Of a DNA stretch of 64,000 bases, positions 1 to 64,000 are shown piece by piece. Numbering within the stretch: the first letter of the stretch is position 1; the number at the start of each line of letters is the position of its first letter. This DNA is from Candidatus Oscillibacter excrementigallinarum. GTDB lineage: Bacteria > Bacillota > Clostridia > Oscillospirales > Oscillospiraceae. Made by a program: the position numbers and the translations under genes. The stretch lies in assembly GCA_019118245.1 (NCBI GenBank), contig DWZJ01000005.1, positions 1 to 64,000 of the forward strand, read 5' to 3'. Under the pieces are notes generated by a model. The model saw only the letters and a list, made by a program, of their open reading frames with translations. It ran no database searches and was not told where the DNA came from.

Positions 1-838
1 GGATGCGCCCCCCATTGTCGTCGTCGCAAAGTCCGCTAAGCTCCGTTTCCGCCTGCGGCGAAAACTGCGCCCGCTCCCTTGCTCCTCCTCTCCCCACCGC
101 GCGGGGCGCGGCGGGGGCCCCTTTTGGTTGCGCCAAAAAGAAAATGCGCCGCGCCCGGTGGAAAAGAAAAAATGTTGAGCGCAAACTTGCACGTTCGTGC
201 AAGTTTGCTTAAATACGAGGGTCGGCGTGAGATGGTGCCTGCGGGTTTTCGATGACCTTCCGACGGGCGCGGCGGGGTGCGGTGGCAACTTGAATGCTGA
301 TTCCCGCGGCGCGGGTGCGGTGGTCAACGGGGTGCAAGAACGCATTTGACCTGCTTCTCTTTCCGCGCGTTCCGCTTCGCTACGCGCTCCCCGGGCGGTT
401 GTGGCGGCGTGCAGCACTACACAGGGCCGAAAGCCTTCCGCGTTCCTGTAGGGGCCGATGCCTTCATCGGCCCGTTGCACCAGCTCCCGCGCGGGACAGC
501 CAGCGGCAGCGAAAAGCGGCGCAGGATGTATCCCTGACTTCCCCGGGCCAAAGGGTCCCCCAAGGGTAACGCGTTTCCGTCCCTGACTACCGCGCGGGAC
601 CGCCAACCATCCCCCGCCGGCGGCAGGAGGTCTGCGCCTGCGCAGACCGACCCGCCGAAGCGCTTTTTCTCTTCCACCGGGCGCGGCGCATTCTCTTTTT
701 GGCGCAACCAAAAGGGGCCCCCGCCGCGCCCCGCGCGGTGGGGAGAGGAGGAGCAAGGGAGCGGGCGCAGTTTTCGCCGCAGGCGGAAACGGAGCTGAGC
801 GGACTTTGCGACGACGCAATGGGGGGTGCATCCCGCTG
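1..838. repeat. Composite non-coding repeat; inverted arms ~1-175 and ~660-838 with an inner module ~310-660 (may extend beyond the window start)
   Basis: The reverse complement of ~660-838 is nearly identical to 1-175 (cgcaaagtccgct.agctccgtttccgcctgcggcgaaaactgcgcccgctccc...). The inner module recurs inverted at ~3700-4145. Confidence 0.8.
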
Positions 839-1017
839 GACAAGCCCCCTGGCGGGAGCCAGACCCCCGAGGTCGCCGTCCGGCGGCCCGCCGATCAACC
901 CCGCAGCGCAAACTCTCCACATTTCCATGCTTTTCCGAGATTTTCTCTTGAAAAACATCCAAAACTAGAGTATAATACCCCTGCTGAATTTTAGAATTAG
1001 AATTGGAGGAACCTCTG

Positions 1018-1227
1018 ATGATCGAGATCAAGAAGGACACCATCATCGGTGACATCCTGGACGTGGCCCCCCAGACCGCGCCCATCTTCCTGTCCATCGG
1101 GATGCACTGCCTGGGCTGCCCCTCTTCCCGGGGCGAGACCGTGGAGGAGGCCTGCATGGTCCACGGCGTGGACTGCGACAAGCTGCTGGCCCTGGTGAAC
1201 GAGGAGGCCAACAAGAAGGCGGAGTGA
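1018..1227 (+). CDS. DUF1858 domain-containing protein
   Basis: MIEIKKDTIIGDILDVAPQTAPIFLSIGMHCLGCPSSRGETVEEACMVHG with the CxGC motif; ggagg RBS upstream of ATG 1018. Confidence 0.85.
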   Translation: MIEIKKDTIIGDILDVAPQTAPIFLSIGMHCLGCPSSRGETVEEACMVHGVDCDKLLALVNEEANKKAE

Positions 1228-1300
1228 TCTCCGCATCTGCGGGACGCATACGGGTGACTCCGTATGCGTCCTCCGCCGCAAGCCGGAACAGGAGGGAGCC

Positions 1301-2017
1301 ATGGCAAGACATCTGGAACTGACGCCCCGCCTGCGGCAGATTGCCGCCTGGGTCAGCCAGGGCGCGCACCTCGCTGATGTTGGCACGGATCACGCCTATC
1401 TGCCCGTGTGGCTGACGCTGCAGGGCCGCGTGGCCTCTGCCATTGCCAGCGATCTGCGCCGGGGCCCCCTGGACCGGGCCCGGCAGACCGGCCGGCGCTA
1501 CGGCGTGGAGGACCGCATCACCTACCGCCTGGGCAACGGCCTGGCGGCGGTGAAGCCGGAGGAGTGCGACACCATCGTCATCGCCGGCATGGGAGGCGAG
1601 AACATCGCCCAGATCCTCCAGCGGGCGCCCTGGACCGCGGACGGCGGCCACACGCTGCTGCTCCAGCCCCAGAGCCGGGCAGAATCGCTGCGGGCCTTCC
1701 TGGCGGAGAACGGCTATGCCATCCGGCGGGAATCGCTGGTGCGGGACCGGGGCTTCCTCTATCCCGTGATCGAGGCCGGGGCAGGGGAGATGCACCTGAC
1801 CCTGGGCCAGCAGTGGGCCGGGGCGGACCTGCTCTACGACCCTCTGGGGGACCGGTACATCATCGAGAAGATCATCCAGCTCCAAGCGGCGGCGTCCGGG
1901 TCCAACCGGGCGTCGGCGCCAGAGGCCCGGGCGCGGGGCGACTACGCCAGGGCCGTCATCACGGAGCTTCTGCAAATGAGAGAGGAGTGGCGTCATGCCA
2001 ACGGTCCGGGAAATTGA
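1301..2017 (+). CDS. trmK: tRNA (adenine(22)-N(1))-methyltransferase, TrmK family
   Basis: LADVGTDHAYLP and TIVIAGMGGENI SAM-binding motifs; adjacent to a Nif3-family gene. Confidence 0.85.
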   Translation: MARHLELTPRLRQIAAWVSQGAHLADVGTDHAYLPVWLTLQGRVASAIASDLRRGPLDRARQTGRRYGVEDRITYRLGNGLAAVKPEECDTIVIAGMGGENIAQILQRAPWTADGGHTLLLQPQSRAESLRAFLAENGYAIRRESLVRDRGFLYPVIEAGAGEMHLTLGQQWAGADLLYDPLGDRYIIEKIIQLQAAASGSNRASAPEARARGDYARAVITELLQMREEWRHANGPGN

Positions 2018-2786
2018 ACAGGCTCTGTTCCGCCTGGCCCCGAAAGAGGGGGCCCTGGACTGGGACAATGTGGGCCAGCTGCTGGGAGACCCGGACCGGG
2101 AGATCCGGCGGGTCCTGGTGGCTCTGGACATCACGGAGGCTGTGGCGGACGAGGCCATCGCCCAGGGATGCCAGCTGATCGTCAGCCACCACCCGGTGAT
2201 GAACTGCAAGTGGCTGCCGGTGCAGACCGTCCGGCAGGACACGCCCCAGGGACACCTGCTGCTGAAGATCCTGAAGAACGACCTGTCCGCCATCTGTATG
2301 CACACGAACCTGGACGTGGCTCCCGGCGGCGTCAACGACGCCCTGGCCGCCGCGCTGGGGCTGGAGGACCCTGGGCCGCTGGAGGGCACAGACGGGATCT
2401 GCCGGGTGGGACACCTGTCAAGTCCCATGCCTTTTCAGGCATTCGCCCAGCATGTCTGCCGGTGTCTGCGGGCCAACGGCGTCCGGTACGCCGGGGCGGA
2501 GGGCCCGGTGCAGAAGATCGCGGTGGGCGGCGGCGCCTGCGCCGACTACGCGGACGCGGCCATCGCCGCGGGGTGCGACGTGTTCGTCACCTCGGACCTC
2601 AGCTACCATGAATTCCTGGACGCGGAGGGGAAGGGCATCCGCCTGATCGACGCGGGCCATTTCCCCACAGAGGACCCGGTGTGCGCCGTGCTGGTGGAGT
2701 ATCTGCGCGGCCAGTTCCCGGGCCTCGACGTGTCCAAGTCCGCCTCCCACCGGGAGGTCATCCAGTATTACGTAGAAGGAGAGTAA
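1995..2786 (+). CDS. Nif3-like dinuclear metal center hexameric protein
   Basis: DNVGQLLGDPDREIRRVLVALDIT...LIVSHHPVMN...HTNLDVAPGGVND. Confidence 0.9.
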   Translation: MPTVREIEQALFRLAPKEGALDWDNVGQLLGDPDREIRRVLVALDITEAVADEAIAQGCQLIVSHHPVMNCKWLPVQTVRQDTPQGHLLLKILKNDLSAICMHTNLDVAPGGVNDALAAALGLEDPGPLEGTDGICRVGHLSSPMPFQAFAQHVCRCLRANGVRYAGAEGPVQKIAVGGGACADYADAAIAAGCDVFVTSDLSYHEFLDAEGKGIRLIDAGHFPTEDPVCAVLVEYLRGQFPGLDVSKSASHREVIQYYVEGE

Positions 2787-2792
2787 TATACC

Positions 2793-3530
2793 ATGTCCGG
2801 ACATTCCAAGTGGCATAATATCCAGAAGACCAAGGGTGCGGCCGACGCCAAGCGCTCCGCCGCCTTCACCAAGATCGCCAAGGAGATCATCGTGGCCGTG
2901 AAAGAGGGCGGCGGCTCCGGCGACCCCAACAACAACTCCCGGCTGGCTACGGTCATCGCCAAGGCCAAGGCCGTGAACATGCCCAACGACAACATCAAGC
3001 GCACCATTGACCGGGCCCTGGGCGCCGGCAGCACCGACAACTACGAGGCCGTCACCTACGAGGGCTACGGCCCCGGCGGCGTGGCCGTCATCGTGGAGGC
3101 CCTGACCGACAACCGCCAGCGCACCGCGCCGGAGGTCCGCCACGCGTTCGACAAGTGCAACGGCAACCTGGGCGCCCAGGGCTGCGTGTCCTGGTCCTTC
3201 GACAAGAAGGGCGTCATCGTCATCGACAACGAGGAGGGCGAGCTGGACGAGGACACCGTCATGATGGACGCCCTGGAGGCCGGCGCCGCCGACTTCGAGG
3301 CCGACGGTCCCGCCCTGGAGATCACCTGCGATCCCGACGCCTTCAACGACGTGGTGAAGGCTCTGGAGGGGAAGGGGTACACCTTCGCCAGCGCGGAGAT
3401 CGAGATGGTGCCTCAGAACTACATCACCCTCACCGGCGAGGGAGACGTGAAGAACATGGAGAAGCTCATCGACATGCTGGAGGACAACGACGACGTGCAG
3501 AACGTCTGGCACAACTGGGACAACGACTGA
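2793..3530 (+). CDS. YebC/PmpR family DNA-binding regulatory protein
   Basis: MSGHSKWHNIQKTKGAADAKRSAAFTKIAKEI hallmark N-terminus. Confidence 0.95.
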   Translation: MSGHSKWHNIQKTKGAADAKRSAAFTKIAKEIIVAVKEGGGSGDPNNNSRLATVIAKAKAVNMPNDNIKRTIDRALGAGSTDNYEAVTYEGYGPGGVAVIVEALTDNRQRTAPEVRHAFDKCNGNLGAQGCVSWSFDKKGVIVIDNEEGELDEDTVMMDALEAGAADFEADGPALEITCDPDAFNDVVKALEGKGYTFASAEIEMVPQNYITLTGEGDVKNMEKLIDMLEDNDDVQNVWHNWDND

Positions 3531-3540
3531 GCATCGCTGG

Positions 3541-3576
3541 ATACGGAGAGGACGGGGAGACCCGTCCTCTTTTCGT
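3541..3576 (+). terminator. Rho-independent terminator after yebC
   Basis: gagaggacggggagacccgtcctcttttcgt hairpin plus T-rich tail. Confidence 0.7.
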
Positions 3577-3689
3577 CTCCTAAAAAATAAACAAAACTTA
3601 ACTTTTGTGCATTTTCGAGCAAGAGAGGACCTGTGTTTTCACATGGCGAAGGGGCCGTCCCATTGGACGGAGAATTTCAGCCATGCTGA

Positions 3690-4345
3690 TGGCTGGGCAA
3701 TGCCCCCCCCATTTCTCTTTTGGTCTTGCCAAAAGAGAAACGGGCCGTGCACGGTCCAAAGAGAAAAAACGCCTCGGCGGGTCGGTCTGCGCTTGCGCAG
3801 CCCTCCTGCCGCCGGCGGGGGAAGGTTGGCTGCCCTTTGCGGCAGTCAGAGACGGAAACGCGCTGCCCTTGGGATGACTTTTGGCCCGGGGAGGTCAGGG
3901 ATACATCTTGCGCCTCTTTTCGCTGCCGCTGGCCGGTGGTTGATGGGGCTTCTGCAACGGGCCGATGAAGGCATCGGCCCCTACGACCGCCCAGGAAGCG
4001 CGTAGCGAAGCAGAACGCGCGGAAGGAGGAACCAGTGGAACACTGGTGACGGAAATACTGGGAGCGCCGCAGCGCGAGACAGTAAAAGAGAAGCTGGTCA
4101 AATGCGTTCTTGCACCCCGTTGACCTCCGTACCATCCGCCACGGGACGGCAGTATCGACCTCGCAGAAGAGAATAGCGTGCCCGAAGACAAGGCCAAATC
4201 GAAGCAGGCACTGATACGTCGACCCCGTCGCGCGCGGAGGGCCACTGCACCGGAGCGCGCTTAGCGCCGTTTTCTCTTCCACCGGGCGCGGCGCATTCTC
4301 TTTTTGGGCAAGACCAAAAAGAGAATGGGGGGCGCATCCCCCGTG
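3690..4345. repeat. Second copy of the composite non-coding repeat, inverted relative to 1-838
   Basis: catttctcttttggtcttgccaaaagagaaa... (3710) and ...ctcttccaccgggcgcggcgcattctctttttgggcaagaccaaaaagagaatgg (4270-4328) flank an inner module matching the reverse complement of ~310-660. Confidence 0.75.
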
Positions 4346-4430
4346 GAAACGGCCCCCTGCGGGAGCAGACATCCCTCTCTACCGCTGGTCGGTTGCCAAA
4401 ATCCGATGATTCGGGTACACTGGACCCGAG

Positions 4431-5462
4431 GTGATACACATGAACAAGGAGCGGCTGGGGAATTTCATCAGCGGCGAGCGGAAAAATCTGGGCCTGACCC
4501 AGAAGGACCTGGCGTCGGCGCTCCACGTGACGGACAAGGCCGTCAGCAAGTGGGAGCGGGGGATGAGTTACCCCGACGTGACGCTGCTGGAGCCCCTGGC
4601 GGCAGCCCTGGACCTGACGGTGGAGGAGCTGATGGCCTGCCGGCGGCAGGCACAGCCGGAGCAGAAAGGAGCGGAAGAGACCATGCAGAACCTATTGGAC
4701 ATCTCCCGGGACAGCGTGCGGCAGGAGCAGCGGCGGAGCTGGAAGCGGATCGCGGCGGTGCTAGTGCTGCTGGCCATCACCGCCGCCGTGGTGGCGTGGA
4801 CGAAAATCGTGGTGCCAGAGGACGGATATTACAGCATCGTTCTGAAAGAGACTGTGAATGGCAGGAACTACATCTATGTAGAGGACCGGGGACACCTGAT
4901 TCGGCTGAAGTGCGGGGAGGACGTGGACTTTGACGCCCTCACGCTGCGGGACGAGTGGGGAGACACCATTTCCTATCAGATGGACTATCAATGGAACCGG
5001 CTGACCCGCACTGGTACGGTGTCTGCCTGCGAGGACACTGGCGTCACTGTTCTGGGAAGTACCATGGATGCGACCTATGAGGGGGACTCCGGCAGTGTGC
5101 CGCTTCTCTTCGGTTACACCAGTGTCCAGTATCTCCGGGACGGCTACTACCCGGACCCCTACGCAGAGTCCGAAAATCTGGTGTTCTTATGTGACGTCCG
5201 GTATTGGCCCTATGATCCGGAGGAGCCGGCCCCCACCGGCGTCAACACCCGGGCAATCTTGGAGATAGAGGACTGCATCAACGCCGAGGCGCTGGACGTG
5301 GATGGGGACGGAGAGCCGGAGGTGGCCGTCCGCACCCGCTGGCCGGAAAAACCCTACACCGTTTATGACTATGTGGACGGAGAGATTGTGGAGACATGGC
5401 CGGACACTCTGCCGGAGGAGATTTTGGAACAGATGCGGGCCCCGTGGGAAGGGCGGTGGTGA
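4431..5462 (+). CDS. XRE-family HTH transcriptional regulator with TM segment and C-terminal extracytoplasmic domain
   Basis: ISGERKNLGLTQKDLASALHVTDKAVSKWERGMSYPDVTLLEPLAAAL HTH; AVLVLLAITAAVVAW TM; DVDGDGEPEVAVRTRW C-terminal motif. Confidence 0.85.
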   Translation: MIHMNKERLGNFISGERKNLGLTQKDLASALHVTDKAVSKWERGMSYPDVTLLEPLAAALDLTVEELMACRRQAQPEQKGAEETMQNLLDISRDSVRQEQRRSWKRIAAVLVLLAITAAVVAWTKIVVPEDGYYSIVLKETVNGRNYIYVEDRGHLIRLKCGEDVDFDALTLRDEWGDTISYQMDYQWNRLTRTGTVSACEDTGVTVLGSTMDATYEGDSGSVPLLFGYTSVQYLRDGYYPDPYAESENLVFLCDVRYWPYDPEEPAPTGVNTRAILEIEDCINAEALDVDGDGEPEVAVRTRWPEKPYTVYDYVDGEIVETWPDTLPEEILEQMRAPWEGRW

Positions 5463-5472
5463 GGTGCCGCCT

Positions 5473-5637
5473 ATGGAAACTCCTGCGTATCCCCTCTGGG
5501 AGCTGTGGGTGGACCCGGTGCGGCGGGTGGTCTCCTTCCACCCGGAGGCAGGCGGGCAGTATCTGGCCTTCCGGAGCCGGGAACTGTTTCTCCGCTGCAT
5601 CGACCAGTACACCGCGCAGCAGTACCGGTATCAATAG
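5473..5637 (+). CDS. small hypothetical protein (54 aa) downstream of XRE regulator
   Basis: METPAYPLWELWVDPVRRVVSFHPEAGGQYLAFRSRELFLRCIDQYTAQQYRYQ; starts 10 nt after the regulator stop. Confidence 0.6.
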   Translation: METPAYPLWELWVDPVRRVVSFHPEAGGQYLAFRSRELFLRCIDQYTAQQYRYQ

Positions 5638-5642
5638 GGACA

Positions 5643-5679
5643 AAAAGAGGCCCTGGCGTTCGCCAGGACCTCTTCTTGT
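5643..5679 (-). terminator. terminator of RNase P RNA
   Basis: aaaagaggccctggcgttcgccaggacctcttctt hairpin. Confidence 0.7.
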
Positions 5680-5681
5680 AC

Positions 5682-6255
5682 GAGCAAGACTGTAAGCCGG
5701 GTTCTGTATCAAACAGTCATCTATCTCGACGCATCGTTGCCGATACGCTCCAGCCACCCCGGGAGCGGCCGGGCCAGCCTTGGGGGTCGGGCCCCCAGCT
5801 CCCATACCGGTGTTGCTCCGGATAGAGTTTACAGCGACGGACAGTCTCCAGCCGTCGGGTGCGCTCTTACCGCACCTTTCCACCCTTACCGACAGAGCTA
5901 CTCTCTGTCGGTAAGGGTGGCTTACCGCTCCCTGCGGGAGCGGCCGCTGCGGCGGGCTGATTTCAATCGCGAAGAGGGACCCTTCGTCCCTCTTCACACA
6001 ACACCCCTGCGCTGTTCCGCGCGGGGGCGATTGCGCTGTTCGGGGAAGTTTCCCTCGCCCCGCTCCGCGGGGCATCGTGTTCAGCCGTCGCTGTTTCCCT
6101 GACCGATACAGAGTAACTCTGCCGGCGGTTTATTTCTGTTGCACTTTTCCTGAAGTCGCCTTCGGCGGGCGTTACCCGTTATCCTTGCCCTGTGGAGCCC
6201 GGACTTTCCTCACGGACGGCCTTTCGGCCTGGCCGCGCGACTGTCTGTCTTACTC
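5682..6255 (-). ncRNA. rnpB: RNase P RNA, bacterial class A, with enlarged P8/P9 region
   Basis: Minus strand contains GAGGAAAGTCCGGGCTCCACAGGGCA, CAACAGAAATAAACCGCC, GGTAAGGGTGGAAAGGTGCGGTAAGAGCGCACC and ACAGAACCCGGCTTACAG; the ends form a 9-bp P1 (GAGTAAGAC/GTCTTGCTC). Confidence 0.95.
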
Positions 6256-6299
6256 GCCCGTCTATTTTACCGGAATCCGGCGGGATTGTCAACGCCCGG

Positions 6300-6881
6300 T
6301 TACTCCGCGGCCTCCACATCGGCGGCCGTCACCAGGGCATCCCGCTGGAGATACCGGATGGCCCGCAGGGAGGCCGCGTGGGCCTCCGGATCAGAGCCGG
6401 CCACCGCGTCTGTCACGACCCGGATATGGTAGTCCCACTGGTGGGCGTCCGCGGCGGTGTAGTGGATGCACACGTCCGTCAGGCCGCCCACCAGCACCAG
6501 CGTGTCCACGTGGAGGCCCCGCAGCAGGATCTCCAGATCCGTGCCGAAGAAGGCGCTGTACCGCCGCTTGACCACCCGGTACTCCCCCGGCAGGGGGTAG
6601 GTGAGCCAGGCGAAGTCCGTGCCGGGGCTGTCCTCCAGGCAGTGGAGGCCCTCGGCGCCGTCCAGCTCCCGACCGAAATCCACATGATCCGCCCGGTGGG
6701 CCTCCTGGATGTGGATCACCGGCAGGCGGCGGGCGCGGAACACGTCCAACACCCGCCGGGCACTGCGGATGCAGTCCCAGGCGGGGTCCCCCAGATTGTC
6801 AACGGTCATGGTTTGAAAGTCCTCCTGCTGGATATCGACGACCAACAGAGCACAGTTGGTTCCCAGCTTCATGGCTGTCAC
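6300..6881 (-). CDS. cysteine hydrolase, isochorismatase family
   Basis: ALLVVDIQQEDF...LVLVGGLTDVCIHYTAADAHQWDYHIRVVTDAVAG. Confidence 0.85.
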   Translation of the reverse strand: MTAMKLGTNCALLVVDIQQEDFQTMTVDNLGDPAWDCIRSARRVLDVFRARRLPVIHIQEAHRADHVDFGRELDGAEGLHCLEDSPGTDFAWLTYPLPGEYRVVKRRYSAFFGTDLEILLRGLHVDTLVLVGGLTDVCIHYTAADAHQWDYHIRVVTDAVAGSDPEAHAASLRAIRYLQRDALVTAADVEAAE

Positions 6882-7129
6882 TCCTTTTTGATGATCTCAG
6901 AAGGGGACAGCCGGGTTCAGTCCCGGTCGAAATTGACACCAAGGCTCATTCTCATCACAGCGGCACTCCTTTCCGGATACTGAGGCCAGTATAACAAACC
7001 GTTCCCTTCCGAGCAACCCGGAGAAAAACCACCAGAAGAGGGACGGCCTGGTTGTAATTTTCCCCGGAGTGCGGTATAATTTTTATACCTGTTGATTTCT
7101 GCCGCCTGCGCGGCGTGAGGAGCGTACCC

Positions 7130-8506
7130 ATGAAGTTTGAGGAATATCTGGATTCCCTGCGGGGCAAGTCCGTGGCCGTCATCGGCATCGGCGTCAGCAA
7201 CCAGCCCCTGATCCGGCTGCTGCTGGACCGGGGCGTGGCGGTCACCGCCTGTGACAAAAAATCCCGGGAGGCCCTGGGGCCCCTGGGCGACGAGCTGGAA
7301 CAGCACGGCTGCCGCCTCCAGCTGGGGGAGGACTACCTGAAGGACCTGACGGAGGACGTGATCTTCCGCACCCCCGGCCTGCGGCCCGACGTGCCGGAGC
7401 TGTCGGCGGCGGTGGAGCGTGGGAGCCGGCTCACCAGCGAGATGGAGGTCTTTTTTGAGGTCTGCCCCTGCGGGGAAATCGCCGTCACCGGCTCCGACGG
7501 CAAGACGACCACCACCACCATCATCGCAAAGCTGCTGGAGGCCGCCGGACGCACCGTCCACCTGGGGGGCAACATCGGCCACCCGCTGCTGTGCGACACG
7601 CCGGACATCCATCCCGGCGACCTGGCGGTGCTGGAGCTCAGCTCCTTCCAGCTGATGACCATGGAGCGGAGCCCCCACATCGCCGTCATGACGAATCTGT
7701 CCCCCAACCACCTGGACGTCCACAAGAGCTACCAGGAGTATATTGCTGCCAAGGAGAATATCTTTATACACCAGACGGCCCAGGATATTGCAATCTTCAA
7801 TGCCGACAACGAGGGGACCTGCCGCTGCGCGGAAAAGGCCCCGGGCCGGGTGCGGTGGTTCTCCCGGAAGCGGGAGGTGGCGGACGGCGTGTTCCTCCGG
7901 GGCACGTCCATCGTCTGCCGGGGTCCCCTGGGGGAGCGGGTGGTGCTGGACACCGCCGACATCAAGCTGCCCGGCGTCCACAACATCGAGAACTACATGG
8001 CCGCCATTGCCGCCGTGGACGGGATGGTGTCCGATGAGACCATCCGGGACTTCGCCCGGACCTTTGGCGGCGTGGAGCACCGGATCGAGCTGGTGCGGGA
8101 GCTGGACGGGGTCCGATGGTACAACGACTCCATCGCCTCCAGCCCCAGCCGCACCATCGCCGGGCTCCGGTCCTTCCCCGAGAAGGTCATCCTGATCGCC
8201 GGAGGCAAGGACAAGGGCATCTCCTATGACGCCATCGGCCCGGAGATCAACGAGCACGTGAAGGCCCTGATCCTCTGTGGCGCCACCGCCGGGGTCATCC
8301 GGGCCGCCGCGGAGAAGGCCGCCAACTTCACCGGCCTGCCCATCACGGAGGTGGACAGCTACCCCGCTGCGGTGGAGCTGGCCCGCGAGACGGCGCAGCC
8401 CGGCGACGTGGTGCTGCTGTCCCCGGCCAGCACCTCCTTTGACCGCTTCGCCAACTTCATGGAGCGGGGCAAGGTCTTTAAGGACCTGGTGAACGCCCTG
8501 AAATAA
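7130..8506 (+). CDS. murD: UDP-N-acetylmuramoylalanine--D-glutamate ligase
   Basis: VTGSDGKTTTTTIIAKLL, GGNIGHPL, LSPNHLDVH, NDSIASSP, GGKDKG. Confidence 0.95.
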   Translation: MKFEEYLDSLRGKSVAVIGIGVSNQPLIRLLLDRGVAVTACDKKSREALGPLGDELEQHGCRLQLGEDYLKDLTEDVIFRTPGLRPDVPELSAAVERGSRLTSEMEVFFEVCPCGEIAVTGSDGKTTTTTIIAKLLEAAGRTVHLGGNIGHPLLCDTPDIHPGDLAVLELSSFQLMTMERSPHIAVMTNLSPNHLDVHKSYQEYIAAKENIFIHQTAQDIAIFNADNEGTCRCAEKAPGRVRWFSRKREVADGVFLRGTSIVCRGPLGERVVLDTADIKLPGVHNIENYMAAIAAVDGMVSDETIRDFARTFGGVEHRIELVRELDGVRWYNDSIASSPSRTIAGLRSFPEKVILIAGGKDKGISYDAIGPEINEHVKALILCGATAGVIRAAAEKAANFTGLPITEVDSYPAAVELARETAQPGDVVLLSPASTSFDRFANFMERGKVFKDLVNALK

Positions 8507-8542
8507 GGCCAGGCCGCCCCCGCATACAATGGCAGGAAGGGG

Positions 8543-9259
8543 GTGGCGCCCATGATCTGGCGCGGATTTTACTTCTACCGCCGGCGGATGGACCGGCGGA
8601 GGGTGCTGCGGGCCCTGCTCTTTCTCACCATGGCCCTGCTGCTGACGGTGCTCTTCATCGCCGCCACCCAGATGCGGCCCCTGCTGGAGAGCATGGCCAC
8701 CACCCGGGTGTCCAACACCGTCACCCGCATCGTCAGCGAGGCGGTGTACGAGGCCATCGAGCAGGGGGAACTCCAGTATGACGGCCTGGTGGCCTTTGAG
8801 AAGGACACGGAGGGCCACATCACCGCCGTGCGGAGCAACATGGCGGCCTTCAACCACCTGCAGGCGGAGATCCTGGACACCGTCCTGACCCGCATCAGCC
8901 AGGTGCCTACCGGGGATCTGTCCATTCCCATCGGCAGCCTGACGGGCTCGGCCCTGCTGGCGGGGCGGGGCCCCCGGATCAGCGTGCGGATGGAGTCGGT
9001 GGGCTCGTCGGAGGCCAACTTCCGCAACGCCTTCACCTCCGCCGGCATCAACCAGACGAAACACCAGATCATTTTGACGGTGGATGTCTCCGTCAGCATT
9101 CTGCTGCCGGGATTCCGCACCGCCACCAAGGTGTCCAACTCCTTCATCGTGGCGGAGACGGTGATCGTGGGAACAGTGCCGGACACCTACACCTATTTCT
9201 CCACAGACCCGGATACCTATGAAGAGGATCTGAAGGACTATATTCTGAACAACAGCTGA
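8543..9259 (+). CDS. yunB: sporulation protein YunB
   Basis: N-terminal TM, NTVTRIVSEAVYEAI, IPIGSLTGSALLAGRGPRISVRM. Confidence 0.85.
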   Translation: MAPMIWRGFYFYRRRMDRRRVLRALLFLTMALLLTVLFIAATQMRPLLESMATTRVSNTVTRIVSEAVYEAIEQGELQYDGLVAFEKDTEGHITAVRSNMAAFNHLQAEILDTVLTRISQVPTGDLSIPIGSLTGSALLAGRGPRISVRMESVGSSEANFRNAFTSAGINQTKHQIILTVDVSVSILLPGFRTATKVSNSFIVAETVIVGTVPDTYTYFSTDPDTYEEDLKDYILNNS

Positions 9260-11317
<2,058 letters not shown>

Positions 11318-11321
11318 ACAG

Positions 11322-11352
11322 GGAAGCGGGGGCTGACGCCCCCGCTTTTTCA
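11322..11352 (+). terminator. terminator after ligA
   Basis: agcgggggctgacgcccccgctttttc. Confidence 0.7.
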
Positions 11353-12420
11353 GTCGCTCTCCAGGCCCCAGAACAGCTGCCGCTCTAGGGCGTCCTGCAT
11401 CTCCTTCGCCGTCATCAGGCGCTCCGCCAGGGCCTCGTCCACGGTGTCCGGATAGGTAATGGAGAGAGCACCGTCTTCCAGATCGTAGATGGCGTATGGC
11501 TTTTCCTCCCAGCGGGTACGGATCGCCAGTTCCGACTGCCCGTCTCCGTCCCAGTCCACGTTGGCAAATCCCCGGCTGTCCTTTACGGTCAGCAGGCATT
11601 CCACCTGCCAGTTATCCCATCCGTTTCCCAGCCAGAAGTTCCAGGTATACAAGGAGGCATTGCCTGTGGGGTCCGGGTAGGCGTCCACATACTCATAGCT
11701 GATATCCAGGTAGCCGAATAGGGTGTCCAGGGTCTCCGGGTTGTAATCCATGCCCATACTGCTGCCGACGATATCCATTTCTGTATAATAGGGATAGCCT
11801 GTATTTTCACACACCGTGGCGGTCCCCTGATAGGTCAGGCGGTTCCAGCGGTACTCCAGGTGGTATCCGACGGGATACGTCCCCGGAGTCCCCACTTCCT
11901 GCTCCGTCTGAATGGCGTCGAAGTCGATGTCCTCGCCGCAGCGGAGCCGCAGCAGGTGGCCCGTGTTGGGGACGTCGATGTAAATATAATTCACACCATC
12001 CACTGTCTCCTTCAGGACGATGGAAGAGTACCAGTAATCCTTGTACTCTATCATCAGCGCCCATGCCGCCACCACAGCAGTCACCGCCAGCAGCACCAGC
12101 ACCGCCCCCAGCCGCTGCCAGGAGCGCCGCCGTTCCTTCCGCACGCTGGCCCGGGAGATCGTCAAAAGGTTCTGCATGGATTCCTCCGCTCCTTTCTGTT
12201 CCGCGCGCTCCTGCCGGCGGCAGGCCATCAGCTCCGCCACCGTCAGCTCCAGCGCCGCCGCCAGGGGCTCCAGCAGCGTCACATCCGGGAAGCTCAGGCC
12301 CCGCTCCCATTTGCTCACCGCCTTGTCCGTCACGTGGAGGGCCTCCGCCAGCTGCAGCTGGGTCAGGCCACGCGCCCGGCGGTTCTCCGCGATGAATTGC
12401 CCGAAGGCGTGCATGTCCAT
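11350..12420 (-). CDS. XRE-family HTH membrane-anchored regulator, paralogue of 4431-5462
   Basis: MDMHAFGQFIAENRRARGLTQLQLAEALHVTDKAVSKWERGLSFPDVTLLEPLAAALELTVAELMACRRQ; TM and DWDGDGQSELAIRTRWEEKPYAIYD C-terminus. Confidence 0.85.
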   Translation of the reverse strand: MDMHAFGQFIAENRRARGLTQLQLAEALHVTDKAVSKWERGLSFPDVTLLEPLAAALELTVAELMACRRQERAEQKGAEESMQNLLTISRASVRKERRRSWQRLGAVLVLLAVTAVVAAWALMIEYKDYWYSSIVLKETVDGVNYIYIDVPNTGHLLRLRCGEDIDFDAIQTEQEVGTPGTYPVGYHLEYRWNRLTYQGTATVCENTGYPYYTEMDIVGSSMGMDYNPETLDTLFGYLDISYEYVDAYPDPTGNASLYTWNFWLGNGWDNWQVECLLTVKDSRGFANVDWDGDGQSELAIRTRWEEKPYAIYDLEDGALSITYPDTVDEALAERLMTAKEMQDALERQLFWGLESD

Positions 12421-12697
12421 GGTCCTCACCTCGGGTCCAGTGTACCCCAGCCGGGGGAAAAAGGCAATCAACCAGAAGTCGAGAGGGGTTTTTTCCGTGG
12501 CATCGGCTTGTCTCAGTTGGGTTTTTGTATTGAATGTATAAAAACATAACAAACTTTTGTGCATTTCATCAATAGTATCAAGGGACCTTCCCTGAAACAT
12601 TATCCAGTTCGGCCATAGACACAGGCGGCCTGCCGTGGTATCTTTTTTAGGCACCAGCGGGGAGCTGGTAGTTTGATACAGAAAGGATGTGTTTCCC

Positions 12698-12943
12698 ATG
12701 CGACTGCGTTCCGAAGCGGACATCGAACAGTTCCTGGACGCCGTCAACCAGTGCGGCGGCGACGTGTACCTGAAGAGCCCGGAGGGAGACATTTTTAATT
12801 TGAAGTCCTCCATGTCCCGGTATATCGCCATCGGCCGCCTCATCGAGGAGCAGGGCGATACCCTGGAGCTCTTTGCCGACCGGAAAGAGGATCAGGCCCG
12901 CCTCATGCCCCTGGTGGAGGACCTGATGAAGAACGAGGACTGA
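12698..12943 (+). CDS. small hypothetical protein (81 aa)
   Basis: MRLRSEADIEQFLDAVNQCGGDVYLKSPEGDIFNLKSSMSRYIAIGRLIEEQ; own RBS and following terminator. Confidence 0.75.
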   Translation: MRLRSEADIEQFLDAVNQCGGDVYLKSPEGDIFNLKSSMSRYIAIGRLIEEQGDTLELFADRKEDQARLMPLVEDLMKNED

Positions 12944-12953
12944 GTCCCCGCAA

Positions 12954-12991
12954 AAAGCGCCCGCCCCGAAAGCTCGGGGCGGGCGTTTTCC
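12954..12991. terminator. bidirectional terminator
   Basis: aaaagcgcccgccccgaaagctcggggcgggcgtttt. Confidence 0.75.
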
Positions 12992-12993
12992 GT

Positions 12994-13590
12994 TCACTTG
13001 TCAAAGGACGGGTTCACGAAGTACACGTTCTTCTCGTTCATCTTGTCCTTGGCAAGGCGCAGTCCCTCGCCGAACCGCTGGAAGTGGACGATCTCCCGGG
13101 CCCGGAGGAACTTGATGGCGTCGTTCACGTCCGGGTCGTCGGAGAGCCGCAGGATGTTGTCGTAGGTGACCCGGGCCTTCTGCTCGGCGGCCAGGTCCTC
13201 CGTCAGGTCGGCGATCAGGTCACCCTTCACCGCCATGCTGGCGGCGCTCCAGGGGAAGCCAGAGGCGGCGGTGGGATATACGCCGGTGGTCCGGTCCACG
13301 AAGTAGGTATCAAAGCCCGCGGTCTTGATTTGGTCCTCGGTGAGGTCCCGGGTCAGCTGGTGGACGATGGCGCCGATCATCTCCAGGTGGCCCAGCTCCT
13401 CGGTGCCGATGTCCGTCAGCAGCCCTTTCAATTCTGCGTAGGGCATGGAGTACCGCTGGCTCAGGTACCGCAGGGACGCGCCCAGCTCGCCGTCGGGCCC
13501 GCCGTACTGGGAGATGATGATGGACGCCAGCCTGGGGTTGGTGTTCTTGATCTTCACCGGGTACTGGAGCTTCTTCTCATAGATGAACAT
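12994..13590 (-). CDS. cotJC: manganese catalase family / spore coat protein CotJC
   Basis: MFIYEKKLQYPVKIKNTNPRLASIIISQYGGPDGELGASLRYLSQRYSMP...TDIGTEELGHLEMIGAIVHQL. Confidence 0.93.
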   Translation of the reverse strand: MFIYEKKLQYPVKIKNTNPRLASIIISQYGGPDGELGASLRYLSQRYSMPYAELKGLLTDIGTEELGHLEMIGAIVHQLTRDLTEDQIKTAGFDTYFVDRTTGVYPTAASGFPWSAASMAVKGDLIADLTEDLAAEQKARVTYDNILRLSDDPDVNDAIKFLRAREIVHFQRFGEGLRLAKDKMNEKNVYFVNPSFDK

Positions 13591-14078
13591 CAGGCATTGC
13601 CTCCTTCCTCCCAGGGCCACGGGTCTTTCAGCCAGGCGAAGCCGTCCTCCGGCGTCAGGTCCGTCTGCAGCAGGGGACCGTACATCTTCTGGTACTTCTC
13701 CCGGCCCTCCCTGGCCAGCTTGATATAGGACCAGTACAGCTGCAGGGCCTCCTGGTCCTGGGCGTGGGTGGTGAGGTACAGCCCCAGCTCGTCGATGGCG
13801 AAGTCCAGGGCCATCAGCTCCACCAGGGCGGTGTTGGCCATCTTCGTCTTGGCCTGGATGGCCGCCTTGAAGGGCAGGTCCAGCCCGGGGAACAGGGTGC
13901 CGGTCTGCAGGGCCTCCATCCGGCTGTAGCGGACGGGGTTCTCCTCCTGCATGGGGACAAATGGAAACGCCATGGACGCGCAGGTGCCGGGCAGGGAGCC
14001 CTGGCCGGGCTGGCAGCCGCCGGACGGCGTGGACGGCACGGACGGCGTCGTGGGCGTGTTGGTGTTGGGTTTCTCCAT
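13590..14078 (-). CDS. CotJA-CotJB fusion spore coat protein
   Basis: One frame contains the CotJA-like FPFVPMQEENPVRYSRMEALQTGTLFPGLDLPF followed by the CotJB-like LVELMALDFAIDELGLYLTTHAQDQEALQLYWSYIKLAREGREKYQKMYGPL. Confidence 0.75.
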   Translation of the reverse strand: MEKPNTNTPTTPSVPSTPSGGCQPGQGSLPGTCASMAFPFVPMQEENPVRYSRMEALQTGTLFPGLDLPFKAAIQAKTKMANTALVELMALDFAIDELGLYLTTHAQDQEALQLYWSYIKLAREGREKYQKMYGPLLQTDLTPEDGFAWLKDPWPWEEGGNA

Positions 14079-14244
14079 TCTCGATGGATGCCTCCTTCTG
14101 TGGCAGGGGTGCGCATGGAGTCCATGCGCCCATGCCATCCTATGCGGAGACGGGCCGGGAGGAGCCTGCCCTTGATTTCCACCGCCTGAGCCGCTATAAT
14201 CGGGAATATGGGACCAGCAGGCGGGAATAGGCTTTCCACAGGAG

Positions 14245-14976
14245 GTGCCGCCTGTGATCATTCTGATCCGTAAGCGCCATGTGGCGTATGCGTTGCTGCT
14301 GTGTGGTTTCGTTGCCGGGCTCTTCGCCGTTCTGTGGCATGGGAATGCCGCCTTCACGGCGGCGTTCGCCCCAGGGGAAGAGGCCCCTGTCACCGTGGTG
14401 GTGGACGCCGGCCACGGCGGGGAGGACGGCGGTGCCGTGGCCGGTGACGGCACGGTGGAGAGCGGCCTAAACCTCTCCATCGCCCAGCGGGTGCGGGACC
14501 TGCTGACCTTCGCCGGGGTGCCCACCGCCGTCACCCGGGAGGGGGAGGACGCCATCTACGACCCCGGCAGCGCCACCCTCCGGGAGAAGAAGGTGTCAGA
14601 CCTCCACAACCGGGTGGCACTGGTGAACGATATCCCGAATGCGATCCTGCTGAGCATCCACCAGAACAGCCTGCCGTCGTCGCCCTCCACCCAGGGGGCC
14701 CAGGCCTTCTGGAACCGGCAGGAGGGGGCGGAGGAGCTGGCGGAGTCCGTCCAGACGGCCCTGAACGGCACCATCAATGCCGGAAATGAGAAGAAGGCGA
14801 CCCAGGTGCCGTCCTCCGTGTACTTGATGAAGGAGATCACGGTTCCCGGCGTGCTGGTGGAGTGCGGCTTTCTCTCCAACGCCGCGGAGACGGAGCGGCT
14901 GAAGGACCCGGGGTATCAGACAAAGCTGGCGGCGGCCATCGCGGCGGGCGTACTGACAATTAGAAATGAGGAATGA
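14245..14976 (+). CDS. N-acetylmuramoyl-L-alanine amidase (CwlD-like)
   Basis: VVVDAGHGGEDGGAV...ILLSIHQNSLPSSP...VPGVLVECGFLSNAAETERL (Amidase_3). Confidence 0.88.
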   Translation: MPPVIILIRKRHVAYALLLCGFVAGLFAVLWHGNAAFTAAFAPGEEAPVTVVVDAGHGGEDGGAVAGDGTVESGLNLSIAQRVRDLLTFAGVPTAVTREGEDAIYDPGSATLREKKVSDLHNRVALVNDIPNAILLSIHQNSLPSSPSTQGAQAFWNRQEGAEELAESVQTALNGTINAGNEKKATQVPSSVYLMKEITVPGVLVECGFLSNAAETERLKDPGYQTKLAAAIAAGVLTIRNEE

Positions 14977-15073
14977 GGAATTTTGGTGTCCGGCGGAGCC
15001 GGACAAATTGAAATCGTTCCGCCTGCGGCGGAACACATCAATTTCTAACTCCTAATTCCTAACTCCTAACTCA
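14958..15073 (+). repeat. Heptamer-bounded two-hairpin repeat, copy A
   Basis: attagaaatgaggaatgaggaattttggtgtccggcggagccggacaaattgaaatcgttccgcctgcggcggaacacatcaatttctaactcctaattcctaactcctaact. Confidence 0.9.
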
Positions 15074-15088
15074 CCATGGGAGGTTGCA

Positions 15089-16468
15089 ATGAAGCCAAAG
15101 ACCCTCTTCTACTGCACGGAGTGCGGCAATGAGATGCCCAAGTGGGCGGGGAAGTGCCCGGCCTGTGGAGCGTGGAATACCATTGTGGAGCAGCCCCAGG
15201 CCGCCAAGGCGGCAGGGAAGGGGGGTGTCTCCCGTCCGGCGGGAGGGGGGACCCTCCGCCGGGCCCGGCCGGTGACGGAGCTGGAGGCGGATGAGGAGAT
15301 CCGGTTCCCCACCGGCATGGGGGAGCTGGACCGGGTCCTGGGCGGCGGCGCCGTCAAGGGTTCCCTGGTGCTGGTGGGCGGCGCGCCGGGAATCGGCAAG
15401 TCCACGCTCATGCTCCAGATCTGCGAGAGCCTGTGCCGGGAGAACAAGGTGCTGTATGTATCCGGCGAGGAGTCGGAGCACCAGTTAAAGCTCCGGGCCC
15501 GGCGGCTGAACGTCCAGAGCGAACGGCTGTTCGTCATCTCCGAGACCAGCCTGGGGGACGTGCTGGAGTCCGTGGCGGCGGAGACGCCGGACGTGCTGAT
15601 CGTGGACTCCATCCAGACCCTTTACAACGACGCCCTGGAGTCCCCGGCCGGCAGCGTCAGCCAGGTGAAGGACTGCACCATGGCTCTCATGCAGCTGGCA
15701 AAAGGGCAGGGCATCACGGTGTTCGTCATCGGACACGTCAACAAGGAGGGCTCCATTGCCGGGCCCAAGGTCCTGGAGCACATGGTGGACTGCGTGCTGT
15801 ACTTCGAGGGGGACCAGCACACCGCCTACCGCATCCTGCGGGCGGCAAAGAACCGCTTCGGCGCCACCAATGAGATCGGCGTCTTTGAGATGCGGGACAG
15901 CGGTCTCCAGGAGGTGGAGAACCCCTCGGAAATGCTGCTGTCCGGCCGGCCGGAGGACGCTCCCGGCACCTGCGTCACCTGTGTGATGGAGGGGGCCCGG
16001 CCGGTGCTGGCGGAGATCCAGGCGCTGGCGGTGTCGTCTCCGGCGGGAAATCCCCGCCGCACCAGCAACGGCTTTGACTACAACCGGTTCGCCATGCTGC
16101 TGGCGGTGCTGGAGAAGCGAGGGGGGCTGAAGGTCTCCGCCTGCGACGCGTACCTGAACATCATCGGCGGGCTGAATCTGGACGAGCCCGCGGCGGACCT
16201 GGCGGCGGTGATCGCCCTGGCCTCCAGCTATCTGGACCGGCCGGTTCCGACGGATCTGGTGGCCATCGGGGAGGTGGGCCTCACCGGGGAGCTGCGGTCC
16301 GTCAGCCAGCTGGGCCAGCGGGTCAGCGAGGTCCGGCGGCTGGGCTTCACCCAGTGTCTTATCCCGTCCCGCCGGACCGGGGAGCTCCCGGCGCCGGAGG
16401 GGCTTCGCCTGATCCCGGTGCGGAATATCGGTGAGGCGATCCGAGCCGCCCTGCGTCCGTCGGGATAA
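15089..16468 (+). CDS. radA: DNA repair protein RadA
   Basis: FYCTECGNEMPKWAGKCPACGAWNT Zn finger, GGAPGIGKSTL Walker A, KNRFGATNEIGVFEM. Confidence 0.97.
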   Translation: MKPKTLFYCTECGNEMPKWAGKCPACGAWNTIVEQPQAAKAAGKGGVSRPAGGGTLRRARPVTELEADEEIRFPTGMGELDRVLGGGAVKGSLVLVGGAPGIGKSTLMLQICESLCRENKVLYVSGEESEHQLKLRARRLNVQSERLFVISETSLGDVLESVAAETPDVLIVDSIQTLYNDALESPAGSVSQVKDCTMALMQLAKGQGITVFVIGHVNKEGSIAGPKVLEHMVDCVLYFEGDQHTAYRILRAAKNRFGATNEIGVFEMRDSGLQEVENPSEMLLSGRPEDAPGTCVTCVMEGARPVLAEIQALAVSSPAGNPRRTSNGFDYNRFAMLLAVLEKRGGLKVSACDAYLNIIGGLNLDEPAADLAAVIALASSYLDRPVPTDLVAIGEVGLTGELRSVSQLGQRVSEVRRLGFTQCLIPSRRTGELPAPEGLRLIPVRNIGEAIRAALRPSG

Positions 16469-16583
16469 AGTGGACGCAGGCGCCGCCCAGGGCGGGGAGG
16501 CCTGCCGCCGCGGCGCTGTCCAATGTGCAGACGCCGTCCTGCTGATACACGCATTGGCTGGTACAGGGGATCCAACTCATCAC
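16359..16583 (-). CDS. candidate small Cys-containing protein; 3' part antisense to radA
   Basis: MMSWIPCTSQCVYQQDGVCTLDSAAAAGLPALGGACVHFIP patterned cysteines; downstream part of the ORF is uncertain. Confidence 0.4.
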   Translation of the reverse strand: MMSWIPCTSQCVYQQDGVCTLDSAAAAGLPALGGACVHFIPTDAGRLGSPHRYSAPGSGEAPPAPGAPRSGGTG

Positions 16584-16640
16584 ACATCATCCCAATCTCA
16601 AAGGATTTGGGATTAGCTTGACCGGAAACCGCCGGTTTTA

Positions 16641-16756
16641 TGAGTTAGGAATGAGGAACTAGGAATTTCGGAGTCCGGCAAAGCCGGACAAATTTTAGTC
16701 GTTCCGCCAGCGGCGGAATACATCAATTCCTAACTCCTAATTCCTAATTGCTCATT
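16641..16756 (+). repeat. Heptamer-bounded two-hairpin repeat, copy B
   Basis: tgagttaggaatgaggaactaggaatttcggagtccggcaaagccggacaaattttagtcgttccgccagcggcggaatacatcaattcctaactcctaattcctaatt. Confidence 0.9.
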
Positions 16757-16791
16757 GTCAGAGGGAAGGAGGTTTTGCGGGCAGATAGATG

Positions 16792-16819
16792 ATTGAACAA
16801 AATAAAAATTTTGTTCAAT
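16792..16819. other. 28-bp perfect palindrome (11-6-11), dif-like site candidate
   Basis: attgaacaaaa-taaaaa-ttttgttcaat immediately upstream of a tyrosine recombinase. Confidence 0.45.
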
Positions 16820-16933
16820 TTAGGGGGGGCCAGACCGCTCTGGAGCCGTTTTCAGGCCCACGGCTCTGCCTGGGGCCCTCCGGCGGCCGCTCCAGCGGCT
16901 GCGCCCGGCATCTGCCTGCATACAAATATCGTT

Positions 16934-17950
16934 ATGGCTGATTACCGCATCGAAGCGCCGCAGATCCTGCGGGATTTTCTCTCGTACCACGAGACCATCA
17001 AAGCCCACTCCAAACGGACTGTGGACGAATACTTTCTGGATCTGCGAAATTTCTTCCGCTATCTCAAGCAGTCCCGGGACCCGTCGCTGGCGGACAAGTC
17101 TCTGGACGAGATCGACATCATGGACGTGGATCTGGACTTTGTGGCGTCTGTGACCCTGACGGATATCTACGGCTATATGACGTATCTCTCCCGGGACCGC
17201 ATCCAGCACCAGAACAGCCGGAATTCCGGCTACGGCCTCAACGCCGCGTCCCGGGCCCGGAAGATCGCCACCATCCGGTCCTTCTACAACTATCTCACCA
17301 ACAAGATGCACCTACTTCGTGAAAATCCTGTCAAAGATATGGATTCACCCAAATTGAAGAAAACCTTGCCGAAATACCTGACTTTGGACGAAAGCATCCA
17401 GCTTTTGGATGCTGTGGATGGCAAAAATCAAGAGCGGGACTACTGCATCCTGACGCTGTTCCTCAACTGCGGCCTGCGGATCAGCGAACTGGTGGGATTA
17501 AATCTCTCCGACATCCAGGACGACGCATTGCGGGTGCTGGGCAAAGGCAACAAGGTCCGCATCATCTACCTGAACGACGCCTGTCAGGACGCCATCGCCA
17601 AATACCTGGCGGTGCGGCGGCCCATCACCGGCCGGGACGCAAACGCCCTCTTCCTCTCCGCCCAGAACGAGCGGATCAGCCGCTCCACCGTCCACGCCAT
17701 GGTGAAAAAGCGGCTGGGCCAGGCGGGCATCGACCCGGCGGAGTACAGCTCCCACAAGCTGCGGCACACCGCAGCCACGCTGATGCTGCAAAACGGCGTG
17801 GACGTCCGGGCGGTCCAGGAGGTGCTGGGCCACGACCATCTGAACACCACGGAGATCTACACCCACATCGACAATGAATCCCTCCGGGTAGCCGCAAAGG
17901 CAAATCCCTTGTCACACGTTAGAAAATCAAGAAAAAAGGGGAACGGCTGA
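16934..17950 (+). CDS. tyrosine-type site-specific recombinase (XerC/D-like)
   Basis: GLRISELVGLNLSDI...SSHKLRHTAATLMLQNGVDVRAVQEVLGHDHLNTTEIYTHI catalytic R-HxxR-H-Y motifs. Confidence 0.93.
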   Translation: MADYRIEAPQILRDFLSYHETIKAHSKRTVDEYFLDLRNFFRYLKQSRDPSLADKSLDEIDIMDVDLDFVASVTLTDIYGYMTYLSRDRIQHQNSRNSGYGLNAASRARKIATIRSFYNYLTNKMHLLRENPVKDMDSPKLKKTLPKYLTLDESIQLLDAVDGKNQERDYCILTLFLNCGLRISELVGLNLSDIQDDALRVLGKGNKVRIIYLNDACQDAIAKYLAVRRPITGRDANALFLSAQNERISRSTVHAMVKKRLGQAGIDPAEYSSHKLRHTAATLMLQNGVDVRAVQEVLGHDHLNTTEIYTHIDNESLRVAAKANPLSHVRKSRKKGNG

Positions 17951-17976
17951 GAGGTCTCCCCTCTCAGCCGTCTATT
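17941..17976. terminator. terminator between recombinase and GH18 gene
   Basis: cggctgagaggtctcccctctcagccgtctatttt. Confidence 0.75.
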
Positions 17977-17989
17977 TTGGGATGCGACG

Positions 17990-19666
17990 TCAGCCCAGCA
18001 GGCTGTTCCAGTTCCAGCTCTCCGCCGTGGGCAGGCTGCCCAGCCGCCAGAGAGACACGCCAGTGATGCCCAGGGCCTTGGCGCACCGCAGCTCCGCCTG
18101 GATGCTATCGTCGTCCTGGTACCACAGGAAGTACCGGCCGCCGTCCTCGGTGGTGTAGATGGCGTAGGACTGCTGGTAGGTGTCCGACCAGCCGGTCACG
18201 GTGTCCGGCTGGGCCAGGCGGGATGCCACGGTCTCCGCCGTGGGATATACCGGCGTCCCGGAGGCCAGATTCCCCTCCCCGTCGATCTGCCAGGCGGTGG
18301 CCTTGGCGGAGATGCCCAGCAGTACCTTGTCCGCATCCACCCGGTCCGTCAGGATCTTGAGCCCCAGGTAGACCTGATCCACAGGCGCCGTGGCGGCGGT
18401 GCGGTGATAGGTGGTGCCCACGAAATCGCCCATCTCCCGGGCGTCGTAGTCATAGGCCATCAGGATGAGCTTGTCCGCCAGATCGCCGATGGCGGCGTAA
18501 TCGTAGCCGCTGTAGCTGGCGTCATAGCCCTCGGCCAGGATCGGGGACACGCAGACGTACAGGTCCTTGTCCAGGTCCTCCAGAGCGCCGTCCAGCTCCG
18601 TCAGGAAGGCGGTGAAGTCCGCCCGCTGGGCGCTGCGGAGCCCCTCAAAGTCGATGGTGACGCCGCTGTAGGGGTTCTCCCCGATGGCCCGATAGTCCAC
18701 CGTCACCTCATCCACGATCTGCGCCACCGCCTGGGCCCGGCCCGTGTCGGAGGCCAGCAGGCTCTTCAGGTCCTCCCCCTCCATGAACACGCTCAGGTGC
18801 AGGGGGATGTTCCGGCTGGATAAGTAATCGGTTACTTCCTCATAGCCGCTGGGGATGGCGTACTCGTTGCCGTCCGCGGAGGTGGTGCGGAGTGTGGCGG
18901 TCTCCCCGTCCCAGGTCATGCGGCTCCACCCGGCGCTGACGGCGTCCATGTCCCCTGTCAAATCCAACTGGCTGTAGGATGAGATGGCGTAGAACCCGTG
19001 GACGAAATCCGTGGGGGCGGCGATCTTCTCATAGATCCGCACCAGCATGGCCGCCGCCTGGGCCCGGGTGGCGGTGTTGTCCGGGGAAAACGTGGTGGCG
19101 GAGGTGCCGTTGGTCATGCCGATGGTGTAGGCGATGGTGATGTACCCGATCTTGTCCCCGGGCAGGTCCACGAACGGCGTGCCGCCGTGGATGCGGGAAT
19201 AGGTGGACGAAGCCTCGTTCAGCCGCTCCGCCGCGCTCTTGAGCCCCAGGGCCCGGACCAGCATCTCCGCCATCTCCCCCCGGGTGATGGCGTCGCCGGG
19301 CCGGAAGCTGCCGCCGGTGTCGGCCACGTCGTGGGCCGCGGCGGTCTCGATGGCGCTGTACCAGCCCAGGGAGGCGGGCACGTCGCTGTAGGAGGGCGTC
19401 TGGGGCGTCACCGCGTCCCAGCCCATCATCCGCACCAGCACCGCCGCGAATTGGGCACGGGTCATGGGGTCGCTGTAGCCGAAGGTGGCGGCGTTGTAAC
19501 CGCCCATCAGGCCGTGATCCACGGCCTTGGCCACCTCGTCCGCCAGAGCGCTGGAGGCGGGCACGTCGGCAAAGCCCGTCTCCACAGCGCCGGCGGACGG
19601 CACCAGCAGGCCCGCCGTCAGCGCCGCTGTCAGCAGGCCGGACAACCACTTCTTCATGGAGACCAC
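17990..19666 (-). CDS. S-layer homology (SLH) domain, glycosyl hydrolase family 18-like protein
   Basis: SLH repeats (FADVPASSALADEVAKAVDHGLMGGYN...) plus GVTIDFEGL and LILMAYDYDAREMG (GH18/SpoVK-type). Confidence 0.85.
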   Translation of the reverse strand: MVSMKKWLSGLLTAALTAGLLVPSAGAVETGFADVPASSALADEVAKAVDHGLMGGYNAATFGYSDPMTRAQFAAVLVRMMGWDAVTPQTPSYSDVPASLGWYSAIETAAAHDVADTGGSFRPGDAITRGEMAEMLVRALGLKSAAERLNEASSTYSRIHGGTPFVDLPGDKIGYITIAYTIGMTNGTSATTFSPDNTATRAQAAAMLVRIYEKIAAPTDFVHGFYAISSYSQLDLTGDMDAVSAGWSRMTWDGETATLRTTSADGNEYAIPSGYEEVTDYLSSRNIPLHLSVFMEGEDLKSLLASDTGRAQAVAQIVDEVTVDYRAIGENPYSGVTIDFEGLRSAQRADFTAFLTELDGALEDLDKDLYVCVSPILAEGYDASYSGYDYAAIGDLADKLILMAYDYDAREMGDFVGTTYHRTAATAPVDQVYLGLKILTDRVDADKVLLGISAKATAWQIDGEGNLASGTPVYPTAETVASRLAQPDTVTGWSDTYQQSYAIYTTEDGGRYFLWYQDDDSIQAELRCAKALGITGVSLWRLGSLPTAESWNWNSLLG

Positions 19667-19744
19667 CCTCTCTTGTACAAGTTAGTCCCATGATAGCGCA
19701 AAGGAGCGGCACCAAAAATGAACGAATTGTAAATTTTCCCCCGC

Positions 19745-20248
19745 TCACGGCCGGATGGTGCCAAGCATATGGAGGAACCGGATGTCCTGGAAGGTGTAGG
19801 TGGACAGGGGCCGGTTGTCGGCGTCGTAGCTGTGGGCGGCAATCAGCACCGTCTCCAGGGTGATGGGGGCCGTCACCCGCACCACCACCGGCGTGTGCTG
19901 GAATTCCTGGCCGTTGAAGCTCAGCTGGACCAGGTCCCCGGGCCGCAGGTCCTCCAGGGCGCAGGGCTGGGCCACGGGACCCACAGAGGGCGTGCCGCGG
20001 GTCATGAAGTTCCAGAAGTAGGGCACCCCGGTCCAGGAGGGGGACTTCTGGTTGGCGTCGATGTAGTACCAGCCGAAGTCCGGGGTGAAGTTCATGACGC
20101 CGCTGCCGGCGAACACGCACTGGGAGGCGAAGTTGGTGCAGTCCCCTCCCAAATTCTCATAGTCATAGAAGGCCGGGTTCCGGCCATAGGCCCACTGGTG
20201 GGCGTACAGCACAGCGGCGCTGCGGTCGTAGTCTGCGAAAAAGCGCAT
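19745..20248 (-). CDS. amidase domain-containing protein
   Basis: YDRSAAVLYAHQWAYGRNPAFYDYENLGGDCTNFASQCVFAGSGVMN (putative amidase domain). Confidence 0.85.
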   Translation of the reverse strand: MRFFADYDRSAAVLYAHQWAYGRNPAFYDYENLGGDCTNFASQCVFAGSGVMNFTPDFGWYYIDANQKSPSWTGVPYFWNFMTRGTPSVGPVAQPCALEDLRPGDLVQLSFNGQEFQHTPVVVRVTAPITLETVLIAAHSYDADNRPLSTYTFQDIRFLHMLGTIRP

Positions 20249-20299
20249 GGGCTTCCCTCCTCTTCCCGCCAGTGTATGCGGAAGAGGGGCGTTTGGTCA

Positions 20300-20441
20300 G
20301 TTAGGAATTAGGAGTTAGGAATTAGGAGTTAGGAATTAGGAATTGATGTGCTCCGCCTGCGGCGGAACAATAAAAATGGGTCCGGCTTTGCCGGACCCAG
20401 AAATTCCTCATTCCTCATTCCTCATTCCTAATTCCTAATTC
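20300..20441 (-). repeat. Heptamer-bounded two-hairpin repeat, copy C
   Basis: (ttaggaa/ttaggag)x6 - ttgatgtgctccgcctgcggcggaac - ggtccggctttgccggacc - (tcattcc)x3(taattcc)x2. Confidence 0.9.
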
Positions 20442-22115
20442 ACTCCGGTATCGCTCCGCCTGGTCCAGCAGCTCCCCGGCGCTTGCCAGAAGGGCCTCCG
20501 TCACGTGGCTGCCGCCGGTGATCCGGGCCAGCTCCGCCTTCCGCTGCTCCCGGTCCAGCAGCACCACACGGGTGTAGGTGCGGCCGTCCCGCTCCCCCTT
20601 CTCCACGGAGAAGTGGGTGTCCGCCATGGCGGCCAGCTGCGGGAGGTGGGTGACGCACAGCACCTGCTTGCGGCGGCTGACCTGGGCCAGCTTTTCCGCC
20701 ACCTTCTGGGCCGCCCGGCCGCTGACGCCGGTGTCCACCTCGTCGAACACCAGCGTGCCGATGGACTCCTGCTCCGCCAGCACGTTTTTCAGGGCCAGCA
20801 TGATGCGGGCCAGCTCACCGCCGGAGGCGATCCGGGCGATGGGCTTCAGATCCTCGCCGGCGTTGGCGGACATCAGGAAGCGCACGGCGTCGCAGCCGTC
20901 GGGGCCCGGCTCCTGCTCGCCGAAGTCGATGGCGAACCGGACCTTGTGCATATCCAGGTCCCGGAGCTCCGACTGGATGCGCTGCTCCAGGACGCCGGCG
21001 GCTTCCCGCCGGGCGGCGGTCAGCTCCGCGCCTGCCGCCAGGACGGCCTTCCGGGCCGTCTCCAGCTGCTGCTCCAGCCGGGCCAGGGTGTCGTCCGCCG
21101 TCTCCATGTCGTCCAGCTCCGCCCGGCACTTGTCCAGGTAGGCCAGCATCTCCTCCACCGTGGCGCCGTACTTCTTTTTCAGCCGGTACAGGAGGTCGGA
21201 GCGGCTCTCCACCGCGTCCAGCTCCGCCGGGGAGAAGTCGAACTCCTCCCGCTTGTCCCGGATGGTCTCGGCAAGGTCATAGGCTTCACAGCGCAGCTGT
21301 TCCAAGCGTTTGTACAATTCTCCCATGTCGTCGGACAGGGTGCGGATGCCGGAGACGGCCTCCTCCGCGTCCCGGAGGGCGGAGACGGCGCCTCCTCCCT
21401 CCTCCCCGCCGTTCAGGCAGTAGTCCGCGCCGGACAGGGCGGAGAGGTACTTCTCCCCGTTCCGCAGCAGGTCCCGCCGCTCCGTGAGGCTCTCCTCCTC
21501 GCCGGGCACCAGCTGGGCCTGCTCCAGCTCGCCGATCTGGAAGCGGAGGCTGTCCATCCGCCGGGCCTTCTCCGCCTCGTCCATCTGCAGGGCCCGGATC
21601 TTGCTTTGCAGCTCTGCCATGGTGCTGTAGGCCGCCTGATACCGGCCCAGAGGCGTCTCCGTCCGGCCGAAGCGGTCCAGATAGCTCAGGTGCTGCTCCT
21701 CGTCCAGCAGCTGCTGGCCGTCGTGCTGGCCGTGGATGTTCAGAAGCTCCTCTCCGATCCGCCGCAGCTGGGCCACGGTGACGGGCCGGCCGTTGACCCG
21801 GCAGAGGTTCTTGCCGTCCCCCGTCAGCTCCCGCTGGAGCAGCAGGTGGCCGTCCTCGTCCGGGGCGGTGCCGGTCTCCGCCAGCCCCGGCAGGCCGTCG
21901 GGCACCTGGGAGAACTCCGCGCTGACAAAGGCCCGGTCCGCGCCGGTGCGGATCAGGTCCCGGGAGGTGCGCCCCCCCAGAACGGCCCCCATGGCGTCGA
22001 TGACGATGGATTTGCCGGCGCCGGTCTCGCCGGTGAGGGCGTTGAAGCCGGGGCGGAACTGGATGTCCGCCTCCTGGATGACCGCGATATTCTCAATGTG
22101 CAGAAGCTCCAGCAT
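20415..22115 (-). CDS. recN: DNA repair protein RecN
   Basis: MLELLHIENIAVIQEADIQFRPGFNALTGETGAGKSIVIDAMGAVLGGR...VLCVTHLPQLAAMAD. Confidence 0.97.
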   Translation of the reverse strand: MLELLHIENIAVIQEADIQFRPGFNALTGETGAGKSIVIDAMGAVLGGRTSRDLIRTGADRAFVSAEFSQVPDGLPGLAETGTAPDEDGHLLLQRELTGDGKNLCRVNGRPVTVAQLRRIGEELLNIHGQHDGQQLLDEEQHLSYLDRFGRTETPLGRYQAAYSTMAELQSKIRALQMDEAEKARRMDSLRFQIGELEQAQLVPGEEESLTERRDLLRNGEKYLSALSGADYCLNGGEEGGGAVSALRDAEEAVSGIRTLSDDMGELYKRLEQLRCEAYDLAETIRDKREEFDFSPAELDAVESRSDLLYRLKKKYGATVEEMLAYLDKCRAELDDMETADDTLARLEQQLETARKAVLAAGAELTAARREAAGVLEQRIQSELRDLDMHKVRFAIDFGEQEPGPDGCDAVRFLMSANAGEDLKPIARIASGGELARIMLALKNVLAEQESIGTLVFDEVDTGVSGRAAQKVAEKLAQVSRRKQVLCVTHLPQLAAMADTHFSVEKGERDGRTYTRVVLLDREQRKAELARITGGSHVTEALLASAGELLDQAERYRSELGIRNEE

Positions 22116-22166
22116 GGGGGTCCTCCTCTGAAAAAGCGCCCGGCAGGCCCGCCGGGCGCGGTGAAG

Positions 22167-23192
22167 TCAGCTGATGAACATGGCGTCGCCGAAGGAGAAG
22201 AAGCGGTATTTCTCCCGCACCGCCTCCTCATAGGCGGCCAGCACGTGCTCCCGTCCGGCGAAGGCGGACACCAGCATGATGAGGGTGCTCTCCGGCAGGT
22301 GGAAATTGGTCACCAGCCCGTCCATCACCTTGAATTTGTAGCCGGGGTAGATATAGATGTCCGTCCAGCCGGACTTGGCCTCCATGTGGCCGTCCTCGGC
22401 GGCCCAGGACTCCAGCGTCCGGCAGGAGGTGGTGCCCACGCAGATGCACCGGCCCCCGTTTGCCCGGGTCTCGTTGATCAGGTCCGCCGTCTCCTGGGGG
22501 ATGGTGCAGTATTCGCTGTGCATGGGGTGTTCCTCGATGGTGTCCTCCTTCACGGGCCGGAAGGTGCCCAGCCCCACATGGAGGGTCACATACCCGATCT
22601 CCACGCCCTTCTGCCGGATGGTGTCCAGCAGCTCCGGCGTGAAGTGGAGCCCCGCCGTGGGGGCTGCGGCGCTGCCCAGGACCTTGGAGTACACGGTCTG
22701 GTACCGCTCCTGGTCCTGGAGCTCCTCCTTGATGTAGGGGGGCAGGGGCATTTTGCCCAGCCGCTCCAGCGTCTCCAGGAAGATGCCCTCGTAGTCGAAC
22801 CGGATCAGGCGGCCGCCCTCCTCCAGCTGCTCCACGATCTCGGCGGTCAGCTCCCCGTTGCCGAAGGTGAGTTTCGTGCCCTTGCGGAGCTTCCGGCCCG
22901 GGCGGACCAGGCACTCCCACACCTTGTCGCCCCGGTCGTTCAGCAGCAGCACCTCGCAGATGCCGCCGCCGGGCAGCCGCTGGCCCACCAGGCGGGCGGG
23001 CAGCACCCGGGAGTTGTTGAGGATCAAACAGTCGCCGGGGTCCAGAAAGTCCGGCAGGTCATAGAAATGATGGTGTCCCGTGGCGCCGCTCACCCGGTCC
23101 AGCGTCATCAGGCGGGAGGTGTCCCGCTTCTCGATGGGGGTCTGGGCGATCAGCTCCTGGGGCAGGTCGTAGTAAAAATCACTGGTCTTCAT
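22167..23192 (-). CDS. queA: tRNA preQ1(34) S-adenosylmethionine ribosyltransferase-isomerase
   Basis: [29 protein letters not shown]...[13 protein letters not shown]. Confidence 0.97.
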
Positions 23193-23207
23193 GCTCTTTC
23201 CTTCTCG

Positions 23208-24584
23208 TTACCGGACGCGAATGCCGGTGAAATAAAATTCCAAGATGTCGATGTAGTCGCGGCCCTGCTCCGCCATGGCCTTGGCGCCGTACTGGCTCAT
23301 GCCGACGTTGTGGCCGCTGCCGGTGCCGGTGATGGTGATGCCGTCCCGGGAGGCAGTGCCGCCCCCGGAGGTCCCGCCGGTCAGGTCCGTCTTGCCGGAG
23401 GCGGTGAGGGCGGTGTGGTCCTCCCCCTCCAGGCGGCTGACGGTGCCGCTGCCGGAGATGACGGACGCCCCGTCCAGGCTGGAGAGGGTATTTCCGGCGC
23501 TGTTCACCGCGTAGCCGCTGCCGCCCGTGCCGCCGGTGATGGTAAACCGCAGGCTGGGGACGTTCTTGCCCAGGGTGGTGCTGTAGAAGGCCATCCGGGC
23601 GTTGTCGCCGGTCATGGTCATCTCACGGCCCCGGCTGTCCACAAAGGTGACGGAATACACATTGCCCAGATCTGTATACTCTGATACATAGGCGTCCACC
23701 ACGGTGCCGATGTCATAGCCGCTGTTCTGCAGCACCCAGGTCAGCTCGTCCCAGGTGTAGGTGACGGTCCAGCTGTAGTTGGGGATGGAGATCCCAGCCT
23801 CGTAGGGGTCCTCCTTCCCCTGGAGATAGGGGATGTCGGTGCCCCAGACGTTCTCCGCGTCCTCGGTGGCGCCGCCGTCGGAGGAGTGGTAGTAGGCCTC
23901 CGCCAGCTCTCCGTCATAGTAGAGGCACTCCCCTTCCGTCTCCTCCACCGCACGGTCCGTGGCGGAGGTGGCGGCGCCGACGCCGCTGTACACCTGGCAG
24001 TCCGTGGAATTGCACACGTCAAAGCCGTAGGCCGACAGGTGCTTGGTGTTCAGGCAGGCGAAGGTCCGGGCGCAGACCGCCTGGGCCTTCAGGGCCTCCA
24101 GCTCCCAGTCCCCCGGCATCTCGGAGGGTAGGACGCCCTTCACGTAGTCCTCCAGGTCCACCATGTTCACCACCTGCAGCCCGCCGCCGCTGACGGTGTA
24201 CTCGAACCCGCCGCGATATCGGTTCCCCCGGAACCAGGTGATGGGGTCCCGGCCCATGGGCATGACGGCCAGGGTGTCCTCTTCCGTCTCCCACAGGACG
24301 TGGTCGGTGCCGGTGACGACCACCTGGATGCCGCCCCGCCTGGCGGGCTCCATGGTAATGGTGGTCTCGTCCGTCTCCCCCAGGGACACGAAGGTCCGGT
24401 CGTCTTCGAAATAGCCGAACTCGTAGCCGCGGCCCTGGTCGTTCTCCAGGTTGGCGGAGGACATGACGGAAGAGCCGTACCGCAGCCCCACCTTCACCGT
24501 ATCATTGGTGACGGCGGAGGCGCTGACGGTACCCAGGGCGCAAAATGTCACAATCAGCGACAGCAGGAACAAGACTTTTTTCAT
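23208..24584 (-). CDS. SpoIID/LytB domain-containing protein
   Basis: GLQVVNMVDLEDYVKGVLPSEMPGDWELEALKAQAVCARTFA...GHNVGMSQYGAKAMAEQGRDYIDILEFYFTG. Confidence 0.9.
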   Translation of the reverse strand: MKKVLFLLSLIVTFCALGTVSASAVTNDTVKVGLRYGSSVMSSANLENDQGRGYEFGYFEDDRTFVSLGETDETTITMEPARRGGIQVVVTGTDHVLWETEEDTLAVMPMGRDPITWFRGNRYRGGFEYTVSGGGLQVVNMVDLEDYVKGVLPSEMPGDWELEALKAQAVCARTFACLNTKHLSAYGFDVCNSTDCQVYSGVGAATSATDRAVEETEGECLYYDGELAEAYYHSSDGGATEDAENVWGTDIPYLQGKEDPYEAGISIPNYSWTVTYTWDELTWVLQNSGYDIGTVVDAYVSEYTDLGNVYSVTFVDSRGREMTMTGDNARMAFYSTTLGKNVPSLRFTITGGTGGSGYAVNSAGNTLSSLDGASVISGSGTVSRLEGEDHTALTASGKTDLTGGTSGGGTASRDGITITGTGSGHNVGMSQYGAKAMAEQGRDYIDILEFYFTGIRVR

Positions 24585-24778
24585 GGAACCTCCCCAAGCC
24601 ATGCACCTTGACGGGGACACGGAAGTATGCTAATATATGTACAAATGTCCGTGCCGGAAGTACAGGCTTCCATCCTCAATATGGACCATTATAGTACAAA
24701 CCGGCGCCATATTCAACCAAAATCGACGGAAGGCGTTTCCCTTTTTCCGCCGCAACATGGGAGTAGGAGGCACATAGT

Positions 24779-25864
24779 ATGAAACAGTACAAAGTCGGAA
24801 TCATCGGCTGCACCGGCATGGTGGGCCAGCGGTTTATCACCTTGATGGAGAACCACCCCTGGTTCCAGCTGGCGGCCGTCGCCGCCAGTTCCCGCAGCGC
24901 CGGCAAGCCCTATGCCCAGGCGGTGGAGGGCCGCTGGGCCCTTGATGTCCCCATGCCGGAGGAGGCCAAGGATCTGGTGGTCCTGGACGCGGAGAAAGAC
25001 GCGGAGCAGCTGGCATCCATGGTGGATTTCTGCTTCTGCGCCGTGGACATGAAGAAAGAGGAGATCCGGGCCCTGGAGGAGAAGTACGCCAAGCTGGAGT
25101 GCCCCATCGTCTCCAACAACTCCGCCCACCGGTGGACGGACGACGTGCCCATGGTGGTGCCGGAGATCAACCCGGACCATCTGGAGGTCATCGAGGCCCA
25201 GCGCAAGCGCCTGGGCACCAAGCGGGGCTTTATCGCCGTGAAGAGCAACTGCTCTCTCCAGAGCTACGTCCCGGCCCTGCACCCCCTGAAGAAGTACGGC
25301 CTGGATAAGATCCTGGTCTGTACCTACCAGGCCATCTCCGGCGCCGGCAAGACCTTCCAGCGCTGGCCGGAGATGGTGGACAACTGCATCCCCTACATCA
25401 GCGGCGAGGAGGAGAAGAGCGAGCAGGAGCCCCTGAAGCTGTGGGGCCGCGTGGAGGACGGCAGGATCGTCAAGGCCGAGGGCCCCTCCATCACCGCCCA
25501 GTGCTTCCGGGTGGCCTGCCAGGACGGCCACATGGCCGCGGTGTTCATGAAGTTCGCGGACGGCAAGGCCCCCTCCATGGAGCAGATTCGCGCCGACTGG
25601 GCCGCCTACCGGGGCGTGCCCCAGGAGCTGGAGCTCCCCTCCGCCCCCAAGCAGTTCCTCCACTACTTTGAGGAGCCGGACCGGCCCCAGACCCGTCTGG
25701 ACCGGAACCTGGAGCACGGCATGGCCGTGTCCATCGGCCGCCTGCGGCCGGACACCCAGTACGACTACAAGTTCGTGTGCCTGAGCCACAACACCCTGCG
25801 GGGCGCCGCCGGCGGCGCGGTGCTGCTGGCAGAACTGCTGTGCGCCAAGGGATACATGGACTAA
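24779..25864 (+). CDS. asd: aspartate-semialdehyde dehydrogenase
   Basis: KVGIIGCTGMVGQRFITLMENHPWF...IVSNNSAH...VKSNCSLQSYVPAL. Confidence 0.95.
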   Translation: MKQYKVGIIGCTGMVGQRFITLMENHPWFQLAAVAASSRSAGKPYAQAVEGRWALDVPMPEEAKDLVVLDAEKDAEQLASMVDFCFCAVDMKKEEIRALEEKYAKLECPIVSNNSAHRWTDDVPMVVPEINPDHLEVIEAQRKRLGTKRGFIAVKSNCSLQSYVPALHPLKKYGLDKILVCTYQAISGAGKTFQRWPEMVDNCIPYISGEEEKSEQEPLKLWGRVEDGRIVKAEGPSITAQCFRVACQDGHMAAVFMKFADGKAPSMEQIRADWAAYRGVPQELELPSAPKQFLHYFEEPDRPQTRLDRNLEHGMAVSIGRLRPDTQYDYKFVCLSHNTLRGAAGGAVLLAELLCAKGYMD

Positions 25865-25924
25865 AGCGGACAGATCCACAAAAGAGACGGCTTGCCGAAT
25901 GGGCGGGCCGTCTCTTTATCTCTA

Positions 25925-26045
25925 AATTAGGAATTAGGAGTTAGGAATTGATGTGTTCCGCCGCAGGCGGAACGATTTCAAATTGTCCGGCTCCGCCGGA
26001 CACCAAAATTTCTAATTCCTCATTCCTAACTCCTAATTCCTAACT
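25925..26045 (-). repeat. Heptamer-bounded two-hairpin repeat, copy D, in the asd-dapA intergenic region
   Basis: attaggaattaggagttaggaattgatgtgttccgccgcaggcggaacgatttcaaattgtccggctccgccggacaccaaaatttctaattcctcattcctaactcctaattcctaact. Confidence 0.92.
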
Positions 26046-26055
26046 GAAAAGGAGC

Positions 26056-26952
26056 GTGTCATCTTTGAAAAAGCCTCTCTTCACCGGATCCGGCGTGGCC
26101 GTCGTCACGCCCTTTACCAAGGAGACCGTGGACCTCCCCACGTTGGGGAAGCTGCTGGACTTTCAAATGAAAAACGGCACTGACGCCATCATCGTCTGCG
26201 GCACCACCGGCGAGGCCAGCACCATGAGCTACCGGGAGCGGATGCGGACCATCGAGTTCTGCGTGGACCACGTGGACGGGCGGCTGCCGGTGATCGCCGG
26301 CACCGGCTCCAACTCCACGGAGAACGCCCTGGCCCTGTCCCGGGATGCGGAGCGGGCCGGGGCCGACGGGCTGCTGGTGGTGACGCCCTACTACAACAAG
26401 GCAAGCCAATCCGGGCTCATCCGCCACTTCCAGGTGATCGCCGACGGGGTGGATGTGCCGGTGGTGCTGTACGACGTGCCCTCCCGCACCGGGGTCACCA
26501 TCGCGCCGGAGACCTACGCGGAGCTGGCGAAGCACCCCAACATCAACGGCGTCAAGGAGGCGGGGGGCAACTTCTCCAACATCCAAAAGACCCGGAACCT
26601 GTGCCCGGAGGACTTCACCATCTGGTCCGGCAACGATGACGAGACGGCGGCCATCTGCATGCTGGGGGGCAAGGGCGTCATCTCCGTGGTGGCCAACGTC
26701 CTGCCGGCGGAGATGCACCACTTGACGGAACTTTGCCTGCGGAACGACTTCGCCGCCGCCGGGAAGCTGCAGCTGGAGCTGAAGGATTTCTGCGACGCCA
26801 TGTTCTGCGACGTGAACCCCATCCCCGTCAAGACGGCCATGAACCTGCTGGGCTGGGACGTGGGCCCCCTGCGCCTGCCGTTGTGCGCCCCATCGGAGGC
26901 GGGGCTGGAGAAGATCAAGGCCGCGCTGGAGCAGCAGGGACTGCTGGTGTAA
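26056..26952 (+). CDS. dapA: 4-hydroxy-tetrahydrodipicolinate synthase
   Basis: FTGSGVAVVTPFTKETVDL...GTTGEASTMSYRER...PVVLYDVPSRTGVTI. Confidence 0.96.
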   Translation: MSSLKKPLFTGSGVAVVTPFTKETVDLPTLGKLLDFQMKNGTDAIIVCGTTGEASTMSYRERMRTIEFCVDHVDGRLPVIAGTGSNSTENALALSRDAERAGADGLLVVTPYYNKASQSGLIRHFQVIADGVDVPVVLYDVPSRTGVTIAPETYAELAKHPNINGVKEAGGNFSNIQKTRNLCPEDFTIWSGNDDETAAICMLGGKGVISVVANVLPAEMHHLTELCLRNDFAAAGKLQLELKDFCDAMFCDVNPIPVKTAMNLLGWDVGPLRLPLCAPSEAGLEKIKAALEQQGLLV

Positions 26953-26957
26953 CGAGA

Positions 26958-26995
26958 AAACGCGAGGCGGGAGTTCCCGCCTCGCCGTTTTTTAT
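26958..26995 (+). terminator. terminator after dapA
   Basis: aaacgcgaggcgggagttcccgcctcgccgtttttt. Confidence 0.75.
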
Positions 26996-28206
26996 GCGGT
27001 TTCCGCCGCCTGCCGGGCAGCTGTCCGGACCCGCTCCAGGTTCTCCAGGTTTTCCAGGAGAGAGCGGGTCTCGTCATAGGGGCAGAATGCGTCCCAGAGG
27101 TCCATGTCCAGCCGGAACGCCGCCCCGCTGCCGCCGGTGCGGAATTCCCCGTCCTCCGTGGAGAGCAGCAGGGTGCTCCGGTCCAGATAGCCGTGGACTT
27201 CCTCCAGGAAATCCGCCAGGGCGGCGGCATTGAGATGGTGCCCCTCTCTGCCGAAATTGAGGTCCCAGGTCACGGCGCTCTCCCTCAGGACCTGTTCTGC
27301 CGGCTCATTGCTGGCGGGAGAAATGATGTAGGGATGGAACAGCCGGTAGGTGTACTCCCCCCAGCCCTGCCACATCTCCGGCTCGTATTGCAGCAGGTAG
27401 TCCTGGCCGTCGATCTGGCAGGCAAACACGCTGGTCCAGCCGGGATGGGACCAGTGGGCCGTCGTGCTCCACAGTTCGGTGCCCTCCTGGCGGGTGATCC
27501 GCAGCTCGTACCAGGCCGGGCGCACATCTCCATCCGGAGCTTCCACTGTCACCAGTTCCGTGGTCTCCGGCACACCATCGTGGTCAAAGTCGTAGTCCTC
27601 CGAGAGAATCTCGGTTGTCTCCTCCAGCACGGAGCCGGTGAGTTGGCCGCTCTCGTCTGTCAGCAGAGAACAGCAGTATGTATGCGCTTCCTCCCCTTCG
27701 CCCCGGCCTAAAGCCACCTCTAAGCTGCTGTCTCCCCTCCACCGGGCCCAGTCCTCCGGGAAAAAGATGTACTCCGGGATGGGGCTGCCGTCCGGTAAGG
27801 TAAAGTCCCAGTCCGTCCAGGTCTGGGTGTCCACGATCTTTAATCCGCTCTGGGTACGGGTGGAGTACGCCAGGGCCAGGAATCGGCCGTCCGGGGACCA
27901 GGCGGCCCTCTGGGTCAGCTGGCCCGGCATCTGCCACAGCACCCGCCCGGTGGGCACCTCCGTGATCTGGATAGACTCCGGCACAATCCATCCGCTGACG
28001 TACTGATCCGTCCGGCCCGCCGTGGCCACCTGCATCTGCCCGGAGGCGGTCTCCCCTTCCACCTGGGCCAGCGGCGTGGCCTCCAGAAGCGCCCGGTACT
28101 CCGCCGTCTCCCTCTGCTGTGCCGCCATTTTGGGGTACTCCACTCCCACTGTCACCGCCGTGACCACCGCCAGGGCCAACATGCCCGCCAGTCTCCCCTT
28201 TTCCAT
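26992..28206 (-). CDS. hypothetical membrane-anchored protein with beta-propeller-like and DxDxDG-type segments
   Basis: N-terminal TM (LAGMLALAVVTAVTVGVEY), AAWSPDGRFLALAYSTRTQSGLKI, EDYDFDHDGVPETTELVTVE. Confidence 0.65.
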   Translation of the reverse strand: MEKGRLAGMLALAVVTAVTVGVEYPKMAAQQRETAEYRALLEATPLAQVEGETASGQMQVATAGRTDQYVSGWIVPESIQITEVPTGRVLWQMPGQLTQRAAWSPDGRFLALAYSTRTQSGLKIVDTQTWTDWDFTLPDGSPIPEYIFFPEDWARWRGDSSLEVALGRGEGEEAHTYCCSLLTDESGQLTGSVLEETTEILSEDYDFDHDGVPETTELVTVEAPDGDVRPAWYELRITRQEGTELWSTTAHWSHPGWTSVFACQIDGQDYLLQYEPEMWQGWGEYTYRLFHPYIISPASNEPAEQVLRESAVTWDLNFGREGHHLNAAALADFLEEVHGYLDRSTLLLSTEDGEFRTGGSGAAFRLDMDLWDAFCPYDETRSLLENLENLERVRTAARQAAETA

Positions 28207-28285
28207 AAAAGACCACCCCGCAAGCTGTTTTGGCAACAGTTTACAGGGTGGTCCTTTCTTATGTCAACTACAAACCGGTAACAGT

Positions 28286-29911
28286 TCAGCCCCTCACCCG
28301 GGCCAGCATCTCGTCCCGGGCGCCGGAGATATACTCGTCATAGGTGCACATCTTGTCAATGAGCTTGCCGTCCACGAACTCCATGATCCGGTCCGCGATG
28401 GTCTGGACGAACTCGTGGTCGTGGCTGGCGAACAGGACCACGCCCTTGAAGTCGATGAGGCCGTTGTTGACGGCGGTGATGGACTCCAGGTCCAGGTGGT
28501 TGGTGGGCTGGTCCAGCACCAGGGCGTTGGACCCGAACAGCATCATCCGGGACAGCATACACCGGACCTTCTCGCCGCCGGAGAGGACCTTGACGGGCTT
28601 GTACACGTCGTCGCCGGAGAACAGCATCCGGCCCAGGAAGGACCGCTTGAAGGACTCGGTGTTCTCCTCCGCGTTGTCGGCGGTGTACTGGCCCAGCCAG
28701 TCCACCAGGTTCAGGTCGCAGTCGTTGAAGAAGGCGGAGTTGTCCAGGGGGAAGTAGCTGGTGGTGATGGTGGTTCCCCACTTGAAGGTGCCCGCGTCCG
28801 GCTCCAGCTCCCCCATCAGGATCTTGAACAGCGTGGTGGTGGCGATCTCGTCCTCCCCCACGAAGGCGATCTTGTCCCCGCGGTTCACCCGGAAGCTGAC
28901 GTTGTCCAGCACCTTCCGGCCGTCCACGGTCTTGGTGAGGCCCTCCACCGCCAGAATCTCCTTGCCCGGCTCCCGGTCCATCTTGAAGCCCACAAAGGGA
29001 TAGCGGCGGGAGGAGGCGGGCATCTCCTCCACCGTCAGCTTGTCCAGCAGCTTCCGGCGGGCGGTGGCCTGCTTGCTCTTGGACTTGTTGGCGGAGAAGC
29101 GGGAGACGAACTCCTGGAGCTCCTTGATCTTCTCCTCCTTCTTCTTGTTCTGGTCCCGGATCAGCCGCTGCATCATCTGGCTGGACTCGTACCAGAACTC
29201 GTAGTTGCCCACGTACATCTTGATGCCGCCGTAGTCCACGTCCACGATGTTGGTGCACACGGTGTTCAGGAAGTGGCGGTCGTGGCTCACCACGATAATC
29301 AGGCTCTCGCAGTCCAGGATGAAGTCCTCCAGCCACTGGATGGCCTGGATGTCCAGGTGGTTGGTGGGCTCGTCCAGCAGGATGATGTCCGGCTTGCCGA
29401 AGAGGGCCTGGGCCAGCAGCACCTTCACCTTCTCCTTGGCGGTCAGGGTGCTCATCTCGCTGTACAGGATGTCCTCGGACAACCCCAGGCCCTGGATCAG
29501 GCGGCTTACGTCGCTCTCCGCCTCCCAGCCGTCCATGTCGGCGAACTCCGCCTCCAGCTCGCTGGCCTTCACGCCGTCCTCGTCGGTGAAGTCCTCCTTG
29601 GCGTAGAGGGCGTCCTTCTCCTTCATGATGTCGTAGAGCCGCTGGTTGCCCATGATGACCGTGTCCAGCACGGTGTACTGGTCGTACTGGAAGTGGTCCT
29701 GCTTCAAAACGCTCATCCGCTGGTCCTTGGAGATCACCACCTCGCCGGTGGTGGGCTCCAGGTCCCCGGAGAGGATCCGCAGGAAGGTGGTCTTCCCCGC
29801 GCCGTTGGCACCGATGATGCCGTAGCAGTTGCCAGGGGTGAATTTCAGGTCCACGTGCTTGAACAGGGTCTGTCCGCTGAAATTGAGACTGACGTCGTTG
29901 ACTGTGATCAT
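28286..29911 (-). CDS. ABC-F family ATP-binding protein
   Basis: Two ATPase cassettes: GANGAGKTTFLRIL and LDEPTNHLDIQAI; LSGGEKVRCMLSRMMLFGSNALVLDQPTNHLDLESI. Confidence 0.95.
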   Translation of the reverse strand: MITVNDVSLNFSGQTLFKHVDLKFTPGNCYGIIGANGAGKTTFLRILSGDLEPTTGEVVISKDQRMSVLKQDHFQYDQYTVLDTVIMGNQRLYDIMKEKDALYAKEDFTDEDGVKASELEAEFADMDGWEAESDVSRLIQGLGLSEDILYSEMSTLTAKEKVKVLLAQALFGKPDIILLDEPTNHLDIQAIQWLEDFILDCESLIIVVSHDRHFLNTVCTNIVDVDYGGIKMYVGNYEFWYESSQMMQRLIRDQNKKKEEKIKELQEFVSRFSANKSKSKQATARRKLLDKLTVEEMPASSRRYPFVGFKMDREPGKEILAVEGLTKTVDGRKVLDNVSFRVNRGDKIAFVGEDEIATTTLFKILMGELEPDAGTFKWGTTITTSYFPLDNSAFFNDCDLNLVDWLGQYTADNAEENTESFKRSFLGRMLFSGDDVYKPVKVLSGGEKVRCMLSRMMLFGSNALVLDQPTNHLDLESITAVNNGLIDFKGVVLFASHDHEFVQTIADRIMEFVDGKLIDKMCTYDEYISGARDEMLARVRG

Positions 29912-30001
29912 ACGCGTTTCCTTGTTTCCTCTTTCGTGATTTCGTATTTCATGGAGGCAGCAGGCGCTGGAAACGCCTGCTGTCTGCCAATGATCCGGTT
30001 T

Positions 30002-31399
30002 TCAGCCCTCTTCCGCGATCTTGCGGCCCATGAGGGTGCCCATGACGGAGGCCATCATCAGGCCCCGGGTCCAGCCGGAGCTGTCGCCCAGGCAGTGGAG
30101 GCCCTGGAGGCTGGTGTTGAAGTCGGTGTCCATCTTCACCCGGTTGGAGTAGAACTTCAGCTCCGGGGAGTACAGCAGCGTCTCATAGGCGGCGAAGCCC
30201 GGCACCACGTAGTCCATGGCCTGGATGAAGTTGATGATGTTGATCATGGCCCGGTAGGGCATGGCGGCGGTGATATCGCCGGCCACGGCGTCCGGCAGGG
30301 TGGGCCGGATGTTGGACTGGGCCAGCTCCTTCTGCCAGGTGCGCTTGCCGTCCAGGATGTCGCCGAACCGCTGGACCAGGATCTGGCCGTTGGCCAGCAT
30401 GTTGGTCAGCTCGCCCACCTTCTGGGCGTAGGCGATGGGCTGGTTGAAGGGGATGGAGAAGTTGTGGGAGCACAGGATGGACAGGTTCGTGTTGTCGCTC
30501 TTCAGGTCCTTGTAGGAGTGGCCGTTCACCACCGCCAGGTTGTTGTCGTAGTTCTCCTGGCTGACGAAGCCGCCGGGGTTCTGGCAGAAGGTGCGGACCT
30601 TGTTCTTGAAGGGCTTGGGATAGCCCACCAGCTTGGACTCGTACAGCACCCGGTTCACCATCTCCATGACCTCGTTGCGGACCTCCACCCGGACGCCGAT
30701 GTCCACGGTTCCGGGGGCGTGGGCGATGTTGTGCTCGGCGCAGAGCTTCTCCAGCCAGTCGGCGCCCCGGCGACCGGTGGCCACCACAGTGTGCTTGGCG
30801 TAGATCTCCAGATCCGTCTTGCCGTCGGAGATGGCGACGCCCTTGCACACCTCGTCCTCCAGGATCAGGTTGCTGCACTCATAGCCGAAGTACATCTCCA
30901 CCCCGTGCTCCTGTAAGTACCGTTCAATGGCCAGATAGATGCCCTGGGCCTTCTCGGTGCCCATGTGGCGGATGGGGCAGTCCACCAGCTTCAGTCCCGC
31001 CTGGATGGCCCGGCGGCGGATCTCCTTCCGCTCCTCCTCGTGGCCCAGGCCCTCGATGTGCTCGTCCGCGCCGAACTCCAGGTAGATCTTGTCAGCGTAG
31101 TCGATGGTCTCCTGGGCCAGGTCCGCCCCGATCAGGGTGGGCAGGTCGCCGCCCACCTCATAGCTGAGGGAGAGCTTGCCGTCGGAGAAGGCACCGGCGC
31201 CGGAGAAGCCGGTGGTGATGTGGCAGTAGGGCTTGCAGTTCACGCACTTCTTGGTCTTGTCCTTGGGGCAGTGGCGCTTTTCCACCGGCTGCCCCTTTTC
31301 CACCATGATGATCTTCTGATGGCTGCCCTTCTTGATCATCTCCAGGGCGGTGAAGATACCGGCGGGGCCGGCGCCAACGATGACAACGTCTGCGTTCAT
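30002..31399 (-). CDS. NAD(P)/FAD-dependent oxidoreductase
   Basis: MNADVVIVGAGPAGIFTALEMIKKG...HTVVATGRRGADWLEKL. Confidence 0.88.
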   Translation of the reverse strand: MNADVVIVGAGPAGIFTALEMIKKGSHQKIIMVEKGQPVEKRHCPKDKTKKCVNCKPYCHITTGFSGAGAFSDGKLSLSYEVGGDLPTLIGADLAQETIDYADKIYLEFGADEHIEGLGHEEERKEIRRRAIQAGLKLVDCPIRHMGTEKAQGIYLAIERYLQEHGVEMYFGYECSNLILEDEVCKGVAISDGKTDLEIYAKHTVVATGRRGADWLEKLCAEHNIAHAPGTVDIGVRVEVRNEVMEMVNRVLYESKLVGYPKPFKNKVRTFCQNPGGFVSQENYDNNLAVVNGHSYKDLKSDNTNLSILCSHNFSIPFNQPIAYAQKVGELTNMLANGQILVQRFGDILDGKRTWQKELAQSNIRPTLPDAVAGDITAAMPYRAMINIINFIQAMDYVVPGFAAYETLLYSPELKFYSNRVKMDTDFNTSLQGLHCLGDSSGWTRGLMMASVMGTLMGRKIAEEG

Positions 31400-31421
31400 A
31401 GTCTTCTCTCCTCGTTTCTCC

Positions 31422-32651
31422 TCATTTGGCTGACAGGTCCACCCTGCGGCGCACCAGGGAATCCGGCGGCACCGCCTTGGGGAGATCCATAAAAAATTTC
31501 ATCTGTGGGTTGCGGGGCTCCTCCAAGGGCTCCCCCGCCTCGTCCCGCATCTCCGGCACGGTCATGGAGAAGGGGCGCAGGTCCGGGCCCACGATCTCCA
31601 CCGTGTCCCCGGTCCGGAACTTGTTCCGCAGGGACAGCGTGGCGTGTCCGGCGCTGTCGCACTCTGTCACCACCGCCGCCACCTGCCACTCCCGCACATA
31701 GCGGGAGGTGGCGTAATACTGGCCCGGCGGGCCGTAGTAGAAGCCGGTGGAGTAGGGCCGGTGGCTCACGTGCTCCACCTCGTCCCGCCAGACCGGGTCC
31801 ATGGGCTCCCCGGCCGCCGCCGCGTCCAGGCAGTGGCGGTAGGCGCCGGTGACGATTGCCGCGTAGTAGGCGGATTTGGCCCGCCCCTCGATCTTCAGGC
31901 TGGAGAGGCCCGCGTCGCACAGGTCCCCCAGGTGGTCGATCATGCACATATCCCGGGAGTTCAGGATATAGGTGCCCTGCTGGTCCTCGAACACCGGGAA
32001 GTACTCCCCCGGCCGCTTCTCCTCCATCAGGGCGTACTGGTACCGGCAGGGCTGGGCGCAGGCGCCCCGGCTGGAGTCCCGGCCCGTCATATAGTTGGAG
32101 AGCAAACACCGGCCGGAGTAGCTGACGCACATGGCGCCGTGGACGAAGGCCTCGATCTCCAGGCCCGCCGGGGTCTTGTCCCGGATGGTCCGGATCTCCT
32201 CCAGACTCAGCTCCCGGGCCAGGATGACCCGGCTGGCCCCCAGATCGTACCAGGCCCGGGCGGTCTCGTAGTTGCAGATGCTGGCCTGGGTGGAGATGTG
32301 CCGCTGGCACTTGGGGGCGTACTTCCCCGCCAGGGTGAAGGCCCCCAGGTCCGCCACGATCAGGGCGTCCACCCCGGCGTCGTGCAGCCGCTCCAGGTGC
32401 TCCGGCAGGCGGGACACCTCGTCGTTCCGGGGCATGGTGTTGATGGTGCAGTGGACCCGGACGCCGTGGTCATGGGCAAAGGCCACCGCCTTCGGCAGCT
32501 CCTCGTCGGAGAAGTTCCCGGCAAAGGCCCGCATCCCGAAGCTCTCCCCCGCCAGATACACCGCGTCCGCGCCGTAGCGCACTGCCATTTTCAGACGCTC
32601 CATGTCCCCCGCCGGAGCCAGCAGCTCCGGCTTGTTCCGTTTAACCGCCAT
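31422..32651 (-). CDS. peptidase U32 family protein
   Basis: MAVKRNKPELLAPAGDMERLKMAVRYGADAVYLAGESFGMRA...EAFVHGAMCVSYSGRCLLSNYMTGRDSSRGACAQPCRY. Confidence 0.95.
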   Translation of the reverse strand: MAVKRNKPELLAPAGDMERLKMAVRYGADAVYLAGESFGMRAFAGNFSDEELPKAVAFAHDHGVRVHCTINTMPRNDEVSRLPEHLERLHDAGVDALIVADLGAFTLAGKYAPKCQRHISTQASICNYETARAWYDLGASRVILARELSLEEIRTIRDKTPAGLEIEAFVHGAMCVSYSGRCLLSNYMTGRDSSRGACAQPCRYQYALMEEKRPGEYFPVFEDQQGTYILNSRDMCMIDHLGDLCDAGLSSLKIEGRAKSAYYAAIVTGAYRHCLDAAAAGEPMDPVWRDEVEHVSHRPYSTGFYYGPPGQYYATSRYVREWQVAAVVTECDSAGHATLSLRNKFRTGDTVEIVGPDLRPFSMTVPEMRDEAGEPLEEPRNPQMKFFMDLPKAVPPDSLVRRRVDLSAK

Positions 32652-33816
32652 ATTCGCTGCTGTTCACGAAGGCGTTGTGCTCCGCCAGGGTGGTGGAGAA
32701 GTGGTGGAGCCCGTCGGTGCCCAGGGCGTAGTAATAGTAGTCCGTGCTGTTGGGGTTCAGGGCCGCGTCGATGGAGGCCAGGCCCGGGTTGGAGATGGGC
32801 GTGGGGGGCAGTCCCGCGTTCTGGTACAGGTTGTAGGGGGAGTCGGTCTGCATGTCCGCGCTGGTGATGGGGCCCGTGTGGTCCGGCAGCGCGTAGAGCA
32901 GGGCCGCATCGATCTGCAGCAGGCCGTAGGTCCCCTGCCGGTCGCCGGGGCCCTCCAGCCGGTTGTAGATGACGGAGGCGATGTTGGCCTGGTCGGTGCC
33001 GTCGGTCTCCTCCTCGATCAGGGAGGCGATGGTGATGATCTCCCGCAGGGAGTAGTCGGATGCCTCCACCTGGGCCATCCGGTCCTCGTCCATCCGGCTG
33101 ACGAAGTTCCGAAGCAGCCGGTCCAGGGCGTCCTCCGGGTTGTGGCCCACATAGAACTCATAGGTGTCCGGGAAGAGGAAGCCCTCCAGCCGGCTCAGGT
33201 CCTCGGAGTCGTTGTCGATGAAGTCGTAGTCAAAGTCGCCGGTCTGGGCGGCCTCCGTCAGGGCCTCTTCCGTGTTGACGCCCTTCTCCGCCAGCAGGGC
33301 GATGGTCTGCCGGACGGTGTAGCCCTCCGGGATGGTGACGGTCACCGTCTCGGCGCTGAGGTTGCCGGAGGAGCTGTGCATCCCGGCGATGAGGGCGTGG
33401 TAGTCCATATCGGTGTTCAGGGTGTAGGTGCCGATGCCCACGTCGTCGCTGGCGCCGGTGACGGCGGCGAACAGCCGGAAGAACCACTTGTACTTGATGA
33501 GCCCCGCGTTCTGGAGCTTGTCGGCGATGGAGCCCATATCGTCCTCGGCGGTCACCTCGATGGTGATGTCCTGTGTGGACGGGATGTCACGGCTGAAAGC
33601 GAACAGATCGCTGGCCAGCAGCCAGCCCACCCCCGCCAGGATGGCGGAGGCCACAAGCACGCAAAGGATATACAGGATCGGGTTGATCCGGCGGCGCCTG
33701 CGCCGGCGCTGCTGGGGCGGACGGTGCTGCTGCCCGCCCCCCGTCTGCCCCGCCCGGCTGCGGCGCACCTGGGAAGAATCCCAGCTGGCGGTATCTCCAT
33801 TTTTGAAATCAGACAT
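32641..33816 (-). CDS. mltG: endolytic transglycosylase MltG
   Basis: VTIPEGYTVRQTIALLAEKG...LEGFLFPDTYEF...IASLIEEETDGTDQANIASVIYNRL...SPYNLYQNAGLPPTPISNPG. Confidence 0.94.
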   Translation of the reverse strand: MSDFKNGDTASWDSSQVRRSRAGQTGGGQQHRPPQQRRRRRRRINPILYILCVLVASAILAGVGWLLASDLFAFSRDIPSTQDITIEVTAEDDMGSIADKLQNAGLIKYKWFFRLFAAVTGASDDVGIGTYTLNTDMDYHALIAGMHSSSGNLSAETVTVTIPEGYTVRQTIALLAEKGVNTEEALTEAAQTGDFDYDFIDNDSEDLSRLEGFLFPDTYEFYVGHNPEDALDRLLRNFVSRMDEDRMAQVEASDYSLREIITIASLIEEETDGTDQANIASVIYNRLEGPGDRQGTYGLLQIDAALLYALPDHTGPITSADMQTDSPYNLYQNAGLPPTPISNPGLASIDAALNPNSTDYYYYALGTDGLHHFSTTLAEHNAFVNSSEYGG

Positions 33817-33962
33817 AGGAACCTCCATGTTTTTCCCCGGCAAGGGCTGCCGGAACGGTCTGCGGACGCGGGGAAAGTTCGCCGCGTCCTGAATTTTTTC
33901 CGCGGCCAGGCCCCATTTGGAGGGCGCGGCGCATAGAATGGTCTCAAAGCGAGGTGACAAGT

Positions 33963-34124
33963 ATGTGCTTCAACAACGGAAACAACAACTGCTCCTGCCT
34001 GTGGCTCATCATCATCGTGGTGCTGATCTGCTGTTGCTGCGGCAGCGGGAACGCCTTCGGCGGCAGCAGCTGCGGCTGTGGCTGCGGATGCGGCAATGAC
34101 AACTGCGGCAACGGCTGCTGCTGA
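33963..34124 (+). CDS. 53-aa Cys/Gly-rich small membrane protein (absent from the ORF track)
   Basis: MCFNNGNNNCSCLWLIIIVVLICCCCGSGNAFGGSSCGCGCGCGNDNCGNGCC; upstream gaggtgacaagt RBS; downstream terminator tgggacgtcacgtcccatttt. Confidence 0.75.
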   Translation: MCFNNGNNNCSCLWLIIIVVLICCCCGSGNAFGGSSCGCGCGCGNDNCGNGCC

Positions 34125-34183
34125 GCCCTGTGGGAAAGTGGGACGTCACGTCCCATTTTCTCCCCCTCCCGGCGGGACAGCCC

Positions 34184-34852
34184 CTATCCCAGCAGGGGCT
34201 CCGCCCGGCGCAGCACCTCTTGGCGGATGTCCTCCACCGTCCGGGGCGCGTCCCCGGCGGCGCAGTCCACCACGGACCAGCCCAGGTCCCGGGCGATCTG
34301 GCGGGCGCTCTCCCGGCAGCGGCGGAGATAGTCCCCGTCCTGCTCGTGGATGTCCGCGGCGGTGGCGGTGGCCTGCTCCCGGCGGCGGAGCATCCGCTCC
34401 GACACCTCCGTGGGCAGGTCCAGATACAGCACCAGGTCCGGCTCCGGCAGGCCCATGCGGTGATATTCCAGGTCGAACAGCCAGTCCAGGAACTCCCGCC
34501 GCTCCCCCTCCGGGAGCTTGGATGCCTGGTGGACGGCGTTGGAGGTGGTGTACCGGTTGGCCACCACGATGCCGCCGTCCTCATAGAACCGGCCCCAGTC
34601 CTCCTTGTAGGAGGCGAACCGGTCCACGGCGTACAGCACCGACGCGGCGTAGGCGTTCACGTCCCCGGGATGATCCCCCAGGGCCCCGTGGAGGTAGAGG
34701 TTGGCCGGCTCGGCAAAGGGGTTGCCGTACCGGGGGAAGTCGATCTCCCGGTAGCTGAGCCCCCGGTCCGCCAGGGTCTCACACAGGAGCTTCGCCTGGG
34801 TGGCCTTGCCGGAGCCGTCGGTGCCCTCGAATACGATCAGTTTTCCGTTCAT
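34184..34852 (-). CDS. tmk: dTMP kinase
   Basis: MNGKLIVFEGTDGSGKATQAKLLCETL...VDRFASYKEDW. Confidence 0.93.
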   Translation of the reverse strand: MNGKLIVFEGTDGSGKATQAKLLCETLADRGLSYREIDFPRYGNPFAEPANLYLHGALGDHPGDVNAYAASVLYAVDRFASYKEDWGRFYEDGGIVVANRYTTSNAVHQASKLPEGERREFLDWLFDLEYHRMGLPEPDLVLYLDLPTEVSERMLRRREQATATAADIHEQDGDYLRRCRESARQIARDLGWSVVDCAAGDAPRTVEDIRQEVLRRAEPLLG

Positions 34853-35568
34853 CTGCGTCTCTTCTCCTGTTTGACATGAATCAGGAACAGCGGCAGCTTC
34901 ATCATGCGGCCAATGCGGCGGGGCTCCTTGCACAGGCGGTAGAACCACTCCAGCCCATGGTCGGACCAGAACTTCGGGGCCCGCTCCACCACGCCGGCGA
35001 ACACGTCCAGGCTGCCGCCCAGGCCGCACAGCAGCCGGGCGCCGGTAGCGGCGCCGTTCTTGGCCATCCACTTCTCCTGCTTGGGCGCCCCCAGGCAGAC
35101 GAACACCACGTCCGCGCCGCTTTGGCGGATGTCCTCCACCACCGGGCCGTCCTCTTGGAAATAGCCGTCGTGGGTGCCGGCGATCCGCAGGCCCGGATGG
35201 GCCTCCGCCAGCTTGGCCGCCGCCTGCTCCGCCACGCCGGGCTTGGCCCCCAGCAGGTACAGGGACTTCCCTTCCTCTGCCAGTTTCTCCATCAGATGGG
35301 CGGCGAATTCAATGCCCGGCGTCTTCTCCTTCAGAGGCGTTCCCAGCATGGCAGCGCCCTTGACCACGCCCACGCCGTCCGGCAGCACCAGGTCCGCGCC
35401 GTTGACGGCGGCCCTGGCCTCGGGATCCTCCCGGCAGATCTCCACGATCTCCGGATTGGGGGTGGCCACATAATGGGTCCCCGGCGTGCGGACCAGCTCC
35501 ATCCCCCGCTCCACAGCCTCCGCCATGGTCAGGTCGTCGAAGCCGACGCCCAGCACATCGATGCGCAT
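34849..35568 (-). CDS. WecB/TagA/CpsF family glycosyltransferase
   Basis: HYVATPNPEIVEICREDPEARAAVNGADLVLPDGVGVVKGA...VFVCLGAPKQEKWM. Confidence 0.93.
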   Translation of the reverse strand: MRIDVLGVGFDDLTMAEAVERGMELVRTPGTHYVATPNPEIVEICREDPEARAAVNGADLVLPDGVGVVKGAAMLGTPLKEKTPGIEFAAHLMEKLAEEGKSLYLLGAKPGVAEQAAAKLAEAHPGLRIAGTHDGYFQEDGPVVEDIRQSGADVVFVCLGAPKQEKWMAKNGAATGARLLCGLGGSLDVFAGVVERAPKFWSDHGLEWFYRLCKEPRRIGRMMKLPLFLIHVKQEKRRR

Positions 35569-35679
35569 GGAATCACCTCACTACATACTCATACAGGATA
35601 GCAGTATACCACAAGATCCTTGGTTTGTCCAACCAAAAATCAACAGGGACGCCAAAAGCCGGCATCCCTGCTGAAGGAT

Positions 35680-36606
35680 TCACTTTTCCGTCGCCGGGAC
35701 CGTCTGCTTTTTCCGGAAGTCCGGCAGCTGGGCCAGCACCACCGCCGTCAGCATCAGAAGGCAGCCCAGGTACTCCTTCCCGCTCATCCGCTCCCCCAGG
35801 AGCAGCGCCCCGGCCACGGTGGCGAACACGGATTCCAGGCTCAGCAGCAGGGACACCACCGTGGGGTCCGAGTCCTTCTGGGCCAGGATCTGGAGGGTGT
35901 ACCCCACGCCGCTGGAGAAGATGCCCACATACAGCACCGGCCCGATGCAGGACAGCAGCCCCGCCCAGTCCGGCGTCTCCATCACCAGCATCAGCACGGC
36001 GGAGAGCACCGCCATCACCAGGAACTGCACGCAGGACAGCGCCACGCCGTCCACCCGCTGGGTGAAGTGGTCGATCAGCAGGATGTGCCCCGCGAAGCAG
36101 AAGGAGCACAGCAGCACATACCAGTCCCCCTCGGTGACGGAGAAGGACTCCTGCACGCACAGCAGGTACAGCCCCACCACTGCCAGCGCCACGCTGAGCC
36201 AGATGGCCCGGGGCGCTTTTTTGCGGAGAAAGATGCCCGCGATGGGCACGATGACGATGTACAGCGCCGTGATGAACCCCGCCTTGCCGGAGGAGGTGGT
36301 CTCCAGCCCGATCTGCTGGAGGTTGGTGGCCACCGTCAGGGCCGCGCCGCAGCAGGCGCCGCCGATGGCCAAGTCCCGCCGGGACCCGGGCCGGGGCTGG
36401 GCCTCCTGCTGGAAGTCCCGCTGCCGCAGGGCGCGGAACACCAGGCACAGCACCAGCAGGAACACGAAGGCCACCGCGCTTCTGGCGGCGGTGAAGGTGA
36501 AGGGCCCCACGCGGTCGGCGGCCACGCTCTGGGCCACGAAGGCGGTGCCCCAGATCAGGGCCGCCAGCACGGGGAACACGTTTTGACGGATGCGGTTGAC
36601 TTTCAT
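35680..36606 (-). CDS. DMT family (EamA) transporter
   Basis: Two EamA-type repeats, ALIWGTAFVAQSVAADRVGPFTFTAARS. Confidence 0.9.
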   Translation of the reverse strand: MKVNRIRQNVFPVLAALIWGTAFVAQSVAADRVGPFTFTAARSAVAFVFLLVLCLVFRALRQRDFQQEAQPRPGSRRDLAIGGACCGAALTVATNLQQIGLETTSSGKAGFITALYIVIVPIAGIFLRKKAPRAIWLSVALAVVGLYLLCVQESFSVTEGDWYVLLCSFCFAGHILLIDHFTQRVDGVALSCVQFLVMAVLSAVLMLVMETPDWAGLLSCIGPVLYVGIFSSGVGYTLQILAQKDSDPTVVSLLLSLESVFATVAGALLLGERMSGKEYLGCLLMLTAVVLAQLPDFRKKQTVPATEK

Positions 36607-36754
36607 CGGACTTGCTCCTCACCAGGATCTATGCTATACTTTTGCAAACTCCCGCGGATTTGACAGGCGGCCCATGGCCGCACACAAATCAGGATTTTAT
36701 CACAACGGGGCGGACTTGGCAAGACCCGGTCTCACCCCGGAGAGGAGGCCGCCG

Positions 36755-37405
36755 ATGCTGCTGTTTGACATGGACGGGACGCTGATCGACTCCAACGGCG
36801 TCTGGAAGGATGTGGACCGGGAATTTCTGGCCCGGCGGGGCCTGCCCTACACCCACGCCTATTACGAGGGGGTGGCCCACACCATCCTCCCCCTGGCGGC
36901 CAAATTCACCAAGGCGTACTGCCATCTCGACGAGTCCTGCGAGGACATCATCGCCGAGTGGATGGAGATGGCCAAGGACGCCTATGCCCACGTCACCGTG
37001 AAGCCCGGTGTCCGGGCGTATCTGAAGCAGTGCCGGGCGGAGGGCCGCCGGATGGCGGTGGTGACCTCCAGCGTGCCGGAGCACTGCCGCACCGCCCTGA
37101 CGAACCTGGACCTGATGAAGTATTTCGAGGGCGTCACCCTGGCCCACGACCTGGGGCTGGAGAAAAAGGACCCGGCCCTGTGGCGGGCCGCCGCCCAGCG
37201 TTACAATGTGGCGCCGGAGGACTGCACGGTGTTCGACGACAGCCTCTCCGCCTGCCGGGGCGCCCGGGCGGCCGGGATGCGGGTGGTGGGCGTCCACGAC
37301 AGCTTCTTCGCCCAGGACGAGGCGGCCATGCGGGGCTTCTGCGACGTGTATATCCGCAGCTTTGAGGAGCTGCTGCTCCCGCCCCGGCGGGAGGCCCGGC
37401 CATGA
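36755..37405 (+). CDS. HAD family hydrolase (beta-phosphoglucomutase-like)
   Basis: MLLFDMDGTLIDSNGVWKDVDREFLARRG...VFDDSLSACRGARAAGMRVVGVHD. Confidence 0.88.
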   Translation: MLLFDMDGTLIDSNGVWKDVDREFLARRGLPYTHAYYEGVAHTILPLAAKFTKAYCHLDESCEDIIAEWMEMAKDAYAHVTVKPGVRAYLKQCRAEGRRMAVVTSSVPEHCRTALTNLDLMKYFEGVTLAHDLGLEKKDPALWRAAAQRYNVAPEDCTVFDDSLSACRGARAAGMRVVGVHDSFFAQDEAAMRGFCDVYIRSFEELLLPPRREARP

Positions 37406-38013
37406 GCGGCTTTGCGGAGGCCCTGGAACAGGCCCGGGACGCCGGGGACCTCCTCTCCGGCGGGACCTTTTCCCAGGAAACCGCCGCGGAGCTGGACGGC
37501 TCCGGCCTGGACTTCCGGGACTGCCGGTTCCAGTCCTGCCGCTTCCGGGACTGTGACTTCTCCGGCGCCGCCTTCTACGGCTGCACCTTCACGGACTGCC
37601 TGATGGAGCGCTGCCGCTTCCCCGCCTCCTACTGGAAGGACTGCCGCCTCTCCGGCTGCAAGTGGGACGGCGCCGACCTGCGGCGTTCCCGGTGGAAGGA
37701 CAGCGCGCTGGAGGAGACATTGCTTCGTTATGTCAACTTTACCAGCGGCGTATGGGAGCGGATTTCTGTGAAGGAGTGCGACTTCACAGAGTCCTCCATG
37801 TCGGAGATGCGCCTGAAAGCGGTGACCATTTCCAAAGCGGACCTGACCGGCGCGGAGCTGTTCCGCACCTCGCTCTCCGGCATGGACCTGACCACCTGCA
37901 CCCTGGACCGGATCGTGCTGTCGGAGACCTGCCGGGAGCTGAAAGGGGCCGTCATCAGCGCCCCGCAGGCCGCGGTGGTGGCCCGGATCCTGGGCATCCG
38001 GGTGGAGGGGTAG
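37402..38013 (+). CDS. pentapeptide repeat-containing protein
   Basis: DFRDCRFQSCRFRDCDFSGAAFYGCTFTDCLMERCRF...ADLTGAELFRTSLSGMDL; ATGA overlap with the HAD gene. Confidence 0.88.
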   Translation: MSGFAEALEQARDAGDLLSGGTFSQETAAELDGSGLDFRDCRFQSCRFRDCDFSGAAFYGCTFTDCLMERCRFPASYWKDCRLSGCKWDGADLRRSRWKDSALEETLLRYVNFTSGVWERISVKECDFTESSMSEMRLKAVTISKADLTGAELFRTSLSGMDLTTCTLDRIVLSETCRELKGAVISAPQAAVVARILGIRVEG

Positions 38014-38056
38014 GGCGGTACCACGCGTCTCCCCTCTTTTCCTCCTGATCTGCGGC

Positions 38057-39286
38057 TTGCCTTTCCTCTCCCGGTATGGTATAATACCGCTCGTTTGCCC
38101 GGCTTCCGGGCTGTTTTTCCGCAGATCCCGCCCCCTTCTGGGCCTGAGGAGGTTTTTCGCGCCTGTGCTGAACCGTTTGAAGTCCTTCTTCCGCCGGGAG
38201 ACCGTATTCTGCGTCTCCGCCGTCCTTGCCGTGCTGTCCATGCTGCTGGTCCCGCCGGACAGCGGCTATCTGGGCTATCCGGACTACCGGACCCTGGCCC
38301 TGCTGTTCTGTCTGATGTCCATCGTGGCCGGATTCCGGTCCCTGGGCGTCTTTGAGCGGATGGGCAGATCCCTGATCCGGCGGGCCTCCAGCCTGCGGAG
38401 CCTGTCCGGAGTCCTGGTGCTGCTGTGTTTTTTCTGCAGTATGGTCATCACCAACGACGTGACCCTGCTGACCTTCGTCCCCTTCACCCTGCTGGTCTTT
38501 CAGATGATCGGCCAGGAGGATCGGGTGATGTTCGTCGTCATTCTGGAGACCCTGGCGGCCAACCTGGGCAGCATGGCCACCCCCATCGGCAACCCGCAGA
38601 ATCTCTACCTCTTCTCCGCGGCGCAAATGACGGCGGGGCAGTTCGCCCGGGCGGTGCTGCCCTATGCGGCGGTGTCCCTGGCGCTGCTGCTGGCGGCACT
38701 GCTGCTCCAGCCCGCCGTGCCGGTGCAGGACACGGCGCCAGAGGACGGCACCCCCGCCGCTCTCTCCTGGAGGAAGCTGCTCCCCTATCTGGCGCTGCTG
38801 GTGCTGTGCCTCTTGGTGGTGTTCCGCCTTCTCCCCTACGGCGCTGCCCTGGCGGCTGTGCTCCTGGTGATCCTTGTGATGGACCGGAGACTGTTCCGGT
38901 CCGTGGACTATGTTCTGCTGCTGACCTTCCTCTGCTTCTTCGTCTTCATCGGCAACCTCAAGCGGATCCCGGAGGTCAACAGCCTGCTGCGCGCCCTGGT
39001 GGAGGGCCACGAGCTGTGGGCCGGCATCCTGGGCAGCCAGGTCATCAGCAATGTGCCCGCCGCCATCCTGCTCTCCGGCTTTACGGAGGACTTTGCCGCC
39101 CTGCTCACCGCCGTGAATCTGGGCGGGCTGGGGACGCTGATCGCCTCCCTGGCCAGTCTGATCTCCTACAAGTTCTTCGCGGCGGCCTATCCCCGGCGCA
39201 AGGGACGCTACTTCTGGAGATTCACCTTGTGGAATCTGCTTTTCCTGGCGATCCTGATCGGGGAAGCGCTGCTGCTGATCATGTGA
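38057..39286 (+). CDS. SLC13/ArsB-like permease
   Basis: Polytopic; SMVITNDVTLLTFVPFTLLV and ANLGSMATPIGNPQNLYLF family motifs. Confidence 0.85.
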   Translation: MPFLSRYGIIPLVCPASGLFFRRSRPLLGLRRFFAPVLNRLKSFFRRETVFCVSAVLAVLSMLLVPPDSGYLGYPDYRTLALLFCLMSIVAGFRSLGVFERMGRSLIRRASSLRSLSGVLVLLCFFCSMVITNDVTLLTFVPFTLLVFQMIGQEDRVMFVVILETLAANLGSMATPIGNPQNLYLFSAAQMTAGQFARAVLPYAAVSLALLLAALLLQPAVPVQDTAPEDGTPAALSWRKLLPYLALLVLCLLVVFRLLPYGAALAAVLLVILVMDRRLFRSVDYVLLLTFLCFFVFIGNLKRIPEVNSLLRALVEGHELWAGILGSQVISNVPAAILLSGFTEDFAALLTAVNLGGLGTLIASLASLISYKFFAAAYPRRKGRYFWRFTLWNLLFLAILIGEALLLIM

Positions 39287-39338
39287 CTGAACCAAATACA
39301 AAAGCGGCCTGCCGATCCCGGCAGGCCGTTCTTTTCTT

Positions 39339-40013
39339 TTAGGACGCGGTCCCGGACTGGCGGAGGATCCCGCCGCTCCAGGCAAACAGCCGGTCCGTCA
39401 GGGCCGTCAGGTCCTCCCGGCACGCCCCTGCCTTCAAGGCCTGGGCGGTCTGCAGAATCTCCAAATCCGGCCCGGTCAGGCGCTGTGCCAGGTCCGCCCG
39501 CCGGCGGCAGTAGATGCCCTGCTCTACATACACCTTGGCCTGCAGCAGAAACACGGCCGCCTTGTAGGCCTCCACCAGCGCATCCAGGCTTCTGCCGTGG
39601 AGGAAATTGTGGCAGCACAGGTGGTACAGCCCGCAGGCCCCGGTGTGGAGGGCCCGGCGGGCGTCCCCCTCTTGTTCCGGCGGCAGCAGGTCAGACAGGT
39701 GTCCGTACCAGTCGGCGGTGTCGTGGCGGAACTGGAACAGGTCCGCCGGATCCCAGGCCGCCAGTTCCGCCGCCCCGGAGACGAAGCCGCACAGCTTGTC
39801 CCGGTCCGGCAGGTCCTGCACGGCCTTCCGGTAAGTCTCCAAATCCTGGAGAGAGCAGGCGTCCAGGATGCACACCACGTCGATGTCGCTGTCCGGTCCG
39901 GCCTCTTCCCTGCCCCGGCTGCCCTGGAGGCCGATGTATTGCACCCGGTCCCCGAAGGCGGCCCGGACAGCCGCGATATATGCATTCATCCAGCTGTTTA
40001 TGTCCAGCATCAC
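39339..40013 (-). CDS. nucleotidyltransferase domain-containing protein
   Basis: YIGLQGSRGREEAGPDSDIDVVCIL nucleotidyltransferase motif. Confidence 0.85.
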   Translation of the reverse strand: MMLDINSWMNAYIAAVRAAFGDRVQYIGLQGSRGREEAGPDSDIDVVCILDACSLQDLETYRKAVQDLPDRDKLCGFVSGAAELAAWDPADLFQFRHDTADWYGHLSDLLPPEQEGDARRALHTGACGLYHLCCHNFLHGRSLDALVEAYKAAVFLLQAKVYVEQGIYCRRRADLAQRLTGPDLEILQTAQALKAGACREDLTALTDRLFAWSGGILRQSGTAS

Positions 40014-42499
40014 AGTTTCCTCATGTGGGCGCCGGCGGATTTCAGCATCAGCTTCTTCTTGCCCACGTTGTCAAAGGCCACTTCCACCAGGGCGTCGCCG
40101 CCCATGGGCCGGACGGAGAGCACCATGCCCTTTCCGAAGGCGGTGTGCTCCACCATGTCTCCCTGCTGCAGCTGCAGCAGAGCCGCCGCAGGGGCCGCAT
40201 TTTTCCGCAGGGACTGCAGCGGCCGCTGGGGCGCCTGGGCCGGGGCCCGGTAGCTGTGGACGCCGCCGCTGCTCCAGGAGCCGCCGGTGCGGGCGGGGGC
40301 GCTGCCCCAGCCGTCCTCGTACCGGTCGCCGCCGAAGGTGCTGTCATGCTCCATGCCGCCGAACCGGGGCTCCGGCTTGCTCTCCCAGCGCATGTTCTCC
40401 TCCGGGATCTCGTCCAGGAACCGGGAGGCCCGGTTGCTGCTGGTGCGGCCGTACAGCATCCGCTGGTGGGCGTTGGTGAGAGTCAGCTTCTCCTTGGCAC
40501 GGGTCATGGCCACGTAGCACAGTCGCCGCTCCTCCTCCAGCTCCTCCTGGTCGTACTGGGCGGAGGAGCCGGGGAAGATGCCCTCCTCCATGCCCACCAC
40601 ATACACCACCGGGAACTCCAGTCCCTTGGCGGAGTGGATGGTCATCATGGTGACGCAGTCGTCGCCGTTCTCCATGCTGTCCAGGTCCGTGTACAGGGCG
40701 ATCTCGTTCAGGAAGCCGGAGAGGGTGGCGTCCTCGGGCTGCTGCTCCAGGAAGCCCAGAATGTTGGATTTCAGCTCCTGCACGTTCTCGATGCGGCCCC
40801 GGCTCTCCATGTCGTTCTTCTCCTCCAGAGCCCGCACATAGCCGGTCTGGTCGCAGACGGCGTCGTAGAACTCCGGCAGGGCCAGCTCCGTGCCCGCCCG
40901 CCGCAGGCCGTCGATCAGGTCCGCGAATTTCAGCAGCTTGGAGGCGGCGGCTTTCAGCTCCGGGAACAGGTCCGCGTTGCGGATGATCTCGTAGAGGGAC
41001 GCCCCCTGGCTCTCCGCCAGCGCCGCCACCTTGTCCAGGGTGGTGGCGCCGATGCCCCGGGGCGGGTTGTTGATGATCCGCCGCAGCCGCAGGTCGTCCA
41101 GGGGATTGTTCAGCACGCACAGGTAGGCCAGCATATCCTTGACCTCCGCCCGGTCGAAGAACTTCATGCCCCCCACCACTTTATAGGGGATGCCGTTGCG
41201 CTTCATGGCGTATTCCAGCGCGTTGGACTGGGCGTTCATCCGGTACAGCACCGCTGTGTCCCGGAAGTGCCGGCCCCGGTTCACCCCCATCAGGATGTCC
41301 CCGGCCACATAGTTGGCCTCGTCGCTCTCGTTGAAGGTGGTCTTGACAGTGACCACGTCGCCGCCGCCGTTGTCGGTCCACAACGTCTTGCCCTTGCGGC
41401 CCTGGTTGTGCTTGATGACGGCGTTGGCCGCGTCCAGGATGTTCTGGGTGGAGCGGTAGTTCTGCTCCAGCCGGATGGTCCGGGCGGTGGGGTACTGCTG
41501 CTCGAAGTTCAGGATGTTCTCGATGTTGGCGCCCCGGAACCGATAGATGGACTGGTCGTCGTCGCCCACCACGCAGAGGTTCTTATACCCCCCTGCCAGC
41601 AGAGACGTCAGCAGATACTGCAGGTGGTTGGTGTCCTGGTACTCGTCCACCAGCACATAGCGGAACTTGTGCTGGTAGTAGCCCAGCACCTCCGGCTCCT
41701 GCCGGAGCAGCGTCACCGCGTGGTAGATGATGTCATCAAAGTCCAATGCGTTGGCGGTGCGAAGCCGCTTCTCATAGGCGGCGTAGATCTTGGCGTAGTC
41801 CTTCATCCGCCAGTCGTTGGCGGCCTCCGCCCGCCTGGCGAAGTCCTCGATGGACTCGTATTGGTCCTTGGAGTGGCTGATGGCTGCCAGGACGCTCCGG
41901 GGCGGATAGGTCTTTTCGTCCAGGTTCTTCTCCTTCAAAACGTCCTTGATGACCCGCTTGGAGTCGTCGGTGTCGTAGATGGTGAAGTCCTTGTCGAAGC
42001 CCAGCCGGTCGATGTCCCGCCGCAGGATGCGGACGCAGGCGGAGTGGAAGGTGGAGGCCCAAATGTCGTTGGCGTCCGGACCCAGCCGGGCGGCCAGCCG
42101 GTCTTTCAGTTCCCCCGCCGCCTTGTTGGTGAAGGTGATGGCGATGATCTCCCAGGGCCGGGGCACGTCCACGGCGCAGAGGCGCCGGGCCCGGCGGACG
42201 TCCTCCTCCGCGGGCCGGGCGGGGAATCGCTCCAGAAACCGCAGGTCCTCCTCCGTGGCCCAGTCGGGCACCTCCTCCGAGTCGCTGCCCCGGCCGTAGG
42301 TCAAAAGGTTATAGACCCGCTGGATCAGCACCGTGGTCTTGCCGCTGCCGGCACCTGCCAGCAGGAGGAGTGGGCCCTCCGTGGCCATGGCTGCCTGACG
42401 CTGCATGGGGTTCAGCCGCTGGAGGTCCTGGGCGATGACCGCCCGCCGGGCGGCGATGTAGCGTTGCTTGAAGTCTTCCATATGTTCCCCGTTCTCCAT
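40010..42499 (-). CDS. pcrA: UvrD/PcrA-type ATP-dependent DNA helicase
   Basis: GAGSGKTTVLIQRV, AITFTNKAAGELKDR, LVDEYQDTN, MTIHSAKGLEFPVVYVVGMEEGIFP. Confidence 0.95.
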   Translation of the reverse strand: MENGEHMEDFKQRYIAARRAVIAQDLQRLNPMQRQAAMATEGPLLLLAGAGSGKTTVLIQRVYNLLTYGRGSDSEEVPDWATEEDLRFLERFPARPAEEDVRRARRLCAVDVPRPWEIIAITFTNKAAGELKDRLAARLGPDANDIWASTFHSACVRILRRDIDRLGFDKDFTIYDTDDSKRVIKDVLKEKNLDEKTYPPRSVLAAISHSKDQYESIEDFARRAEAANDWRMKDYAKIYAAYEKRLRTANALDFDDIIYHAVTLLRQEPEVLGYYQHKFRYVLVDEYQDTNHLQYLLTSLLAGGYKNLCVVGDDDQSIYRFRGANIENILNFEQQYPTARTIRLEQNYRSTQNILDAANAVIKHNQGRKGKTLWTDNGGGDVVTVKTTFNESDEANYVAGDILMGVNRGRHFRDTAVLYRMNAQSNALEYAMKRNGIPYKVVGGMKFFDRAEVKDMLAYLCVLNNPLDDLRLRRIINNPPRGIGATTLDKVAALAESQGASLYEIIRNADLFPELKAAASKLLKFADLIDGLRRAGTELALPEFYDAVCDQTGYVRALEEKNDMESRGRIENVQELKSNILGFLEQQPEDATLSGFLNEIALYTDLDSMENGDDCVTMMTIHSAKGLEFPVVYVVGMEEGIFPGSSAQYDQEELEEERRLCYVAMTRAKEKLTLTNAHQRMLYGRTSSNRASRFLDEIPEENMRWESKPEPRFGGMEHDSTFGGDRYEDGWGSAPARTGGSWSSGGVHSYRAPAQAPQRPLQSLRKNAAPAAALLQLQQGDMVEHTAFGKGMVLSVRPMGGDALVEVAFDNVGKKKLMLKSAGAHMRKL

Positions 42500-42605
42500 C
42501 CGTCTTAAAAGTCTCGGCCCCTATTTTACGGCAAAATCCCCCGCCGGTCAAGGCGCGTTTCGGGAAAGGAAAGGCGCCCCCTGATGGGGACGCCTTCCGC
42601 GCACC

Positions 42606-43724
42606 TTACTGGGCCAGGAACACCAGGTTCCGGTCCGTGATGAAATTGGGGACGCTGTACACCACGCAGATCTCGTCGATGTCGTTCTCCGCCGCGTACT
42701 GGGCAGGGGACATCCGGTAGTACCGCAGGTCCAGCAGGTGGACCTCCTCGAAGCTCTGGGCCAGGAAGGGCGCCAGGGAATCGGAGTAGGAGTCCCGGAT
42801 CAGCAGGAGCTTTCCCCCGTCCCGGGCGTTCTCGTTCCGGATGACGCACAGGGGCTGGTTGCCCCCCAGGAAAGAGGAATACTTGTCCTTCTGGGTCAAG
42901 TAGCTCCGGTCGTACAGCATGCCGGGCTCCGGGGCGCCGGTGCGCCAGGAGGTGACCGTCAGGCCGTCCTCCTCCACCCAGAACTCCATGGTGTCCGGCA
43001 TCAGCCAGTGGATGCCGGACTGGGAGTACAGGGTCCCGTTGAAGTCCGTGCTGGCCGTTTCCGGTGTAAAGTCCTCTGCCTTGAGGGGGTCTCTACCCAA
43101 GGCTTCCAGCAGGGCGTTGGCCCCATAGAAGGCCCCCAGGGAAGTCCAGTGGTGGTCCGTCCGGTAGAAGATGGGCTCACCGGCGTGGGCCGTCAGGGCG
43201 GAAGAAAAGTCAATCTGGGGCAGGCCCGTGTCCGCCGCCTGGGCGAGATAGGCGTTCTGGTCCCAGGATTCGGCGCCCTCCGGCAGCTTGTCCCGCCACA
43301 CCTCCGCCGCCGAGGGGATGAGACCCAGGTACACCGGGATGTCCGTGCCATCTGCCAGCCGGACCACAAAGGAGAGGTTCGTCTCCTCCAGGCCGTCGGT
43401 GGGAGCGTCCACCTTGGAGATCAGCGTCTCCCCGTCACAGAGATAGATGTTGTTGAACAGCCGCTTGCCGATGAGCTGCTCCATCCGGGCCTTCAATCCC
43501 GTCCATTGGTCCCGCAGGGGGAACTGGTCCTGGACGTAGGACTCCACGTCCTCCATGTAGCTGCCGTCCAGCACGCCGGACAGCGTCAGCGCGGGCCGCT
43601 GCTGGAGGGTGCGGTTCTCCACGTCGGACCGCTCCCGGTCCGGCAGCAGGAACTGCCACACCATCAGGCCCCCCAGGAAGAGGCAGAACAGGGCTGTGAG
43701 AAATCGTGCGTAACCTTTTGACAT
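42606..43724 (-). CDS. DHHW family protein (AlgX/AlgJ-like)
   Basis: FYRTDHHWTSLGAFYGANALLEALG...LLLIRDSYSDSLAPFLAQSFEEVHLLDLRYY. Confidence 0.9.
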   Translation of the reverse strand: MSKGYARFLTALFCLFLGGLMVWQFLLPDRERSDVENRTLQQRPALTLSGVLDGSYMEDVESYVQDQFPLRDQWTGLKARMEQLIGKRLFNNIYLCDGETLISKVDAPTDGLEETNLSFVVRLADGTDIPVYLGLIPSAAEVWRDKLPEGAESWDQNAYLAQAADTGLPQIDFSSALTAHAGEPIFYRTDHHWTSLGAFYGANALLEALGRDPLKAEDFTPETASTDFNGTLYSQSGIHWLMPDTMEFWVEEDGLTVTSWRTGAPEPGMLYDRSYLTQKDKYSSFLGGNQPLCVIRNENARDGGKLLLIRDSYSDSLAPFLAQSFEEVHLLDLRYYRMSPAQYAAENDIDEICVVYSVPNFITDRNLVFLAQ

Positions 43725-43739
43725 ACGATCTGCCTCCTC

Positions 43740-45167
43740 TCAGAACCGGAAATACAGGAAGGGGTTGTAGCTGCCGTCCACCAGATAGGCGGTGCACACC
43801 ACCAGGGACAGCATCATCAAGATCGGGGCGGCCAGCTGTTCCGCCCGCCGGGGCAGCTTCGCCCACAGCCGCTGGCCCAGGGCCGTGGAAGCCAGCATCA
43901 GGGCGATCAGCGTCACGGCGTAGCTCCGGAGCCGGAAGCCGTCGGCGGCGCTCCACAGGGGGGCGTTTCCGAAGCAGGCGGCCAGATAGTCCCCGCACAC
44001 CGACAAATCCACCATGGCGAAGAGGCCCCAGCCCACGAACACCACGATCAGGGTGTAGACGTGCTTGATCGCCTTCGGGGTCTTTTCCAGCACGCCCCGG
44101 AGGACGTACCGCTCCAGGATCAGCCAGGCAGCGAAGTACAGCCCCCACAGGACGAAGTTCCAGCTGGCCCCGTGCCAGAAGCCGGTGCAGAACCAGACGA
44201 TGATGAGATTCCGGATGGTCCTGGCGGTGCCGCCCCGGTTGCCTCCCAGGGGGATATACAGGTAGTCCCGGAACCAGGAGGTCAGGGACATGTGCCACCG
44301 CCGCCAGAAGGTGCCCACCGAGTCGGCGCAGTATGGGTGGTCGAAGTTCTCGTTAAAGTGGAAGCCGAAGATGCGCCCCAGGCCGATGGCCATGTCGGAG
44401 TAGCCGGAGAAATCGAAGTAGATCTGGAAGCCGTAGGCGGTGAGGCCCAGCCAGCCCCCGAGGACCGTCAGCGTCCCCGCCCCCTGGGCCGCCAGGCACT
44501 CGTCCCACAGCGCCCCGATGGAGTTGGCCAGCAGGACCTTTTTGGCAAGGCCCACGCAGAACCGCCGGGCGCCCAGGGCGAAGTTCTCCGACGAGTGGAT
44601 CCGGTGCACCAGGTCCGCCGCCACCGTCTTGTACTGGACGATGGGGCCGGCGATCAGCTGGGGGAACATGGTGACGAAGGTTCCGAACTCCACCATGTTC
44701 CGCTGCACCGGCGCGTCCTTCCGGTACACGTCGATGGTGTAGCTCATGGTCTGGAAGGTGTAGAAGGAGATGCCGATGGGCAGCGGCACCCCCCACAGGG
44801 GGATGGTGACCCCCAGCAGCTCCACGCTCCGGGGGATCAGAATGCCCGTCAGGGCGTACAGGTTCTCGGCGAAGAAGGTGCCGTACTTGAAGAAGAACAG
44901 CAGCGCCAGGTTGAAGATCACCGACTGGGCCACGAACCACCGGGCCTTTTTGTCGTCGCTGCGGTGCTTCTCCACCAGCAGGCCGTGGGTGTAGTCGATG
45001 ATGATGGAGACGAACATGATGACGATGTACACCGGTTCGCCCCAGCCATAGAACAGCAAACTCACCAGCAGCAGGACGAAGTTCCGCCACTTCAGGGGGG
45101 ACAGGAAGTACACCAGCAGCGTCAGGGGCAGGTAGAGGAATAAAAAAGTCAGACTGCTGAAAACCAA
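43740..45167 (-). CDS. MBOAT family O-acyltransferase
   Basis: GISFYTFQTMSYTIDVYRKDAPVQRN...FWRRWHMSLTSWFRDYLYIPLGGNRGG...WFCTGFWHGASWNFVLWG. Confidence 0.97.
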   Translation of the reverse strand: MVFSSLTFLFLYLPLTLLVYFLSPLKWRNFVLLLVSLLFYGWGEPVYIVIMFVSIIIDYTHGLLVEKHRSDDKKARWFVAQSVIFNLALLFFFKYGTFFAENLYALTGILIPRSVELLGVTIPLWGVPLPIGISFYTFQTMSYTIDVYRKDAPVQRNMVEFGTFVTMFPQLIAGPIVQYKTVAADLVHRIHSSENFALGARRFCVGLAKKVLLANSIGALWDECLAAQGAGTLTVLGGWLGLTAYGFQIYFDFSGYSDMAIGLGRIFGFHFNENFDHPYCADSVGTFWRRWHMSLTSWFRDYLYIPLGGNRGGTARTIRNLIIVWFCTGFWHGASWNFVLWGLYFAAWLILERYVLRGVLEKTPKAIKHVYTLIVVFVGWGLFAMVDLSVCGDYLAACFGNAPLWSAADGFRLRSYAVTLIALMLASTALGQRLWAKLPRRAEQLAAPILMMLSLVVCTAYLVDGSYNPFLYFRF

Positions 45168-45249
45168 GGGCCTCTCTCCTTAAATAAAACGAACTCTCAG
45201 CAAAGGGGGGACAGCCGCGGAAACGCTGCGGCCGTCCCCCGCGTCCATC

Positions 45250-45759
45250 TCACTGGAACTGCTGCTGGAACTGCTCAACGATCTCCGCCTGATTCTGGGC
45301 GCAGGCCACCATGGCCACGTAGGCCCCTTCCTGGATCACCTGGGCGTTGGACCAGGTCTCCATGGACTCCGGGTACCAGGCGCCGCCCTCTGCCTGGGCG
45401 TCCACCCGGTCCTGGAGGATGGAGGCGGCGGTGGCTGCGTCCTCCTCGCTGCCGCACTGGACCAGCACGATCTCATTCACCACGGCGCTCATCATGGGGG
45501 CCTTGGCGATCAGCTGCTCCGTGGCCACGTCCGCCAGGCCGGGGTAATAGCTCTCCAGCAGGTCGCCCTCCACATTCATCATCAGGATGTCATTTTCACC
45601 GCTGGAGGCGGTGTCCTCTGTCCAGCCGTAGGTCTCCGCCAGGGTATTGTAAAAGGCGGTCAGGTCCACGTCATTCTGGGCGGCCGTCTCTCCGCCGCAG
45701 GCGGTCAGCAGGCTCATGGTCATGATGGCGGCCAGCGCCAGGGTCAACAGTTTTTTCAT
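45250..45759 (-). CDS. DUF4358 domain-containing lipoprotein
   Basis: MKKLLTLALAAIMTMSLLTACGG lipobox; downstream of MBOAT/DHHW. Confidence 0.8.
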   Translation of the reverse strand: MKKLLTLALAAIMTMSLLTACGGETAAQNDVDLTAFYNTLAETYGWTEDTASSGENDILMMNVEGDLLESYYPGLADVATEQLIAKAPMMSAVVNEIVLVQCGSEEDAATAASILQDRVDAQAEGGAWYPESMETWSNAQVIQEGAYVAMVACAQNQAEIVEQFQQQFQ

Positions 45760-45944
45760 GGTGATTGGTTTCCTTTCAAAAGTTCTCGGGGAGTACAGAC
45801 GGACCCCAGGTCCGAAAAGTTCCCGCTTCCCGCCAGTATTTCCAATTTTTTTCGTTTTAACAGCCCTTCCCTGTCCCGCCCTTGCATTTCCCCGCCGGAG
45901 GCGGTATCATGGCTCTATCATCTTGAAAAAGGCGGGAGAGCACA

Positions 45945-46967
45945 ATGTACAGTTTCCGGAACGATTACAGCGAGGGGGCCCACCCCCAGGTCATCCAGGC
46001 CCTGGCGGACACCAACGGCGTCCAGACGGTGGGCTATGGCACGGACCCCTACTGCGCCACCGCGGCGGACACCATCCGCCGTCTCTGCGCCGCGCCGGAC
46101 GCCGCCGTCCACTTCCTGGTGGGCGGCACCCAGGTGAATTTGGTGACCATCGACGCGTTTTTACAGTCCTACGAGGCGGTGATCGCCGCCCAGACCGGCC
46201 ACGTCAGTACCCACGAGACCGGGGCCATCGAGGCCACCGGCCACAAGGTCTGCACGGTGGAGGGCCCCGACGGAAAGCTGACCCCGGCGCTGGTGGAGTC
46301 CGTCCTGGCCCAGCACAACGGCACGGAGCACATGGTGCTGCCCCGGCTGGTGTACATCTCCGACACCACGGAGATCGGCACCATCTACACCAAAGCGGAG
46401 CTGACCGCCCTGCGGCAGTGCTGCCAGGCCCACGGCCTGTTCCTCTACCTGGACGGCGCCCGGCTGGGCTCCGCCCTCACCGCCCCCGGCAATGACCTGT
46501 CTCTGCCGGATCTGGCGGCCCTGACGGACGGTTTCACCATCGGCGGCACCAAGAACGGTGCCCTGTTCGGGGAGGCGCTGGTGCTCACCCACCCCCTGCC
46601 CCACTTCCGCTGGCACATGAAGCAGCGGGGCGCCGTGCTGGCCAAGGGGCGTCTGCTGGGCATCCAGTTCCAGACTCTGCTGGAGGACGGTCTCTACTTC
46701 GACCTGGCCCGCCACGCCAACCGGCTGGCCCTCCGCCTGCGGGACGGCATCGCCGCCCTGGGATATCCCTTCCCGGTGGAGTCCCCCTCCAACCAGCAGT
46801 TCCCGGTGCTGCCAAACGGGACCGTGGCCAAGCTCCAGGAGCTGGGCTATGAATTCGAGATCGACCACCCGGTGGACAATGGCCACACCTGCATCCGCCT
46901 GGTGACCAGCTGGGCCACGCCGGAGCGCGCCATGGAAGCCTTCCTCCGGGACCTGGCCGCGTGCTGA
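45945..46967 (+). CDS. threonine aldolase family / beta-eliminating lyase protein
   Basis: MYSFRNDYSEGAHPQVIQALADTN...GGTQVNLVTIDAF...LYLDGARLGSAL...TIGGTKNGALFGEALV. Confidence 0.92.
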   Translation: MYSFRNDYSEGAHPQVIQALADTNGVQTVGYGTDPYCATAADTIRRLCAAPDAAVHFLVGGTQVNLVTIDAFLQSYEAVIAAQTGHVSTHETGAIEATGHKVCTVEGPDGKLTPALVESVLAQHNGTEHMVLPRLVYISDTTEIGTIYTKAELTALRQCCQAHGLFLYLDGARLGSALTAPGNDLSLPDLAALTDGFTIGGTKNGALFGEALVLTHPLPHFRWHMKQRGAVLAKGRLLGIQFQTLLEDGLYFDLARHANRLALRLRDGIAALGYPFPVESPSNQQFPVLPNGTVAKLQELGYEFEIDHPVDNGHTCIRLVTSWATPERAMEAFLRDLAAC

Positions 46968-46977
46968 ATCGATCAAA

Positions 46978-47008
46978 AGGGACCGCCTGTCAGGCGGTCC
47001 CTTTTTGA
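46978..47008 (+). terminator. terminator
   Basis: aagggaccgcctgtcaggcggtccctttttg. Confidence 0.8.
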
Positions 47009-47054
47009 TAGCGTGCTTCCCTGTCCGCCGGCCCATGAGCCCGCTTTCTTTTAT

Positions 47055-47125
47055 CGTACTTTTGTTCGATTTTTGCTTGACAGAAACATTTGTTCGAGTT
47101 ACAATACGAATAGAACAAAAGTTCG
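47055..47125 (+). promoter_or_regulatory. SigA-type promoter with three LexA-like boxes
   Basis: Boxes CGTACttttGTTCG (47055-47068), GAAACatttGTTCG (47083-47096), AGAACaaaaGTTCG (47112-47125); -35 TTGACA 47077-47082, 17-bp spacer, -10 TACAAT 47100-47105. Confidence 0.8.
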
Positions 47126-47143
47126 AATAAGGAGGATATTTCC

Positions 47144-47272
47144 ATGAGCGGCTGGACTTTCTTTTTTATTCTGGTGGGCGTGGCCTTTCTGACCTCCCGG
47201 CTCTTCCGGATCATCGACGCCATCGAGCGCCCGGCCCGGCGCCACTCCCGGCGGCGGACCGCCCTCCGGTGA
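47144..47272 (+). CDS. 42-aa single-pass membrane peptide, putative SOS-induced (absent from the ORF track)
   Basis: MSGWTFFFILVGVAFLTSRLFRIIDAIERPARRHSRRRTALR; RBS aaggaggatatttcc; stop is 1 nt before the next ATG. Confidence 0.8.
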   Translation: MSGWTFFFILVGVAFLTSRLFRIIDAIERPARRHSRRRTALR

Positions 47273-47273
47273 G

Positions 47274-48539
47274 ATGGACGTCCTGGAAAAGCTCACCATC
47301 CTGACGGACGCGGCCAAGTACGACGCGGCCTGCACCTCCAGCGGCGGGGACCGGAAGGCCAAGGCGGGATCCATCGGCAACACCTCCACCTCCATCGCCG
47401 GGTGCTGCCACTCCTTCTCCGCCGACGGCCGGTGCGTCACGCTGCTGAAGGTGCTGCTGACCAACCGGTGCGTGTACGACTGCAAATACTGCGTCAACCG
47501 CCGCAGCAACGAGACGAGGCGGGCCATGTTCACCCCGGAGGAGCTGGCGGACCTGACCATCCAGTTCTACCGCCGGAACTACATCGAGGGGCTGTTCCTC
47601 TCCTCCGGCGTATACCGCTCCCCGGACTACACCACGGAGCTGATGATCCGGTCCCTGCGGATCCTGCGGGAGCAGTACCGCTTCAACGGCTACATCCACG
47701 CCAAGGCCATCCCCGGCACATCGCCGGAGCTGGTGGAGCAGCTGGGGTTCCTGGCGGACCGGCTCAGCGTCAACATCGAGCTGCCGTCTGAGGCGGGCCT
47801 CCGGGCCCTGGCCCCGGACAAGACGAAACAGGCCATCCTGGCCCCCATGGGGCAGATCCGGGTGCGGGGCCAGCAGAGCCGGGAGGAGCTGGTGAAGTAC
47901 CGCCATGCCCCCAGGTTCGCCCCCGCCGGCCAGAGCACCCAGCTGATCGTGGGCGCCACGGCGGACACGGACTTTCACATCCTGCGGCTGACCCAGGGAC
48001 TGTACGACCGCTACCGGCTCAAACGGGTGTTCTACTCCGCCTATGTGCCGGTGGTGGAGAATCCCCTGCTGCCGTCGAAGGACACCAAGCCGCCTCTGCT
48101 GCGGGAGCACCGGCTGTACCAGGCGGACTGGCTGCTGCGGTTTTACGGCTTCCGGGCGGAGGAGCTGCTGGACGCGGACCATCCGGACTTCGATGCCCGG
48201 GTGGACCCCAAGTGCAGCTGGGCCCTCCAGCACCTGGACTTCTTCCCGGTGGAGGTGAACCGGGCGGACTACGAGGCCCTGCTGCGGATCCCCGGCGTGG
48301 GGGTGGTCTCCGCCAAGCGCATCCTGGTGTCCCGCCGGACCCGGAAGCTGCGGATCGAGGACCTGCCCAAGCTGGGGGTGGTGATGAAGCGGGCCCAGTA
48401 TTTTCTCACGGCCTCCGGCCGCATGGCGGAGGGCCTGCGGTTCACGCCGGACAGCCTGCTGCGGAACCTGATCGCGGCAGAGCGGCCCTCCCTGCCCCAG
48501 CCGGAGCTGGAGCAGCTGTCCCTGTTCGCCCCTGTGTGA
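47274..48539 (+). CDS. putative DNA modification/repair radical SAM protein with helix-hairpin-helix
   Basis: CVYDCKYC (CX3CX2C) radical SAM motif; RIPGVGVVSAKRILVSRR HhH; TIGR03916-like architecture. Confidence 0.92.
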   Translation: MDVLEKLTILTDAAKYDAACTSSGGDRKAKAGSIGNTSTSIAGCCHSFSADGRCVTLLKVLLTNRCVYDCKYCVNRRSNETRRAMFTPEELADLTIQFYRRNYIEGLFLSSGVYRSPDYTTELMIRSLRILREQYRFNGYIHAKAIPGTSPELVEQLGFLADRLSVNIELPSEAGLRALAPDKTKQAILAPMGQIRVRGQQSREELVKYRHAPRFAPAGQSTQLIVGATADTDFHILRLTQGLYDRYRLKRVFYSAYVPVVENPLLPSKDTKPPLLREHRLYQADWLLRFYGFRAEELLDADHPDFDARVDPKCSWALQHLDFFPVEVNRADYEALLRIPGVGVVSAKRILVSRRTRKLRIEDLPKLGVVMKRAQYFLTASGRMAEGLRFTPDSLLRNLIAAERPSLPQPELEQLSLFAPV

Positions 48540-48550
48540 GGGAGGTCCCC

Positions 48551-49408
48551 ATGACCGAGATGATCTATGAATACGACGGCAGCTTTGAGGGATTCCTCAC
48601 CTGCGTCTTTGAGCGCTACGCCCAAAAAGAAGTCCTCACCGCCATCACCTGCGGTGAGGATATTCAATCCACGCTGTTCCCCGTGCGGACGGTCCTGACG
48701 GACCGGGACCACGCCGCCCGGGTGTACCGGAAGGTGGTCAAGCTGTCCCCGGAGGCGGCGGATCTGCTGCGCCGGGGCTTTCTCACCTGCCTGCCGGAGC
48801 GGGAGATGCACCTCCTCCGGCTGGTGGTGAAGCTGCTGGAGGAGGGCCCCCGCTTCCTCCGGGACCTGTCCGACGAGGCGCTCTACCCGGTCCTGCGGGC
48901 GGTGCGGCACCTGAACGGCGAGGTCCACCAGTACAAGGGCTTCGTCCGCTTCTCCGACCTGGGGGGCGTGCTGGGCGGCGAGATCCAGCCGAAAAACCGG
49001 GTCCTCCCCCTGCTGCGGCAGCACTTCTGCGCCCGGTATCAGAACGAGCGGTTCTTCCTCTACGACCGCACCCACCGGGAGGCGCTGTTCTACGCCGGGG
49101 GCCGATCCGCCATCCGGCCCCTGGAGCAGTTCCAGATGGCGCCGCCGGATGAGGCGGAGGCCCGCTACCGCCTGCTGTGGAAGCGGTTCTACGACACCAT
49201 CGCCATCCGGGAGCGGGAGAACCCCCGCTGCCGCATGACCCACATGCCCAAGCGGTACTGGAACACCATGACGGAGTTCCAGGGGGAGGACTTTTTCAAG
49301 CCGAGAGGGACTCCCGCAGCCGTTTCAGGCCCCGGCGCTCCAGCCGGGATACCTGCACCTGGGACACCCCCAGGATCCGGGCGGTCTGCTCCTGGGTCAG
49401 CCCCTTGA
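48551..49408 (+). CDS. TIGR03915-type putative DNA repair/metabolism protein
   Basis: MTEMIYEYDGSFEGFLTCVFERYAQKE...GGRSAIRPLEQFQ...MPKRYWNTMTEF; paired with the radical SAM gene. Confidence 0.85.
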   Translation: MTEMIYEYDGSFEGFLTCVFERYAQKEVLTAITCGEDIQSTLFPVRTVLTDRDHAARVYRKVVKLSPEAADLLRRGFLTCLPEREMHLLRLVVKLLEEGPRFLRDLSDEALYPVLRAVRHLNGEVHQYKGFVRFSDLGGVLGGEIQPKNRVLPLLRQHFCARYQNERFFLYDRTHREALFYAGGRSAIRPLEQFQMAPPDEAEARYRLLWKRFYDTIAIRERENPRCRMTHMPKRYWNTMTEFQGEDFFKPRGTPAAVSGPGAPAGIPAPGTPPGSGRSAPGSAP

Positions 49409-50000
49409 AGTACCGAAGCAGGATGGTCATCCGCTCCTTTTCCGGCAGCTGGTCGATGGACTCCCGCAGGGCGATCCGCTCCACCATGCCCTCCTCCGGG
49501 GCCTCGGTGCCCAGCATCCCCTCCAGGGTGAGGCCGTCGGCGGTCTCACGCTGGAGGGATTCCGGCGTGTCCGTGGCGATCTCCACCTGGGCGATCTCCT
49601 CCGGCGTCAGGCCGGAGGCCTCGGACAGCTCCGAAAGCACCGGCTCCCGGCCCAGCTCCTGCCGCAGCCGCTCCCGAATGGTGTAAAGGGACTGCGCTTG
49701 CTCCCGCATGGTGCGACCCACTTTCACCGCCCCGTCGTCCCGGAGGAAGCGGCGGATCTCCCCGGCGATCTTGGGCACGGCGTAGGTGGAGAAGCAGGTG
49801 CCGTAGTCGAAGTCGAACCCCTGCACCGCCTTTAAAAACCCCAGGCACCCCAGCTGGTACAGGTCCTCCGGGTCCACGCCCCGGCCGTAGTAGCGCCGCA
49901 CCACGCTCCAGATCAGGCCGTTGTTCTCGATCACCGCCTGCTCACAGGCGCCCCGGTCCCCCTCCTGGGCCGCCCGCAGCAGCTCCAGCGTGGCGCTCAT
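49296..50000 (-). CDS. sigF: RNA polymerase sporulation sigma factor SigF
   Basis: VVRRYYGRGVDPEDLYQLGCLGFLKAVQGFDFDYGTCFSTYAVPKIAGEIRRFLRDDG; follows spoIIAB. Confidence 0.94.
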   Translation of the reverse strand: MSATLELLRAAQEGDRGACEQAVIENNGLIWSVVRRYYGRGVDPEDLYQLGCLGFLKAVQGFDFDYGTCFSTYAVPKIAGEIRRFLRDDGAVKVGRTMREQAQSLYTIRERLRQELGREPVLSELSEASGLTPEEIAQVEIATDTPESLQRETADGLTLEGMLGTEAPEEGMVERIALRESIDQLPEKERMTILLRYFKGLTQEQTARILGVSQVQVSRLERRGLKRLRESLSA

Positions 50001-50446
50001 GTCCCGCTCTTCAGCCGGGGTGCCAGCCGCTTGCGCATCACCACGGTGGTGCCCCGGCCCGGCGTGGAGCGGACCACCAGCTTGTCCATAAAGCTCTCCA
50101 TGATGGTGAAGCCCATGCCGCTGCGCTCCTCCCCGCCGGTGGTGAACATGGGCTGGCGGGCCTTCTCAATGTCCGGGATGCCCCGGCCGTGGTCCCGCAC
50201 CGTCACCTCCAGCACCTGGTCCGGGCAGATCCGGACCTTCACCACCACCTGGCCGATGGAGTCCGGGTAGGCATGGACGATGGCGTTGGTCACCGCCTCG
50301 CTGACGGCGGTCTTGATGTCCTCCAGCTCGTTGAGGGTGGGGTCCATCTGGGCGGCGAAGCAGGACACCGCCGCCCGGGCGAACCCCTCGTTGCTGCTGC
50401 GGCTGGGAAATGCCAGCGTGACTTCGTTGTTGGCTTTGGTCTTCAT
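49997..50446 (-). CDS. spoIIAB: anti-sigma F factor
   Basis: FPSRSSNEGFARAAVSCFAAQMDPTLNELEDIKTAVSEAVTNAIVHAYP...SGMGFTIMESFMD. Confidence 0.95.
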   Translation of the reverse strand: MKTKANNEVTLAFPSRSSNEGFARAAVSCFAAQMDPTLNELEDIKTAVSEAVTNAIVHAYPDSIGQVVVKVRICPDQVLEVTVRDHGRGIPDIEKARQPMFTTGGEERSGMGFTIMESFMDKLVVRSTPGRGTTVVMRKRLAPRLKSGT

Positions 50447-50464
50447 GATATGTACTCCCCCTTC

Positions 50465-50770
50465 TTATCGTATCGTCACCAGCCGGCCGATGCCGGCGGC
50501 GTCCAGGACCCGCCGGGCCTGCTGGGGCACGTTCCGCACCAGCAGGCTGCCGTCCAGCAGGCTCATCCGTTGCTGGGCCCGTAAGATCAGCGCGATGCCG
50601 GAGCTGTCCATGAACGTCACGCCGGAAAAGTCCAGCACCAGCTTCTTCGGCAGCGCCGCGTCGATGGCCAGCTCCAGCTCCCGGAGGGCATCCCGGGCCC
50701 CGTGGTGGTCCAGTTCCCCCTTCAGTTCCAGCAGCAGATTCCGGTCCGCGCTCGTGGCTTCGATCTCCAT
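50465..50770 (-). CDS. spoIIAA: anti-anti-sigma factor
   Basis: KLVLDFSGVTFMDSSGIALILRA STAS motif; first gene of spoIIA operon. Confidence 0.92.
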   Translation of the reverse strand: MEIEATSADRNLLLELKGELDHHGARDALRELELAIDAALPKKLVLDFSGVTFMDSSGIALILRAQQRMSLLDGSLLVRNVPQQARRVLDAAGIGRLVTIR

Positions 50771-50961
50771 TCGATCCCCTTCTTCCTTGTCATTTGTGTA
50801 CCAAGATACAGGGTACCCCGTTTTTCCTTCCATTATAAGGAAACCGCCCTTTCTTTTTTGTCGGAATCACGCCCCGCCGCAAATTCTTCCCCCCATTCCC
50901 TTGCATCGGCCTCCGCGGCGGGGTATCATGGAGGTATCTCATGGGAAAGGCAGGCACATCT

Positions 50962-51588
50962 ATGAAATTTTTACTGCTCAACGGCAGCTCCCGGCCCAAC
51001 GGCTGCACCTACACGGCCCTGCGGGAGGTGGCGGACACGCTGGAGGCCGGCGGCGCGGAGACGGAGATCCTCTTCCTGGGCAGCGGCCCCATCCGGGACT
51101 GCACCGCCTGCAGGGCCTGTCAAAAGACGCCGGGCCGCTGTGTGTTCGACGATGACATCGTGAACCAGGTCATCGAGAAGGCCCGGGAGGCGGACGGCTT
51201 TGTGTTCGGCACACCGGTGTACTACGCCCACCCGGCGGGGCGCATCCTCTCGGTGCTGGACCGGGCGTTCTACGCAGGAGGCAGTGCCTTCGCCCACAAG
51301 CCCGGCGCGGCCGTGGCCTCCGCCCGGCGGGCAGGTACCACCGCCTCAGTGGATGTACTGGACAAATACTTTACCATCGCCCAGATGCCGGTGGTGTCCT
51401 CCACCTACTGGAACATGGTCCATGGCAACACGCCGGAGGAGGTGCGCCAGGACGCGGAGGGGATGCAGACCATGCGGAACCTTGGGCGGAACCTGCTCTG
51501 GCTGGTCCAGTGCATCCAGGCGGGAAAGGCCGCCGGCATTCAACCGCCCCAGGCTGAGCGGAGCGCCCGGACCAATTTTATCCGCTGA
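50962..51588 (+). CDS. flavodoxin family / NADPH-dependent FMN reductase-like protein
   Basis: MKFLLLNGSSRPNGCTYTALREVADTL...CRACQKTPGRCVFDDD...GFVFGTPVYYAHPAG. Confidence 0.9.
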   Translation: MKFLLLNGSSRPNGCTYTALREVADTLEAGGAETEILFLGSGPIRDCTACRACQKTPGRCVFDDDIVNQVIEKAREADGFVFGTPVYYAHPAGRILSVLDRAFYAGGSAFAHKPGAAVASARRAGTTASVDVLDKYFTIAQMPVVSSTYWNMVHGNTPEEVRQDAEGMQTMRNLGRNLLWLVQCIQAGKAAGIQPPQAERSARTNFIR

Positions 51589-51958
51589 CATGCAAAAAGC
51601 CCAGATGGCGGTAGACCTCCACCGCGTAAGGGGAGCTGTAGACCGTCACCCGACTCCAGTCCCCCGCCGCCAGATACGTCTGGAACAGGCCGCGGCCGAT
51701 GCCCTGCCGGTGGAAAGCCGGGTCCACGAAAAACAGGGCGATGTGGCTCCCCTCTGCCGCCAGGACGCCCAGGAGATCTTGGCCCTCCCAGGCGCCAAAC
51801 ACTGTCAAGTGCTTTACCTGTTCAACATCTGAGATATAAACATGAAAGGCCTCCACACCCTCCAGCGCGTAGTCCGGGGCCTCGAATTCCTGAAACACCC
51901 GCCAGCACAGGTCCATAGCCGCCGGAAGCTCTGGCTCCCGGATACGTCGGATCAACAT
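51578..51958 (-). CDS. GNAT family N-acetyltransferase
   Basis: IALFFVDPAFHRQGIGRGLFQTYL. Confidence 0.88.
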   Translation of the reverse strand: MLIRRIREPELPAAMDLCWRVFQEFEAPDYALEGVEAFHVYISDVEQVKHLTVFGAWEGQDLLGVLAAEGSHIALFFVDPAFHRQGIGRGLFQTYLAAGDWSRVTVYSSPYAVEVYRHLGFLHVSG

Positions 51959-51966
51959 GGCACACC

Positions 51967-52512
51967 TCACATTTCCAGCAGGGCCCGCACCCGGTCCAGC
52001 GCATCCGGGGCCGATGGCTTGACACCGATCACCGGCACAGTCAGCCCTGCCGCCACCATCGCCGTTTGCAGGGCGGCGATGAACACGCCCTGGCCAGGCA
52101 GTTCCCGGTCCTGGTCCGAGGTGGTGTTCACCCCGCAGCAGGGGGAGCGGTCGACACCCACGATGCCCAGCACTGCGAAGCCGTGCTTCCGGTACTCCCG
52201 GATCTGCCGGACCACTTGACTCGTCAGCTCCCGCAGCCGGGCGGCAGCCTCCGGCTGCCCCATGGCCCGGCGGATGCGGGTGTTCTCCACCACCACAGGC
52301 CGCTCCCCGCCTTTGGGGTCTCCCCGGTCCAGCCCCAGGCAGCACAGCTCCGGGCAGGGCATCTGCACCACGCCTACCTGGGCGTCCAAGATCGTCCGCA
52401 GGATCTCCCGGTGGACGGCGGGCACCTCCGCGGTGCCATCGGAAATGGCGTTTTGATTCAGCAGGCAGTGGGCCAGGAAAATGACCCGCCGGCTCCTTCC
52501 ATCGGTGAACAT
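51967..52512 (-). CDS. TudS-related (DUF523-like) putative desulfidase
   Basis: FLAHCLLNQNAISDGTAEVP...VVQMPCPELCCLGLDRGDPKGGERP...GVDRSPCCGVNTT. Confidence 0.75.
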   Translation of the reverse strand: MFTDGRSRRVIFLAHCLLNQNAISDGTAEVPAVHREILRTILDAQVGVVQMPCPELCCLGLDRGDPKGGERPVVVENTRIRRAMGQPEAAARLRELTSQVVRQIREYRKHGFAVLGIVGVDRSPCCGVNTTSDQDRELPGQGVFIAALQTAMVAAGLTVPVIGVKPSAPDALDRVRALLEM

Positions 52513-52622
52513 GGCGTCCCTCCTCTCTCCGCGGCGCTCCGCCGCGGCGGTCCTATCGAAAAACGCCCCTGGGAGATGCTCCGCAGGGGCGCTTTGTCGT
52601 TGCATTTTGAAGTGCCGGGGCG

Positions 52623-55259
52623 TTACGCCTGCATAGCCTTGGCGGACTCCTCCAGCTTGGCGATGAGCTCCTGGTACTTGACGGCCTTCTCCCGCTCGGC
52701 GTTCACCACCGCCTCAGGGGCCCGGGAGACGAACTTCTCGTTGGAGAGCTTCTGCTCCACGCTCCGCAGGCCGTTCCGGGCCTTCTCGATCTCCTTGGCG
52801 ATCCGCTCCAGCTCAGCAGCGATGTCCACCAGCTCCCGCAGGGGCAGGTAGGCCGTGGCGTTGTGGGTGACGGCAGTCACCATGCCGGACACATCCGCCG
52901 GGGCGGCGTCCGCGAACTTCACCTCACTGGCGTAGGCCAGGCGCTGGATGAAGTGGCTGCCCTGGGCGTAGACGTCCGGGGTGGCAGTGACGATCAGAAC
53001 CTCCGCTTTTCTGGAGGGGGGTACGTTCATCTCCGCCCGGCGGCCCCGGATGGCCTTGATGGTGTCCATGACCGCCTCCATGGCGGCCTCCTCCGCCGGG
53101 AAGGACAGGTCGGCCCGGTACTCCGGCCACCGGGAGGTCATGATGAACCGGTCCTCGTGGGGCAGGGCCTGGTAGATCTCCTCGGTGATGAAGGGCATGA
53201 AGGGGTGCAGCAGCTTCAGCAGCGTGATCAGCACGTAGCAGAGCACGTTCTGGGCCACCAGCTTGGCCCCCTCGTCCTCTCCCTGGAGACGGGTCTTGGT
53301 CAGCTCGATATACCAGTCGCAGTAGGTGTCCCACAGGAAGTCGTAGACCTTGGCGGAGGCCACACCGATCTCGTAGGCGTCCAGGTTCTCCGTGACCTCC
53401 TTCACCAGGGTGTTCAGCTTGGAGAGGACCCACTTGTCCTCCGGCGCCAGGACGTCCGCTGCCGGCAGCTCACACTTGTCGAGGCGCAGATTCATCATCA
53501 CGAACCGGCTGGCGTTCCAGATCTTGTTGGCGAAGTTCCGCATGGCCTCGCACTTCTCGGTGTAGAACCGGGTGTCGTTGCCCGGGGAGTTGCCGGTGAT
53601 CAGGTTGAAGCGCAGGGCGTCGGCGCCGTACTTGCCGGCGATCTCCAGGGGATCGATGCCGTTGCCCAGGGACTTGGACATCTTGCGGCCCTTGTCGTCC
53701 CGCACCAGACCGTGGATCAGCACGGTGTGGAAGGGGATCTGGTGCATCTGCTCGCAGCCGGAGAAGATCATCCGGGCCACCCAGAAGAAGATGATGTCGT
53801 AGCCGGTGACCATGACGGAGGTGGGATAGTAGAAGTCCAGCTCCTTCGTCTTTTCCGGCCAGCCCAGGGTGGAGAAGGGCCACAGGGCGCTGGAGAACCA
53901 GGTGTCCAGCACGTCCGGGTCACGGGTCAGGTGGGTGGAGCCGCACTTTTCGCACTTGGTGGGGTCCTCCCGGGAGACATTGATGTGGCCGCAGTCGTCA
54001 CAGTACCAGGCGGGGATCTGGTGGCCCCACCACAGCTGGCGGGAGATGCACCAGTCGTGGACGTTCTCCATCCAGTTGATATAGGTCTTGGCGAACCGCT
54101 CGGGGACGAACTTCACCTCGCCCTCACGGACCACCCGCAGGGCCTCCTTGGCCAGGGGCTCCATCTTCACGAACCACTGGGCGGAGATCAGGGGCTCCAC
54201 ATCGTTGTGGCAGCGGTAGCAGGTGCCCACGTTGTGGTTGTAGGGCTCGGTCTTTACCAGATAGCCCTGCTCCTCCAGATCCTTCACGATCTGCTTGCGG
54301 CACTCATACCGGTCCATCCCGTTGTAGGGGCCGCCGTTTTCGTTGATCTTGCCGTCGTCGCCGATGACGCGGATGACCTCCAGGTTGTGGCGCAGGCCCA
54401 CCTCGAAGTCGTTGGGGTCGTGGGCGGGGGTCATCTTCACGGCGCCGGTGCCGAAGCCCAGCTCCACGTAGTCGTCCGCCACGATGGGGATCTCCCGGTT
54501 CATGATGGGCAGGATGCAGGCCTTGCCTACCAGGTCTTTGAACCGCTCGTCCTCCGGGTTCACGGCCACGCCGGTGTCGCCCATCATGGTCTCGGGGCGG
54601 GTGGTGGCCACCACCAGGTCGCCGGATCCGTCGGCCAGGGGGTAGCGGATATACCACAGGTGGCCGGGCTTGTCCACGTACTCCACCTCGGCGTCAGACA
54701 GGGCGGTGATGCAGTGGGGGCACCAGTTGATGATGCGGCTGCCCTTGTAGATCAGGCCCTTGTCGTACAGTTCGCAGAAGGTCTCCCGCACGGCCTTGGA
54801 GCAGCCCTCGTCCATGGTGAAGCGGGAGCGGCTCCAGTCGCAGGAGACGCCCATCTTCTTCTGCTGCTCCACAATGCGGTTGCCGTACTCCTCCTTCCAC
54901 TTCCACACCCGCTGGAGGAACTTCTCCCGGCCCAGGTCGTAGCGGGTCAGGCCCTCCTTGGTGCGCAGCTCCTCCTCCACCTTGATCTGGGTGGCGATGC
55001 CGGCGTGGTCCGTGCCGGGGACCCACAGGGTGGAGTAGCCCTGCATCCGCTTAAAGCGGGTCAGGATGTCCTGAAGGGTGCAGTCCAGGGCGTGGCCCAT
55101 GTGGAGCTGGCCCGTGACATTGGGAGGCGGCATGACGATGGAAAAGGGCGGTTTCTTGGGATCCGGGTCCCCGTTGAAGCAGTTGTTGTCCTCCCACATC
55201 TGGTAGATGCGGGACTCCACCTGCTGGGGTTCATACACCTTGGGCAGTTCTTTGTTCAT
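52623..55259 (-). CDS. valS: valyl-tRNA synthetase
   Basis: PPPNVTGQLHMGHALD, KMSKSLGNGIDP, C-terminal coiled coil. Confidence 0.98.
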   Translation of the reverse strand: MNKELPKVYEPQQVESRIYQMWEDNNCFNGDPDPKKPPFSIVMPPPNVTGQLHMGHALDCTLQDILTRFKRMQGYSTLWVPGTDHAGIATQIKVEEELRTKEGLTRYDLGREKFLQRVWKWKEEYGNRIVEQQKKMGVSCDWSRSRFTMDEGCSKAVRETFCELYDKGLIYKGSRIINWCPHCITALSDAEVEYVDKPGHLWYIRYPLADGSGDLVVATTRPETMMGDTGVAVNPEDERFKDLVGKACILPIMNREIPIVADDYVELGFGTGAVKMTPAHDPNDFEVGLRHNLEVIRVIGDDGKINENGGPYNGMDRYECRKQIVKDLEEQGYLVKTEPYNHNVGTCYRCHNDVEPLISAQWFVKMEPLAKEALRVVREGEVKFVPERFAKTYINWMENVHDWCISRQLWWGHQIPAWYCDDCGHINVSREDPTKCEKCGSTHLTRDPDVLDTWFSSALWPFSTLGWPEKTKELDFYYPTSVMVTGYDIIFFWVARMIFSGCEQMHQIPFHTVLIHGLVRDDKGRKMSKSLGNGIDPLEIAGKYGADALRFNLITGNSPGNDTRFYTEKCEAMRNFANKIWNASRFVMMNLRLDKCELPAADVLAPEDKWVLSKLNTLVKEVTENLDAYEIGVASAKVYDFLWDTYCDWYIELTKTRLQGEDEGAKLVAQNVLCYVLITLLKLLHPFMPFITEEIYQALPHEDRFIMTSRWPEYRADLSFPAEEAAMEAVMDTIKAIRGRRAEMNVPPSRKAEVLIVTATPDVYAQGSHFIQRLAYASEVKFADAAPADVSGMVTAVTHNATAYLPLRELVDIAAELERIAKEIEKARNGLRSVEQKLSNEKFVSRAPEAVVNAEREKAVKYQELIAKLEESAKAMQA

Positions 55260-55285
55260 AGTGACTCTCCTTACTTGTCCGTGGG

Positions 55286-55795
55286 TCAGACGCGCTGATA
55301 CGGTTTTTGACATTTTTCAGACAGGAACTTCCGCAGCTCCTCCGGGTCCTGGCCTGGCACGTCGTCCAGCTTCACAATGAGGCTGGCCGCGGGGTCCAGG
55401 AACAAAAAGTCATATCCCCGGTAGTAGACCAGGGCATAGATCTTGTCGTAGTTGTGGCGGACTTTCTTATTGCCGATCACCTCGTACAAACAGCTGTCCA
55501 TAAACTGGATCTTGCCGCTGTAGACCATCCGCATCCGGGCGATGGCGGCGCTGGCCAGGTTGGGGATCAGGCCGGCGACCAGGAACAGGATGCCGATCAC
55601 CGTGTAGCCGAATCGCTCAAAGCTCATCCCGTCCGCCAGGATGTCCTCCGCCACGGTCCAGGTGCGCCAGATGCCTACTGCCAGAAAAATCACCCGGTAG
55701 ATCAGCATCTGTTTCCGCCGGAACAGCTTTTCCGACACCGTGTACAGCGCCAGCAGCTGCCGGTAGTTCAGTTTCATCTCCGCTTCAAATCTCAT
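55286..55795 (-). CDS. YcxB-like / PH-fold hypothetical membrane protein
   Basis: Two TM segments then YSGKIQFMDSCLYEVIGNKKVRHNYDKIYALVYYRGYDFLFLDPAASLIV. Confidence 0.65.
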   Translation of the reverse strand: MRFEAEMKLNYRQLLALYTVSEKLFRRKQMLIYRVIFLAVGIWRTWTVAEDILADGMSFERFGYTVIGILFLVAGLIPNLASAAIARMRMVYSGKIQFMDSCLYEVIGNKKVRHNYDKIYALVYYRGYDFLFLDPAASLIVKLDDVPGQDPEELRKFLSEKCQKPYQRV

Positions 55796-55849
55796 GCACG
55801 CTCTCCCTTGTGGTTACTTGAATGGGGCCCGTCCATCTTTGGCAAAGAA

Positions 55850-56110
55850 AACGCCCTGAGCCGTAAGGCTCAGGGCGAACAGATTGTCCGTGGTACCACC
55901 TGAATTCGGGAATCCTCCCGCACTCTGGGGCGCTGAAAGCGCCTGCTCCGGTAACGGCGGGCATCCGCCGGGGCTTACTGACGCTTCAGCTCCGGTGCTC
56001 CGGGACGACTTCTCCGGCGGCATTGGGAGAACTCACACCAGCCGTTCTCTCTCTTGGCCGCTGCCCGCCGGGTACTGCTTCCCTTCCTCGCAGATCGCAA
56101 TATCTTGTTT
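55850..56110 (-). promoter_or_regulatory. T-box leader (riboswitch), probably valine-specific
   Basis: Minus strand: GAGAGAGAACGGCTGGTGTGAGTTCTC stem I region, AATTCAGGTGGTACCACGGAC T-box, GCCCTGAGCCTTACGGCTCAGGGCGTTTTC terminator; promoter TTGACA/TATACT upstream. Confidence 0.92.
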
Positions 56111-56142
56111 CAGTATAGTATACCCGGTGAGGATTGTCAAGA

Positions 56143-56847
56143 CTAGGACAGCCGCAGGATCTCCTTCTTCAGCCGGTTGATGATGCGCTTCTCCAGCCGG
56201 GAGATGTAGCTCTGGGAGATGCCCAGCTGGTCCGCCACCTCCTTCTGGGTCTGCTCCTTCCCGCCCCCCAGGCCGAACCGGAGGGTGATGATCTGCTTTT
56301 CCCGGGGCGAGAGCACCTGGATGGCCGCCGCCAGCAGGTCCCGCTCCACGTCCTCCTCGATGGGGCGCATCACCACGTCCGCCTCGGTGCCCAGCACGTC
56401 GGAGAGCAGCAGCTCGTTGCCGTCCCAGTCGGTGTTCAGCGGCTCGTCGAAGGAGACCTCGCCCTTCCGCCCGGCGTTCTTCCGCAGGTACATCAGGATC
56501 TCATTCTCGATGCACCGGGAGGCGTAGGTGGCCAGCTTGATGTTTTTGTCCGTCCGGTAGGTGCCCACCGCCTTGATGAGCCCGATGGTGCCGATGGAGA
56601 TCAGGTCCTCGATGCCCACGCCGGTGTTCTCGAACCGCCGGGCGATGTACACCACCAGCCGCAGGTTATGTTCGATGAGCTCCTTCCGGGCGTCCTCGTC
56701 CTCCGCCCGGGCCAGCAGCTCCGCCTCCCGCTCCCGGCTCAGGGGCGGGGGCAGCGTGTCGCTGCCGCCGATGTAGTGCACCTCCGCCGGCGGCAGCAGG
56801 CCCATCCGCACCAGCAGCCGCCTCCAGGATCTCTTCCAGTTGTTCAT
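56143..56847 (-). CDS. sigE: RNA polymerase sporulation sigma factor SigE
   Basis: [68 protein letters not shown]. Confidence 0.95.
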
Positions 56848-57721
56848 GGTGAACGCTCCTTCCCACCGCGCCGCCCCAAAGGGCACTGTATCCTGTTCCC
56901 AATTCCGTGGGGGACAGGGCCGCCAGCAGCCCTGTGTACCGCACCCCCGCGATCTCTGCCTGATCGCAGCGCACCGCCAGCAGCAGGCCGCCCGCCACCC
57001 CCACCGCCTGGTAGGGGAGCAGGCGGAACCGCAGCCCCGGCGCCGTCCGCACCAGGGGCTCCAGCAGCTCCGCGGGCCGCTCCAGCGCCCTGTGGTCCAG
57101 CAGGCTCCGGACCTCCCGGGGCAAGACGCCGTCCAGCCGCCCCGGAGACACCACCAGCACCGGCTGGCCGGACACCGGGTCCCGCAGGCTGTTCCCCGTG
57201 TCGCAGAAGGCGGTGAAGGCCGTCGTCCGCCCGGCGAGACACACCCGGACCGTCACCAGCTGGCCATGCAGCCCCTTTTTGGCCGCCGCCCGGAACACCA
57301 CCGTCAGCACCAGATAGGCCGCGGCGGAGGCGATCAGCAGCACCTTGGCATCCACATCCGTATAAAACACGCCGTTCACCACCGGCACGCCGCCCCCGGC
57401 CAGCAGGCCCAGGGCCAGCACGCAGCCGGCCATGGCGCAGGAGACGGCGAAGAACAGCAGCGTCAGCCGCAGCAGCTTCTCCTCCCCGCCGTAGGCCGTC
57501 AGCGCCAGCAGCACCCCCGCCGCCAGCTTCACCGGCGTGGCGGAGAGAAAGCCCAGCCCCGGCAAAAACACCGCCACCGCATAGGCGCCCCCCAGCAGGC
57601 CCGCCAGCAGGTACCGTCCCCGCCGGAGGGGGATCCCCGCCAACCGGGCGGCGGAGAGCACCAGCAGATAGTCCATCAGCGCGTTCAGGACGAACACACT
57701 GTCCACATACACCACGGTCAA
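56666..57721 (-). CDS. spoIIGA: sigma-E processing peptidase SpoIIGA (annotated 3' end uncertain)
   Basis: [49 protein letters not shown]...[21 protein letters not shown]; directly upstream of sigE. Confidence 0.88.
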
Positions 57722-57786
57722 GCGCGTCCGCCCTCCTTCCGCTCCGTGGGACTATTATAGGGCAGTCCGCCGGGAAAACCCGTCGC

Positions 57787-57825
57787 AAAAGGGGGACGCG
57801 CCCAAAAGGCGCGTCCCCCCGCAGA
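57787..57825. terminator. terminator-like hairpin
   Basis: aaaagggggacgcgcccaaaaggcgcgtccccc. Confidence 0.65.
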
Positions 57826-57834
57826 GCTGTTCTT

Positions 57835-58419
57835 TCAGACAAATCGAAGAAAGATATCTGGTTCACCCCGCATCTCCACGGTGTAGGGCCGGTCCCGCTC
57901 CAGGGCCTCCAGGCTGACGGCCTGTCCGGGCAGCGCCGTCACCTCCAGCACCAGATCCCCATTCTCATCCCGGAACTGCAGGTCCGCCGGCTGTTCGCAG
58001 TGGGCATCCAGGATCACCTCCCGCCGGTGGAAGATGCTGTCGAACACCACCGGCTCCTCTGCCTGCCGCCACTGGTCGGCCTCCTCGACGGTCACCCGGC
58101 TGATCACGATCTGGCGGGGCGGGTAGTTCTCAACGAAATACTGCCAGCCGCAGAAAGCCGCAAAGCACACCGCCAGCGTCACCAGCACGGCCAGCAGCGT
58201 CCGCAGAAAGGCCTTTTTCTGATACACATAAAAGGGGGATTCCGCCCGGATCACCGGCACCGGCTCCACGCGGACCGTCTCCCGCATCCGCTCCGCCGCC
58301 CGGGCACAGTCCGGGCACTCCGCCAGATGGTGCCGCACCAGCTCCGCCGTCACCGGGCTGCACAGGCCGTCCTGGTACAGGGGCAGCAGGTCCTGGATCA
58401 CTTCACACCGCATGGTCAA
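57835..58419 (-). CDS. zf-HC2 domain anti-sigma factor
   Basis: CEVIQDLLPLYQDGLCSPVTAELVRHHLAECPDCARAAERM, TM. Confidence 0.88.
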   Translation of the reverse strand: MTMRCEVIQDLLPLYQDGLCSPVTAELVRHHLAECPDCARAAERMRETVRVEPVPVIRAESPFYVYQKKAFLRTLLAVLVTLAVCFAAFCGWQYFVENYPPRQIVISRVTVEEADQWRQAEEPVVFDSIFHRREVILDAHCEQPADLQFRDENGDLVLEVTALPGQAVSLEALERDRPYTVEMRGEPDIFLRFV

Positions 58420-58919
58420 TCCTCCTCCAATCGTTCCGCCAGCATGACTTTGGTCCGGTAATAGGTGACCCGGGCCCAGTTCTCCGTCCGGTCAAAAATC
58501 TCCCCGATCTCCCGAAAGCTCAAATCAGACAAGACCCGCAGCAGGAAGATCTCCCGGTAGGGCTCCCGGAGTTCGTGGATGGCCTTGTGGATGGAGACGC
58601 AGGAGTCCCGCCGCAGCAGGGAGATCTCCGGCAGCTGCTGCGGGTCCGGCAGCTCCTCCCCCGCCTGGGCCATGGCCTCTACGGAGAGCTCCGGATGGCG
58701 CCGCCGACGCTTGAGCTCGTCCCAGTACAGATGCTTGGCGATCTGGCACAGCCAGACGGAGAACTTGCAGGTCCCGTTGTAGCGCCCGATAGACTTCACC
58801 GCCTGGTAAAAGGTCTCCTGGGTCAGCTCCTCCGCCAGGTCCAGATCGCCGGTGAGGCACACCAGGAACCGTTTCACCTCATCGGCATACCGCTGATAGA
58901 TCTCGCTCATCGGCTCCAA
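58416..58919 (-). CDS. ECF-type RNA polymerase sigma factor
   Basis: LAEELTQETFYQAVKSIGRYNGTCKFSVWLCQIAKHLYWDELKRR...LRVLSDLSFREIGEIF. Confidence 0.92.
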   Translation of the reverse strand: MEPMSEIYQRYADEVKRFLVCLTGDLDLAEELTQETFYQAVKSIGRYNGTCKFSVWLCQIAKHLYWDELKRRRRHPELSVEAMAQAGEELPDPQQLPEISLLRRDSCVSIHKAIHELREPYREIFLLRVLSDLSFREIGEIFDRTENWARVTYYRTKVMLAERLEED

Positions 58920-59042
58920 GCGTACCCCCTCCTCTCTGTCCTCACAGATAGATAGACGCCGCTGTCCAATCGTTACAACCCGCTGGAAAAAAATCCGCCG
59001 GAATGCGTTTCCCGGCGGATCATCCTGTTATGTATTGACCCT

Positions 59043-59141
59043 TTACAGCAGCGACAGATACGGCAGGATCAGCGATGCCAGCATGGCAATCACCAGAACG
59101 ACCACCAGGATCGCCGCCACTACGCGGTGCTTGTTGCTCAT
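59043..59141 (-). CDS. 32-aa membrane peptide (absent as a separate entry in the ORF track)
   Basis: MSNKHRVVAAILVVVLVIAMLASLILPYLSLL; ATGA overlap with the upstream DUF951 gene. Confidence 0.6.
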   Translation of the reverse strand: MSNKHRVVAAILVVVLVIAMLASLILPYLSLL

Positions 59142-59329
59142 TTCGGTCCCTCCTCTGTCAGGATCTTGCGGATGCTCTTCTCCGCCTTGCTGCGGGGCAG
59201 CATCAGCTCGTGCCCGCAGCCCAGGCACTTGAGCTTGATGTCCATGCCCACCCGCAGGATCTCCCATTGGGTGCTGCCGCAGGGATGGGCTTTCTTCAAT
59301 TCCACTTTGTCGTGCAGATGCAGGTCCAT
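59138..59329 (-). CDS. DUF951 family protein
   Basis: MDLHLHDKVELKKAHPCGSTQWEILRVGMDIKLKCLGCGHELMLPRSKAEKSIRKIL. Confidence 0.92.
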   Translation of the reverse strand: MDLHLHDKVELKKAHPCGSTQWEILRVGMDIKLKCLGCGHELMLPRSKAEKSIRKILTEEGPK

Positions 59330-59424
59330 TGTCAGCCTCCTTGTCAAAGCAGCCTCCCGGGCTGCATATCATACCGGTATGGAACAAAACGCCGCGTCCG
59401 CGGCAGATAGGATGGGACCGCCAT

Positions 59425-60360
59425 ATGCCGGAAAACAAGCTGTATCCGCCGGAGGGCCTGCGCCCTCCCGCTTCCTTCACCCTCCAGGGCCTGCGGGAGG
59501 CCCTGGAACAGGGCACCGTGCTGGAGAGCATCGTCCAGCGGTGCGACCTTCACCACGACCTGCACCTCTCCCTGGGAGGCATCCCGGCCCAGATCCCCCG
59601 GTCGGAGGTCCTCTCCCCCTGGCTCAGCGGGGCGGAGCGGGACATCTCCATCCTCTCCCGGGTGGGAAAGCCCGTCTGCTTCCGGGTGACGGACATCCGG
59701 GCCGATGAAAAGGGCGCGCCCATGGCCCTGCTCTCCCGCCGGGCCGTCCAGGAACAGGCCCTGGACCACTTCCTGGAACACCTGGGTCCCGGGTCCGTGG
59801 TCACCGCTGTGGTGACCCATCTGGAGTCCTTCGGCGCCTTTCTGGACATCGGCTGCGGCATCGTGGCCATGCTGCCCATCGAGTACATCTCCGTCTCCCG
59901 CATCTCCCACCCCAAAGACCGATTCCGGCCGGGCCAGAAGATCCTGGCGGCAGTCCGGTCCGTGGACCGGGAGAAACGCCGCTTCACCATGACCCACAGG
60001 GAGCTGCTGGGCACCTGGATGGAAAACGCCAGCTGGTTCCGCCCCGGGGAGACGGTCCGGGGCATCGTCCGCAGCGTCAAGTCCTACGGGACCTTCATCG
60101 AGCTGGCCCCCAACCTGTCCGGCCTGGCGGATGCCCGCGCGGACCTCCAGCCCGGCGACGGGGTCTCCGTCTACATCAAGTCCATCCGGCCGGAGCGGAT
60201 GAAGATCAAGCTCCACGTCATCGAAAAGCTGCCGCCCCCCGGCGGGCCGGAGCCCCTGCGGTATCAGATCACCGACGGCGTGCTGGACCGGTGGGTCTAC
60301 TCCCCGGCCGGGTATGAGAAGGAGCCGGTGGAGACGGTGTTCACGGCTGCGGGCCCTTGA
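59425..60360 (+). CDS. S1 RNA-binding domain protein (ribosomal protein S1-like)
   Basis: Tandem S1-type segments GSVVTAVVTHLESFGAFLDIGCGIVAMLP and GETVRGIVRSVKSYGTFIELAPNLSGLAD. Confidence 0.88.
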   Translation: MPENKLYPPEGLRPPASFTLQGLREALEQGTVLESIVQRCDLHHDLHLSLGGIPAQIPRSEVLSPWLSGAERDISILSRVGKPVCFRVTDIRADEKGAPMALLSRRAVQEQALDHFLEHLGPGSVVTAVVTHLESFGAFLDIGCGIVAMLPIEYISVSRISHPKDRFRPGQKILAAVRSVDREKRRFTMTHRELLGTWMENASWFRPGETVRGIVRSVKSYGTFIELAPNLSGLADARADLQPGDGVSVYIKSIRPERMKIKLHVIEKLPPPGGPEPLRYQITDGVLDRWVYSPAGYEKEPVETVFTAAGP

Positions 60361-61609
60361 TCTCGTCCCAGTACCGCTTGGCGGCCTGCTCCGTCTTGTT
60401 GTCGCCGTATTCGTAGTAGCGGACGCCCTGCAAAGCGTCGGGCAGGTACTGCTGCTTCACCCAGTGGCGGGGGAAGTTGTGGGGGTACAGGTATCCCTGC
60501 TCCCGCTCCATGCCGGTGGAGTCCGCGTGGACGTTCTGCAGCTCCCGGGGCACGTCCCCGGTGCGGCCCGCCTTCACGTCCGCCCAGGCCTTGCCGATGC
60601 CCGCCGCCACGCTGTTGGACTTGGGGGCCGTGGCCAGCAGGATGGCCGCCTGGGCCAGGGGCAGCTGGGCCTCCGGCAGCCCCAGCTGCATGGCGGAGTC
60701 CACGCAGGCCTTGACGATGGACACCGCCTGGGGATACGCCATCCCCACGTCCTCGCTGGCGGAGCACAGCAGCCGCCGGCAGGGGGTGATGAGATCCCCC
60801 GCCTCCAGGAACCGGGCCAGGTAGTGGAGGGCCGCGTCCGGGTCGCTGCCCCGTAGGGACTTCATCAGGGCGGAGGCAGCGTCGTACATGGCGTCGCCGC
60901 CCTTGTCGTACCGCATGGCGCTGCGCTGGGCCACCTGCTCCGCGTCGTCCAGGGTCAGCGTCAGCCTGCCGTCCCTGGGCAGGGCCGCCTGGCACAGGAG
61001 CTCCACGGCGTTGATGGCCTTGCGGACATCGCCGCCGCAGGCGGTGGCGATCTGCCGGGGAACGCCGTCCTCCCAGGAAAGGGGCAGGGGCGAGCGCTCC
61101 TGTTCGATTTTCAGCGCCCGGAGGACGGCGGGCTCCGCCTCCTCCGGGGACACGGCCTTGAACTCGAACACCGTGCTGCGGGACAGCAGCGCCCCGTACA
61201 CATAGAAGTAGGGATTCTCAGTGGTGGAGGCGATGAGGGTCAGGGACCCGTTCTCCATGAACTCCAGCAGGCTCTGCTGCTGCTTCTTGTTGAAGTACTG
61301 GATCTCGTCCAGGTACAGCAGGATGCCGCCGGGGGCCAGCAGGGTCCCCACGTCTGCGATGATGTCCTTCACGTCCTGGAGGGACGCGGTGGTGGCATTG
61401 AGCCGGTGGAGGGTCTTGTTGGTCTGCCGGGCGATGATGTTGGCGATGGTGGTCTTGCCGGTGCCGGAGGGGCCATAGAACACCATGTTGGCCTCGGTCC
61501 CGCTGTCGATCAGCCGGCGGAGCACCGCGCCGGGGGCCAGCAGGTGCCGCTGGCCCACCACCTCGTCCAATGTTTTGGGGCGGATCTCATCCGCAAGCGG
61601 CCGCTGCAT
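60341..61609 (-). CDS. rarA: replication-associated recombination protein A (MgsA/RarA)
   Basis: MQRPLADEIRPKTLDEVVGQRHLL...FYGPSGTGKTTIANIIA...LYLDEIQYFNKKQQQ. Confidence 0.96.
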   Translation of the reverse strand: MQRPLADEIRPKTLDEVVGQRHLLAPGAVLRRLIDSGTEANMVFYGPSGTGKTTIANIIARQTNKTLHRLNATTASLQDVKDIIADVGTLLAPGGILLYLDEIQYFNKKQQQSLLEFMENGSLTLIASTTENPYFYVYGALLSRSTVFEFKAVSPEEAEPAVLRALKIEQERSPLPLSWEDGVPRQIATACGGDVRKAINAVELLCQAALPRDGRLTLTLDDAEQVAQRSAMRYDKGGDAMYDAASALMKSLRGSDPDAALHYLARFLEAGDLITPCRRLLCSASEDVGMAYPQAVSIVKACVDSAMQLGLPEAQLPLAQAAILLATAPKSNSVAAGIGKAWADVKAGRTGDVPRELQNVHADSTGMEREQGYLYPHNFPRHWVKQQYLPDALQGVRYYEYGDNKTEQAAKRYWDEIKGPQP

Positions 61610-61691
61610 GGCGGCACCCCCTTCCCTGTTGGGTCCTGAATTCGGAATATTTATTATACCATGGCCCGCAGGAAATTTCCACCGGGAAAAC

Positions 61692-61727
61692 GATAAAAAG
61701 CCGGGAAGACAGATGTCTTCCCGGCTC
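61692..61727 (-). terminator. terminator-like hairpin between rarA and the M24 peptidase gene
   Basis: aaaaagccgggaagacagatgtcttcccggct. Confidence 0.6.
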
Positions 61728-61734
61728 CTGTTCC

Positions 61735-62808
61735 TCAGCCGACAGTCTTCCAGTGCTTGTCCACGTGGTTCAGGATCTCACAGCCGTCTTCCGTCACCAG
61801 GACCAGGTCCTCGATCCGGACACCAAACTCGCCGGGCAGATACACGCCGGGCTCGATGGAGAAGATCATGCCCGGCTTGGCCAGGGTGGTGTTGGTGGCG
61901 CTGACGTCGCCCTTCTCATGCTCCGTCTGGCCGATGAAGTGGCCCAGCCGGTGGGTGAAATACTCCCCGTACCCGGCGGCGGCGATGTGGTCCCGGGCGG
62001 CCTTGTCCAGCTCACACAGGGGCACACCGGGCCGCAGCAGGGACTCGGCCAGCTCGTTGGCCTCCCGCACCAGGTCGTGGATGGCGGCGTACTTGGGGTC
62101 CGCCGTCTTGCAGAAGAAGGTGCGGGTCATGTCGGAGCAGTACCGGTCCTTCCGGCAGCCCATGTCGATGACGATGCAGTCCCCGGCTTTCAGGCGGGTC
62201 TGGTCCGCCTCGTGGTGGGGGTCTGCGGCGTGGGCGCCGTAGGAGACGATGGGCAGGAAGGCCGTGGAGTCACAGCCCTCGGCGGCGTACTGGGCCACGA
62301 TGTAGTCGGCCACCTCCCGCTCGGTCATGCCCTCCCGCATGTAGGCGGCGGCCCGCTCCATCACCACGTCGTTGATCCGGGAGGCCTTCCGCATCAGGTC
62401 CCGCTCCACCATGTCCTTGCAGGCCCGGGCGTCATCCACGCAGTCGGAGGCCAGCACATACTTGCAGTTGGGGTTGTGAGCCATCAGGGGCAGCAGGAAC
62501 CGGGCGGGCCAGTCCTTGTCCACGCCCATGTCCTTCTCCCCGTCCACGGCGTCTGCCAGGATGGAGAGATAGTCGTCCGTGTCGGAGAACCACACCTGCT
62601 CATAAGGCGCCTCCGGCACCGGGAACATCTTGTTCAGAAACAGCTTGTGCTTGCCGTCCTTCCGCAGGTAAAAGGCGTACAGCCGCTCAAAGGGGAACAC
62701 GTCGTAGCCCGTCAGATACCAGATGCTGTCCGGATCGGACACCAGCATCTGCTCCAGGCCCATCCGCTCCATGGCGGCCAGCACTCTCTTGATCCGCTCC
62801 TCGTACAT
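61735..62808 (-). CDS. M24 family metallopeptidase (Xaa-Pro peptidase)
   Basis: GDCIVIDMGCRKDRYCSDMTRTFF...HRLGHFIGQTEHE...FSIEPGVYLPGEFGVRIEDLVLVTEDG. Confidence 0.94.
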   Translation of the reverse strand: MYEERIKRVLAAMERMGLEQMLVSDPDSIWYLTGYDVFPFERLYAFYLRKDGKHKLFLNKMFPVPEAPYEQVWFSDTDDYLSILADAVDGEKDMGVDKDWPARFLLPLMAHNPNCKYVLASDCVDDARACKDMVERDLMRKASRINDVVMERAAAYMREGMTEREVADYIVAQYAAEGCDSTAFLPIVSYGAHAADPHHEADQTRLKAGDCIVIDMGCRKDRYCSDMTRTFFCKTADPKYAAIHDLVREANELAESLLRPGVPLCELDKAARDHIAAAGYGEYFTHRLGHFIGQTEHEKGDVSATNTTLAKPGMIFSIEPGVYLPGEFGVRIEDLVLVTEDGCEILNHVDKHWKTVG

Positions 62809-62812
62809 GATC

Positions 62813-64000
62813 TCAGCCCTCTTTCTTTTTGATGATCGTCTCCACCAGCGCGGGGGAGACCAGCGCTTTCACCGTTTTGACGCCGGTCTTTAAGGACTCC
62901 ACCGGCGCGAACTCATACCGCCCGTGGGCGTTGTGGCCCGCGCTGGGCAGATTGGGGCACAGCAAACCCTTGTAGGTCAGCACGCTGCCGTCGGTACCGC
63001 CCCGGATGGGCGAGTGGGTGGGGTTCTCAATGCCGGCGGCCTTCATGGCGGCCTCCGCCAGCTCGATGATCTCCATGTGGTCCTTCAGGACCTCGTACAT
63101 ATTGTAATACTGATCCTGGGTGTCCACCACCGCGGTGCCGGCGCCCCAGCGGCGGTCGATCTGCTCCGCGGCCTTGTCCATCATGGCCTTGCGCTCCTGG
63201 AACCGCTTCATGTCGTGGTCCCGGACGATATACTCCATCGTGGCCTTCTCCGCCTTGCCGTGCATCTCCTGCAGGTGGAAGAAGCCCTCGTACCCCTCAG
63301 TGTGGGCGGGGGTCTCCAGCGCCGGCAGCAGGGCGTTGTACTCCATGGCGATCAGCAGGGCGTTGCGCATCTTGTCCTTGGAGGTGCCCGGGTGGATGCT
63401 GAAGCCGTTGATGGTCACCACGGTCTTGGCTGCATTGAAGGTCTCGTACTCATAGTCGGTGATGTCGCCGCCGTCCAGGGTGTAGGCGAAGTCCGCGCCG
63501 AAGCCGGCCACATCGAAGAAGGTGGCGCCCATGCCGATCTCCTCGTCCGGGGTGAAGCCCAGGCAGATCTTGCCGTGGGGGGCCTTCTCCGCCAGCAGCT
63601 CCTCCACCGCCTGGAGGATGATGGCGATGCCCGCCTTGTCATCCGCCCCCAGCAGGGTGGTGCCGTCGGAGCACACCAGGTCCTGGCCCACGAATTTCTG
63701 GAGCTCCGGGAACTGGGCCGCCTCCATGACGATGTTCTGCTCCCGGTTCAGCACCACGTCCCCGCCGGTGTAGTGGATGATCTGGGGCTTCACGTCCTTT
63801 CCGGTCATGTCCGGGGTGGTGTCCATGTGGGCGATGAGGCCGATGGCGGGCAGATGCTCGCACCCCGGCGTGGCGGGCAGGGTGGCGTAGACGTAGCACT
63901 TGTCGTCGTACCGGGCGTTTTCGATGCCCAGGCCGTGGAGCTCCTCCACCAGCAGCCTGGCCATGTCGAACTGGCGGTCCGTGCTGGGGGTGACGGTGCG
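62813..64000 (-). CDS. pepT: peptidase T (5' end beyond window)
   Basis: GLIAHMDTTPDMTGKDVKPQII...TTLLGADDKAGIAIILQAVEEL...GFTPDEEIGMGATFFDV...YTLDGGDITDYEYETFNAA. Confidence 0.95.
   Translation of the reverse strand, partial: RTVTPSTDRQFDMARLLVEELHGLGIENARYDDKCYVYATLPATPGCEHLPAIGLIAHMDTTPDMTGKDVKPQIIHYTGGDVVLNREQNIVMEAAQFPELQKFVGQDLVCSDGTTLLGADDKAGIAIILQAVEELLAEKAPHGKICLGFTPDEEIGMGATFFDVAGFGADFAYTLDGGDITDYEYETFNAAKTVVTINGFSIHPGTSKDKMRNALLIAMEYNALLPALETPAHTEGYEGFFHLQEMHGKAEKATMEYIVRDHDMKRFQERKAMMDKAAEQIDRRWGAGTAVVDTQDQYYNMYEVLKDHMEIIELAEAAMKAAGIENPTHSPIRGGTDGSVLTYKGLLCPNLPSAGHNAHGRYEFAPVESLKTGVKTVKALVSPALVETIIKKKEG

Follow-up and report, generated by a model that had tools for sequence, protein, structure and literature searches.

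The window considered here, that is the whole analysed stretch of 64,000 nucleotides from the gut bacterium Candidatus Oscillibacter excrementigallinarum, contains at positions 47055-47125 a promoter that, judging by its sequence, is very likely under LexA control. It may with good confidence be regarded as the LexA-controlled promoter of a translationally coupled operon encoding a small membrane peptide and two putative repair proteins (Table 1); this estimate leaves aside the role of the peptide in cell division, which is weighed separately below. Conservation of the boxes and the promoter, selection acting on the peptide and the contrast in Shine-Dalgarno strength were obtained by sequence comparison; what we infer is that LexA binds, that damage induces the operon, that translation is coupled and what chemistry the repair proteins perform.

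Table 1. Elements of the predicted LexA-controlled operon and of its promoter (positions in the window)
Feature	Position	Strand	Description and basis
LexA-type box 1	47055..47068	.	CGTACTTTTGTTCG, 1 mismatch; 5' of -35
-35 hexamer TTGACA	47077..47082	+	sequence and promoter scoring
LexA-type box 2	47083..47096	.	GAAACATTTGTTCG, 2 mismatches; within promoter spacer
-10 hexamer TACAAT	47100..47105	+	sequence and promoter scoring
LexA-type box 3	47112..47125	.	AGAACAAAAGTTCG, 1 mismatch; covers expected transcription start
Shine-Dalgarno AAGGAGG of small ORF	47129..47135	+	sequence
Small ORF, 42-aa single-helix peptide	47144..47272	+	MSGWTFFFILVGVAFLTSRLFRIIDAIERPARRHSRRRTALR, no known family; sequence, profile searches, conservation, structure prediction
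TIGR03916 rSAM_link_UDG, putative DNA modification/repair radical SAM protein	47274..48539	+	profile; start without Shine-Dalgarno
TIGR03915 / DUF4130 putative DNA repair protein	48551..49408	+	profile matches

The original prediction described a near-perfect SigA promoter TTGACA-N17-TACAAT, and the hexamers at 47077-47105, separated by a 17-bp spacer, indeed agree with the consensus at 11 of 12 positions. The three boxes announced there with 1, 2 and 1 mismatches (counted against the consensus CGAACNNNNGTTCG) were found as described, and GTTCG is unbroken in all of them. Their placement was also confirmed by the coordinates: box 2, expected right after the -35 element, starts with the very next base and occupies 14 of the 17 spacer bases, while box 3, expected just downstream of the -10 element, begins 6 bases past it and includes the anticipated start site. 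The distance from box to box is 28 bp and then 29 bp. That this promoter drives the genes at 47144-49408 is supported as well, no terminator having been found on the + strand in between. The identity of these genes, the conserved peptide among their products and the probable translational coupling go beyond the original prediction.

Since the loose consensus was not enriched across the window (20 matches observed against 27.8 expected) and a perfect 14-bp LexA consensus, most probably a chance match, is present at 15520-15533 inside an ORF with weak similarity to RecA, agreement with the consensus taken alone is weak evidence. Genome-wide, the 14-bp form with one mismatch allowed likewise showed no enrichment (34 sites versus 70 in the reversed control). 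Clustering of the boxes is another matter: when the 176-bp intergenic region was shuffled with its dinucleotides preserved, only 5 of 20,000 sequences had three or more sites. In the organism's own 2.4-Mb genome the refined core ACWWWWGTTCG was found 7 times, and three of these occurrences fall into 47055-47125; the AT-core form of the box, unlike the loose 14-bp consensus, separates true sites.

The same genome (2.41 Mb in 108 contigs, searched by pattern with the reversed motif as a control) encodes a LexA recognized by TIGR00498 with 206.5 bits, and the solved structures closest to it are LexA repressors. The box in the lexA promoter, GGAACAAATGTTTG, is near-identical to those of the window and has AAACATTTGTTC in common with box 2. 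The ACWWWWGTTCG core is also present upstream of uvrB, whose product was confirmed as UvrB, and in a promoter at C52:4077 ahead of genes reading as DUF1385, prmC, recA and recX, among which recA was confirmed and the other three names were read from sequence. A further site, at C41:7227, has no SOS gene nearby and was taken as chance. The form GAACWWWWGTT gave 10 matches against 1 in the reversed control and GAACRNWYGTTY gave 11 against 1, the latter adding sites at a UvrD-type helicase, a YpsA/SLOG gene, an apparent prfB and an apparent integrase; for the YpsA/SLOG gene, the prfB-like gene and the helicase the LexA-type boxes lie at the promoters (L176, L177 and L178, near position 1501). One more LexA-type box was registered about 200 bp 5' of a gene reading as mraZ (L023:1501-1511, i.e. 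G000:C55:31351-31361); the cluster of division genes begins with mraZ, and it would be remarkable if such genes were under SOS control. A perfect GAACAAATGTTC accompanied by a second half-box was observed in an intergenic region of an apparent integrated mobile element (L180:1501-1560, G000:C107).

Decisive for the reality of the boxes is their conservation in relatives. The comparison covered 80 named loci that carry a gene related to the radical-SAM gene, nearly all from Oscillospiraceae, and the footprint set was formed by 57 promoters, including that of the window, which have the 17-bp spacer and the small ORF downstream. In this set TTGAC of the -35 element is invariant and its last A nearly so, box 2 keeps an identical register in 56 promoters and box 3 in 47, while the background rate of boxes is 6e-4 per position. 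Box 1 was recorded in about 33 of the 57 (not more than one mismatch to GAACN4GTTC, at -20 to -22 from the start of the -35 element). The weak points are the two mismatches in box 2 and the fact that roughly one half of the relatives have no palindromic box 1. In another 22 loci the small ORF is absent and the promoter stands directly ahead of the radical-SAM gene; 15 of them retain the start-site box in the same register with no more than one mismatch. Boxes at this promoter were also found in some other families of the order. Phylogenetic footprinting of orthologous promoters, the check named in advance, has therefore revealed a box-promoter geometry that is kept in dozens of species. Cultured Oscillibacter valericigenes Sjm18-20 (L078) also has the operon. 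Because the boxes are clustered, the same motif recurs at lexA, at uvrB and in the promoter 5' of recA in a genome having its own LexA, and box 2 keeps its register in 56 of 57 promoters, LexA control is very likely, and the LexA-repressed promoter proposed originally gains support from sequence comparison. A second pair of inverted repeats, of the CGAACGATCGTTAG type, was noticed 5' of the promoter in several loci (L099, L103, L104, L106), approximately at -145 to -105 relative to the start of the radical-SAM gene; perhaps it is an operator of a divergent regulator.

Both downstream genes were assigned by profiles with scores above the curated cut-offs: 649.4 bits versus 343.5 for TIGR03916, covering profile positions 2-415 of 415, 215.6 versus 112.25 for TIGR03915 and 153.2 versus 27 for DUF4130. 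At its 3' end (49296-49408) the TIGR03915 gene runs antisense over the end of a convergent SigF-type sigma gene, and a similar extension was observed in several relatives. The strength of the Shine-Dalgarno duplex at the radical-SAM start varies with the presence of the small ORF: its median energy is -3.0 kcal/mol with this ORF (n=59) and -10.8 kcal/mol without it (n=22), the difference having a Mann-Whitney p ~1e-11 in a statistic that ignores the relatedness of the loci. For the small ORF's own start the median is -11.2 kcal/mol, and its stop codon is separated from the radical-SAM start by -22 to +12 nt. As the radical-SAM Shine-Dalgarno is missing when the small ORF is present and strong when it is absent, translation of the radical-SAM gene is probably coupled to that of the peptide gene. 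As far as we found in the open-access literature, such coupling has not been described.

Of 81 loci, 58 carry the small ORF: besides the window, 57 others have one that is homologous or lies at a similar place, 32-75 aa long. Its consensus MTGWTxFFxLVGVxFLTxQLFRxIDxIERPxRR is conserved position by position, and a diverged subset reads like MAASTTIFVLLGITAATVNMMKVILYFDQP. Over 48 peptide sequences the median dN/dS is 0.16, and no such pattern is observed in the other two frames; by this comparison of sequences the peptide is under purifying selection. On the gene tree two changes explain the distribution of the ORF, most simply as a single gain and a single loss. The clade of 22 loci that lack the peptide retains the repair genes behind a promoter of similar kind, so that repair as such does not require the peptide; in 18 genomes possessing the radical-SAM gene but no adjoining peptide, neither the peptide elsewhere nor a replacement was found. 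Prediction from the single sequence, without an alignment, gave one helix at residues 3-40 with a mean pLDDT of 81. Since the first half is hydrophobic and the second basic, this model is consistent with a single-pass membrane peptide with its C-terminus in the cytosol. No Pfam or NCBIfam family matched it, and all matches in PHROGs, having E >= 0.04, were discounted. We found no description of this peptide in the open-access literature and to that extent consider it new.

A profile search in 201 genomes of the family revealed peptide matches in 15 of them. Further copies reside in mobile-element-like neighbourhoods of related genomes (L162, L164, L165, L167 and L168, near position 1501), often directly after a gene that ends in a stretch like SSRxDxxALKxALPD...RRFxVA. 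For one of these preceding genes no Pfam match was obtained, and its likeness to phage recombination genes, seen in the sequence, is unproved. In the organism's own genome a 29-aa peptide-like ORF, MITWGLVLVGICTLTSGLFRLVDRIEGRR, is flanked by an HTH gene and a gene of replication type (L166:1489-1578, - strand, G000:C105). A tblastn search of phages with one mobile-element variant found nothing, and for all these short copies the likeness in sequence is only suggestive of homology.

Based on these data one can propose that LexA dimers on the three boxes, i.e. 5' of the -35 element, in the spacer and at the start site, would exclude SigA RNA polymerase from the promoter. After DNA damage, cleavage of LexA stimulated by RecA would release a tricistronic mRNA, on which the membrane peptide of approximately 42 aa is followed by the radical-SAM repair gene and then by TIGR03915/DUF4130. 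Since the radical-SAM gene has no ribosome site of its own, its translation would be coupled to that of the small ORF. The peptide and the repair proteins would be made together after damage. The peptide itself probably acts in the damage response, and its most likely role, proposed tentatively and by analogy, is that of an SOS-induced bitopic membrane peptide delaying division during repair in the manner of YneA, SosA or SidA. This role is favoured because the use of small integral membrane proteins to block late steps of division is described as widespread in SOS responses (PMC13396833), with YneA, SosA, SidA and ChiZ as SOS-induced membrane division inhibitors (PMC13396833, PMC6851548). The likeness would lie in small size, a single predicted helix that may span the membrane and a LexA-type promoter; in contrast to them, the peptide has no Pfam, NCBIfam or convincing PHROGs match, its effect on division would follow from analogy, and as far as tested it is not homologous to YneA, SosA or SidA. 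YneA needs a LysM domain, and the 42-aa peptide, having no Pfam match, lacks one. A more far-reaching version, which we regard as doubtful, is that the peptide founds a new SOS checkpoint family of Oscillospiraceae, defined by the helix and LFRxIDxIExP, which blocks division, is translationally coupled to the radical-SAM enzyme and includes relatives carried by mobile elements. If so, these relatives would serve the element during damage of the host.

The main rival to the division role, in itself unlikely, is a membrane-active dormancy peptide, which after SOS induction would lower the membrane potential and slow growth, as do TisB and DinQ. These SOS-induced single-transmembrane peptides of E. 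coli are comparable in size and in having one helix, and DinQ (27 aa), which resides in the inner membrane and depolarises it, is also under LexA control (PMC3567139); the basic tail following the predicted helix fits this possibility as well. Yet the peptide described here, unlike DinQ and TisB, heads a protein-coding repair operon and has a strong ribosome site, while the LFRxIDxIExP motif conserved behind the helix speaks for a particular protein partner and not for a simple pore. At first sight no antisense RNA, the antitoxin of type I systems such as those of TisB and DinQ, was apparent. Less probable still, the small ORF may mainly be a coupling leader, which sets the level of the radical-SAM protein and encodes a peptide of little function. 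Loss of the Shine-Dalgarno only in the presence of the small ORF and the proximity of stop and start are in line with this, but the low dN/dS and position-specific conservation show that the peptide is selected, and related peptides exist elsewhere without the radical-SAM gene. We give the same low rank to the assumption that the peptide brings the radical-SAM/DUF4130 proteins to the membrane or controls them there, for instance as an anchor: a common transcript and coupled translation, both probable, and the conserved basic tail agree with it, whereas the peptide-less clade keeps the repair genes and peptide-like ORFs occur elsewhere without them. Finally, it is very improbable that the boxes bind some other repressor with a GAAC-N4-GTTC-like site, since, even though the assignment to LexA is made from sequence and a second, weaker LexA_DNA_bind match exists in the genome (C24), the same box at lexA, at uvrB and in the promoter 5' of recA is the signature of a LexA that regulates its own gene along with an SOS regulon.

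TIGR03916 is presumably the same radical-SAM family as COG4277. A LexA-regulated COG1573-COG4277 repair operon, composed of uracil-DNA glycosylase and its partner, is known in Bacteroidetes and was reported in Verrucomicrobia and Alphaproteobacteria (PMC8565304). SOS control of apparently the same family would be shared with the operon studied here, and LexA control of this family thus seems to be already known elsewhere; the present operon differs in having the peptide, TIGR03916 and TIGR03915, a Gram-positive box and no adjacent uracil-DNA glycosylase, the sole match to which in this genome is on another contig. With the LexA regulon of Bacillus and Clostridium (GAAC-N4-GTTC; for C. difficile see PMC4234289) it shares the box, lexA autoregulation and sites at uvrB and in the recA region, but it stands out by having three boxes, held in a fixed register about a single promoter, and a leader gene for a small peptide. 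In the portion of PMC3765255 considered here DUF4130 is predicted to go together with radical SAM proteins of the SplB-like type and with uracil-DNA glycosylases, which is the same pairing of radical SAM and DUF4130, and the peptide is not described in that portion.

SOS checkpoints in Oscillospiraceae are largely unstudied: an open-access full-text search found no paper on Oscillibacter, LexA and the SOS response together, and a similar search found none naming TIGR03916 or TIGR03915 and a single one naming DUF4130. Judging by sequence comparison, an SOS promoter appears to switch on two DNA-repair-type genes and a conserved membrane peptide in the Oscillibacter group. The operon offers a way to approach what TIGR03916/TIGR03915 do, a radical-SAM/DUF4130 repair pair of which little is understood, and provides a concrete candidate for the division checkpoint that is still missing.

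Follow-up and report, generated by a model that had tools for sequence, protein, structure and literature searches.

A conserved membrane micropeptide gene heading a probable SOS-controlled radical-SAM repair operon in Candidatus Oscillibacter excrementigallinarum

Results

Gene layout of the locus

The window analysed is a stretch of 64,000 nucleotides from Candidatus Oscillibacter excrementigallinarum. Positions 47144–47272 of its forward strand hold an open reading frame for a small membrane protein of 42 amino acids (translation MSGWTFFFILVGVAFLTSRLFRIIDAIERPARRHSRRRTALR), recognised by its homologues, coding constraint, structure prediction and charge pattern. A Shine-Dalgarno sequence, AAGGAGG (47129–47135, forward strand), stands 8 nt before its ATG, and a single nucleotide separates the reading frame from the next ATG at 47274. 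On re-reading, the reading frame, its translation, the Shine-Dalgarno sequence and the gap were all exactly as given in the first-pass annotation. It is one of only two ATG-initiated reading frames of 30–60 amino acids in the 64-kb window, both strands counted, to combine a perfect AGGAGG with a hydrophobic segment.

The gene starting at 47274 (47274–48539, forward strand) encodes a radical-SAM (rSAM) putative DNA modification/repair protein of the family TIGR03916 (rSAM_link_UDG; 649 bits, cut-off 343.5). It has no Shine-Dalgarno sequence of its own, the best match to AGGAGG being 2 of 6 positions. The third gene (48551–49408, forward strand) was assigned by family match to TIGR03915/DUF4130, a putative DNA repair protein. 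The peptide gene is the first of three genes, followed by those of the TIGR03916 radical-SAM enzyme and the TIGR03915/DUF4130 protein, in an operon that is probably under DNA-damage control. At their 3' ends the TIGR03915 gene and a convergent sigma-F gene (49296–50000) share about 110 nt, and the same overlap is present in the annotation of Pusillibacter.

Promoter and LexA-like boxes

A sigma-70 promoter, TTGACA-17-TACAAT (47077–47105, forward strand, 11 of 12 bases), is the sole sigma-70-like match in the region 46900–49500, where 0.2 would be expected. Three LexA-like boxes of the type GAAC-N4-GTTC accompany it on the forward strand: box 1 (GTACTTTTGTTC, 47056–47067, one mismatch) just upstream of the -35 element, box 2 (AAACATTTGTTC, 47084–47095, one mismatch) within the spacer between the -35 and -10 elements, and box 3 (GAACAAAAGTTC, 47113–47124, perfect) at about position +1 of the transcript. 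When the 130 nt upstream were shuffled 5000 times, three or more such boxes arose once. Many relatives have a box resembling box 1 upstream, and box 3 is kept in most of them.

The arrangement recurs among the 59 loci that have the peptide, namely the window and 58 relatives. A recognisable promoter (TTGAC-16..19-TAnnRT) was found at 57 of them and a LexA-like box inside the promoter spacer at 56. A perfect LexA-like palindrome falls within 130 nt at 49 loci, where shuffles would give 0.2. The lexA promoter of the same genome bears boxes of the same type, GAACAAATGTTT and GAACAGGTATGA, so that the peptide operon has GAAC-N4-GTTC at its promoter in common with lexA, as in Firmicutes LexA (SOS) regulons. 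An SOS promoter before the peptide operon is strongly supported by these sequence patterns.

Pattern searches gave a sample of the LexA regulon of this genome and pointed out two further boxes. One, GAACATTTGTTT (contig C55, 31349–31360), precedes an mraZ-like gene by about 200 nt; mraZ is the usual first gene of the division and cell-wall cluster, and the box could be due to chance or to SOS control of division genes. The other, GAACAAATGTTT (contig C52, 4075–4086), lies just before a promoter and a DUF1385-like gene, which is a possible further SOS target.

Distribution and conservation of the peptide

Searching named bacterial genomes with the rSAM protein gave 80 loci, nearly all from Oscillibacter, Dysosmobacter or other Oscillospiraceae. 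A homologous small reading frame of 32–75 amino acids lies directly upstream of the TIGR03916 rSAM gene in 58 of these loci and is absent in 22, which answers the objection anticipated in the first-pass annotation, that conserved homologues might be lacking at this position. That annotation had also called the peptide unannotated; this holds only in part, since the orthologue of Pusillibacter faecalis (NZ_AP023421.1) is annotated as the hypothetical protein WP_256315625.1. The replicon in question, named plasmid pMM59_01 in its record, is 504 kb long, is typed as conjugative and carries valS and the spoIIA genes besides the peptide operon, and so resembles a second chromosome or chromid more than a plasmid of the ordinary kind.

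In the rSAM tree, every one of the 52 rows that make up the Oscillibacter/Dysosmobacter branch has the peptide, as do two smaller branches that split off early. It is absent in a sister set of 22 rows and in all earlier lineages sampled, a distribution that four gains or losses can account for. With the peptide present, the TIGR03915 gene adjoins the rSAM gene in 54 of 57 informative loci; in the sister clade that lacks it, the two genes are usually apart or DUF4130 was not found nearby. The link between peptide presence and this adjacency is real in the counts, but it comes from one clade and was not taken as independent support. Downstream of rSAM in loci L086–L117 of this clade, either SnoaL-like, glyoxalase-like or TraX-like genes (identified by eye) stand between the rSAM and TIGR03915 genes or no TIGR03915 gene was seen in the vicinity.

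The peptide occurs in two forms. The short form has 32–43 amino acids and mostly ends 1–12 nt before the rSAM gene; the long form has 57–75 amino acids, and 13 of these overlap the rSAM start by exactly 22 nt. A truncated copy in another genome (G036, locus L158:198–434) ends at a TGA that is followed in frame by PIAWNIHLWD, which is like PAAWNVRLWQ of the long-form tail, and this copy is possibly a decayed long form.

The peptide alignment comprised 62 rows, the 58 relatives and the window together with three loci from other genera. The conserved core, GW..FF..LVGV.FLTAQLFR.ID.IERP, covers a helix and a juxtamembrane motif. Nearly invariant sites are E/D28 (62 of 62 rows), G12 (60), P30 (59) and R/K22 (57), and W4, T17, Q19 (R in the window), F21, R22 and D25 are further conserved positions. 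In non-overlapping row pairs, which were picked by low dS, are not fully independent and in some cases join distant rows, pS of the core was 0.44 and pN 0.24, and the core changes were distributed over the three codon positions as 272, 165 and 396. The closest pair that includes the window (with L040) differs by two synonymous and five non-synonymous changes and is uninformative. The tail shows no sequence constraint (0.41 vs 0.44), yet its charge is kept, with a mean of 5.1 K/R residues. By these measures the helix and the juxtamembrane motif are under protein-level constraint, and on the comparative evidence the 42-amino-acid peptide is a real, conserved gene.

Predicted anatomy

AlphaFold2, run with 38 rows, predicted one helix at residues 2–28 and a disordered tail (mean pLDDT 81). 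The window peptide can be divided into a transmembrane segment at about residues 4–21, the juxtamembrane motif at 19–30 and a basic disordered tail at 31–42. Because residues 1–19 are uncharged in 58 of the 62 rows and the tail is basic, the positive-inside rule predicts that the N-terminus is outside and that the motif and tail are inside. The proposal of the first-pass annotation, a single-pass membrane peptide at the head of an SOS-type operon that includes a radical-SAM repair gene, is supported by the homologues, the boxes and the predicted helix.

Probable translational coupling of the peptide and rSAM genes

An AGGAGG-like site (at least 5 of 6 positions) precedes the peptide at 58 of the 59 peptide loci, where the starts were partly picked by their Shine-Dalgarno sequence, although the conserved M-T-G-W start leaves little choice. 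Before the rSAM gene such a site is present at only 5 of the 59 loci with the peptide as against 20 of the 22 without it. The contrast in duplex energy of the rSAM Shine-Dalgarno region is significant (p = 1.6e-10), with the reservation that the loci are related and the p-value overstates the number of independent events.

The distance between the peptide and the rSAM gene is from -22 to +12 nt in all 58 relatives, which is about the range where termination–reinitiation works. The pair thus combines an overlap or short gap with a downstream gene that has no Shine-Dalgarno sequence of its own, as coupled gene pairs do. Apparently the ribosome-binding site of the peptide–rSAM unit is carried by the peptide, a feature newly found here and not foreseen in the first-pass annotation, and from this arrangement we infer that translation of the rSAM gene depends on translation of the peptide.

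Divergent copies and mobile elements

In profile searches covering 345 and 301 whole genomes, the rSAM-linked peptide was confined to the same family, and divergent copies turned up at other loci. Three copies in two genomes begin at or just after the stop of a protein of 90–110 amino acids that matches the C-terminal ~90 residues of a RecE-like recombination exonuclease (phrog_434, E down to 4e-17). In two more genomes a copy lies about 600 nt beyond such a RecE-C-terminal-like reading frame, and the remaining divergent copies come after an HNH-like gene or genes of unknown kind. None of the copies inspected was preceded by a perfect LexA box. E-values of the divergent copies reach 1e-9 where the profile excluded them, and the values of the second search are circular for the three copies that were used in building its profile; for proteins this short and hydrophobic, homology is difficult to establish.

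The peptide-like motif G..7..L[FM].LI[ED].[IL][DE] was seen in likely mobile elements at L156:5627, L157:5829 and L160:6484. It was also seen at L159 (reverse strand, near 6270), L186:1501 and L187:1501, and the genome G601 has up to five matches. A second weak match in the genome of the window itself (contig C105) has the motif MITWGLVLVGICTLTSGLFRLVDRIEGRR and a profile score of 1.6e-5; on these two grounds its interpretation as mere chance was dropped, and it is a probable divergent copy of the peptide.

Searches of viral sequences did not extend the family. The phage tblastn search with a mobile-type copy gave chance matches only, scans of viral contigs with the peptide alignments confirmed no relative, and the viral loci of the RecE-C-terminal-like protein mostly occur without this peptide. 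On four viral contigs (L227:3296, L231:1226, L232:3279 and L222:3265) a RecE-C-terminal-like reading frame is followed by a membrane reading frame of 22–30 amino acids. These viral frames, e.g. MVVICILLFPLVVLAELLKLNK, are conserved across contigs and of another type, and the viral membrane frame of 22 amino acids was not counted as a homologue.

Novelty of the peptide

Against Pfam, NCBIfam and PHROGs the peptide gave only sub-threshold noise, such as DUF7328 with E = 0.021. The open-access literature yielded no paper on the peptide and the literature searched none on the SOS response of Oscillibacter-type gut bacteria; nor did the open-access literature searched describe a small membrane gene with the TIGR03916/TIGR03915 pair.

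Discussion

Comparison with known SOS membrane proteins

In bacteria that have no SulA, small SOS membrane proteins are a frequent link between DNA damage and the cell cycle. An inhibitor of the SidA kind binds FtsW/FtsN and blocks septation. Caulobacter SidA, a membrane protein of 29 amino acids, acts on FtsW (PMC4211646), and the known small inhibitors are predicted to bind TM7 of FtsW through their helix (PMC13396833). Like SidA, the peptide is under probable LexA-type control, is very small and is predicted to consist of a single helix with no large extracellular domain, which makes it by prediction an SOS-controlled single-helix micropeptide of the SidA kind. Unlike SidA, with which no shared sequence family could be detected, it opens a repair operon with apparently coupled translation.

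YneA and ChiZ have an extracellular C-terminal LysM domain, which YneA requires, and SosA has an extended helix region (PMC13396833). The peptide resembles these three in being an SOS-controlled bitopic membrane protein of a Gram-positive bacterium. It differs from YneA and ChiZ in having 42 amino acids, no LysM and a short, basic C-terminus predicted to be inside, whereas their topology is N-in/C-out. In B. subtilis the YneA-type gene adjoins lexA. The peptide gene is not beside lexA, which lies on contig C52 by a sigma-factor gene and a secG-like reading frame.

TisB, the SOS membrane toxin of E. coli, is likewise a small SOS-controlled membrane peptide, and control of the TisB type relies on a structured leader and an antisense RNA. 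Judged by its spacing, the peptide operon would have neither a long regulated leader nor an antisense gene: the -10 element ends at 47105 and the ATG is at 47144, which suggests that the leader is about 32 nt long and leaves the Shine-Dalgarno sequence exposed. The basic tail and the coupling to an enzyme are further differences. A further known system for comparison is the TIGR03916/TIGR03915 predicted repair pair, found in the same operon. We rate as new the building of an SOS micropeptide into a repair operon; the SOS micropeptide as such is of a known kind.

Alternative readings

The main rival to a role beside the repair enzymes is that of a division inhibitor like SidA, whose helix would bind a late divisome protein (e.g. 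FtsW) and delay septation during repair. The SOS boxes, the single predicted helix and the position as first gene with the strongest translation signal speak for it, as do the lack of a yneA-like reading frame beside lexA in this genome and the fact that the best LysM match in the genome is not a small SOS-boxed protein. It is a serious rival, though less likely than not. The peptide matches no sequence family, its predicted topology is opposite to that of YneA and ChiZ, and the helix of YneA alone fails to inhibit division (PMC13396833). It was moreover lost across a whole sister clade and has mobile-element relatives without LexA boxes, and strict coupling to one repair enzyme would be left unexplained. 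That coupling and the mobile copies by the RecE-C-terminal-like reading frame, neither of them foreseen in the first-pass annotation, point at least as much to a partner of the DNA-processing protein.

If the peptide were a leader cistron, its translation would mainly load ribosomes on the rSAM gene and its product would be of little function. The tight spacing, and the rSAM gene having its own Shine-Dalgarno sequence where the peptide is absent but not where it is present, agree with this, but a mere leader would not need the constraint on G12, R/K22, E/D28 and P30, and we regard such a role as improbable. More improbable still is a membrane-depolarising toxin like TisB that would induce dormancy under severe damage. 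The peptide is indeed small, hydrophobic, basic and SOS-controlled, but the short leader with its strong, open Shine-Dalgarno sequence gives no room for a structured leader and antisense RNA, coupling to a repair enzyme makes it impossible to hold back the product separately, and the acidic residues D25 and E28 are conserved. That the reading frame is spurious and belongs to a leader region could be argued from its shortness and the uninformative changes of the L040 pair, but given 62 aligned homologues, a codon-position bias and a conserved start and Shine-Dalgarno sequence this is hardly credible.

A proposed membrane partner of the repair unit

The reading favoured here, though held tentatively and at somewhat less than an even chance, is that the peptide serves the rSAM/DUF4130 repair unit as a small partner, tether or regulator in the membrane. 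Three things favour it: the coupling of the peptide to a single enzyme, the predicted cytoplasmic position of its conserved face, and distant copies that adjoin a DNA-processing protein. As judged from the boxes, DNA damage would release LexA from the three sites and the operon would be transcribed. Ribosomes would bind at the strong site in front of the peptide and, after finishing it, would re-initiate on the rSAM gene, a step suggested by the sequence and supported comparatively. The peptide is predicted to sit in the membrane with its very short N-terminus outside and the motif Q/R-L-F-R-x-I-D-x-I-E-R-P and the basic tail inside; made in proportion to the rSAM enzyme, it may hold or modulate the rSAM/DUF4130 unit at the membrane.

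In E. coli, complex subunits are over-represented among gene pairs spaced -8 to +10 nt (30.4% vs 6.8%), but coupled pairs are more often not subunits of a complex (PMC10666635), which counts against the partner model. So would the mobile copies, which have no LexA boxes and a different neighbour, and which could reflect a shared membrane activity unrelated to repair. In an unsystematic look no fusion of peptide and enzyme was met. In most bacteria, and also in the sister clade of the same family, rSAM enzymes of the TIGR03916 type are unaccompanied by the peptide, which is therefore not a required subunit.

A wider conjecture, which we consider rather doubtful, is that a family of tiny membrane proteins partners DNA-processing proteins, with an SOS/radical-SAM branch in the hosts and mobile branches with RecE-C-terminal-like proteins. 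If it is true, part of the DNA repair or recombination of these gut Firmicutes would be tethered to the membrane. The peptide itself is a conserved, compact and testable candidate, and its coupling offers a handle on the role and the cellular site of the widespread, uncharacterised radical-SAM/DUF4130 pair.
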